A stretch of DNA of 37,253 nt from a virus. Positions 1-37,253 of the stretch are shown one piece after another (positions within the stretch are counted from its first letter, which is position 1; every line of letters starts with the position of its first letter). The DNA lies in the IMG/VR virus record IMGVR_UViG_3300033146_003056, positions 1 to 37,253 of that record. One strand, given 5' to 3'. The position numbers and the translations under genes were made by a program. The notes beneath the pieces were generated by a model. It had not been told where the DNA came from. It ran no database searches and worked only from the letters and a program-made list of their open reading frames with translations.

Positions 1-1
1 A

Positions 2-3000
2 ATTCAATCTAATGTTCATGATGCTCTAATAAAAACTGATACAGAATTATTAACTGGGTCTTCTATTATAACGAATGAAGTTGATACCAATTTAACTCTT
101 GGTGTAGTTGAAGTATCATCAGCAACTAATTTTTCTATATCAATATTTGGAGGTGAGCTTGTATTAGGTATTTCTGATATTCTTGAATCTACTACATTGA
201 TTAATAGCAATGTATATGATACTGATATGTCATTTGGTGTTGTTGAACCATTACAATGTAGTTTTTGTTATATAGGTACAGTTGTTAGTGAACCTGAGTT
301 ATTATTTGGATTGGTAGAATTATTATCTAGTACTGTATTTAGCATATCAATTACAGATGCTGATTTAAACCTTGGAGATGTTGTTCTATTATCATCTACA
401 ATTAATATTGAATCAAAGATCTTATCTTTCTTACAAATTCCTGGAATATTAGAATTATTATCAGGAAATATTGATTATGTATCAATTGTTGATTCAAGTG
501 TATTAGATGTAAGTGTAGTGGGTTTATCATCAACTACATCAGTTGTTTCATTTGTTGATAATGAAATCTTATATGGTACATCTGAAAGCTTAACTGCTGT
601 TATACATTGTCAATCAAATATAGAACCAGTGTTATTGATTGGTGTATCTGAAGTTCTTAGATCATCAATTAGTATTGTTAGTATTGTTAATTCTCCTGAA
701 ATTATAAAACCATCTGGTTTATCAAGTACTATTAATGTTGTTTCTAATATAACTTCAGTATTTGTAACAGGAGATCCAGAAGAATTATCATCAACTATTA
801 ATGTTTCTTCATTAGTTAAAGATACTAGTTTAGTAATTGGTGATATTGCATATTTAACTGCTACAACAAATATAATTACTAATGTTACTGGTGCAACTAC
901 TTATATTGGTATAGAAGAAACTTTAACTGCTACTAATAATATTGTTTCATCTATTATTGATATTGAATTAGTTGTTGGATTAATAGAATTAGTAACAGCT
1001 ACAGAAACAATTCAATCAAATGTTAATGATGCTTATTTAATTTCTCCTATTATATATACTAGTGGTTCTATTAGTATTATAACAAATGTATATAATTCTG
1101 AATTAAATGTTACATTGTCATTATCATCTACATGTTCAGTTATATCAGTTATATCAGGTAATATTGTACCAGGTGTTGTTGAGGTTGCTAGTAGTATTGC
1201 AATAGCAATTAGTGATATATTATCTGAATTAACTCTTGGTGTTAGTGAAGATTTATCATCAACCGCTGCTATTAATGTAGATATAAATGCTTTAACACCA
1301 ATCAATATGCAATGGTTGAATATAACTGCATTTGCTGATAGTGAAGTTGGTGATATTAGATTATTAATTGGTGATTTCACTGGTATTGCAAGTTCTGTTG
1401 TTTCTGTTACAGATGCTATATTAACATTTGGTGTTGAAGAAGTATTGTCTTCTACTATAGATGTTGTGTTAGTTGTTGGTGATATTGAATTAGTTATTGG
1501 ATTAATATCTCCTCTTACATCAACTATTAATGTTGTTTCTGATGTACCAACAACTGATTTGGTAGAAGTAATATCAAGCTCTATTATTATTCATTCAGTT
1601 GTTTCAGATTCTCATTTAGCATTAGGTGCAGAAACAGGGTTATCAAGTATTTCTATAACTCAAACAACAGTTGGCAGTGATATTACATTAGGTATTGAAA
1701 CTCCATTGACAGCTACTGCTGGACCTATTTCAACTACATCTAATGCATACTTCTTAATTGCTAATTACTTTGGTGGTAGTTCATCTGAAACTGAGATTTG
1801 GGGTACATTAACATTAGGTGTGGCTGAACATTTCGAAAGTGGAAATGCTTACGTTGATTCAAATGTTAGTAATAATGATGGTCTTATAATTGGTGCAATT
1901 GATCTAAATGTAAATTATGGTATAGAATCAAATGTTAATTCAATATTAGGTGTTGAATATGCTTTTGTGAGTTCACCATTAATTCAATCTGTAGTAATTG
2001 TTGATTTATCAGTTGGTAGTGTTACATCACTTGAACATTCATCAGTTATTACAACTAATGTTTCTAATGCTGAATTAGATTTTGGCGCTGATGTTGTATT
2101 GACAGCAGATTTATTTATTGAATCATTTGTTGATGGTTTTATTTATACTGGAAAAGAATATGGTATTAGATCAGATGTTCATATTCAAAGTATAGTTAAT
2201 GATGTTGAATTATTTATTGGTGGTAATTCTGAATTACATTCTCAAGCTCATATACAATCATTAATTATCACACCATACCTTAGAAAAGGTATTGATGAAG
2301 AATTATCATCAACAGTTATTGCTCAAACAACACATGAACCTATACAGGTAATTGTTGGGGTTTCAGAATTATTATCGAGTACTATATTTTCAATTTCTAT
2401 AACTGATTCTAACCTTACTATAGGTCTTGATACAGGATTTAGTGCAACTAGTATAGTTGAGACATCTTCGAGTGGACATATACTAATAGGAACCACTGAG
2501 ATACTATCCTCAACTAGCAATATTGCTTCTTTAATGAGTTTAGGGAATGAACTATATATAAGCATTGCTCTTGATGCATCTATAGTAAATACCTCATATA
2601 TACATGTATCTGATATAATAATTGGTTCACAAGAATCTCTATCTGCAAATATTGATATTGGTTCATCAGCTAATGCTGAGTATATTGTTGGACAACATGA
2701 ATCTTTAATTGGTGCTGCTTTATTTGATACTAAAGTAAGTTGTAGTTTAGATATTGGATATGCAGAACATTTATCAGGTTCAGCTATTTGTATTATTAAT
2801 ATATATGATTTAGATTTTATAGGTATTGTTGAAGAATTATCAAGTATTGTTTCTGCTCAATCAAGAATTGATACATTTTTGAACTTAGGTGTTGCTAATC
2901 AATTAGCAAGCTCAGTTAATATTGTTCAAAGTATTACATCATCTGATTTAGTTATTGGTTTAGATACAATATTAACTGCAACTACAAATCCTTGGGTTGA

Positions 3001-3290
3001 ATCTAATTCAGATACATTATGGTTAGATATTGAACATTATGCTTCTATAACAGTTCAATCAAATGTTGATGCTTATATTACAATGGGTCATCTTGATAAT
3101 TCAATTTCTAGTACAATTATTATTAACACTGAATGTGATATAGATCCAATGTATTTAGGTGAGGATGAAATATTAAATGCTAGTATATTAGCTCAATCAA
3201 TTGTTAATGTAGTATTTAGTCTTGGAGTTGTTAATGAATGGTTAGATTCATCAATTAATTGTATTAGTTTAGTTGGTACTAAAACTGAAT
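2..3290 (+). repeat. Array of ~23-codon degenerate repeats (about 45 copies)
   Basis: The translated unit LSSTINIxSxVxxxxLxIGxxE recurs at a spacing of 22-23 residues across the whole stretch. Copies are diverged at DNA level, so the array is old, unlike the near-identical copies at 7371-7577. The copy number is estimated by dividing length by period, not counted individually. Confidence 0.75.
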
Positions 3291-3889
3291 TAAATATTGA
3301 TACAATTGATAGATATAGAAGAAGAATTACAGCTGACTTACAGTATTGGTACGATCATTTTGTAGTTAATCATAAATCATTAAATGTTAATCAAATACAA
3401 TTTCCATCAGCTAATCAAGTTTATGAACAATCATTTATAGAGTTATTATTTAATGATGAATATGATAAAACAAGTTATAGATATTTATATAGAGAAATTT
3501 TAGATAAACAATCATGGCCAGATGCTATTAAAACAAGAATGATGTTAAATCCTGATACTGCTCACTATTATATAGCAGATGGTGATGATCCAGAAGTTCA
3601 TAATATTAACTTATATGATATTCAATCACATGATATAGTAATGATGGATAGATTATTAGTATATAGATTAGAATCAGAAAATGCTACATTGGTTGGAATT
3701 GATTATGATAATTTAGATACATCATTAGCTAAGATGATTTATATTTATTTAGAACTTAAATTAACAGGAAATTATTCTAAATATGATAACTCAGCTATAT
3801 TTACAACAAGAGTTAATTCATTAGAAACATGTTATGAGACGTATCTTACTCAGAGCATCTTTGAACATGTATCAAATAAAGGAACATAA
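2..3889 (+). CDS. Giant repeat tail-fibre/baseplate-like protein, 5' truncated by the window
   Basis: The frame is open from base 2 and continues without a stop through the first internal ATG (197), so the real start lies left of the window. About 1,065 residues after that ATG are repeats of roughly 22-23 residues with the pattern G-x-x-E-x-L-S-S-T-x-x-I-x-S-x-V, alternating hydrophobic and Ser/Thr/Asn residues as expected for stacked beta strands (beta-solenoid or fibrous shaft). A few Trp-containing insertions interrupt it near 1310, 1790 and 2990. The last ~200 residues (from about 3290) are different: charged, Tyr-rich, predicted helical, beginning near TIDRYRRRITADLQYWYD. No enzyme motif is seen. 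The next gene starts about 37 bases downstream and carries the same repeats, so both probably belong to one fibre or baseplate-periphery assembly. The product could equally be an adhesin-like virion decoration; the structural role is inference. Confidence 0.75.
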   Translation: MQSNVHDALIKTDTELLTGSSIITNEVDTNLTLGVVEVSSATNFSISIFGGELVLGISDILESTTLINSNVYDTDMSFGVVEPLQCSFCYIGTVVSEPELLFGLVELLSSTVFSISITDADLNLGDVVLLSSTINIESKILSFLQIPGILELLSGNIDYVSIVDSSVLDVSVVGLSSTTSVVSFVDNEILYGTSESLTAVIHCQSNIEPVLLIGVSEVLRSSISIVSIVNSPEIIKPSGLSSTINVVSNITSVFVTGDPEELSSTINVSSLVKDTSLVIGDIAYLTATTNIITNVTGATTYIGIEETLTATNNIVSSIIDIELVVGLIELVTATETIQSNVNDAYLISPIIYTSGSISIITNVYNSELNVTLSLSSTCSVISVISGNIVPGVVEVASSIAIAISDILSELTLGVSEDLSSTAAINVDINALTPINMQWLNITAFADSEVGDIRLLIGDFTGIASSVVSVTDAILTFGVEEVLSSTIDVVLVVGDIELVIGLISPLTSTINVVSDVPTTDLVEVISSSIIIHSVVSDSHLALGAETGLSSISITQTTVGSDITLGIETPLTATAGPISTTSNAYFLIANYFGGSSSETEIWGTLTLGVAEHFESGNAYVDSNVSNNDGLIIGAIDLNVNYGIESNVNSILGVEYAFVSSPLIQSVVIVDLSVGSVTSLEHSSVITTNVSNAELDFGADVVLTADLFIESFVDGFIYTGKEYGIRSDVHIQSIVNDVELFIGGNSELHSQAHIQSLIITPYLRKGIDEELSSTVIAQTTHEPIQVIVGVSELLSSTIFSISITDSNLTIGLDTGFSATSIVETSSSGHILIGTTEILSSTSNIASLMSLGNELYISIALDASIVNTSYIHVSDIIIGSQESLSANIDIGSSANAEYIVGQHESLIGAALFDTKVSCSLDIGYAEHLSGSAICIINIYDLDFIGIVEELSSIVSAQSRIDTFLNLGVANQLASSVNIVQSITSSDLVIGLDTILTATTNPWVESNSDTLWLDIEHYASITVQSNVDAYITMGHLDNSISSTIIINTECDIDPMYLGEDEILNASILAQSIVNVVFSLGVVNEWLDSSINCISLVGTKTELNIDTIDRYRRRITADLQYWYDHFVVNHKSLNVNQIQFPSANQVYEQSFIELLFNDEYDKTSYRYLYREILDKQSWPDAIKTRMMLNPDTAHYYIADGDDPEVHNINLYDIQSHDIVMMDRLLVYRLESENATLVGIDYDNLDTSLAKMIYIYLELKLTGNYSKYDNSAIFTTRVNSLETCYETYLTQSIFEHVSNKGT

Positions 3890-3926
3890 TATAAAATAGA
3901 GACAACCAATTTAAAGGAGTTTGATA

Positions 3927-6900
3927 GTGTTTACAATTGATGATCTTTGGAGAATAATGGAGTTCCTAAAAGATGGGACTACTAATCCTAATCTTAGCGA
4001 ATTAACAACCACTTTAGCGACATCAGAAAAAGAAATTACTAATTCATTTTTTGAACAAATATTAGATCAACAAACTTTTAATTCTGAGGATTATAGAAGA
4101 TTACGTACTATGATAATAGATTGGTACTCTTCTCATAAAACAATATCAACAACTCAAAAATTAGTTTCAGATGTACATACTTTACCAGATAAACATTTAA
4201 GTGAATTATTTAAAAGCTTTGGATTTCCTATTGGTTTAAATTTAGTACCACTAACATCAAAAGCTAATTTCTTTTTAGATTTAGTAAATTTTTATAAGAA
4301 AAAAGGAACTCCAGAAACCTTAGTAGATGTTTTAGATTACTATGGATTTTCAGATACTGATTTAATTGAATATTGGTTGCAGAAAGATCAACATGGTAAT
4401 ATTATATTTAGAGGAACATCTGTAAGATTAGCTTCTGCAGGAAGTACACTATTATTAGATTCAGATGTTCCTTATGATAAACTTGTTTCTACTGATCCTC
4501 ATTGGTTTCAAACTAAAGATCAAATTGAAAATTTAATTCAAACTAAAAAAATTAATTTACCTTCTAAAACACCATATTTTTCTTTGAGTTCAATATTTTC
4601 ATTATTTACAATTACTATATCATTGTCAATATTATTTAGAGTTGTTGAAGATCAATATGATAGATATATGGCAGGTCAAGAAATTGCAAATAATATTCTA
4701 GTTAAAAATCTAGGATTAATACTTCCAATTTTAGATGTATATGTTGGAACAATTTATGCATTTGAAAGAATGTTTGGATATGGTTCTACTACTACATTTA
4801 CTAGATATAATTGTTATAATGGATCATTGGATTATATCGGAGACCCTCCACTACCACAAAATTTATCAAATCTAACTAAAGTATATGAAGATCTTATTTC
4901 TAGACCAATTTCTAGATTAGATAGAGATACAAGACTAGTTGAATTAATTAATTCCTGGACTCGTCCTTTATCTCAAAATTTTTTAAATTCTATTAATGCA
5001 TCTGAACCATTCTTAGAAGCTTTAAATCCTAATTTTAAAGCTGTTATTGATTCATGGTTTGATGTTGGAGATCAAAGTTATTTAATAACATATTTAATTG
5101 GAACATTAGATAATTGGATTAGATTAAATATTGATTCTAAATCTCCAAGTTTAGTTATTACAATGTTAGGTCTTGGTTTTAGAGATGAATTAATGAATAT
5201 TATTAATTTCTTTAAACCATATAGAGCAAGATTAGCTTATATGGATACAGCATATTCTATTAAGAATCCATTAACTGAATCTGTAATATTAGATGAGTGG
5301 TTGTTAACTCAAATAGAACAAAACCAACATGATAGCATAAGACCTCCTGGTGGATATTGTGAAGCTATAAGTCAGCAACAAATAGATGATATAGAAAATT
5401 TTGATTGGTATGCTTTAATTGATGAATGGAAATGGGACAAAGGTAAGTTCTTTGATCAACCTCCAGTAGCTCCAAAGACACCAGTTAAGAAGTCTATTTT
5501 ACCAATATCAGGTTGTGAAAACTTAGAATGGTGGTATGATATTGGAAAAAAATATGATATTCCTATTCCTCCAGAATATTTAAATTTTAAATATGATAGT
5601 GGTGGATATTACGATATAATTCCATATCTACAAAGATGTTTAATGGAATTAATTAAACATCATCCAAAAGGTGGTTTATGTGATTATGTAGATTATAAAA
5701 TTGGTACATTTTATCACGACAGAGTTGGTATGCGCAATCGTTTTGATAGACATTGGGATGAAGAAGCTAGTTTTGACTCTGGAATAGAAGAACAATGGGC
5801 TGACAAAATTATTATAGAAGATGGACGTCTTATTAATGATGAAGTAGTTGTTGATGATACCGAACAAAATAAAGTAATTATAGTTAGAAATTATCACTCA
5901 GATTTTGATACAGGTGGTTCGTTCGATGGGTATGTTGAAGAAGTAGTTACTATTCCTAGCAATCCAATGATTGATATAAATCAAAGTTTTAGAGAAACTT
6001 TTGGTAATACACCTCCATTACAAATGGATAGAGGTGATACTTATGATACAGATTATTCTCAAGCTATTGTAAGAGATGAATTTTATATTGAAATATCATA
6101 CAGAGGGTATTGTAATATTTCATCTAATGTTGGAAGATATCCAACAAGTTTTGATAGTGGCAATACATATGATAGATTAACTGATTTAACAATTGATTCT
6201 CCTCATCCTGTAAATTATGATCTTGGTGGTGTTTATGATACTGTATCTGCATTAAATATGTTTGATGAAAATATATTTGAATTTTTGTCAGGATCTATTA
6301 ATTGTTCTACTAATATAAATGTCTCTCATTTAGTAGGTGGTGGCATTGAAAATTTTCTTGGATATGTAGATATTTCTTCAGATGTTGAAGGAATAATAAG
6401 TTTAATTGGTGTTTCAGAAACATTAAGTTCATCAATTAATATTTTTAGTAATATTTTATCAAACTTATATACTGGAGCAGTAACTGAGTTATTATCTAGT
6501 TCAATTACTATTTCTAATGTTGGCGGAAATCCAGAACTGATAGTTAGTGGTACAGAAGAATTATCATCTTCATCTAATATAAATACTACAATTCAATGTC
6601 TATTAACTATTGGTATTATGGAGTTAATAAGTACAAATATGAGTATTAGTTCTACAGTTTATAATACTGAATTAATTATTGGATTATTTGAGAGTCTTAC
6701 ATCTGTTAGCAATATAGAATCTAACACTTTATTAGATCCTAATTTAATTGTTGTTAATTCTTTATATAATCCAAAGAGTTTTATTATTGATATTGAAAAT
6801 AATTATGGAGATTCAACAGATCTTGCTTTAATGGGTGTTAGATTTGCTAGAGGTGGAATTATTTATGATATAGGAACACCTGGTTTAAACTATACATCAT

Positions 6901-8030
6901 ATGCAACATCAACTAAGAGTTCTGGTTCTTATGCTCCTTGGAGAGTATTCTTTGATGGAAGTTCATTAACTGGTACTGTTGAAAATTGGGCATCTAATTC
7001 AGCGATAACAAATCAAAGATTAATATGTAATTTTGGTAATACTCTTGCTATAGATGAAATTATTTTCTATAATTATCATGCATCTGGTACTAATACTGAT
7101 AGAGGTATTAAAAATATCAAAATATACTTATCTGATAATAATCAATCTAATACATCATATGGTTCAACTATTACTAGTAGCACATTAGTATATGAAGGAT
7201 CTATTGGAGAACATACTTCAGTGGATGAAGAAAATCCACAGTCAATAACTATTGGAGTTTATAAAGGAACAGTTAGTATAAACAGTAATGTTACAGCTCA
7301 AGAATTAGAGTTTGATGTTGTATCAACTTCAACTACTATTACTAGTAATGTTAATGGTTCTTTAGATATTGGGTTTAATGAAAGTTTATTGTCAAGTTCT
7401 AATAATATAACTACTGATTGTATAGCTGATTTAAATACAGGTTTAAATGAAAGTTTATTGTCAAGTTCTAATAATATAACTACTAATTGTATAGCTGATT
7501 TAAATACAGGTGATGTTGAAACTCTGTTATCAAGTTCTAATAATATAACTACTACTGTTAATTCTAATATAGAACTTGGAAATATCGAAGAATTAGTAGG
7601 AAATTCTAATGTTATTAGTACAATTTATTCTATCTTAGAAATTGAATTAATAATTAGAGGTTCATCTAATAGTATTGTTGATACTAATGTTAACTTAGAA
7701 ATTGAGCTGCTTATTATAGGTTCATCTAATTCATATACTATTGTTAATTCAGTTATAGATACTGGAGATAATGAAGAATTAGTTGGAAGTTTTAATATAA
7801 CTACTATTGTTAATTCTAATATAGAACTTGGAGAAATAGAAGAATTATTTGGAAGTTCTAATTTAATTACTAATACTAATGTTAACTTGGAAATTGAGTT
7901 AGTAATTGAAAGTTCTTCTAATTATACATCTAATGTATATAATAGTATATTAAATATTGGTCAAGTTGAGATATTAAATAGTAATTCTGCCATAGAATGC
8001 GGATGTGATGCTTCATTAACAGTTGTATAG
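3927..8030 (+). CDS. Baseplate-attached fibre protein: gpI/gp7-like N-terminus, repeats, discoidin-like domain
   Basis: The GTG at 3927 is preferred over the TTG at 3921 because AAAGGAG (3913-3919) then has 7-base spacing. Residues ~1-560 are non-repetitive; around residue 125 the segment FYKKKGTPETLVDVLDYYGF resembles the GT-containing helix of P2 gpI-type tail proteins that link fibres to the baseplate. Between residues ~555 and 775 the motif [FYM]DxGxx[YF]D occurs about five times (near 5593, 5904, 6025, 6150, 6216). From ~780 the protein changes to the 23-residue repeats of the upstream gene. At ~950-1113 a globular domain interrupts them; its APWRVFFDG, NFGNTLAIDEIIFYNYH and DRGIKNIKIY segments look like an F5/8 type C (discoidin) jelly roll, a common carbohydrate-binding fold. 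Repeats resume to the end. I infer a host-recognition fibre fused to its baseplate anchor; no homology search was possible. Confidence 0.7.
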   Translation: MFTIDDLWRIMEFLKDGTTNPNLSELTTTLATSEKEITNSFFEQILDQQTFNSEDYRRLRTMIIDWYSSHKTISTTQKLVSDVHTLPDKHLSELFKSFGFPIGLNLVPLTSKANFFLDLVNFYKKKGTPETLVDVLDYYGFSDTDLIEYWLQKDQHGNIIFRGTSVRLASAGSTLLLDSDVPYDKLVSTDPHWFQTKDQIENLIQTKKINLPSKTPYFSLSSIFSLFTITISLSILFRVVEDQYDRYMAGQEIANNILVKNLGLILPILDVYVGTIYAFERMFGYGSTTTFTRYNCYNGSLDYIGDPPLPQNLSNLTKVYEDLISRPISRLDRDTRLVELINSWTRPLSQNFLNSINASEPFLEALNPNFKAVIDSWFDVGDQSYLITYLIGTLDNWIRLNIDSKSPSLVITMLGLGFRDELMNIINFFKPYRARLAYMDTAYSIKNPLTESVILDEWLLTQIEQNQHDSIRPPGGYCEAISQQQIDDIENFDWYALIDEWKWDKGKFFDQPPVAPKTPVKKSILPISGCENLEWWYDIGKKYDIPIPPEYLNFKYDSGGYYDIIPYLQRCLMELIKHHPKGGLCDYVDYKIGTFYHDRVGMRNRFDRHWDEEASFDSGIEEQWADKIIIEDGRLINDEVVVDDTEQNKVIIVRNYHSDFDTGGSFDGYVEEVVTIPSNPMIDINQSFRETFGNTPPLQMDRGDTYDTDYSQAIVRDEFYIEISYRGYCNISSNVGRYPTSFDSGNTYDRLTDLTIDSPHPVNYDLGGVYDTVSALNMFDENIFEFLSGSINCSTNINVSHLVGGGIENFLGYVDISSDVEGIISLIGVSETLSSSINIFSNILSNLYTGAVTELLSSSITISNVGGNPELIVSGTEELSSSSNINTTIQCLLTIGIMELISTNMSISSTVYNTELIIGLFESLTSVSNIESNTLLDPNLIVVNSLYNPKSFIIDIENNYGDSTDLALMGVRFARGGIIYDIGTPGLNYTSYATSTKSSGSYAPWRVFFDGSSLTGTVENWASNSAITNQRLICNFGNTLAIDEIIFYNYHASGTNTDRGIKNIKIYLSDNNQSNTSYGSTITSSTLVYEGSIGEHTSVDEENPQSITIGVYKGTVSINSNVTAQELEFDVVSTSTTITSNVNGSLDIGFNESLLSSSNNITTDCIADLNTGLNESLLSSSNNITTNCIADLNTGDVETLLSSSNNITTTVNSNIELGNIEELVGNSNVISTIYSILEIELIIRGSSNSIVDTNVNLEIELLIIGSSNSYTIVNSVIDTGDNEELVGSFNITTIVNSNIELGEIEELFGSSNLITNTNVNLEIELVIESSSNYTSNVYNSILNIGQVEILNSNSAIECGCDASLTVV
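7371..7577 (+). repeat. Three in-frame 69-bp tandem repeats
   Basis: Units start at 7371, 7440 and 7509. The first two differ at only three of 69 bases, and the third shares the central tcaagttctaataatataac block. Each encodes 23 residues ending in DLNTG or its equivalent. A looser higher-order repeat of about 252 bp follows, with gttaattctaatatagaact at 7557 and 7809. The near identity implies recent expansion within the fibre gene. Confidence 0.85.
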
Positions 8031-8037
8031 AACATAT

Positions 8038-8045
8038 TATAAATA
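8038..8045 (+). promoter_or_regulatory. TATAAATA box, possible T4-type late promoter
   Basis: An exact match to the T4 late-promoter consensus TATAAATA lies just after the stop at 8030 and 62 bases before the next ATG (8107). In a genome this AT-rich an 8-base match can arise by chance, and the other late genes here do not show the box consistently. Hairpin-forming sequence (cagact/agtctg, about 8060-8090) follows before the ribosome binding site. Confidence 0.25.
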
Positions 8046-8106
8046 GTCCATCTTATTCCACAGACTTTAAACATGAAGCATCTAGTCTGTATGCTTAGGA
8101 GATATT

Positions 8107-8798
8107 ATGGTATATACAAATAAGTTCGTAGCAGTAATCAAATGTAATGGTAAAATTCTCAGAGAAGTATCTAAAGAGAATGATGTCATCCTCCCTTTTG
8201 GAGCAGAGTATTCTATCCTATTAAAAAATCTTGATAATAGAAGAGCGGTTGCAGAGGTTTCTATTGATGGAACTGATGTGTTGGATGGAAGAAGACTTGT
8301 TATTGATGCTAATGATGATACCGAATTAAAAGGTGTTATGGTTAATAATGCAGTTAAGAATGCTTTCAAATTTATTCAAAAAACAGAAAAAATCCAAGAT
8401 CATCGTGGTGATAAAATTGATGATGGTTTTATTCGTATTAAGTTTGGTTTTGAAAGAGTAGTAGATTATACTTGGACAACTACTACTTATCCAACAGTAT
8501 ATAGATCTTTCTATAGCAATACTGATGTAAAGTATGGTGGTTGTCATAATGATATGGGTACTGCTAAAGGTATCGTAGGTCAGTCAGAAAAGATTTTAAT
8601 TCAACTCATGTTGGTACTATCGAGGATCATGGTGTTATCATTATTAGATTAAAAGGTACTGATAAAACATATACACCGTTTAAAAATCCTTTATTTGTTT
8701 CAACTAAGTTTGAATGTCCTACTTGTGGAACTAAATCAAGACATGGTGTAAAGTTTTGTCCAGAATGTGGAACTAATATACAGGTTGTAGTTAGATAA
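8107..8798 (+). CDS. Conserved phage protein with C-terminal zinc ribbon, split by a -1 frame change
   Basis: The ATG at 8107 follows TAGGAGATATT. The first frame runs to 8652, but its end after ...GIVGQSEK is out of character. Reading on in the -1 frame from about 8589 gives DFNSTHVGTIEDHGVIIIRL and then a zinc ribbon, CPTCG-(12)-CPECG, with stop TAA at 8796-8798; the product is about 230 residues. The -1 frame is closed by TAA at 8565 and has no ATG of its own, so the ribbon cannot easily be a separate gene. The switch coincides with gaaaag (8587-8592): one extra A would restore the frame, or the ribosome could slip by -1 at A AAG. The N-terminal part (VAVIKCNGKILREVSKEND, LPFGAEYSILLKNLDNRRA, HRGDKIDDGFIRIKFGFE) resembles a protein found in many large phages; its function is unknown to me. 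Confidence 0.65.
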
Positions 8799-8827
8799 AA
8801 AATAAACAAAAAACAAAAGATGGACTA

Positions 8828-8862
8828 ATGGGAACCCATATAGAAATTGGGTTCTCATTTTT
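8828..8862 (+). terminator. Rho-independent terminator after the zinc-ribbon gene
   Basis: An 11-bp stem, atgggaaccca (8828-8838) with tgggttctcat (8848-8858), containing one G-U pair, has an 8-base loop and is followed by a T run to 8862. It lies 30 bases after the stop at 8798. Confidence 0.8.
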
Positions 8863-8899
8863 CCGTATACATTACTAATCATATATAAAAATAAGAACA
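8863..8899 (+). promoter_or_regulatory. CCGTATA/AGAACA element, copy A
   Basis: CCGTATA at 8863-8869 directly follows the terminator T run, and AGAACA sits at 8894-8899, 31 bases later. The same pair recurs at 11790-11825 and 12130-12162, each time right after a hairpin and upstream of a plus-strand late gene. Position and repetition suggest a phage-specific promoter or an RNA-processing site; neither is proven. Confidence 0.5.
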
Positions 8900-8948
8900 A
8901 AATAAAAAGCTAAATTAGATTTGCAATGATCACTAAAGGAGTTATAGA

Positions 8949-9626
8949 ATGGAAGATAAAAAGATTAAAGATAAAGAAACTATAGTCGTGAATGTTAACG
9001 ATAACTATGGTGATTCATGTATTAAAGATTCAGTTAATAGTATAGGTACTAAATCTAGAAAACCAGAAGGATATGTTGAAATATATTCTATTGATGAGGA
9101 TGGTAATAAGAAATTAGTTGGTAAAAGTAATTTAGTTTTATTTAAGGGAAGAGAATGGATTGCTTCAAGAATTTGTAATGTTAACAATGGAAATATTGAT
9201 GCAAATGAAGATGAGTTCATATCATGGTTTGGTCTTGGTAATGGTGGAACACCTATTGGTGATCCTTTAAATCCAAATACTCCTACTAATGGTATGGAAG
9301 ATTTATCAAATGAAATTGGGGTGCATAGTACAGATATAGAGTGTGCTGATTATAGAGCAGGAGCTTATTATAAACACCCACTTGATTCAATAGATTTTCA
9401 ACAAGATGCTTTAAATGATGATAAATGGTTGATATTAAAAGTTACTACAACTATATCAGTCGATCATGCAAATGGTTATAATTTAAATGAAGCTGGACTG
9501 TTTACTTCAAATAGTAATGCTGGTGAACATTTAGGTCCATTTAATATTTTTAGTATAGTTACATTTCCAACAATTGTCAAAGATGATTCAAGACAATTAG
9601 TATTTTACTGGTACTTATACTGCTAA
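8949..9626 (+). CDS. Putative tail/baseplate structural protein
   Basis: The ATG at 8949 has AAAGGAG (8935-8941) upstream. The product has 225 residues: an acidic/basic N-terminus (~1-40), then GYVEIYSIDEDGNKKLVGKSN followed by a globular domain rich in Gly, Asn and Trp. The C-terminal segments NEAGLF, IVTFPTIVKDDSRQLVF and WYLYC match a pattern I associate with small phage tail proteins that precede or decorate fibres. It is the first gene after a terminator and the CCGTATA/AGAACA element and probably shares a transcript with the sheath gene 130 bases downstream. Structural class is inferred from context and pattern, without a firm family name. Confidence 0.5.
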   Translation: MEDKKIKDKETIVVNVNDNYGDSCIKDSVNSIGTKSRKPEGYVEIYSIDEDGNKKLVGKSNLVLFKGREWIASRICNVNNGNIDANEDEFISWFGLGNGGTPIGDPLNPNTPTNGMEDLSNEIGVHSTDIECADYRAGAYYKHPLDSIDFQQDALNDDKWLILKVTTTISVDHANGYNLNEAGLFTSNSNAGEHLGPFNIFSIVTFPTIVKDDSRQLVFYWYLYC

Positions 9627-9660
9627 TAAAAAGATAAATATAAAAGGTTAAATTAGAGAT

Positions 9661-9749
9661 ACCTCCAAAGGATTTTCATATTAAAGTAGAGTTAAGAAAG
9701 TAGAGATTACAATTCGTTTTAAAAACTAACAAGAATCCGTTAAGGGAGG
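9661..9749 (+). promoter_or_regulatory. Sheath leader with CCTCC complementary to the ribosome binding site
   Basis: CCTCC at 9662-9666 can pair with GGAGG at 9745-9749, the Shine-Dalgarno sequence of the sheath gene. Downstream of it lies aaaggattttca. The tube leader (12222-12282) has the same order: CCTCCAAA, then aaaggatttca, then GGAGG before the ATG. This may act as a translational switch or a protein-binding RNA site; the pairing is computed by eye only. Confidence 0.4.
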
Positions 9750-9756
9750 AAGAATT

Positions 9757-11739
9757 ATGGCAAGTCCAATATCACCAGGTGTATATACTACAATCACTGA
9801 CTTAAGCTCTTATGTAGGAGCTGTACCAAGTACTATCGGTTTAATTTGTGGCATTACCAAAAAAGGTGAAGATAACGTTTTAAAATTTATAGGTGGCAGA
9901 TCTGAACTAATTTCTGAATTTGGTGAACCAAATATTAATGAATATGGAAAGAGTTACGGTCAAGGTATGTATTGTGCATATAATTATCTTGGAGAATCAG
10001 GTTCTTTATTCTTCATTAGATGTATGCCAGACGATGCATCATTTTCTAATATTAAAATAAATGTTGATTTAGCAGATACAGATTCTACTGCTACGGTATC
10101 ATTAGATTATATCCAATCAAGTAATATTAATTCTAAATTAGAAATTAGAACAGCATTAGCATCAACAGGAACTACATTTCCATTATGTGTTTTATATCCA
10201 ATAGGTCGTGGTGAGTATTATAATGGGTTGAGTGTTAGATTAATAGCTCATGCTAATCCAATGTTAAACGGCATTTATGTATTAGATATATATGAAAACC
10301 AATTAGATGGTAGTGAAGTTATTGTAGAATCATTTGAAGTTTCATTTGATCCTTCAGTTAGGGATAGTACTGGTGATTCTATTTGGATTCAGTATGTACT
10401 TAATAATTATTCAAGTATGTTAAGATGTGAAATGACTACTGATGGAAATGAAATTTTTTCAAGTGGATACAATACATTAATTAAAATATATGATAAAGAA
10501 ATTGGTGCTGTAACAGTAGAAAAAAGTTCAAGTGCCGCAACTTTAACAGATATTAAACAAGATTTTAGTGATTGGTCTTCTGCTTCATTTCCTTTTACTT
10601 ATTGTGTTGAAGCTACTGATCAGCGTGGTAATAAATTAAAAGGTTGGTTAGGTTCTATTAATGGGGATGATGATTCTATAGAAATATATAATGATAGAGT
10701 ATTAAATGGTTCTCAAAATTGGATTGGTGATGTATCATTATTTGATGAAGTTGGAGAAGTTACTTATGTTATTAAAAAAGCATTTACATCAGTTGCATCA
10801 GCATTTATAAATTCAGAACCATTTCCTTTAAAGAAAGGTAGTGATGGTTCATTATTAACACCAAGTGGAGAATTTAATACAGTTACTGCTACTCAACTAT
10901 TGTCTCAAGGTTACCTTGGACAACTAACCAGTGTTGAAGATGGTACTGGTTCAGTTGATGATTTACTTGACCAAGAGAATATTTATTATTCAATAGTATT
11001 TGATTGTGGTTATCCATCAGACGTTAAAACAAGTATCTCAACATTAGTACAAACCAGACGTGACTGTGTAGCAATTATGGATAATGGAGATAACTCTTCA
11101 TTTACAAATTCTCTTGCTTCACGTAATAATACTCATGTTTTTAATAATTACTTTTGTGCATTATATGAAGAATATAATAAAGTATATGATTCATTTACTG
11201 GTCAAGATATTTGGGTATCACCTGTATATCACATGTCATATCTATTACCAAGAAATGATAATGTAGCTGAAATTTGGTTTGCTGCAGCTGGTTTTAATAG
11301 AGCAGCTATTGATACTATTAAAGAACTTAGATTTAATCCAAGATTAGGTCAAAGAGATCAAATGTATTTAAAACAATTAAATCCAATTGTTAAATTCAAT
11401 CCTGGATATGTTAACTGGGGACAATTAACTACACAAGCAAAACCAAGTGCACTTCAAGACTTGAATATTGTAAGACTTGTTCTTTATTGTAAACGTGCAT
11501 TAGAACAATATTGTAGATATTTTATTTTTGAACAAAATGATGCTATCACTTGGGGTCAGGTATCAGGTGGAATAGTACAATTTTTGGATGATATTCAAAA
11601 AAGAAGAGGTCTTTATAGTTTCAATGTTGAGGTTGGTGCTACTGCATATGAAATTAAAACTAAAACTTTTCATGTTAATATTACTTTAGAACCTACTAGA
11701 GTTGCAGAAAAAATTAGTTTAAATTTCTTCATTAAATAA
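9757..11739 (+). CDS. Tail sheath protein (T4 gp18-like)
   Basis: This 660-residue protein forms the contractile outer sheath. The N-terminus MASPISPGVYTTITDLSSYV is the typical sheath start that reaches toward neighbouring subunits. The C-terminal third holds the most conserved sheath region: VSPVYHMSYLLPRNDNVAEI, AAAGFNRAAI, FNPRLGQRDQMYLKQLNPI and the closing domain FHVNITLEPTRVAEKISLNF. The length matches T4 gp18 (659 residues). GGGAGGA at 9744-9750 is a strong ribosome binding site, as expected for a high-copy virion protein. The gene ends just before a strong terminator, and the tube gene follows after one small gene, the usual sheath-tube order. Confidence 0.95.
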   Translation: MASPISPGVYTTITDLSSYVGAVPSTIGLICGITKKGEDNVLKFIGGRSELISEFGEPNINEYGKSYGQGMYCAYNYLGESGSLFFIRCMPDDASFSNIKINVDLADTDSTATVSLDYIQSSNINSKLEIRTALASTGTTFPLCVLYPIGRGEYYNGLSVRLIAHANPMLNGIYVLDIYENQLDGSEVIVESFEVSFDPSVRDSTGDSIWIQYVLNNYSSMLRCEMTTDGNEIFSSGYNTLIKIYDKEIGAVTVEKSSSAATLTDIKQDFSDWSSASFPFTYCVEATDQRGNKLKGWLGSINGDDDSIEIYNDRVLNGSQNWIGDVSLFDEVGEVTYVIKKAFTSVASAFINSEPFPLKKGSDGSLLTPSGEFNTVTATQLLSQGYLGQLTSVEDGTGSVDDLLDQENIYYSIVFDCGYPSDVKTSISTLVQTRRDCVAIMDNGDNSSFTNSLASRNNTHVFNNYFCALYEEYNKVYDSFTGQDIWVSPVYHMSYLLPRNDNVAEIWFAAAGFNRAAIDTIKELRFNPRLGQRDQMYLKQLNPIVKFNPGYVNWGQLTTQAKPSALQDLNIVRLVLYCKRALEQYCRYFIFEQNDAITWGQVSGGIVQFLDDIQKRRGLYSFNVEVGATAYEIKTKTFHVNITLEPTRVAEKISLNFFIK

Positions 11740-11744
11740 TTAAC

Positions 11745-11789
11745 AAACAGGGAATAGAGTATGTTAAAGTATTCTTTTCCCTGTTTTTT
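11745..11789 (+). terminator. Terminator after the sheath gene
   Basis: The stem aaacagggaa (11745-11754) pairs with ttccctgttt (11777-11786), followed by a T run to 11789. The loop region can form a further small gaata/tattc stem. It lies 6 bases after the sheath stop codon. Confidence 0.85.
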
Positions 11790-11825
11790 CCGTATACAAT
11801 CTAATATAGTATTTTAATAAGAACA
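11790..11825 (+). promoter_or_regulatory. CCGTATA/AGAACA element, copy B
   Basis: CCGTATA at 11790-11796 abuts the terminator T run and AGAACA lies at 11820-11825, 30 bases from the start of the first motif. An inverted repeat, catac-agta-gtatg (about 11836-11849), follows in the leader of the small gene at 11882. Confidence 0.5.
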
Positions 11826-11881
11826 TATATTAAATCATACAGTAGTATGGGCAATTAATTAATTAATTTTAGGAGGAAGTT

Positions 11882-12079
11882 ATGAGTTTAATAGAATATG
11901 ATGAATCAGTAGAAAGTTTGAAAGAAGCATTTAATTCATTTACAGAATTAGCAGAAGGTGGTAAAGATGGAAGAGGAAGTAAAACTAAAGCTCTACAAGC
12001 TAGAAAACTTAGCATGTTATTAGGAAATCAATTAAAAGATTTCAGATCTCTTTCTATTTCAAATGATAAAGCAAAATAG
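11882..12079 (+). CDS. Small Lys/Arg-rich protein, possibly histone H1-like
   Basis: The product has 65 residues, with AGGAGGAAG directly before the ATG. An acidic N-terminal helix (~1-26) is followed by GGKDGRGSKTKALQARKLSM, a Gly/Lys/Arg turn and basic helix, and then LLGNQLKDFRSLS. The arrangement of a short flexible basic segment followed by an ARK-type helix resembles small Hc1/H1-like proteins in phages and Bacteroidetes, which bind DNA. The gene has its own hairpins on both sides and lies between sheath and tube, so a tail-related role is equally possible. Real gene: likely; function: weak. Confidence 0.6.
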   Translation: MSLIEYDESVESLKEAFNSFTELAEGGKDGRGSKTKALQARKLSMLLGNQLKDFRSLSISNDKAK

Positions 12080-12087
12080 TAATATTA

Positions 12088-12125
12088 AACTTCCTATTTA
12101 TATTTAATTATATAGATAGGAAGTT
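12088..12125 (+). terminator. Hairpin after the small basic gene, weak terminator
   Basis: A perfect 10-bp stem, aacttcctat (12088-12097) with ataggaagtt (12116-12125), has an 18-base AT-rich loop. It lacks a T run, so it may instead be an RNA-stability or processing hairpin. Like the two upstream terminators, it is followed by the CCGTATA element. Confidence 0.5.
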
Positions 12126-12129
12126 AGTT

Positions 12130-12162
12130 CCGTATATACTAGTTACCATTTTATTTAGAACA
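12130..12162 (+). promoter_or_regulatory. CCGTATA/AGAACA element, copy C
   Basis: CCGTATA at 12130-12136 and AGAACA at 12157-12162 are 27 bases apart start to start, 4 bases after the preceding hairpin. It is followed by a long leader (about 127 bases) to the tube ATG at 12290. Confidence 0.5.
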
Positions 12163-12221
12163 AAATATAAAGAAATACAATATTCGGGATCATATTTTGA
12201 AGTTTAAAAGAATAAGAGAAT

Positions 12222-12282
12222 CCCTCCAAATGATCCAAAAAAAGGATTTCAATCTACTTAAAAGAAAAACTATTGTGGAGGA
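12222..12282 (+). promoter_or_regulatory. Tube leader with CCTCC complementary to the ribosome binding site
   Basis: CCCTCC at 12222-12227 can pair with GGAGG at 12277-12281, the ribosome binding site of the tube gene. The intervening aaaaggatttcaat matches the aaaggattttca of the sheath leader. Its occurrence in both leaders argues against chance, though the mechanism is unknown. Confidence 0.4.
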
Positions 12283-12289
12283 ATAAATT

Positions 12290-13024
12290 ATGGCTTTAAG
12301 AAACGCTTTTATAGCAACTAAAGATAACTTGTTATCAAGACGTTGGGGTGGACACAGTGTTGGAGTTGCTGATCCATATATAACGGGATATCATTTTATA
12401 TGGTTTGAACAAATTCCAAGTGGTTTACTATCAACAATAAATCAACCAATGGACCCTGTTACTGATGCAATGACAGCAGATGATATTCAAAAAGTTTTAG
12501 CTGCTACTTGTACAGGAGTAACACCTCCTGGTGGAACATTAAATAAAATTGAGTTCACAGGACTTGGTGGAGTTAAATGGGCAGTACCTGGAAATTTAGA
12601 TTATGGTAATTCAGTATCTGTAAAATTTACTGAAATGCAAGGATTACCTATTACTACAATTATGCATAAATGGGTAAAATCTATTAGAGATTATAGAACA
12701 GGTGCTACACAAACTTTAGATGACAAAGTTGGAAAACCTGGTTATAGTAAAGCTGATTATTCAGCATTAATGTACTATTGGACAACAGCACCAGATGCAA
12801 AAACAATTGAATATTTTGCATGTTATGATGGAGTATTTCCAACTAAAGACCCTGCTGATTTACATGCAAGTGATATTGAAAGTATCGGTAAGTTAGATAT
12901 TGAAATAGAATTTAATGTTGATTATGTGTGGCATGAACAATGGGTTTACAATAATTGTAAGAAATTTTCTGAGGCTGTTCAAGGTAGTGTTGCTAAAATT
13001 GACGGTTATGGAAATAAAAATTAA
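12290..13024 (+). CDS. Tail tube protein (gp19-like)
   Basis: This 244-residue protein forms the inner tube through which DNA passes. Supporting segments are VSVKFTEMQGLPITTIMHKW and KSIRDYRTGATQTL, the tube region where a beta strand leads into a helix and loop, and the C-terminal strands KLDIEIEFNVDYVWHE. It is longer than T4 gp19 (163 residues), as is common in large phages. A strong GGAGG precedes the ATG by 8 bases. It follows the sheath gene with one small gene between, and a shared leader motif suggests coordinated expression with the sheath. Confidence 0.8.
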   Translation: MALRNAFIATKDNLLSRRWGGHSVGVADPYITGYHFIWFEQIPSGLLSTINQPMDPVTDAMTADDIQKVLAATCTGVTPPGGTLNKIEFTGLGGVKWAVPGNLDYGNSVSVKFTEMQGLPITTIMHKWVKSIRDYRTGATQTLDDKVGKPGYSKADYSALMYYWTTAPDAKTIEYFACYDGVFPTKDPADLHASDIESIGKLDIEIEFNVDYVWHEQWVYNNCKKFSEAVQGSVAKIDGYGNKN

Positions 13025-13062
13025 ATAAAAATATATAAAAAATACAAACAGGGGGATTTATT

Positions 13063-13800
13063 ATGTTACATCCAGTACTTGAAAGTTTATTTCTATTAAA
13101 GGTAGCAAGAGGTTATGTTGCAGAATCAATTATGAATTCAGATATTGATGAAAAACAAGAGCTTATTAATTATATTCAAAACGAAGCTTCAGATTATGAA
13201 GTTATGCATCTTGTAACTCTTGGTGAAATGCCAGAAGAAAAATATGATAATGTTGCTGAACAAGCAGTATGGAATATTTTTAAAGAAAATGTAATTCTAA
13301 ATGCTGAAACTTTAAAAGAAGATATGTTTACAGAAGATATCATGACAATTATTTATGAAATGAATCCAGTATCTGAATTAGGTTATTCTTCTGCAGCTCC
13401 TATTCTTGAGTTTGCTAAAGCTAATGGAAGTTTATCTAATTTATCTGAGGATGAATCAGGTCTTGGTTTTGGTGCTAGTGGTGCTTATAATAGCAAATGG
13501 GATGCAGCTAAAGGTAATGCCAAAGGTAAATTTATTAAGAGTAAACAAAAAGCTATAGCAATTGCTAAACAAGCTAAAAAACAAGCTACAAAAGCAGGTA
13601 AAAATCTTAAATCTGATACAGGTGTAGGAACTTTAGCTGCCGGAGCTGTTGGTGTTGCTGGTATTTATGGTCTTTATAAATTAATCAAATATTGGAAAGC
13701 CAAAAGAGCTGCTGCTAAAAGTCCTGAAGCTCAAAAAGTTGCTGCTGCTAAATTAAAAGCTGCTGAATCTAAATTAAAAGCTAAAAAAGCTAAAGCATAA
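13063..13800 (+). CDS. Paralog 1: virion-associated protein with hydrophobic segment and Lys/Ala-rich tail
   Basis: The product has 245 residues; the ribosome binding site is CAGGGGG before the ATG at 13063. Residues ~1-125 form an acidic helical domain containing YIQNEASDYEVMHLVTLGEM. Residues ~145-190 are Lys/Ala-rich, residues ~193-213 (LAAGAVGVAGIYGLYKLI) could span or enter a membrane, and the C-terminus is again KA-rich and strongly basic. The next gene is a diverged copy with the same architecture. I infer a virion protein that may contact DNA or membrane during infection, but no family is recognised. Confidence 0.6.
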   Translation: MLHPVLESLFLLKVARGYVAESIMNSDIDEKQELINYIQNEASDYEVMHLVTLGEMPEEKYDNVAEQAVWNIFKENVILNAETLKEDMFTEDIMTIIYEMNPVSELGYSSAAPILEFAKANGSLSNLSEDESGLGFGASGAYNSKWDAAKGNAKGKFIKSKQKAIAIAKQAKKQATKAGKNLKSDTGVGTLAAGAVGVAGIYGLYKLIKYWKAKRAAAKSPEAQKVAAAKLKAAESKLKAKKAKA

Positions 13801-13820
13801 GATTAATTTCTAATATAAAA

Positions 13821-13862
13821 AAATAGTCGAACTCTTTTATTATGGGTTCGACTATTTTTTTT
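13821..13862 (+). terminator. Terminator between the two paralogs
   Basis: The 12-bp stem aaatagtcgaac (13821-13832) pairs with gttcgactattt (13846-13857, one mismatched or wobble end base), followed by a T run to 13862. It lies 20 bases after the stop of the first paralog and so limits read-through into the second. Confidence 0.85.
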
Positions 13863-13879
13863 CATAACAGCGAGGATTT

Positions 13880-14611
13880 ATGAATATAAATAATTCACTT
13901 TTATTTCTTAAAATTTGTAGAACCACTATATGTGAAATATACAATGAAAAAGAATTAAATTATTTTATTCAAAACGAAGCTTCAGATTATCAAATAATGA
14001 ATATAATAGTTAATGATATAATACCAAATGAAAAATATAATATCAAAAAAGAGAATCAATTATGGGAACAATTTCAAGATTTAGTTTATCAGAATAATAA
14101 TAATTTATATAAACTGATTGTTGAAATGGGTCCGATAGTTGAATATAATTTATCATCATCTAGAATAATATTAAATTATTTAAAAGAAGCTAGTGATCAA
14201 CAAGTATATGCTAATAGCTTATATGATAATATGAAAACAGCTATGAAGTCTGCTCGTTCAAATATTAAAAAAGGAGTAAAAGCTGCAAATGAGTTAGCTA
14301 ATGATACAGCTAAAAAAGCTGCAACTAACAAAATAGTAGTTGGTATGACTGCTGGAGCTGCTGCTGCAATGATAGCATTTGCTGCTGCTAAATTATATCA
14401 ACAATATTTAAGTAAAGCTGCTAAAGTATGTAAAGGCAGACCAGATAAGGTAGCATGCATGAAAGGATTTAAACAAAAAGCTTTAAAAATTAGAGTACAA
14501 AAGCTTCGTTCAGGTATAAGTACTTGTGGTAAATCTAAGAATCAATCAAATTGTCAAAAGAGTTTACAATCAAAAATTACTAAGTTACAAATGAAATTAG
14601 ATAAAATATAA
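13880..14611 (+). CDS. Paralog 2: virion-associated protein with hydrophobic segment and Cys-rich tail
   Basis: The product has 243 residues. FIQNEASDYQIMN matches YIQNEASDYEVMH of paralog 1, and at DNA level attcaaaacgaagcttcaga and following bases are identical. An Ala-rich hydrophobic segment (~149-176, GMTAGAAAAMIAFAAAKLY) takes the place of that in paralog 1. The C-terminus differs: it carries CKGRPDKVACMKGF and CGKSKNQSNCQKSL, two C-x(7-8)-C loops followed by basic helices. Start: ATG 13880 after GCGAGGA. The copies have diverged well beyond a recent duplication. Function unknown. Confidence 0.6.
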   Translation: MNINNSLLFLKICRTTICEIYNEKELNYFIQNEASDYQIMNIIVNDIIPNEKYNIKKENQLWEQFQDLVYQNNNNLYKLIVEMGPIVEYNLSSSRIILNYLKEASDQQVYANSLYDNMKTAMKSARSNIKKGVKAANELANDTAKKAATNKIVVGMTAGAAAAMIAFAAAKLYQQYLSKAAKVCKGRPDKVACMKGFKQKALKIRVQKLRSGISTCGKSKNQSNCQKSLQSKITKLQMKLDKI

Positions 14612-14658
14612 ACAGATAGAATTTTATTAATTAGATATGAATGAAAGGGAGATTTAAA

Positions 14659-15450
14659 ATGCCATTCACAGGATTTAACTTATCGTATCCGGAGTATGAG
14701 GTTATTACACCACATACTAAACTTACATTTAATGTAAGAAGTTTAAACGTTTCTGAAGAAGAAAAAATGAAAGGTAGTTTAGTTTCACCAAACAAAATTA
14801 CTGAGCATTTAAATAAATGTATATATGAAACTCTTGTTAAGAAACCAGAGGCAGTCAAAGATTTTGAAACATTTTTAAAATTATGTACATTAAAAGATAG
14901 AGATGCATTGTTATATGGTCTATATCATATTACTTATGAAGAAGTTAGAAATTATGATATAACATGTTCAACATGTAGTAAAACTTACCCTGTTACTATT
15001 CAAGCATCTGATACATTTAATTTTAATATGTTTCCTCATAAAGATATTTTAAAGAAACAATATAAAATTAAACTTCCTGTTTCAAAAGGAATAACTGCAG
15101 TAATTAGACAACCATCACTTTGGGATGAAATGATAGCTATTAAAAATCTTAGTAGCAGACCAGGGTCTTCAATAGAATTAATTACTGAAACTTTAATTAT
15201 TACTAGTTTTGAACAAGATATGGAAACTGATAAAAAACCTAAAGTATATAATGAAAGAGTTGATATACTTGATGCATATCTTACATTACCAGCAAGAGAT
15301 AAAAGAGTCATACACAAAACATATCAAGATGAGCTTGGTAAATATGGTGTTGATTTAAAAATGAAAACATTTTGTCCGCATTGCTCAGCGGAAGAGGATG
15401 TGGATATCGATTTGGTTTCTCAGTTCTTTCGCATGGTGTACTCAGCTTAA
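14659..15450 (+). CDS. Baseplate hub-associated protein, T4 gp26-like, with two CxxC pairs
   Basis: The ATG at 14659 is preferred over ATG 14641 because AAAGGGAG (14644-14651) is 7 bases upstream of it; this gives 263 residues starting MPFTGFNLSYPEYEV. The segment TLKDRDALLYGLYHITYEEV followed by ITCSTCSK, and a distant FCPHCSAEEDVDI near the end, match T4 gp26-type baseplate proteins that bind a zinc through two CxxC knuckles (residues ~103/106 and ~239/242). T4 gp26 is 208 residues. The gene overlaps the next small ORF by 53 bases in another frame, as is typical of tail assembly genes. Family call from pattern only. Confidence 0.55.
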   Translation: MPFTGFNLSYPEYEVITPHTKLTFNVRSLNVSEEEKMKGSLVSPNKITEHLNKCIYETLVKKPEAVKDFETFLKLCTLKDRDALLYGLYHITYEEVRNYDITCSTCSKTYPVTIQASDTFNFNMFPHKDILKKQYKIKLPVSKGITAVIRQPSLWDEMIAIKNLSSRPGSSIELITETLIITSFEQDMETDKKPKVYNERVDILDAYLTLPARDKRVIHKTYQDELGKYGVDLKMKTFCPHCSAEEDVDIDLVSQFFRMVYSA

Positions 15451-15628
15451 TATAATAGATGAATATAAAAAAATGCTCAGCGATTCTATATTTGCATGTA
15501 TTGAAATGTTACACCAAAATTATATTGATATAATGCATATGCCTGTCAAACGATTTAATGATCTTTTAAAATGGAAAGCTGATATAGAAGATCAAAGAAT
15601 AAAAATGATAGAGGAGGGTAGAAAATAA
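15398..15628 (+). CDS. Small ORF overlapping the gp26-like gene, possibly its frameshift extension
   Basis: If it starts at ATG 15398 the product has 76 residues; GGAAGAGG abuts that ATG, which is close but usable. ATG 15473 has no ribosome binding site. The frame is +1 relative to the gp26-like gene and overlaps its last 53 bases. The helical end IDIMHMPVKRFNDLLKWKAD with IEDQRIKMIEEGR looks like the short C-terminal extensions of tail assembly chaperones. It is either a translationally coupled small assembly protein or the extension made by +1 (or -2) frameshifting near ttctttcgc (15423-15431). Its stop overlaps the next start as TAATG. Confidence 0.5.
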   Translation: MWISIWFLSSFAWCTQLNIIDEYKKMLSDSIFACIEMLHQNYIDIMHMPVKRFNDLLKWKADIEDQRIKMIEEGRK

Positions 15629-16053
15629 TGGCTACTATGTTAGAAAAATTCAAAAAAAATATAGTAGGTTCTAAATCTAGAATTACTGATTATCTACCAA
15701 TAGTATCTTCTGCAGGAGATTTTTCTAGAGTAAGTAATATACAAGCTATATTAAATTCTTGGAATAATATATTATTAACTCAAACTAGAACATATATAGA
15801 AAATCCTGAATATGGTAGTGATCTTTATAAATATGTTTTTGAACCTGCTGATGATGATACTGCTGAAAGTATTAAAGAGGAAATACAATATAGATTAATG
15901 CTTTATGATGATAGGGCATTACTTAAAAATATTGTTGTATCATTTATGAATGATGGTCATGGTTTTATTGTTGATATTGATCTAGAATATGAAGGTGATA
16001 CAGATACATTAACAATTGATTATAGTCAAAATATGTTAAAATTTGAAGCTTAG
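15628..16053 (+). CDS. Baseplate wedge protein, gp25-like
   Basis: The product has 141 residues and matches the gp25/GPW family: an N-terminal helix, ILLTQTRTYIENPEYGSDLY, and KYVFEPADDDTAESIKEEI, the position of the family EPR-type motif, then strands KNIVVSFMNDGHGFIVDIDL. T4 gp25 (132 residues) is part of the inner wedge that joins the baseplate to the first sheath ring. The start codon overlaps the upstream stop (TAATG), with GAGGAGGG before it. A strong terminator follows. Confidence 0.88.
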   Translation: MATMLEKFKKNIVGSKSRITDYLPIVSSAGDFSRVSNIQAILNSWNNILLTQTRTYIENPEYGSDLYKYVFEPADDDTAESIKEEIQYRLMLYDDRALLKNIVVSFMNDGHGFIVDIDLEYEGDTDTLTIDYSQNMLKFEA

Positions 16054-16062
16054 AAACAAACT

Positions 16063-16100
16063 AAAAGTGGTTCATGGTATATACTAAGAACCACTTTTTT
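16063..16100 (+). terminator. Terminator after the gp25-like gene
   Basis: The 11-bp stem aaaagtggttc (16063-16073) pairs with gaaccactttt (16088-16098) with a 14-base loop and a T run ending at 16100. It separates the gp26/gp25 group from the next genes. No CCGTATA element follows this one. Confidence 0.85.
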
Positions 16101-16179
16101 AGTAAAATATTTTAGAATAAAATCAATAGTTTAAAACCTTAATTAATTAAAACTTATTCTATAAACAATAGGAAAAAAC

Positions 16180-16689
16180 ATGAAACATAGGATTACTTTT
16201 GGAGTTTTAAAAACATACTCAGGAATATTAACTAAACATCATATAGGAAATGTTCAGTTAATTATTATTGAAATGTCAAAAAAATTCTTGATGTTAAATG
16301 TTATTGGACAAAATTTTAATGATCAACATGTTTGTCAAGTACTTTTAAAAGGACCTGCTGAGCATGCTAATAAATTTATAGATAAATTTGAAGAAGATGG
16401 TAGTTATATACCAATGGAAGAAATAATTTGTAATATACCAAATGAAAATGATGACCATTTTAAAGTTATATTAAAGAAAAAAGGAAAATATTTAAATTCA
16501 CATTATACATTTACATTATCTAAAGAAGCCAGTATTGGTAGTATTAAAATATATAATATGGATGGAAAATTTACTCCATTGTTAGTAGAAAAAATAGACA
16601 AAAAATCTCAAATTAGAATAAAAGCATTAAAAAAACAAACATTATCAAAACCTTTATTAACCAAATTTATGGCTTCTATAAAGAGGTAA
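16180..16689 (+). CDS. Unknown protein in the baseplate cluster
   Basis: The product has 169 residues, mixed beta/alpha in appearance, basic at both ends (KKKGKY near the centre, IRIKALKKQTLSKPLL near the end). No recognisable motif. AGGAAAAAAC precedes the ATG with modest spacing. The stop is separated from the next ATG by no bases, so the next gene is translationally coupled. Its place between gp25-like and gp6-like genes suggests a baseplate role. Confidence 0.55.
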   Translation: MKHRITFGVLKTYSGILTKHHIGNVQLIIIEMSKKFLMLNVIGQNFNDQHVCQVLLKGPAEHANKFIDKFEEDGSYIPMEEIICNIPNENDDHFKVILKKKGKYLNSHYTFTLSKEASIGSIKIYNMDGKFTPLLVEKIDKKSQIRIKALKKQTLSKPLLTKFMASIKR

Positions 16690-16692
16690 ATG

Positions 16693-17337
16693 ATGCAAAA
16701 TTGGGAGAGACTATACGAGTATATTCATGAGTACCAAGAGCTAGTCTTAGACTACTATAGTAAGCATGGTGTCGCTTTTTTGACAACTTATTGGAACATT
16801 AATAAGGATGCTACTGTTTGGGACAAAGAACAAATGTATGGTGGTTCTTATGAAAAAACAGGAAACTTATCTGGAATGAAATGGAATAAATATTTACTGC
16901 TTCCTGTGTATTTTTCTGAGGAAATTTCTACTGGTTTTGATGGATCAGAAATTGGTTTAGTTAAAGAACAAGAAACAAGTATAGTGTTCCCTTCTATTTA
17001 TGGTATAACCCCATATGCAAATGACATAGTTAAATTCGAGTCAGAATTCCTTCAATCAGAAAATGATACATATCCAATATTTAAAGTCACCGGAGTTGAA
17101 CCTTATCCGAATACAGAAAAGAGATATTGGAAATTAAGATGTAAAGTATATGAAAGCAAAGGAACAGAAAGTATAGAAGTAAAAACAGAAAATACATATG
17201 TTTTTGTTGATTATGATAAAAAGATTCATACAGTAGAGGAAGCAAAAACTTTAGCAAGAATGTTAGCTAAAGACGAGGAACTAAAAATTAATCTAACAGA
17301 CATGTGGAATGATAACGCAGGTCTAATAGAATCATAG
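16693..17337 (+). CDS. Putative baseplate wedge-associated protein
   Basis: The second of two adjacent ATGs (16693) is chosen because AAGAGG (16681-16686) is then 6 bases away instead of 3. The product has 214 residues. The N-terminal helix is followed by DKEQMYGGSYEKTGNLSGMK and WNKYLLLPVYFSEEISTGFD, then SSIYGITPYAND-like and Gly/Pro strands: a pattern I associate with a conserved structural protein placed next to gp6 in large myophages. It sits in the slot between gp25-like and gp6-like genes where T4-type wedge components (gp53) would fit, but I cannot show gp53 homology. Stop and next start are 9 bases apart. Confidence 0.55.
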   Translation: MQNWERLYEYIHEYQELVLDYYSKHGVAFLTTYWNINKDATVWDKEQMYGGSYEKTGNLSGMKWNKYLLLPVYFSEEISTGFDGSEIGLVKEQETSIVFPSIYGITPYANDIVKFESEFLQSENDTYPIFKVTGVEPYPNTEKRYWKLRCKVYESKGTESIEVKTENTYVFVDYDKKIHTVEEAKTLARMLAKDEELKINLTDMWNDNAGLIES

Positions 17338-17346
17338 AGGTAACAT

Positions 17347-19914
17347 ATGACTACACCAGTATCTGAAACAATATTTGCATCAAGAGATGCTATAAGATCT
17401 CAAGTAATAGATTTTCTTCAACAATATATGGAATTAAATGAAGTTGATTTAACACAATCTTCATTCTTATCATATATTATAGATATTTTTACTACTCTTT
17501 CATCCAATCTTATGTTCTACCAGTCTAATATTTATAGAGAGTTTTTTCTTACTCAAGCACAATTACCTGAATCAATTCATAACTTAAGCTCATTTCTTGG
17601 ATACAGTCCTAAAGAAGCAAAGTATGCTGTAGGTAATGTATTAATGACAATTCCTTTACCATTTAATGATCGTGATTCAACATTCAATATTCCAAATGGA
17701 TTTAAATTTGAAACCAGTGATGGTGTAAAATTTATTACTTATTATGATATAACTGTAAAAGTAACTGATTATACATCTGTAGAAATTATAGCTATAATGG
17801 ATGGTAAGTTGCTTGATATTCCAGTTAATATAGACACAACTGCAGATTCACAAAATTTTCAATTTGTATTACCTTTACGTCAATATAAAACAACTGTTCA
17901 AGAATTTGTAATAGATTCTGATTTACAACCATTCCAATTTACAGATATTAATATTCCTATTGAAGGAAAGGTTGCAGGTATAGAAGTTTATGTTAGAGAC
18001 CCAGATGCATCTACTGATAGTAGTGGTCGTTTATATTCTCAATTCAATAGTTTGTATTTAATGAATAATACTGATTATGGATATGTTGTAAGAGTATCAT
18101 CTGATGGTAGAAAATTATATTTTGGAAATGGTATTATTGGTCAGCAACCATTACCAGGTTCTACAATAATTGTTTATGTTAATGAAACTGAAGGATCTGA
18201 TGGTAATGTTATTTCTGGTGCAATAACAAATGGAGAACGAATATACAGTCAACAAACTGGAGAAACTACTATAGTTGACTATGAAGCTATAAATCCATCA
18301 CCAGCTTACAATGGTGAAGATGAAGAAGATCTTCAAGAAATAAGAAGTAACTCTATTAAAAGTTTGGTTAGTTTAAATAGATTAGTGTCAGAACAAGATT
18401 ATAAAAACTTTGATGTGGTTGTTCCTGATGCTCCAATTAAATCTAATTCTATTCCAGTATTAAAAAGATCTGATCTTAAAATAAATGAAATACAATTATA
18501 CACTATATTAGAATTTGGAACAGAAATTGTTCCATCTAGAAATGTTACATACCCACCAACAACCGAAACATATATTCCTCGCGATACTACAATTACAATT
18601 AATGAAAAAGGAGTTGATGTTGAGTATATAACATTATTTGAAATGACTATTGATCAAATGAATGAAGCAGCATACTATCATTATATTATGAGAAAAATAA
18701 ATATAGTTCCTACTTTAGTAGAAAGTTGGACTTATAATGAACAAGATATATATCATTTTCATGTTAATGATTTATCAATTGATATTGATAGCACTTCTGC
18801 TGCTGCTGTTTTTGAATTATCCTATTATTCAAATGAAACTAATTTTGCTGACTGTGAATGTGAAATGGAAATCATGTCAACAAATGATAAATTTAATATG
18901 GATAATACCGGTGGTAAATTTACTTATACATTTTCAAATTATTTAGATATTCCAAAAAATAATCAAGTTTTTTATTTTACTATAACAAACCCACATGATA
19001 TAACAGATCCAGTTACATTAGTAACAACAACTGTACAACAATTAAATAGCCAGTATTCGTCAGAGTTTACTGTTAGAAAAGATTTAAAATCATATATGAT
19101 TTCCAACACTGCTTATGATGGAACAACAACAGTTATATATGATATTCCTGTTATTAGAAAATCATATTATGATAATGTTGATAAAGTAGTTTTTGAATTA
19201 CAAGTTTTACAAAGTTTTATATCATCAGTTGAATTAAAAAATTATAGAATGTTAACTGATTTTATAAATATAAAATTATGCAACACTACTGGTTTAACTA
19301 GTAATATGTTATTAAATAAACCTACAAAACCTAATGTTATTAATTTTGGTGGAGAGACGATTCCAATGGGTACTATACCAATCGGTGCTATAGGAGATAG
19401 ATATATAGTATCTGGAATTGAAGGTGGTGAATGGAATAATCATAGAGATCATATAGCAATGTGTACTGATGCAACTTCTCAAATATATATATTTACAGAA
19501 CCTAAAGATAATGATACTGTATATGTTAGTGATAAATTAAGTAATTATGTTTATAGTGATCTTGGATGGAAAAAACCAATATATGAAATTCCTTTAAAAA
19601 TATCATTAGAAGTATTTAAAATAAACGATTCTTCAATTGATGAAGGAAATTTAATTAATAATATTAAAAATACAATTATAGAATATTATGAAAATTTTTA
19701 TGGTGCTAAGATAGATATTAGACGCTCAAAAATTATAGATTTAGTGCATAATGTTAATGGAGTTTCTCATTGTAGATTATTAAAACCAGAAACTGGTATT
19801 TATTTTGATTATAACATAGACGATTTTACTCAAGAACAATTATTAGAGTATACTCCGGATTGGGTTTATTTTACAAAAGATGATATTACAATTAAAATTT
19901 TTACATTGGATTAA
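17347..19914 (+). CDS. Baseplate wedge protein, gp6 / baseplate-J-like
   Basis: The product has 855 residues. The N-terminal helices (FLQQYMELNEVDLTQSSFLS, SSNLMFYQSNIYREFFLTQA) and FLGYSPKEAKYAVGNV, then GYVVRVSSDGRKLYFGNGII and DLQEIRSNSIKSL...LVSEQDYKNF, are typical of baseplate J/gp6 proteins, whose multimer forms the ring closing the baseplate iris. The C-terminus (IDIRRSKIIDLVHNVNGVSH) again matches the J-type end domain. T4 gp6 has 660 residues; the extra length lies in the middle, from about residue 400 to 640. AGAGGTAAC before the ATG overlaps the upstream stop codon. Confidence 0.85.
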   Translation: MTTPVSETIFASRDAIRSQVIDFLQQYMELNEVDLTQSSFLSYIIDIFTTLSSNLMFYQSNIYREFFLTQAQLPESIHNLSSFLGYSPKEAKYAVGNVLMTIPLPFNDRDSTFNIPNGFKFETSDGVKFITYYDITVKVTDYTSVEIIAIMDGKLLDIPVNIDTTADSQNFQFVLPLRQYKTTVQEFVIDSDLQPFQFTDINIPIEGKVAGIEVYVRDPDASTDSSGRLYSQFNSLYLMNNTDYGYVVRVSSDGRKLYFGNGIIGQQPLPGSTIIVYVNETEGSDGNVISGAITNGERIYSQQTGETTIVDYEAINPSPAYNGEDEEDLQEIRSNSIKSLVSLNRLVSEQDYKNFDVVVPDAPIKSNSIPVLKRSDLKINEIQLYTILEFGTEIVPSRNVTYPPTTETYIPRDTTITINEKGVDVEYITLFEMTIDQMNEAAYYHYIMRKINIVPTLVESWTYNEQDIYHFHVNDLSIDIDSTSAAAVFELSYYSNETNFADCECEMEIMSTNDKFNMDNTGGKFTYTFSNYLDIPKNNQVFYFTITNPHDITDPVTLVTTTVQQLNSQYSSEFTVRKDLKSYMISNTAYDGTTTVIYDIPVIRKSYYDNVDKVVFELQVLQSFISSVELKNYRMLTDFINIKLCNTTGLTSNMLLNKPTKPNVINFGGETIPMGTIPIGAIGDRYIVSGIEGGEWNNHRDHIAMCTDATSQIYIFTEPKDNDTVYVSDKLSNYVYSDLGWKKPIYEIPLKISLEVFKINDSSIDEGNLINNIKNTIIEYYENFYGAKIDIRRSKIIDLVHNVNGVSHCRLLKPETGIYFDYNIDDFTQEQLLEYTPDWVYFTKDDITIKIFTLD

Positions 19915-19920
19915 TAAAAT

Positions 19921-21021
19921 ATGGAAACATTACTTGATATAGCTAATATTGATTTAAATAAATTAAAAAGAACTTTACATAAGATTGCAGCTCAAGAACT
20001 ATCCAGTTTGTCAGAACCATGTTATTACCCAACATTAAAAAAATATTATTATGAATTATTGTATATATGCAAATTAAAAGAAAAAGATGTTACTCAGTAT
20101 GTTAAAAGATTTTATGAAGGAACTCCTGCTTCTAAATGGAAATTACATAGAGATCCTATATCTAATTTTTATATATTTTTAATGTATACATTAAATAAAA
20201 GTAGACAAGTTGCAGCATATAAATCAATGTTAATTGTTTATATTATTAGAAATTATACTAACTTGATGCATAAACAAATGCAATTTTGCAATGAAGATGT
20301 GTTTAAATATGCATTAGAAAATTTAGCTAAGACTCATTTATTTACAAGAGAAAAAACTATACCTGGATCATTATATTATTTATCAACTGAAATGGATAAA
20401 AGATATGGTAAGTTTATCAAAATGGGGGATGTTGATGGGGTTACTAGGTTTATAACTGAATGTAGAACTAGAATATCTCAAAGTATTAAAAGTTTTGCTG
20501 AGATATATTATAAAGCTAGTAAGGAAGGATTAGCTATTAAAAATCCAAGAGAAGATGATGATACAACACAATACCAACAATTAGAAAAATCTAGTAGGGT
20601 TATAAATGATGTTGTTAAAAGTATAACTGTTTATAAGGTTATTGATTCTAAAGCAGTTAATGATGCAAGAACTCTTACTAAGGTTAGAGCATCATTAGCT
20701 ACTTCAATTTCAAAAAGTTTAACAGATATTAAAAATGTAGACAATATAAGACTTATATTAGAATTATTTGTAAAAGAATTGTCTCAAGTTGGACATCTTT
20801 GTGGTGATCAATTTTATAAAAATGTTAGAACATTAATGGCTGTTAAAAGAACTAAAGCAAGAGTATATTTTAAACAACAAAATAATCTATTAGTTCAAAC
20901 CCTTATTAAAGATATAAAGTTTGATAAAGAATATAATAAATTAACCAAACAAACTCAATCATTAATTAATCTATACTTAGCATATTATTTAACATTATCT
21001 ATGAGAAATTCAATATGCTAA
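19921..21021 (+). CDS. Unknown structural-cluster protein
   Basis: The product has 366 residues, almost entirely helical and basic, for example DPISNFYIFLMYTLNKSRQV, AYKSMLIVYIIRNYTNLMHK and LRHRK-type segments. It starts 6 bases after the gp6-like gene with no clear ribosome binding site, so it relies on coupling. It is the last gene of the plus-strand run; its stop overlaps the stop of the convergent gene by 3 bases. T4 has gp7 downstream of gp6, but this protein is far shorter and I see no similarity. Confidence 0.6.
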   Translation: METLLDIANIDLNKLKRTLHKIAAQELSSLSEPCYYPTLKKYYYELLYICKLKEKDVTQYVKRFYEGTPASKWKLHRDPISNFYIFLMYTLNKSRQVAAYKSMLIVYIIRNYTNLMHKQMQFCNEDVFKYALENLAKTHLFTREKTIPGSLYYLSTEMDKRYGKFIKMGDVDGVTRFITECRTRISQSIKSFAEIYYKASKEGLAIKNPREDDDTTQYQQLEKSSRVINDVVKSITVYKVIDSKAVNDARTLTKVRASLATSISKSLTDIKNVDNIRLILELFVKELSQVGHLCGDQFYKNVRTLMAVKRTKARVYFKQQNNLLVQTLIKDIKFDKEYNKLTKQTQSLINLYLAYYLTLSMRNSIC

Positions 21022-22220
21022 ACATCAATCCAATGTAATCTTGATTCTATAGGTTTTAAATTTTTTTTATCTCTGGGTTTAATTGGAGAACTTGGAGATG
21101 TTGGATCAGCTATAGATTTACTTTTTTTCATATTAAGTTTTTGTGGTTGTGCACTGGATTTACTTGGTCCTGATGAAGTATTGTTTGCTTTTCTAGATTG
21201 ATGACTATCTATTCCAACTCCACCAATTGATTCTAAATATGATCCTAAAGTTGGTCTTCTACTTCCCCATGTGCGACTTCCTTTTCCAGCTAAAATACTA
21301 TTATATAAACTGCCAAAATCTATTCTAACATCACACATCGCTAAATTTTGATTATAAGCTATACTTTGTTGATCACCACCTTTTATTATAGCTATACTAT
21401 TTATATATGCTGCATTCAAATGATATATACCTGGTGATCTAACTTTGCATAACAATGGCCATTTATACATTGATGAATCTTCTGAAACAGTTGGAACTCC
21501 TAAAGCCACAATTGCTGCTATTGGTCCTACAATATATTTTCTAGTTGAAGCTGGATCTCCTGGATTAGGATTGTATAATCTTATAGTCATTGAATATGAT
21601 GGAGTATAACTACTATTTTTCCATACTTGTGGAAAGTCAACCCTTGCTCCAGTTACTATACCTTGTACAGCAGCTTTCACACTATTATACATACTTTTAT
21701 TTTTTGTATTCATATTTTGAGCTTTATTATCCATTTCTTTTGCTTTTTTAGCTACATAATCTTTAGCCCCACCAAGCCCAAATACATCAGCCATATCACC
21801 TACTTGTTTTGTGGCAACATTAATGTCAGTCCATCCAGCTATTTGTGCTAAATCTCCTAATCCACTAGATGCTGCCTGAGCAAATTTATCAAGAAAGGTT
21901 TCTCCATATTCATTATTAAATGTATCAGTTGGAAAATTATCAGCAAGATAAGCAACTTTAACTTTATTACTACTTATTGAAAAACCAACATCTTCTAAAA
22001 TACCTTTATATTTTTTTTTACCTTTACTTTCACTTAAATTAAATAAGGAAAGACCTCTACTAAATTCTGGTTCACAAGGAATAATAGTAGCAGTTGGCAT
22101 TGAAGCTTTCATCACTTCATCACTTACATGTGTATTCGGAGGCATTCCAAATACCATTCCATCCAAAGATATTTTTTTCCCAGATGATCTATCTGAATCA
22201 AACTCATCTTTCATACTCAT
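21018..22220 (-). CDS. Putative tube initiator / baseplate hub protein (gp48/gp54 role)
   Basis: The product has 400 residues; AAGGAG precedes the ATG by 7 bases. Residues ~195-310 (WKNSSYTPSYSMTIRLYNPN, KYIVGPIAAIVALGVPTV, LCKVRSPGIYHLNAAYINSI, MCDVRIDFGSLYNSI) look like a tube-type beta barrel, the fold of tube-initiating baseplate proteins. The C-terminal ~90 residues are low-complexity, basic and Ser/Lys/Pro-rich. It is encoded just downstream of the tape measure (11-base gap), as hub and tube-cap genes usually are. The exact T4 counterpart is uncertain. Confidence 0.5.
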   Translation of the reverse strand: MSMKDEFDSDRSSGKKISLDGMVFGMPPNTHVSDEVMKASMPTATIIPCEPEFSRGLSLFNLSESKGKKKYKGILEDVGFSISSNKVKVAYLADNFPTDTFNNEYGETFLDKFAQAASSGLGDLAQIAGWTDINVATKQVGDMADVFGLGGAKDYVAKKAKEMDNKAQNMNTKNKSMYNSVKAAVQGIVTGARVDFPQVWKNSSYTPSYSMTIRLYNPNPGDPASTRKYIVGPIAAIVALGVPTVSEDSSMYKWPLLCKVRSPGIYHLNAAYINSIAIIKGGDQQSIAYNQNLAMCDVRIDFGSLYNSILAGKGSRTWGSRRPTLGSYLESIGGVGIDSHQSRKANNTSSGPSKSSAQPQKLNMKKSKSIADPTSPSSPIKPRDKKNLKPIESRLHWIDV

Positions 22221-22231
22221 AATCTATCTCC

Positions 22232-25200
22232 TTACGATATATTTCCAGTTAAAATGTTATATAATGAATCATCTATTGGTCTTGATGGTGCTATTGATCC
22301 ACCACCTGAAGTATTGTTAGTAGAAGTTACTGAAGATGTTTGATTGATAACTGTATGCATATTAGCAATACTTGCTTTTGTTCCTGTATCGACAGAATTT
22401 TTAATTCCATTCAATCCTTCCATCATTCCATTATTAAGCAATGCTCTAAGTTGTTCTTTTCTTGCTCCCATTGATGCAACCTCTTTACTACCCACAGGAC
22501 TCCCACCCATTATTTCTTCTGGTGGTATAAAATTTGCAATCTCGCCTGCTTTTCCTGTTAATGTAATAGTAGAGACTTGTCCTGCTTTTCCTGGAAAAAT
22601 ATAAGCACCACCTGCATGAGCTGTTATTTTAGCTGCAACAGTTTTTTCTGGTACCATATTTGGTTCCCAAGCAATTGTAGAACCATTTTTATATTGATCA
22701 TATTTAAATTGTGCATCCCATTTCATAAGGGTATACATATTCTTTAGTTCATTCCATGAGGTCATAGAAATTTCTTTTATTTTAGTTACACCACCCCATA
22801 ATTTTTCTTTAGTATCTCTATAAAATTGTTTAGGATCTCCATACGCATCAACAAAAAATTCCTTTAATTTCAATACAGATGTAATTAAATTATCACCCAT
22901 AGTCATTAACATTGGCATAAAATTAGTTTTTAGATCATAACCTTTTTGTTTAATCTTACTCAACGTTGATGATGCTTTATCAGTTATTCCATATTTTTCA
23001 TTAGCTTTTTCTGCTTTAATTAGTAAATTTTCTTTTTGAGTTTCTGCTAATAATCTTAGTTGTTTTATTTTATCTTTTGGTGATAATCCAGACCAATAAT
23101 CATATGATTCCTGGGAATTCTGCATTTGTTTTTCCATATACTCTGTAGCTTTTTGTCCTGTAGTAGAATCTTGATATTCTAATAATTCAGTTACAGCTTT
23201 ACCATAGATAGTATCTGTATTTGTTTTTAATGTTTTTCCAGCTTCCTTAATTCCTGAAGTTACCTTATTAATCCCAGTTTTATTTTTAGACCCTTTTTTA
23301 TATCCTTCTGTTAAACTTTTTGTTGCATCAACAGCTACATCTGTTAATCCACCTGCCAATGCCGTAGTATCTTTATATATTTGTGTTTCTTTTATTTCTT
23401 TAATTTTAGTTTTTGCTAAAGATTTATTTTCCTTATAAGTTTGACCAATTTCCCAAAGTGCCACATCTCCATTAGCAGCTATCCATTTTTCTTTACTAAA
23501 ATTTGATATAGTATCAAATGCATTTAATAAAGCATTTGGATTTTTTTTTGATTTATCAGCAGCATAGCCAGATAATAAAGAACCAATTTCAGTATTACCT
23601 GCGAATTGATTTATTGTAGGAAACCATTTAGTTATAGCTACCTGTGCTTTATTTACTTTATTTTCATATATATTTCTTTTATCTACTTTATTAATTTCAG
23701 CAAGAGCTGTTTTTTGAGATTTAATAGTGATTGAACTGTTAGAAGTTTTATTTGTTTTTGTATTACTAGCTTTTACAGTAGTAGTTTTTACATTAGTAGA
23801 TGGTAATGCCTCATTTTTAGCTCGTCTAACTACTGATGAAAAATCTGAATCTAAATCTTCTTGAGATAATACTTTACCTTGAGATGTTAAATAACTAAGA
23901 AATGCTTTTTCTCTATTAATTCCATAATCTTCCCATGATTCTCCAAATAATAATTTAGGTCTATATATTTTATTTTTTACAAATTTTTGTCTTAATTTAG
24001 ATACTTGACTATGACCATATTGCAAATAGTCTTCTGCATGTTCTGATTGATACTTATTTTGTGCATCTTGAACTCTTAAAAAATTTACACCTTGGAATAA
24101 TCCAAAGTTTTTTCTAGCTTCATTACTAACATGTCCCAAAGATAATTCATTCTTAGTTCTCATTGAAGCTAATTGAGCTTCTTTTTTAGTAGTAGAACCA
24201 CCTTGTTGATAATCTTTTTGAGTAGCATAACTTGTTTTTCTAATGATATCACTAGATTTATTTCCTGCTGCAGTTTTTTTATCTATTTTAGCATATATTT
24301 TATCTGTCACAGGCTTAATAAGATATTTATTTGCAGCTAAACCTAATGCTGCTCCAGCCGCACCAGCTAATGCTGTCGCTATTGCTCCGCTTAAAATTGG
24401 TCCAAGCATTGTTGCTATACCAGAAATTCCACCAGAAAACAAACTCATACCTGTTTTAAGAATACTCCAAATAAACCCAGCACCTTTTTTCAAAGTTTTT
24501 GCTGTTGTTTTTGCTATACCTTCAGATGCAATATTAGATTTTAAATTCTTTTTAGTATCTTTAGCCATTTCAGCTATTTTACCAAATATTGTTGGTTTAC
24601 CACTTCTATCTTTACCGCCAGATGAAAAATTTTCTTGTTTTTGATTATATTTTTCTCTTCGAGCATCTTTTCCTGCAAGTTTATTCCCTTTAATCCATTC
24701 ATCCATTGCCTCTTCTTTTTTGGCATAGAAGGATTTTTCTTTTTCTTCTTCTTTAATTACTTTTGTTCTAAGTTTATCAAATCTTACCTCCATAGCTTGC
24801 ATAGCATATTTTGTTTCTAAATCTAATGCGTCCATAGCATCTTGTTTAGCTTTTATTTTATCATCTGCTTTCTTTTTCTTTTTATCAAAAAACTCTTGTT
24901 TCTTTACTGGGTCAGACTCTGTATATCCTTTAATATTTCTCCAAGCTTCTGTAGCATGTTTTTTGGTAAAATCCCCTACATTCTTTTTACTAAAAAATCC
25001 TTTTTTTCCAAATGCATCTTGATTAAGAAAATCTCCAGACCCACCTTTTATTTTATTTGCTGCCCAACTAATTGCTTTACCTGGTGCTTTAACCAAACCT
25101 TTATATGCTAATTTTCCTACAACTCCAGAAATAGAATAACCTGATTGACCAGGTGCTTTTTTGGCATCAATTTTATCTTTTGATGCACCAGATTTTAATG

Positions 25201-26623
25201 CAGATGCATGTGTTGTATTAGCAATTAAGAAAGTATTATGAATAACATCATCCATTTTTTCCATCAAACCTTGGAAAGTTTGAGTTGATGCATCAACTAA
25301 TCTTTCAAATACAGTACCTCTAGTTGCTAATTTATTACCATATCTTCCACGTTTTTTAAATAAAAATTTTAATGGAGATGTAAATGCTTTTACTGTGCCT
25401 TTAGCAGATAGATACATAGCATGGAATACTGGATGTTCATATAACATTTTATTCCATGCTGCTGCTCTAACTTTTTGATCACCTGAAATAGTATTTTTTA
25501 ATTCAAGAATAGCACGAACCTGTCTTTCCATTAATGGAAGTTCTTCTTGTTTAGCCTCTTGAGAATAAGCTGTCATAAAGGAACCAATTAAACCTTGTTG
25601 ATTTTTTTTATCTCTTTTCATAACTCTTTGTTCAAGTGCTAAATTCTTACGGAACATAATTTCCATTCCGCTTCTAATACTTTTTCCTATTTTATCAAAA
25701 CCAAAGAAATCTTTTTCTTTAGTTTTTTCAAACATAGTTCCTTCAAACATACCTTTTTTCTGTTTTTCTTCTTTAGCATCAAGTCTTTTATTAACAGTAT
25801 CAACAATAGTTTCAACAATTTTATCTACTGGTTGTACTACCTCAGCCGCATGGACCTTAGCCAAACCCTCTTTTTGTACATAACCACCTGATGCCATATG
25901 AGGTACTTGTTTTTCAATATCTTTTGTTTTAGCAGCTTTTCTAGCTGCAGATTGAACTCTAGCATCCGCTAACGCTTCTTTGATAGCTGTTTCTTTAGTA
26001 AAATATTTTTTATCTTTTTTAGCTTGGCGAGCATTCTCCATTCTAGTTCTAACGGCACCACGCTTACCAGAAATTCTATCCATCATAGAATTCCAGAATT
26101 CTTTTCCTTTTTCCCATCCCATAGAAGCTAATCTTTTAAATCTAGTAGTAACTGAATCTAATGCTTTACCTAATCCAACTTTCATTTTATCAATCATATT
26201 TCTAAAAACAGTTGTTTCCATCATCTTAGCAACAGCATACCCAACTAAAGGTGTAAACTTACCAATTGTTGTTACCATAAAGTTTTGTCTATTAATATGT
26301 ATATCTTCAGTGATTGCTTTAGCATATTCATTCATTGCTTTTGCACCAGAGGCAGTAATATTTTTAACTCCTCTAGCAGTCTCAACAGTAATTGTTTTAA
26401 CACCTTTTGCTAAAGCTTCTGTTGTTTTTGCTAAACTATTTAAAGCTTTATCTACGGAGGTTACAGCTTGTCTATTTCCTGGATCTGTACCATACTGTTT
26501 TTTAAGATCTATCTTAGATCTTCTAACAGTGTTGTCTGCTATACTACTAATACCTTTGATTCTATTATCAGCAGCAGCCATTTGTTTAGCAGCTTGATCT
26601 CTAGTTAACCTTTTATTAGCCAT
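22232..26623 (-). CDS. Tape measure protein
   Basis: The product has 1,463 residues. The start is clear (AGAGGGTAATCA before ATG). It is long, Lys/Ala-rich and helical throughout, with extended coiled-coil stretches (for example around residues 590-660) and a central hydrophobic block at ~715-770 (GISGIATMLGPILSGAIATA, LAGAAGAALGLAANKYLI) that is typical of tape measures and may insert in the host membrane at injection. The C-terminal part is Ser/Gly/Asn-rich. Length determines tail length in this family: at about 1.5 A per residue it predicts a tail near 220 nm. It lies between the metallopeptidase and the tube-initiator-like gene on the minus strand, unlike sheath and tube on the plus strand. 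Confidence 0.85.
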   Translation of the reverse strand: MANKRLTRDQAAKQMAAADNRIKGISSIADNTVRRSKIDLKKQYGTDPGNRQAVTSVDKALNSLAKTTEALAKGVKTITVETARGVKNITASGAKAMNEYAKAITEDIHINRQNFMVTTIGKFTPLVGYAVAKMMETTVFRNMIDKMKVGLGKALDSVTTRFKRLASMGWEKGKEFWNSMMDRISGKRGAVRTRMENARQAKKDKKYFTKETAIKEALADARVQSAARKAAKTKDIEKQVPHMASGGYVQKEGLAKVHAAEVVQPVDKIVETIVDTVNKRLDAKEEKQKKGMFEGTMFEKTKEKDFFGFDKIGKSIRSGMEIMFRKNLALEQRVMKRDKKNQQGLIGSFMTAYSQEAKQEELPLMERQVRAILELKNTISGDQKVRAAAWNKMLYEHPVFHAMYLSAKGTVKAFTSPLKFLFKKRGRYGNKLATRGTVFERLVDASTQTFQGLMEKMDDVIHNTFLIANTTHASALKSGASKDKIDAKKAPGQSGYSISGVVGKLAYKGLVKAPGKAISWAANKIKGGSGDFLNQDAFGKKGFFSKKNVGDFTKKHATEAWRNIKGYTESDPVKKQEFFDKKKKKADDKIKAKQDAMDALDLETKYAMQAMEVRFDKLRTKVIKEEEKEKSFYAKKEEAMDEWIKGNKLAGKDARREKYNQKQENFSSGGKDRSGKPTIFGKIAEMAKDTKKNLKSNIASEGIAKTTAKTLKKGAGFIWSILKTGMSLFSGGISGIATMLGPILSGAIATALAGAAGAALGLAANKYLIKPVTDKIYAKIDKKTAAGNKSSDIIRKTSYATQKDYQQGGSTTKKEAQLASMRTKNELSLGHVSNEARKNFGLFQGVNFLRVQDAQNKYQSEHAEDYLQYGHSQVSKLRQKFVKNKIYRPKLLFGESWEDYGINREKAFLSYLTSQGKVLSQEDLDSDFSSVVRRAKNEALPSTNVKTTTVKASNTKTNKTSNSSITIKSQKTALAEINKVDKRNIYENKVNKAQVAITKWFPTINQFAGNTEIGSLLSGYAADKSKKNPNALLNAFDTISNFSKEKWIAANGDVALWEIGQTYKENKSLAKTKIKEIKETQIYKDTTALAGGLTDVAVDATKSLTEGYKKGSKNKTGINKVTSGIKEAGKTLKTNTDTIYGKAVTELLEYQDSTTGQKATEYMEKQMQNSQESYDYWSGLSPKDKIKQLRLLAETQKENLLIKAEKANEKYGITDKASSTLSKIKQKGYDLKTNFMPMLMTMGDNLITSVLKLKEFFVDAYGDPKQFYRDTKEKLWGGVTKIKEISMTSWNELKNMYTLMKWDAQFKYDQYKNGSTIAWEPNMVPEKTVAAKITAHAGGAYIFPGKAGQVSTITLTGKAGEIANFIPPEEIMGGSPVGSKEVASMGARKEQLRALLNNGMMEGLNGIKNSVDTGTKASIANMHTVINQTSSVTSTNNTSGGGSIAPSRPIDDSLYNILTGNIS

Positions 26624-26633
26624 TGATTACCCT

Positions 26634-27581
26634 CTATAATTTTTTAATAACAGAAAATGGTTTATTTGGTGATCCTTTATATAATTCAATATACATAGCA
26701 ATAATTTCTGATGGATAAAATAATTCTTGACTACAGAATGACATATTATTTACTACATCTAAACCATTTATATATCCTTTTGTTAAACCTGAATATATAT
26801 GAGAAAATTTTCTTATTTGATTATGTAATGAATTTAAATCTTGAAAATATAATTTGATATAATGATAAAAATCTGTCAATACTGAATTGAATTGTTTTTC
26901 TGATAAAGATGACTTACTTCTTAATAATTGACTTATTAATTTAATATACTTTTCTAACTCAGCAGAAGTTGAATCTTTATATTCAAAGTTTTTAAATAGA
27001 TATCTAATTATTATTTTACTATCATTTGTTATATTTGAATCTTGCGTTTTAAATATCTCTTCAAATAAAGCATTATAATATCTTATAAATTCTGTAAAAA
27101 ACATTGATATAAAATTATTTTTAAATTTATCTGATGCCATATGCATTAACTCATGCAACATTAAATTGGATAATACTTTATCTTTAGCAAACCCCCATTT
27201 AATATTATTGTCCATTAATATAAATACTTGTTTTGTTTTTGGTGTAAAGAATCCAGCTATACCTTGATCTGAATATGGTGCTAATTTTTTAAATATTGCT
27301 AATCTAAAAATTCCTTTATTAATCCAACATGGAACTACCTTTCCTTGATCAATTAATCTCTCAATATCAGGTGCCACTGGTTTAACTTTAGAAATTTTGT
27401 ACATTGCATTAATATATTTTTGTCTTAGTTTATCAGAAGAATATAACTCCATTCCATTTAATGTTGCAACCTTATCAGGAGCAAAAGGTAATGCAAACAA
27501 TTCTTGCTGAATTGATCTATTATACTCTTCAACAAATTGTGGAGATATTCCTTTTAAATTTTCTAATTGAATTTTTTTCAT
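26634..27581 (-). CDS. HExxH zinc metallopeptidase-like protein
   Basis: The product has 315 residues. NLMLHELMHMAS (H143-E144-x-x-H147) is a zincin motif; a Glu downstream (about E292, in YPSEIIAMYIEL) could be a third zinc ligand, as in gluzincins, but the spacing is long. The rest is helical with no signal peptide. GAGG precedes the ATG, and the ribosome binding site overlaps the TerL stop. Lying between terminase and tape measure in one tightly spaced run, it is more likely a virion-maturation, tail-assembly or ejection enzyme than a host-defence enzyme. The substrate is unknown, and loss of activity cannot be excluded. Confidence 0.6.
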   Translation of the reverse strand: MKKIQLENLKGISPQFVEEYNRSIQQELFALPFAPDKVATLNGMELYSSDKLRQKYINAMYKISKVKPVAPDIERLIDQGKVVPCWINKGIFRLAIFKKLAPYSDQGIAGFFTPKTKQVFILMDNNIKWGFAKDKVLSNLMLHELMHMASDKFKNNFISMFFTEFIRYYNALFEEIFKTQDSNITNDSKIIIRYLFKNFEYKDSTSAELEKYIKLISQLLRSKSSLSEKQFNSVLTDFYHYIKLYFQDLNSLHNQIRKFSHIYSGLTKGYINGLDVVNNMSFCSQELFYPSEIIAMYIELYKGSPNKPFSVIKKL

Positions 27582-27584
27582 ATT

Positions 27585-29222
27585 TTATCCTCTATCTGCT
27601 CCAAAAAAGAAATCCATTGTATTTACCATACCCTGATTTTCAGCAATATTTTCTTTAACATATCTCATTATACTAGCATCAGTCATTGATGTTGGACCAT
27701 AATCATTCAATCCCATAACCTCAGTAAATAAATTACTAGCAACCGTATTATTTTGTAGCATTAATACTGGATCATATTTATGAACATAGAAACATAGTCC
27801 TGCTGATAAAGCTATATCATCATGACACCCTATATCAGCTTCTACTCTTCCACTTGGTTTACTAATTAATCCTATCAATTCTAGTACTAATCGTTGTGAT
27901 TTTATAATCTCTGGAAACTCTGTTATAATTGAATATAAAGCATCTATAATTAATGGTCTTGTTTTAGCAGTTGTTTGTAGACCAGGAACTAATGTATTAC
28001 CTCTTTTTTCTTTATACATCATCTGAGAATATTCACTAGACATCATTTCCTCAACAACATGGTTTCCATATGAATTTGATTCTACTACTATTGTACCTGG
28101 ATATTGAGCGGCACAAACTTTGACAACTTTGACAAAATCTGCTACTCTACACTTACCCTGATATTCAAATACTTGATCTAAATGTTGATAATCCCATACA
28201 GTTATAGCTGATTTATCTTCACCATGTTCAGGTGCTGTATCAACTCCAATTATATAATGAGTATTAGGCATAGGTGGTTTATATCTCCATGCTTCACCAT
28301 TAAATAATTTTATACGTTCTATAGGTTCTGTATTGATATCTTGTAATACTTGTGTTACATGATCACTAAAAAATGAACCGGTTGTTGCAAGAAATTTAAG
28401 TTCAAGCTCCTGTTGAATTTTATTTGGATCATTTTCAAATAATCTACATTGTGTTTCATACCATCCATCATCGTTTGCTAATTCTTTAACATCTCTCCAA
28501 TGTATTGTGAATGGTTTAAATATATCATCGCCAGATACAGCTCTTTGATATTTTTCATAAAACCATTTACCTGGGCCTACTGTTTTGTTTGGTGTTGATA
28601 ATACTACAGTACCGAAAGGAACATTAGCTTTTTTAGCATGCATTTGATTAGTTGATAAAGCTGGAATCATTGAAGTCCATGCAGTATCAAGAAATTTAAT
28701 AAAAGCTGCCTCATCTATTACCAGAAAGGTTATTGCCTTACCACGAAGAGTTTTTTCCGGTGCATTTGGGTTTACTGGAGAAACATATACCTTAGCTCCA
28801 TTAGTTAAAATAAACGATTGTTCCGTCTTTTTATCAAATTTACAACCCATCCATTTAGGTAATTTTTCAATCATACCTCTAATAAATCTTGCAAAGTCAG
28901 TCGCTTCCTTACCATCTTTTGAAACAACACCTATAACAACATTATCAAAGAATGTTGCTAACCAAGCAGAATAAGCTTGAATAATTGTTGATATGCCGAT
29001 CTGTCTTGATTTTAATACCAACACATAATGTTCAATATTTATTAATTTTATTAAATCAGATTGTGGTTTATATGGATTGAGATTAATATCTCCACCAGGC
29101 ATCTCAATCAATATATAATTAGAACAAAAATAATCAAATGAATTTTTACATTTAATCCATTCTTGTACATACTTTTGAGCTTGACTCTGTATTTTCTTTT
29201 GTTTTGTTATAATAGCATTCAT
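27585..29222 (-). CDS. Terminase large subunit (TerL, gp17-like)
   Basis: ATG 29222 is preferred over TTG 29228 because GGGAG then has normal spacing; this gives 545 residues. The ATPase domain shows a Walker A-like SRQIGIST (~72-79), Walker B FLVIDEAA (~166-173) and the coupling motif STPN (~209-212). The nuclease domain shows IIGVDTAP (Asp ~328), VVESNSYG (Glu ~381) and IGCHDDIALSAG (Asp ~468/469), the three acidic positions of the RNase H-like fold. It packages DNA into the procapsid and cuts it. No small terminase is visible in the window. The gene is followed at once by the metallopeptidase. Confidence 0.93.
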   Translation of the reverse strand: MNAIITKQKKIQSQAQKYVQEWIKCKNSFDYFCSNYILIEMPGGDINLNPYKPQSDLIKLINIEHYVLVLKSRQIGISTIIQAYSAWLATFFDNVVIGVVSKDGKEATDFARFIRGMIEKLPKWMGCKFDKKTEQSFILTNGAKVYVSPVNPNAPEKTLRGKAITFLVIDEAAFIKFLDTAWTSMIPALSTNQMHAKKANVPFGTVVLSTPNKTVGPGKWFYEKYQRAVSGDDIFKPFTIHWRDVKELANDDGWYETQCRLFENDPNKIQQELELKFLATTGSFFSDHVTQVLQDINTEPIERIKLFNGEAWRYKPPMPNTHYIIGVDTAPEHGEDKSAITVWDYQHLDQVFEYQGKCRVADFVKVVKVCAAQYPGTIVVESNSYGNHVVEEMMSSEYSQMMYKEKRGNTLVPGLQTTAKTRPLIIDALYSIITEFPEIIKSQRLVLELIGLISKPSGRVEADIGCHDDIALSAGLCFYVHKYDPVLMLQNNTVASNLFTEVMGLNDYGPTSMTDASIMRYVKENIAENQGMVNTMDFFFGADRG

Positions 29223-29254
29223 AAACAAACTCCCTTTTTTATTTGTTCTAAATA

Positions 29255-30523
29255 CTATATAGTTTTATTGGTTCTAATTAGCTCTAAAGAAGCTGTTGTT
29301 TGCCATTCAGATTGTTTATTCCAAACTAAATCACTTGAAAATAATATATACTTTCCACTTATATCAACATGTTCTTGGGTTTTTGTTTTTAATTTAACAC
29401 ATGAACCTACCTTAATTAAATTTTCTATAGCTAAATTTCTTTCTATTGAAAAACTTAATCTAGAAATATCTGATATTTTTTTAGATAATTTTGAAATAGC
29501 AAATATTTTTGATGTTTCAAATCCATTATCATCAATATAATATTTAGTCCTTTTTGTTACAGATGTATTAATATGTACTATCTCACCTTTACTTTGACCA
29601 ACAATTCCAACAGAATTACATATATCTGATAAATCCTGTTCAATAGTATGAAATAATTGATCTGATGGCAATACTATATGTTTTATTATTTTTCCCATTA
29701 CTCCAAATTTAGAATTACCAACATAATTAGTATATAGATTATCGTATGTATAAAAATATTTATTATCTGTAACAGATTTAGCAATTTCTTCTTCTTTAGA
29801 TTGATTATTTAAATGCTCAACAACAATTGTAAAATCTTTTTTTATTCTTGAAGATAAATTCATTACTTTTAATATATTATTATATTGACAAAATATCACT
29901 GGTGTTCCATTATAGATACCATAGTTTTTATCTAATTCTTTTATAGCTTTATATAATGTAGTAGGTGGAATACAACATTGTAAAATTTTATCTTTATTTT
30001 CATTATCAATATCATATTCTACTTTTGTATTAGTCGTAACCAATTCACTTACAATAGTTTCAATCATTTCTTTAATAGTTTTTGGTCCAGTCCAAGGAGT
30101 TACATCACCATCATTTATTCCAAATACAGGATTTACCATAGTAGTCATTGTCTCAAAAGGTAGTCTTGGAACAGTTATTAAATCAAATTTTGTTCTATCT
30201 TGTTGATTGGATGTTATCATTATATCTGATAATGGAATATCAAAAGATGAATTTAATAACATTAAATCAAAATTCATGGTTTCAGTTGTAATTTCATCTT
30301 CATCTAATTTATAGATATTTAATTTTATTGAGTCCTGTCCATATAATTTATTTAATAAAATAGTTTCTGTAGTTATATTTATTGTTATTGTTACAATTTG
30401 ATATCCTGTCGCTAAAGAGGATGTTATTCTAACATTAGAAACATCATTAGAGTAGTTCTCACCTTTAATTTTTAAAGTTATATTATAACTTCTAGAAGGT
30501 CTTAAAATATTAGGCTCACTCAC
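29255..30523 (-). CDS. Putative baseplate hub protein (gp27/gpD-like)
   Basis: A GTG start at 30523 with AAGGAG six bases upstream gives 422 residues. The beta-rich N-terminal domain is followed by DGDVTPWTGPKTIKEMIETI, LQCCIPPTTLYKAIKELDKN and YGIYNGTPVIFCQYNNILKV, a pattern of the second hub domain in gpD/gp27-type proteins, and a C-terminal OB-like segment, VGSCVKLKTKTQEHVDISGK, ending in a strand-turn-strand (SEWQTTASLELIRTN). The hub trimer connects tube and central spike. The context (just before TerL, after a terminator) is unusual for a hub, so the call rests on pattern only. Confidence 0.5.
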   Translation of the reverse strand: MSEPNILRPSRSYNITLKIKGENYSNDVSNVRITSSLATGYQIVTITINITTETILLNKLYGQDSIKLNIYKLDEDEITTETMNFDLMLLNSSFDIPLSDIMITSNQQDRTKFDLITVPRLPFETMTTMVNPVFGINDGDVTPWTGPKTIKEMIETIVSELVTTNTKVEYDIDNENKDKILQCCIPPTTLYKAIKELDKNYGIYNGTPVIFCQYNNILKVMNLSSRIKKDFTIVVEHLNNQSKEEEIAKSVTDNKYFYTYDNLYTNYVGNSKFGVMGKIIKHIVLPSDQLFHTIEQDLSDICNSVGIVGQSKGEIVHINTSVTKRTKYYIDDNGFETSKIFAISKLSKKISDISRLSFSIERNLAIENLIKVGSCVKLKTKTQEHVDISGKYILFSSDLVWNKQSEWQTTASLELIRTNKTI

Positions 30524-30571
30524 AATATTCTCCTTTTATTAATTTATAGTTTGTTCCAAAAAAATGACAAC

Positions 30572-30614
30572 AAAAAAACTCCAACATGTATCATAAAGAT
30601 ATATGTTGGAGTTT
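30572..30614 (-). terminator. Strong terminator ending the right-hand minus operon
   Basis: On the minus strand the 12-bp stem aaactccaacat (30603-30614 read in reverse) pairs with atgttggagttt (30576-30587 read in reverse) and is followed by seven T residues. It ends transcription from the DUF932-like gene before the hub/TerL genes. Confidence 0.85.
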
Positions 30615-30622
30615 ATTATTCT

Positions 30623-30659
30623 TGACAAGGTTCTATAAATACAAATTCTTATCTTGTCA
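30623..30659 (-). other. Second hairpin just upstream of the terminator
   Basis: The 7-bp stem tgacaag (30623-30629) with cttgtca (30653-30659) encloses an AT-rich loop. It lies between the DUF932-like stop codon and the terminator and has no T run. It may protect the transcript's 3' end or carry no function. Confidence 0.4.
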
Positions 30660-30670
30660 TCAAGGATAGA

Positions 30671-31738
30671 TTAACCATTAATAACTTTTAATGATTCTAT
30701 CATTTGTTGAGGAACAACTAAAACTCTTTCTGCAATACTTTCAAGTATTTTCTTAGAATTAAGATTTGTTTCAACACTGGTAAATCTAGTAAGAGTCAAA
30801 AATAACTGCCAACTAGTCATTGACCAAGGAGTAACCTCCACTGATTCGGTTGTTTCATCAGTTACAGGAAGGTCATTGGAAATAAGTTCTCTTCTTTTCT
30901 TACCTGCTTTTGTTTCAATAATATCAAGAACTTTTAACATATCATCTTCAGTAATCTGATTAGTAAAATTTTCAGCAATTAAATTAACAATATTATCATT
31001 AAAAATTGTAACATACTCACCAAAAGCTGCACTTAATTCAGTTGACGCTCCAGCGAGGTGAATTTGTTTTATCTTACCAAATCTTTCAGTACAGAATGAA
31101 CTCATAAGAGTATTAGATTCGGCAATATGCATTCCAAATGTAATTCTAGATGCACCAGTACCATTATAAGTATTGGTAATATTCATCATTGGATATACTG
31201 TACCGACATCAGGAACAACATTAGCATTTTGAATAATAATTTCATGTCTAATTTTTGTCAAATCATTAGTCATAAAAGTTCTTTCAACAAGCTCAGCATT
31301 ACCAATTGCATCAATGGATTCCTTAATCTGATTAATCAAAGTTGCATTACCAAGAAATTTATAAGAATCTGAAATAAAATTTTGATAATTCCATTCATCA
31401 TCATCTGCTAAACCTTTAGTAAATATAGCAAGATGTGGAATGTTTGGAATATCATCATCATCGTCAACAGGTTTAACATTTTTATACATAATCTCACTAA
31501 ATTGATCAATATAATAAAATGAACTACTATCAAGAACTGTTAACCCCATATTTCCAGCACGATCACCAAATACAAGTCTTGAAGATTCTTCCTCAGTTTC
31601 ATCATCTATTTCATTATCACCAGCATCATTAATATCAACAAATCCATTAAGATCTCCATTTGCTTCAACATTTGTTTCTACAGTACCAGCAACTTCATTT
31701 GAATCTTCTTCAATAATTTCATTTAAATTGTCACTCAT
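30671..31738 (-). CDS. DUF932-like phage protein
   Basis: The product has 355 residues. The first ~58 residues are strongly acidic (EEDSNE, NEIDDETEEESS). The remainder has PHLAIFTKGLADDDEW, RITFGMHIAESNTLM and especially TPWSMTSWQLFLTLTRFTSV near the end, which resembles the conserved W..(Y/F)..LT segment of DUF932 (phage/plasmid-like) proteins. Function of that family is unknown. AAAGGA precedes the ATG. It sits alone between the small-gene cluster and the terminator. Confidence 0.45.
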   Translation of the reverse strand: MSDNLNEIIEEDSNEVAGTVETNVEANGDLNGFVDINDAGDNEIDDETEEESSRLVFGDRAGNMGLTVLDSSSFYYIDQFSEIMYKNVKPVDDDDDIPNIPHLAIFTKGLADDDEWNYQNFISDSYKFLGNATLINQIKESIDAIGNAELVERTFMTNDLTKIRHEIIIQNANVVPDVGTVYPMMNITNTYNGTGASRITFGMHIAESNTLMSSFCTERFGKIKQIHLAGASTELSAAFGEYVTIFNDNIVNLIAENFTNQITEDDMLKVLDIIETKAGKKRRELISNDLPVTDETTESVEVTPWSMTSWQLFLTLTRFTSVETNLNSKKILESIAERVLVVPQQMIESLKVING

Positions 31739-31770
31739 AATAATTAATCCTTTCTTTTATTAAATCCAGA

Positions 31771-32058
31771 TTATCTATTCTGAATTTTCTTATTAAGTTC
31801 TTCTAATTCTTTTTCTTTCTCATCACGTTGTTTTTGAAGTTCTAATAGAATTTTACTAACTTTTAATTCATCATCAGAATCTTTGAGTTCTTTCGCTTCT
31901 ATATCGAGAACCTCAATCTTTCTTTTTAATGAATCACGTTTTTCTTCATCAAAAACTTTCTCTCCAACAAGTTTAGAACTATATCCTTTTCCCCAAACTT
32001 CCCAAGCCCATCTAACAAAAAAGAATAAGACTATAAAAGTTATAAGTGCTTGAATCAT
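31771..32058 (-). CDS. Small single-pass membrane protein with coiled coil
   Basis: ATG 32058 is chosen because AAAGG is then 8 bases upstream; GTG 32067 and ATG 32064 are too close to the ribosome binding site. The product has 95 residues. Residues ~1-20 (MIQALITFIVLFFFVRWAWE) form a membrane helix, followed by a charged heptad region from ~35 (RKIEVLDIEAKEL, KQRDEKEKELEELNKKI) that should form a coiled coil facing the cytoplasm. It is adjacent to the SPFH gene, whose product also combines a membrane anchor with a coiled coil, so the two may act together. Confidence 0.6.
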   Translation of the reverse strand: MIQALITFIVLFFFVRWAWEVWGKGYSSKLVGEKVFDEEKRDSLKRKIEVLDIEAKELKDSDDELKVSKILLELQKQRDEKEKELEELNKKIQNR

Positions 32059-32078
32059 ATACATCACCTTTAATTTAA

Positions 32079-32110
32079 ATAGTGCCCTTATATTTCTATA
32101 AGGACACTAT
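32079..32110 (-). other. Stem-loop between the SPFH gene and the small membrane gene
   Basis: The sequence atagtgCccttata-tttc-tataaggAcactat forms a 13-bp stem with a single C-A mismatch and a 4-base loop. On the minus strand the downstream tract is short of a T run (ctatttaaatt), so it could be a weak terminator or an RNA-processing stem. Confidence 0.45.
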
Positions 32111-32116
32111 ATATTA

Positions 32117-33451
32117 TTAATTAACTTCTGCTACTCTATTCTTTCCTTGTTTAATATTCATATCAAGATTAAGAGCAAGATCTTTAGCTGCCTTAGCGCT
32201 TAAGAGATCCATAAACTGACTTACAGCATTACCACCTGAATTTCCTTCTGTAGCACCCATCTGAATATTAGGAACCCATTTTTGTTTACCGAATTCTCTG
32301 GCATATGCTTCCTGAGCAGCTAACCAATATTTAGCTTTAAGTTCAAGAGCACCATCTGCTGCCATAACAACTCTTTTTCTATGAGCCTCACCATCACCCC
32401 TAAGAATGTTAGCTTTCTTTTCCTCAGCAGCGGCTTTAGCATCAAGAGCAGCTATATCTCTATTCTTTTCAGCTTTAATAATTGCTTCTTCTTTAGCAAT
32501 AAATTCCATTTCTTTCTTTTTCTCTGCATTAATAACAGCAACCTCTTTGTCTCTATCAGCTTTAACAACAGCAACTATTTTTAACTGGAGTTCAGCATAC
32601 TCAGCCTTAGCAACACGAGCTTTACCCTGTGCCTCAATAGTAAGCTTATCTTGTTCTGCTTCCTGTGCTTTAGCTTTAGCTGTATTTACTGCCATTCTTG
32701 CTTTCTGCTGTTCTGCAATTTGTTCTTTTACTTTATCTTCATATCTAAAGTTCTTAACCTCAAAGTTTTTAATAAGGGTTTTTCTGGTAAATAGGAGCAC
32801 TACCAACTTTACCATCAACAGTTTTAATAACAGTAACTTCTTTCCAAATCATCTCTCCAGAAACCAAATCTTTAAGATGCTCAAGTTTGGTTGTTGTTTC
32901 ATAAAGACCATTTTCAATTTGATCTTTAGACCAAGCAACAAATTGTCCACGTCTGTTTGAATAAGATTCAGTAGCGCTCATAAGGTTAGCAGTATGTCTC
33001 AAAACTTTTCTAACAGTTGGTTTAATAAGTTTTGTTTCAACATCTGAATAAGTTTTATGACCACGCTCAGTTACTAAAGCAATAGCTTCTGATGGAGAAG
33101 TAGGCATTAAAATTCTAGAAGTTCCTGATATATTACACATAGATCCATCATTAAATCTTACTTTAATAGATGTTTAATAGATGTATCAGCAGCAATATCT
33201 CCTTTAACATCTAGATCTTCAGTAAAGAAAAATGTTTCAGCTTTTGGCCAAACATCAATATCACCAAACATCTGAGCCCAAATTCCTGGTGTCATTTTAG
33301 CTGACATTGTTCCCCAAATAGCTGTCTGTTTAATTTGATAAGTACCTTTATCCACAGTTTCAATTAAAGATTGAGAAAAGATTAATCCAAATACAATAAT
33401 AAATATAAAAACTCCAATTGTACTAACTTTTTTAATTGATAGTCCAAACAA
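32117..33451 (-). pseudogene. SPFH / band-7 protein gene broken into three frames
   Basis: Three adjacent pieces form one protein of ~440 residues. Piece 1 (33451-33158): membrane helix (~10-28), then SLIETVDKGTYQIKQTAIWG. Piece 2 (33140-32769 and upstream): NDGSMCNISGTSRI, TERGHKTYSDVETKLIKPTV. Piece 3 (to 32117): a long Ala/Glu/Lys coiled coil (EQQKARMAVNTAKAKAQEAE). This is the stomatin/prohibitin/flotillin architecture. Break 1 is a perfect 11-bp tandem duplication (33162-33183); removing one copy restores DTSIKVRFNDGSMCNISG. Break 2 is a one-base shift in the A5/C3 tract at about 32784-32791. The first in-frame start is TTG 33451 with no good ribosome binding site, while a perfect GGAGG-ATG at 33485 leads to Met-Glu-stop. 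It could be a decayed gene or carry assembly errors. Confidence 0.75.
33162..33183. repeat. Perfect 11-bp tandem duplication inside the SPFH gene
   Basis: tttaatagatg occurs twice in a row (33162-33172 and 33173-33183). The duplication length is not a multiple of three, so it shifts the frame and creates the stop at 33158. Removing one copy joins the two SPFH pieces seamlessly. Confidence 0.9.
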
Positions 33452-33484
33452 TGTATTGTTAGAACTATTTCTCTATTTATTCCA

Positions 33485-33718
33485 TTAATATCCTCCTTCT
33501 CCAATAATAATTTTAATACCATTATGTAATTTTAAATCATTTAAACCTTGATAACATAATAAAGTTTCTACAGGATCATCAAAATTTTCATCAGAACAAT
33601 GTAAGAAATAAATTTTATTTCCTTTTTGAATCATTTTTTTTACACTCATTAAATTGTTCATCTTCTAATTCTTCTTTAGTATAATATCTATCATCAATAT
33701 AACATTTTTTAAATATAT
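33485..33718 (-). pseudogene. Broken small gene between the methyltransferase-like and SPFH genes
   Basis: Two frames together give a sensible ~78-residue protein: CYIDDRYYTKEELEDEQFNE in the first (stop at 33615-33617), then IQKGNKIYFLHCSDENFDDP and LHNGIKIIIGEGGY in the second (33634 to stop 33485-33487). The switch is at an A8 run on the minus strand (33634-33641); one A fewer would join them. The first frame has no ATG. It may have begun at a nearby ATG followed by a one-base shift, or it continues the methyltransferase-like gene by a -1 shift in the A4 at 33722-33725. Its last codons contain GGAGG and the stop overlaps an ATG (TAATG) that opens only Met-Glu-stop. Function unknown. Confidence 0.4.
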
Positions 33719-34219
33719 TTATTTTATTCTTTTTAATATTGCTCTTATATAAATATCTCTTCCATCAAAAACATAATCTGGATTTAATTCAAGAACTTTA
33801 AACCTCTCTTCTAACCCAAAGAAATATTTAAGTCTTTGTGGAGTCCAAATAGAGGCATGAGGCATAGAGGGTTCATTAAGAAGCTCATATGTTAAAAGAG
33901 TATCATGACGTTCCCAATCTGCATGATACATACCTTCAGTAATATTTTCATTTAAAATTATATCAGCAAGAAATCTATAACAAGAGATATTATCAAATTG
34001 ATATTTATAGTTTCCTAAAAATTCAAATGCATCAACATTAGTATGTGTTATATTTTGGAATGGTAATTTCTTTAGCCATTTTTCATGATTTTGCTCAATA
34101 GCATCAGGTGGGTTTATTGACCAATACATTTTATCTAATTGAACTAAAAGATTTTTTTCATCATCTTCAAATTCAATTGGATATATTTTCCCTGCTGCTA
34201 TATTTAAATAACTTTTCAT
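33719..34219 (-). CDS. Small methyltransferase-like protein, probably degenerate
   Basis: The product has 166 residues. The N-terminus SYLNIAAGKIYPIEF resembles motif I of class I SAM-dependent methyltransferases (LNxGxG type) but keeps only one Gly. DNISCYRFLADI and the end FDGRDIYIRAIL also fit a Rossmann-like methyltransferase layout. The length is at the short end for the fold. No substrate is suggested. AGGATTAATAT precedes the ATG, four bases after the previous small gene's stop. Confidence 0.45.
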   Translation of the reverse strand: MKSYLNIAAGKIYPIEFEDDEKNLLVQLDKMYWSINPPDAIEQNHEKWLKKLPFQNITHTNVDAFEFLGNYKYQFDNISCYRFLADIILNENITEGMYHADWERHDTLLTYELLNEPSMPHASIWTPQRLKYFFGLEERFKVLELNPDYVFDGRDIYIRAILKRIK

Positions 34220-34222
34220 ATA

Positions 34223-34387
34223 TTAATCCTTTTTAAATTTATTATAAACTTCTTTTGGCCAAGAGACTGATTCTTTAATAAGTTTAATTACTTCATTTGT
34301 TGTTTCACCACTATCGTCTTTTGCAATTTTAACTCCAATTCCTATAGTTAAATACATTGAAGCTATTGTTATTAAACCAGTAAACAT
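34223..34387 (-). CDS. 54-residue single-pass membrane protein
   Basis: The ATG at 34387 follows AAAGGAATAATT. Residues ~1-22 (MFTGLITIASMYLTIGIGVK) form a membrane helix, then a short charged tail (KDDSGETTNEVIKLIKESVS). It is located between the last TNSSS-leader gene (19-base gap) and the methyltransferase-like gene (3-base gap), fully inside the operon, so it is very likely real despite its size. Function unknown; a small membrane effector, holin accessory or inhibitor are all open. Confidence 0.6.
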   Translation of the reverse strand: MFTGLITIASMYLTIGIGVKIAKDDSGETTNEVIKLIKESVSWPKEVYNKFKKD

Positions 34388-34405
34388 AATAATTATTCCT
34401 TTATT

Positions 34406-34873
34406 TTAATTATCCATCCAACATTCTTCAATTTGATCAAGATCATTTGGTTTAAGCTCTAAACCAAATGATTTAAACTTTTCACAAATTTCATTTTTAA
34501 AATCCTCAAGAGTTTGATCAGATTTTTGATCAAATGGTGATTTTCCTAACATAATTGTTTCTTCATATGGCATTGTTGATACTTCTAAATCATCAACTAA
34601 ATTTTCAATAATCCATAGTAAATCATCATCTAAATCTATTAAGAATTTATTATATTCTTCTTCTATTTTTTCTTTACTTTCCTTAGATGGAACTGTCATA
34701 AAAGCACCCTGTTTTAAAGCTTTTTTATGTTTCTTTTCATCTTGTTTACGTTTGTAAATTTCAAATAATTTACGACCATACTTTTTTATCAAATCTTCTT
34801 TTTCAATATTAATTCCCCAAGCTACAAAACTGCAACTACTTGAATTAGTAATAAAATCACTTTTCTTTTTCAT
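34406..34873 (-). CDS. TNSSS-leader family protein 5
   Basis: The product has 155 residues and starts MKKKSDFITNSSSCSFVAWG. The body is helical, acidic and Lys-rich: KKHKKALKQGAFM, EEEYNKFLIDLDDDLLWIIE, then acidic KSDQTLEDFKNEICEKF. AGGAG precedes the ATG. This is the most diverged copy of the leader (MKKKSDFI instead of MKRKLDFV). No motif of known function is visible. Confidence 0.65.
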   Translation of the reverse strand: MKKKSDFITNSSSCSFVAWGINIEKEDLIKKYGRKLFEIYKRKQDEKKHKKALKQGAFMTVPSKESKEKIEEEYNKFLIDLDDDLLWIIENLVDDLEVSTMPYEETIMLGKSPFDQKSDQTLEDFKNEICEKFKSFGLELKPNDLDQIEECWMDN

Positions 34874-34880
34874 ATTTCTC

Positions 34881-35258
34881 CTATAATTTTACTATTGCAT
34901 CAGCTAATTGTTTTTTACCATATTCACTCACATTAGCTGAATCTATTAATATTTGTATACTATCATCATCTAAAATAAAATCAGTTTCAAATAAATGAGA
35001 TGTTATTTGAGGACAAAACATCATTCTACTTTTAATTCCACTTATATTTGTTGCATCAATTCCTAAATCAACAGCTTGTATTGCTTCTTTTTTAGTTGTT
35101 TTAAACATTTGATTATCAACCATACACATTGCTAATTCAGCTTTTTCTTTTTCATGTGTTGTCCATCTATAAATAAAATCTCTTTTTAAAATTGATTTCA
35201 TATCCTTAGTTTGTGTTAACTCAACCCCAAACAAAGTGTAATATTTAAAGTCTTCCAT
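34881..35258 (-). CDS. Unknown protein inside the TNSSS-leader cluster
   Basis: The product has 125 residues without the TNSSS leader. It begins MEDFKYYTLFGVELTQTKDM and contains HEKEKAELAMCMVD and FILDDDSIQILIDSANVSEY. AAAGGA lies 11 bases before the ATG. The stop codon region contains the ribosome binding site of the next gene. No recognised family. Confidence 0.6.
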   Translation of the reverse strand: MEDFKYYTLFGVELTQTKDMKSILKRDFIYRWTTHEKEKAELAMCMVDNQMFKTTKKEAIQAVDLGIDATNISGIKSRMMFCPQITSHLFETDFILDDDSIQILIDSANVSEYGKKQLADAIVKL

Positions 35259-35291
35259 TTATATTATGTTCCTTTAAATCAAAATAGATTC

Positions 35292-35855
35292 TTAATGTTG
35301 GTTTTCAATCAATACTACAAAATCATCTTCATTTATATCAATATGTCTTCCTTCATAATCCATAGTATAACCAATTCTTCCACCGCTAATAAGTCCATCA
35401 TTATCTCCAAAAGAAATCTCTACATAATGATCTAAACCATTATCAATTGCTTTTTTTAATTTAGATACTTTTTCTGTAAGTTCTGTTATATACTCTTTTG
35501 TATAAACAGATGATTTCCAGGACTTTGCTTCTTCTTTTTCTTTTTTCAATTCATCTATAAGAGTCTTTTTATAAACTTCTAATTCTTCATCAACATTTTT
35601 AATTAAATTAGATAATTGAATTGGTCCTGGTAAATAATATGGATCTTCTTTATTAGAAGATAAAATTGGGTCTAATGTTTTAATGATTTCCCATGCATTT
35701 ATATATGGTTTACCAGATCCATATTCATTATATAATTTAAATTCATCTTCATATTTAACCATTTTTTCAAATAAATTAGTTCTTTGATTACCTTTGAATA
35801 TAAATATAAACCCTGTGCTAGAACTATTTGTTACAAAATCAAGTTTTCTTTTCAT
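35292..35855 (-). CDS. TNSSS-leader family protein 4
   Basis: ATG 35855 is chosen over ATG 35861 because it matches the family start and overlaps the upstream stop (TAATG). The product has 187 residues starting MKRKLDFVTNSSSTGFIFIF. The body is a long charged coiled coil (LEVYKKTLIDELKKEKEEAK, ITELTEKVSKLKKAI), followed by a Gly-rich beta end (EISFGDNDGLISGGRIGYTM). No known function. Confidence 0.65.
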   Translation of the reverse strand: MKRKLDFVTNSSSTGFIFIFKGNQRTNLFEKMVKYEDEFKLYNEYGSGKPYINAWEIIKTLDPILSSNKEDPYYLPGPIQLSNLIKNVDEELEVYKKTLIDELKKEKEEAKSWKSSVYTKEYITELTEKVSKLKKAIDNGLDHYVEISFGDNDGLISGGRIGYTMDYEGRHIDINEDDFVVLIENQH

Positions 35856-35856
35856 T
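35830..35856 (-). repeat. 27-bp partial third copy of the start repeat
   Basis: gttacaaaatcaagttttct and the next 7 bases match the two 41-bp copies through the ATG of TNSSS protein 4; the upstream ribosome binding site part differs (it lies in the previous gene). Coding identity at this level suggests recent exchange or strong constraint on the leader. Confidence 0.85.
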
Positions 35857-36241
35857 AACACATCCCCACTCCAGATATAATTTTAATATCTTTTACATCA
35901 AAATGTTTAGATAATTTTTCATCTATATTAAATACATCTTGAATTGTATATTCATGTGATTCAAAATCATCATCATCATATATTCTATTAGTTATACCAA
36001 TACATATTTTATTTTCAGGCAACCCATTTTCACTATCACCTAAAGTAATATCAACCTTTCCATCATATACTTCGTAAAGGTTTTCAATATTATTTAATTC
36101 AGGATCATATTCTTTGGTACCAAATATTTCCATTTGTTCTTTAACAATTATATTAGTTCTATTACCTGGATCAACAACCCAACCAATAAAGATAAATGAA
36201 CATGAACTAGAATTAGTTACAAAATCAAGTTTTCTTTTCAT
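35855..36241 (-). CDS. TNSSS-leader family protein 3
   Basis: The product has 128 residues starting MKRKLDFVTNSSSCSFIFIG. The body is acidic and predicted alpha/beta (VYDGKVDITLGDSENGLPEN, DEKLSKHFDVKDIKIISGVG). The start lies in a 41-bp repeat shared with the upstream gene start, and the first 17 bases overlap the end of that gene. AAGGAT is the ribosome binding site. Confidence 0.65.
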   Translation of the reverse strand: MKRKLDFVTNSSSCSFIFIGWVVDPGNRTNIIVKEQMEIFGTKEYDPELNNIENLYEVYDGKVDITLGDSENGLPENKICIGITNRIYDDDDFESHEYTIQDVFNIDEKLSKHFDVKDIKIISGVGMC

Positions 36242-36256
36242 TTTTATTATCCTTTA
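36216..36256 (-). repeat. 41-bp direct repeat, copy 2
   Basis: The sequence is identical to 36598-36638. It carries the start of TNSSS protein 3 and the end of protein 2. The two copies flank the gene 36225-36623, so recombination between them would delete or duplicate exactly one cassette. Confidence 0.9.
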
Positions 36257-36623
36257 TTTTTTTAATTTTATTTTTATAAGTTAAACAATTTATATTTATC
36301 ATAATACTATCTTCATTTTCACCACAAGATTCTAAAGAATCTATCATCAATCCATTATTAGTATAAATATTTGAAAGAACAATATATGGTTCATATTGAT
36401 ATGCGCTAATTTCTCCTTGGTTAATTAATGTTAGATGATTTTGTAATATTTCAAAAACAAAATCTTTTTTAGTAAATTGTTCAGATATCCATTCTTTAGA
36501 TAATTCTTTATCTATTAAATCTTTATTTTCTTCAACAGCTTTATTAATATCAAAGTCACCTGGAATATAAACTAAATAACTACATGATGAACTATTTGTT
36601 ACAAAATCAAGTTTTCTTTTCAT
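36225..36623 (-). CDS. TNSSS-leader family protein 2
   Basis: The product has 132 residues starting MKRKLDFVTNSSSCSYLVYI. The body is acidic with KEWISEQFTKKDFVFEILQN and ends KDNKNEKKT, a tail encoded by the 41-bp repeat at the next gene's start. Both ends of the gene lie in copies of that repeat. Function unknown. Confidence 0.65.
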   Translation of the reverse strand: MKRKLDFVTNSSSCSYLVYIPGDFDINKAVEENKDLIDKELSKEWISEQFTKKDFVFEILQNHLTLINQGEISAYQYEPYIVLSNIYTNNGLMIDSLESCGENEDSIMININCLTYKNKIKKIKDNKNEKKT

Positions 36624-36638
36624 TTTTATTATCCTTTA
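36598..36638 (-). repeat. 41-bp direct repeat, copy 1
   Basis: The sequence is identical to 36216-36256 over all 41 bases. It contains the ribosome binding site, start codon and first seven codons of TNSSS protein 2 plus the last codons (KDNKNEKKT, stop) of the preceding gene. Confidence 0.9.
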
Positions 36639-36825
36639 CAAAATCACAAGCAAAGTAATGTCCTGGTTTAAGAGATTCTTTTCCTAAATTTAAAATTCCT
36701 ATTATTATAGAAGCAACAACATGAGTACATTTAATTTTATTAATAGCAAATATTAATTTTCCTCTATTAAAAATTCCAAATATAAAATGTTGTTGCTCTT
36801 TATAATATTGTGAGTTAGTAATCAT
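36607..36825 (-). CDS. Small unknown protein within the TNSSS-leader cluster
   Basis: ATG 36825 gives 72 residues (MITNSQYYKEQQHFIFGIFN...); an upstream in-frame start (36858) would overlap the previous gene by more and add only sequence that is coding in another frame. The middle contains HVVASIIIGILNLGKES, a hydrophobic turn, and the end KDNKNEKKT comes from the 41-bp repeat. No TNSSS leader. It overlaps the previous gene by 11 bases. Possibly a remnant; confidence is lower. Confidence 0.45.
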   Translation of the reverse strand: MITNSQYYKEQQHFIFGIFNRGKLIFAINKIKCTHVVASIIIGILNLGKESLKPGHYFACDFVKDNKNEKKT

Positions 36826-37168
36826 TTTCAACATTAAAACCAGATACAACAAACCCAAAATCTGGATCTTTAATAAATGAATTTTGCATTAACTCTTTCA
36901 TATATGCAGGAACATCTTCTTCACCATTATACATAGTGGTCCATTCATTTATAGTAAATAGATTTGGACCACTATCATTCTGAACTTGATCAATATTTGT
37001 TGCATCCCAATAACGAAGACCATGAGGATTTCTAAATTTAAAATTATCAAGATATTCATTAAATAAATTTGTAAATTCATCTAATTCCATAGTTCCGTCA
37101 TGTGGTCTTAATGTTAATATAAATGATGCTGATGAACTGTTTGTTATAAAATCTACTTTTCTTTTCAT
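36815..37168 (-). CDS. TNSSS-leader family protein 1
   Basis: The product has 117 residues starting MKRKVDFITNSSSASFILTL. The remainder contains acidic ELDEFTNLFNEYLDNFKF, RYWDATNIDQVQND and a Phe/Gly-rich end (FGFVVSGFNVEND). AAGGATTTTAAT precedes the ATG. It follows a partial gene by one base between stop and start. Confidence 0.65.
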   Translation of the reverse strand: MKRKVDFITNSSSASFILTLRPHDGTMELDEFTNLFNEYLDNFKFRNPHGLRYWDATNIDQVQNDSGPNLFTINEWTTMYNGEEDVPAYMKELMQNSFIKDPDFGFVVSGFNVENDY

Positions 37169-37169
37169 A

Positions 37170-37253
37170 TTAAAATCCTTGTACTGTATATGGACAACAT
37201 GCTTTCTCTTGAGTTAAAATATTTCTAAAGTCAATAAAAGGTTTAGCTGTTTT
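37170..37253 (-). CDS. 3' end of a gene cut by the window edge
   Basis: The frame is open from the right edge to TAA at 37170-37172 and encodes KTAKPFIDFRNILTQEKACC followed by PYTVQGF. No ATG is inside the window, so the start lies beyond the edge. The stop is one base from the next start, and the next gene's ribosome binding site lies in its last codons, which supports a real gene. Product unknown. Confidence 0.45.
   Translation of the reverse strand, partial: KTAKPFIDFRNILTQEKACCPYTVQGF

Follow-up and report, generated by a model that had tools for sequence, protein, structure and literature searches.

Five tandem genes near the end of a 37,253-nucleotide stretch of viral DNA (IMG/VR record IMGVR_UViG_3300033146_003056, positions 1–37,253; hereafter, the window) encode unrelated proteins that begin with the same 16-residue N-terminus (hereafter, the leader). 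This leader recurs in many large tailed phages and a few bacterial plasmids, and it is linked to a phage-encoded enzyme of the radical-SAM/SPASM type (hereafter, rSAM-A). The leader is probably the recognition sequence of this dedicated enzyme, with the leader proteins as its substrates. The system appears to be undescribed, and no function for the TNSSS leader was found in the literature examined.

Leader genes of the window and leader conservation

The five open reading frames lie on the minus strand and start at 37168, 36623, 36241, 35855, and 34873, exactly as claimed in a first-pass annotation based on the sequence alone, and the common leader that it described (MK[RK]KxDF[VI]TNSSSxxF) was confirmed up to the last serine in all five. 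Leader protein 1 (36815–37168, 117 aa, leader at 37121–37168) has a body of family 7 and is followed by leader protein 2 (36225–36623, 132 aa, family 6, leader at 36576–36623), leader protein 3 (35855–36241, 128 aa, family 5, C-terminus GVGMC, leader at 36194–36241), leader protein 4 (35292–35855, 187 aa, family 9, C-terminus IENQH, leader at 35808–35855), and leader protein 5 (34406–34873, 155 aa, family 0, C-terminus EECWMDN, leader at 34826–34873). The cassette also includes two leaderless minus-strand genes, one encoding 125 aa (34881–35258; neighbourhood family 31, 8 contigs) and one methyltransferase-like (33719–34219; neighbourhood family 5, 14 contigs), a relative of which weakly matches PF08242. 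There is no sixth intact leader copy in the window; a sixth cassette gene (33485–33661, minus strand, body family 1) is a remnant with the C-terminal end GEGGY and without its leader part, and it is intact at the same place in two close relatives, L007 and L008. The window ends inside an rSAM-A gene, truncated by the contig end, that lies immediately upstream of the gene for leader protein 1. What remains of it, the 3′ end (37170–37253, minus strand; 27 codons and the stop, ending in KPFIDFRNILTQEKACCPYTVQGF), matches the C-terminus of rSAM-A in the same two relatives (ending in KPFKDFRHVLMGTKACCPYTVLGF).

In total, the leader was identified in 399 distinct proteins from about 150 loci, with the consensus M-K-x-[RK]-x-[GD]-F-[VI]-[ST]-N-S-S-S-x-S-[FY]. 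Throughout this set, the leader occupies the very start of the protein (residue 1), with constant spacing and zero insertions or deletions, and single genomes contain up to 14 leader matches spread across several loci. In 80 out-of-sample loci, 279 occurrences of the pattern were counted, compared to 0.6 after codon shuffling, and a chance origin is excluded. The TNSSS start that the annotation mentioned for phage proteins was indeed found, with MKIRSGFVSNSSSSSFI present in RB43, RB16, Lw1, GAP161, and Klebsiella phages. In bacterial genome contigs, a scan limited to the K-x-D-F pattern confirmed two leader loci. The leader alone gave no tblastn match to phage records, its serine-rich stretch probably being masked, and two leader proteins used as queries found no phage record.

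The three leader serines are encoded differently from gene to gene (AGT TCA TCA, TCT AGT TCA, AGT TCT AGC, and TCA AGT AGT), and the serine codon box is switched in 40% of within-genome leader pairs. Because these codons differ and the peptide is constant, selection acts at the protein level. Recent DNA shuffling of the leader was rejected because the codons have diverged, and a secretion signal was rejected by inspection, given that there is neither a hydrophobic core nor a signal cleavage motif. The constant position at the start codon would fit an RNA- or ribosome-level signal in translation or regulation, the rSAM-A linkage then being hitchhiking in an accessory region; however, the codon box switches beneath a constant peptide, and a linkage that holds on plasmids and at 20 kb in T4-like phages (see below), make this explanation highly improbable.

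Bodies behind the leader

In a sample of environmental and cultured phages, the remainders of the tagged proteins (hereafter, bodies) fall into about 100 groups, and the proteins are 51–305 aa long (median 132). The bodies had been described as mutually unrelated and mostly acidic, and both properties were borne out: only 1 of 190 body-family pairs shows an hhalign probability >50%, and D+E account for 20.8% of body residues (other ORFs: 13.4%). Pfam and NCBIfam scans of leader proteins gave sporadic weak matches only. Of the Pfam, PHROG, and NCBIfam families, the only one found repeatedly among the bodies is PHROG 7397 (unknown function; RB16, Lw1, GAP161, and Miro), which equals body family 3 with the leader included; it covers one of the ~100 body families, and the leader itself forms no family there. 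A profile search of solved structures revealed no relative of the bodies, nor did Foldseek searches with family 0 against the PDB or with families 0 and 3 against BFVD, apart from a copy of family 3 at 90% identity. C-terminal tails are conserved in a family-specific manner, and two body families contain zinc-ribbon-like Cys patterns.

Two families that were modelled are predicted to be folded (pLDDT 82–90), and the AlphaFold2 model of leader protein 5 (family 0) has a mean pLDDT of 90 with a disordered leader. In both modelled families, residues 1–12 are unstructured and of low confidence, the first strand begins at residue 13, and the chain finishes on a C-terminal strand; the folds otherwise differ. 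The annotation had considered that the leader could be an integral first strand of one fold shared by diverged paralogs, a view to which the common placement of the first and last strands lends some support. It conflicts with the lack of structure in residues 1–12, in which most of the conserved positions lie, and with the lack of homology in 189 of 190 body-family pairs. The zinc-ribbon-like patterns of two families also argue against a single fold, as does a leader that is free of insertions and deletions and varies by genome, not by body family. Thus, we regard common descent of all leader proteins from one fold as most improbable.

Linkage and co-divergence of leader and rSAM-A

The commonest neighbour of leader genes is rSAM-A, which accompanies them in 58 of 152 contigs (median distance, 215 bp). 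In 27 of 39 genomes (4.1 expected), rSAM-A and a leader gene lie no more than 5 kb apart, and 41 of 50 leader-bearing genomes contain rSAM-A. Both also co-occur in RB43, Lw1, GAP161, and Miro, even though they are ~20 kb apart, so that the E. coli phages RB43 and Lw1 each carry leader and enzyme. The rSAM-A gene is RB43ORF169c in RB43 and spans 89,248–90,324 in Lw1, whose two leader proteins are gp116 and gp111. Among 50,697 phage records, rSAM-A matches 174 and a leader family 173, with nearly equal organism composition. When rSAM-A alone was used to find new contigs, leaders were present within 10 kb in 38 of 44 and were not seen within that distance in six; Vibrio phage D479, also reached from rSAM-A alone, contains five leaders. 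Neither leader nor rSAM-A was found in T4, RB49, KVP40, phiKZ, G, RaK2, and GAP32, and no leader was found in MaMV-DC, Lak-B1, and phiYS40, which have other radical-SAM proteins with weak matches only. Given that the leader is almost confined to genomes with rSAM-A, it is probably a handle for recognition by this enzyme.

The nine of 50 leader records without rSAM-A, which may be incomplete, include three with a second radical-SAM protein (rSAM-B) and six with neither enzyme, and one leader contig without either is 261 kb in size and has six leaders. We rejected rSAM-B as a general partner because only K-D-T members of the set tested have it. A vWA protein adjoining a leader gene in T4-like phages was also rejected, being outside the 45 most widespread neighbour families.

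Two leader dialects exist, R4-G6-S9 and K4-D6-T9, and in both of them rSAM-A and the leader genes are on the same strand. Of 99 multi-leader loci, 97 use a single dialect, whereas permutation gives a mean of 46 mixed loci (minimum 35). Eleven body families span both dialects; the dialect is predicted by genome and enzyme clade but not by the body. The rSAM-A tree splits the dialects exactly on one branch (support 100/98); since this split coincides with a single division of phage lineages, it amounts to just one event on the enzyme side. Furthermore, gp146c of Salmonella phage Arash combines a leader-like N-terminus and a divergent rSAM on one chain, a single case with no relatives in IMG/VR.

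The enzyme has a CxxxCxxC-type cluster motif and matches PF04055, and most members scanned exceed the Radical_SAM and SPASM cut-offs of Pfam. The first Cys gap is often longer in R-G-S enzymes. One of four enzymes scanned did not reach the Radical_SAM cut-off, and PF13186 was above cut-off in three of four phage enzymes scanned. The SPASM Cys tail (CX2CX5CX3C) is present in all four plasmid enzymes and in none of 90 phage enzymes, which therefore lack the full seven-Cys motif (CX9-15GX4C...CX2CX5CX3C...C); by its motifs, phage rSAM-A is a reduced, Twitch-like SPASM form. The NCBIfam families to which it is weakly similar are mostly maturases (peptide, protein-cofactor, or heme). The Pfam scan of rSAM-A gave Radical_SAM and SPASM only, with no RRE (PqqD-like) domain, although a stand-alone RRE may be encoded elsewhere, and rSAM-A does not match the full-length viperin (pVip) model, with partial PADLOC matches and NCBIfam scores far below cut-off.

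Proposed recognition of the leader and related systems

From these data, we infer that rSAM-A would dock on the 16 constant residues at the N-terminus of a wide variety of folded proteins and modify these proteins chemically. Candidate modification sites are within the leader (F7...N10-S11-S12-S13...F16) or in the family-specific C-terminal tails; the leader is likelier than the bodies because only its residues are common to all of the proteins. As a guess, the modified proteins could be early accessory proteins directed against the host or its defences.

This arrangement resembles that of radical-SAM/SPASM maturases and RiPP precursors (sactipeptides, PQQ, mycofactocin, and streptide), in which an enzyme with an auxiliary Fe-S region likewise neighbours genes with a constant leader and a variable remainder, and leader binding without an RRE domain is known from SuiB (PMC6231123). 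However, a short, unstructured core follows the leader in RiPP pairs, whereas here it is followed by folded domains (proteins of 50–305 aa), with as many as 14 leader matches over several loci in the genomes of large tailed phages. In addition, we found no RRE match in rSAM-A, noticed no peptidase or exporter beside the leader genes, and, in contrast to RiPP maturases, all 90 phage enzymes are missing the full SPASM Cys tail. The enzyme of Raoultella phage Rpl1, which is among the rSAM-A matches, has already been noticed in annotation (PMC9960720), in a report whose passages on the enzyme name no substrate and describe no link to leader proteins.

The annotation had proposed a sorting signal on a cassette of cargo proteins. 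This idea stands in kind, as a constant N-terminus on unrelated cargo with a putative common recogniser, but nothing points to delivery to the capsid, a membrane, or a phage compartment, and the partner identified by the data is a radical-SAM enzyme. Delivery by the leader, with rSAM-A merely a neighbour, would have the same anatomy as the T4 internal proteins, a diverse counter-defence set of small, hypervariable proteins in which only the short N-terminal capsid targeting sequence is conserved (PMC3012670). However, that sequence differs from the leader, whose profile is unmatched in T4 despite its internal proteins, and bacterial plasmids, which have no capsid, also carry the leader with rSAM-A. 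The leader consensus offers no Glu for cleavage by a T4-type prohead protease. We consider delivery very improbable.

If rSAM-A does modify leader proteins, about 100 groups of phage ‘hypothetical proteins’ would gain a common biochemical handle, and leader-guided radical-SAM chemistry would extend from short peptides to folded proteins. The enzyme-substrate prediction is concrete and testable in the E. coli phages RB43 or Lw1.

Leader proteins were also predicted from rSAM-A on four rhizobial/Rhodobacter plasmids, in all of which the leader gene is immediately upstream of rSAM-A. The single leader protein lies between an Avs-like ATPase and rSAM-A, a layout that would suit an adaptor, in which the leader docks rSAM-A and the tagged protein is not a substrate, each body bringing the enzyme to a different host or phage target. 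This alternative would also account for a constant leader on numerous unrelated bodies, for conserved family-specific C-termini that could bind targets, and for the Arash fusion, in which one such domain is fixed to the enzyme. Nevertheless, the leader is strongly conserved residue by residue and has changed together with the enzyme, which suits a substrate just as well, and we consider the adaptor unlikely, if less so than the other alternatives. Returning to leader proteins as substrates, a broader and more tentative proposal, which we hold at somewhat less than even confidence, is general protein tagging in large phages, with one radical-SAM enzyme making the same modification on about ten unrelated folded proteins through a dialect-bearing 16-residue code, and with the module recruited by (or from) an Avs-like plasmid operon. 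Such tagging would represent a class of post-translational modification new to viruses. The Avs-like ATPase is absent from the recurrent neighbours of phage leader loci, unlike on the plasmids, and no described Avs system is known to contain a radical-SAM/leader pair. On the plasmids, the pair follows an ATPase related to Avs2-type STAND ATPases and SMEK-domain proteins in an operon-like row, and this adjacency suggests a role in phage-host conflict.

A conserved N-terminal leader on unrelated viral proteins

The window, a 37-kb virus record, is a piece of a large tailed phage genome, judging from its T4-type large terminase and its tail-sheath and baseplate genes. It contains five ORFs (starts at 37168, 36623, 36241, 35855, and 34873) that all begin with the leader MK[RK]KxDF[VI]TNSSS, confirming the first-pass annotation, which had described five neighbouring genes with one N-terminal leader. 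The serine codons of the leader vary from gene to gene, indicating that conservation acts on the peptide rather than the DNA. A remnant of a sixth leader gene (33485-33661, minus strand; body family 1 of the variable remainders) keeps its C-terminal end and has lost the leader part, and this gene is intact in the two closest relatives of the window (loci L007 and L008). Adjoining the cassette, a Band_7/SPFH (prohibitin-like) gene is split into three ORFs in the window (32117-33451, minus strand) by frameshifts, from decay or sequencing error, and is unbroken in relatives (e.g., L007 13142-14509, PF01145).

The leader proved more general than had been supposed. A leader-derived scan of IMG/VR returned 40 loci, and scanning with the variant seen in cultured phages (MKIRxGF[VI]SNSS) returned 120; together with annotated phages, these yielded 399 different leader proteins. 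The leader phenylalanine is always residue 7, with zero insertions or deletions among the 399 proteins, and the motif practically never occurs inside proteins. A profile scan that did not require the NSS core added only six variants, thus the near-invariance is not an artefact of the search pattern. Leader matches number 1 to 14 per genome and are frequently clustered in tandem; the contigs reach 548 kb in length.

The acidic bodies that follow the leader fall into 102 groups (69 singletons), and when the larger groups were compared pairwise by profile, homology was detectable in only one of 190 pairs. AlphaFold2 models of two body families (pLDDT 90 and 82) both leave residues 1-12 unstructured, with a strand beginning at residue 13; structural searches found no solved relative of the first family and only a near-identical viral copy of the second. 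Members of many large families (among them 0, 1, 3, 5, 8, 9, 18, and 19) also finish in a strongly conserved tail specific to their family, which runs to the very last residue (tails across these families: ISHH, EECWMDN/WxDG, GEGGY, GxRMC, GAGRNG, ENQH, GGGYDG, and VSNDNY). In 260 of 387 leader proteins at least one of the final three positions is G, Y, C, H, or W, versus 598 of 1746 other ORFs.

Linkage of the leader to a radical-SAM enzyme

When the genes around leaders were clustered across 152 contigs, one neighbour family clearly ranked first. It occurs in 58 contigs, at a median distance of 215 bp, and encodes radical-SAM proteins of about 345 aa whose C-terminus is SPASM-like (hereafter, rSAM-A). 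rSAM-A directly adjoins leader arrays of both sequence dialects (see below) on the same strand. The CX2CX5CX3C tail is present in 0 of 90 phage enzymes, which therefore lack the full seven-Cys SPASM motif, and in all four plasmid enzymes. In L007 and L008, rSAM-A immediately precedes the first leader gene. In the window, 85 bases of sequence remain upstream of the first leader gene; because they encode KPFIDFRNILTQEKACCPYTVQGF and a stop codon, the C-terminus of rSAM-A, the enzyme is part of the window's cassette, truncated by the contig end.

rSAM-A is present in 41 of 50 leader-bearing records. In 27 of 39 genomes it is no more than 5 kb from a leader gene, where chance would give 4.1; T4-like phages retain it even though it is about 20 kb from their leader genes. 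Among 50,697 phage records, rSAM-A matched 174 and leader family 3 matched 173, with nearly the same organism composition. The reverse search gave the same association: of 80 IMG/VR loci fetched by rSAM-A alone, 70 contain leader genes (279 leaders vs 0.6 expected), and among the contigs new to the analysis the figure is 38 of 44. Among seven named records likewise chosen for rSAM-A, five leaders were found in Vibrio phage D479 and two in Slopekvirus CPRSB; four Agrobacterium/Rhizobium/Rhodobacter plasmids have one leader gene each, immediately upstream of rSAM-A, and Salmonella phage Arash combines a leader-like N-terminus (QIRYGFATNSSSSHSVIL) and a divergent radical-SAM domain in a single polypeptide. 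No leader was found in ten named phages without rSAM-A (T4, RB49, KVP40, phiKZ, G, RaK2, GAP32, MaMV-DC, Lak-B1, and phiYS40), including three (MaMV-DC, Lak-B1, and phiYS40) that encode other radical-SAM proteins. None of the 21 named records was discordant (Fisher p = 3e-6, descriptive only, because the records are non-independent and the positives were found via leader or rSAM-A).

Co-divergence and a proposed recognition tag

Leader positions 4, 6, and 9 covary, giving two dialects, R-G-S (280 of 399) and K-D-T (100 of 399), with a third (K-D-S) in the plasmids. A single dialect is used in 97 of 99 multi-leader loci (permutations gave a mean of 46 mixed loci, minimum 35) even though 11 body families span both dialects, so within a genome the leaders changed in concert, even on unrelated proteins. 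The rSAM-A tree contains the same two groups, split on a single branch (support 100/98) and differing in cluster motif (CYQG vs mostly CYK[SGKD]N); this split is one event that coincides with a division between phage lineages, and the K-D-T lineage additionally encodes a second radical-SAM protein (rSAM-B). Read most simply, all leaders are constrained by a single shared recogniser, namely rSAM-A.

The leader had been interpreted as a possible sorting tag on cargo proteins. From what was observed (linkage, co-occurrence, and co-divergence with rSAM-A, and the Arash fusion), we read it instead as a tag recognised by a radical-SAM enzyme. rSAM-A is inferred to bind the leader and, most probably, to modify the proteins that bear it. 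Since the leader is the only part common to all of them, a single reaction would most easily be sited there (F7, N10, S11-S13, or F16); examples would be a serine, asparagine, or aromatic residue becoming oxidised or cross-linked. Alternatively, the leader may dock rSAM-A while the body points the enzyme at other targets. A recognition tag of this type would be similar in kind to known leader-guided radical-SAM systems but differs in scale and in having folded viral proteins as the tagged set, for which we know of no precedent. In the open-access literature (preprints excluded), neither the leader strings nor the subject of phage radical-SAM/leader systems led to any description of the pair, although an earlier one may exist.

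Cultured relatives, plasmids, and other gene neighbourhoods

PHROG 7397, one leader family, places the leader in Straboviridae, i.e., Pseudotevenvirus (RB43, RB16, Lw1, and GAP161) and Slopekvirus (Miro, Matisse, and KP15). RB43, RB16, Lw1 (host by its record, E. coli BL21(DE3)), GAP161, and Miro, the members searched whole, each encode two leader proteins (MKIRSGFVSNSSSSSFI) among many small hypothetical genes. A 740-aa von Willebrand A protein is encoded one gene downstream of a leader gene in both genera (L056 8849-11095, L057 8481-10697). In Klebsiella phage CPRSB, the rSAM-A gene (L210 2983-3972) appears broken, with a second, shifted match containing stops, and both leader genes are kept. 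The Arash fusion protein (gp146c, L209 2572-4002), annotated as a methyltransferase, carries about 160 aa of unknown domain between its leader-like N-terminus and radical-SAM domain.

The plasmids, from rhizobial and Rhodobacter hosts, share a gene row (L225 3566-8002, L226 3547-8002, L228 1550-6002, and L229 1560-6011) that encodes, in order, a SMEK-domain protein, a small protein (three of four rows; none seen in L225), the leader protein, and the full-SPASM rSAM-A. The SMEK-domain protein is a P-loop ATPase (STAND, Avs2-like) that, in both plasmids scanned, matched PADLOC's Avs2 models, and judging from such similarity the row looks like a candidate undescribed defence operon.

At another leader locus, a KptA/Tpt1 RNA 2'-phosphotransferase gene (PF01885, E 3e-52) immediately follows rSAM-A (L013 8842-9402). 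Among the genomes tested, rSAM-B (CNLKCSYC, alignment A8; L021 8887-9915, L039 8654-9736, and others) was confined to the K-D-T clade, near leader genes and near helicase-like and SbcC/SbcD-like genes. Two contigs binned as Lokiarchaeota (L054) and Thermoplasmatales (L055) MAGs contain leader arrays with rSAM-A and rSAM-B, respectively; based on its tail-sheath homologue, at least L054 is probably a phage contig misplaced in an archaeal bin.
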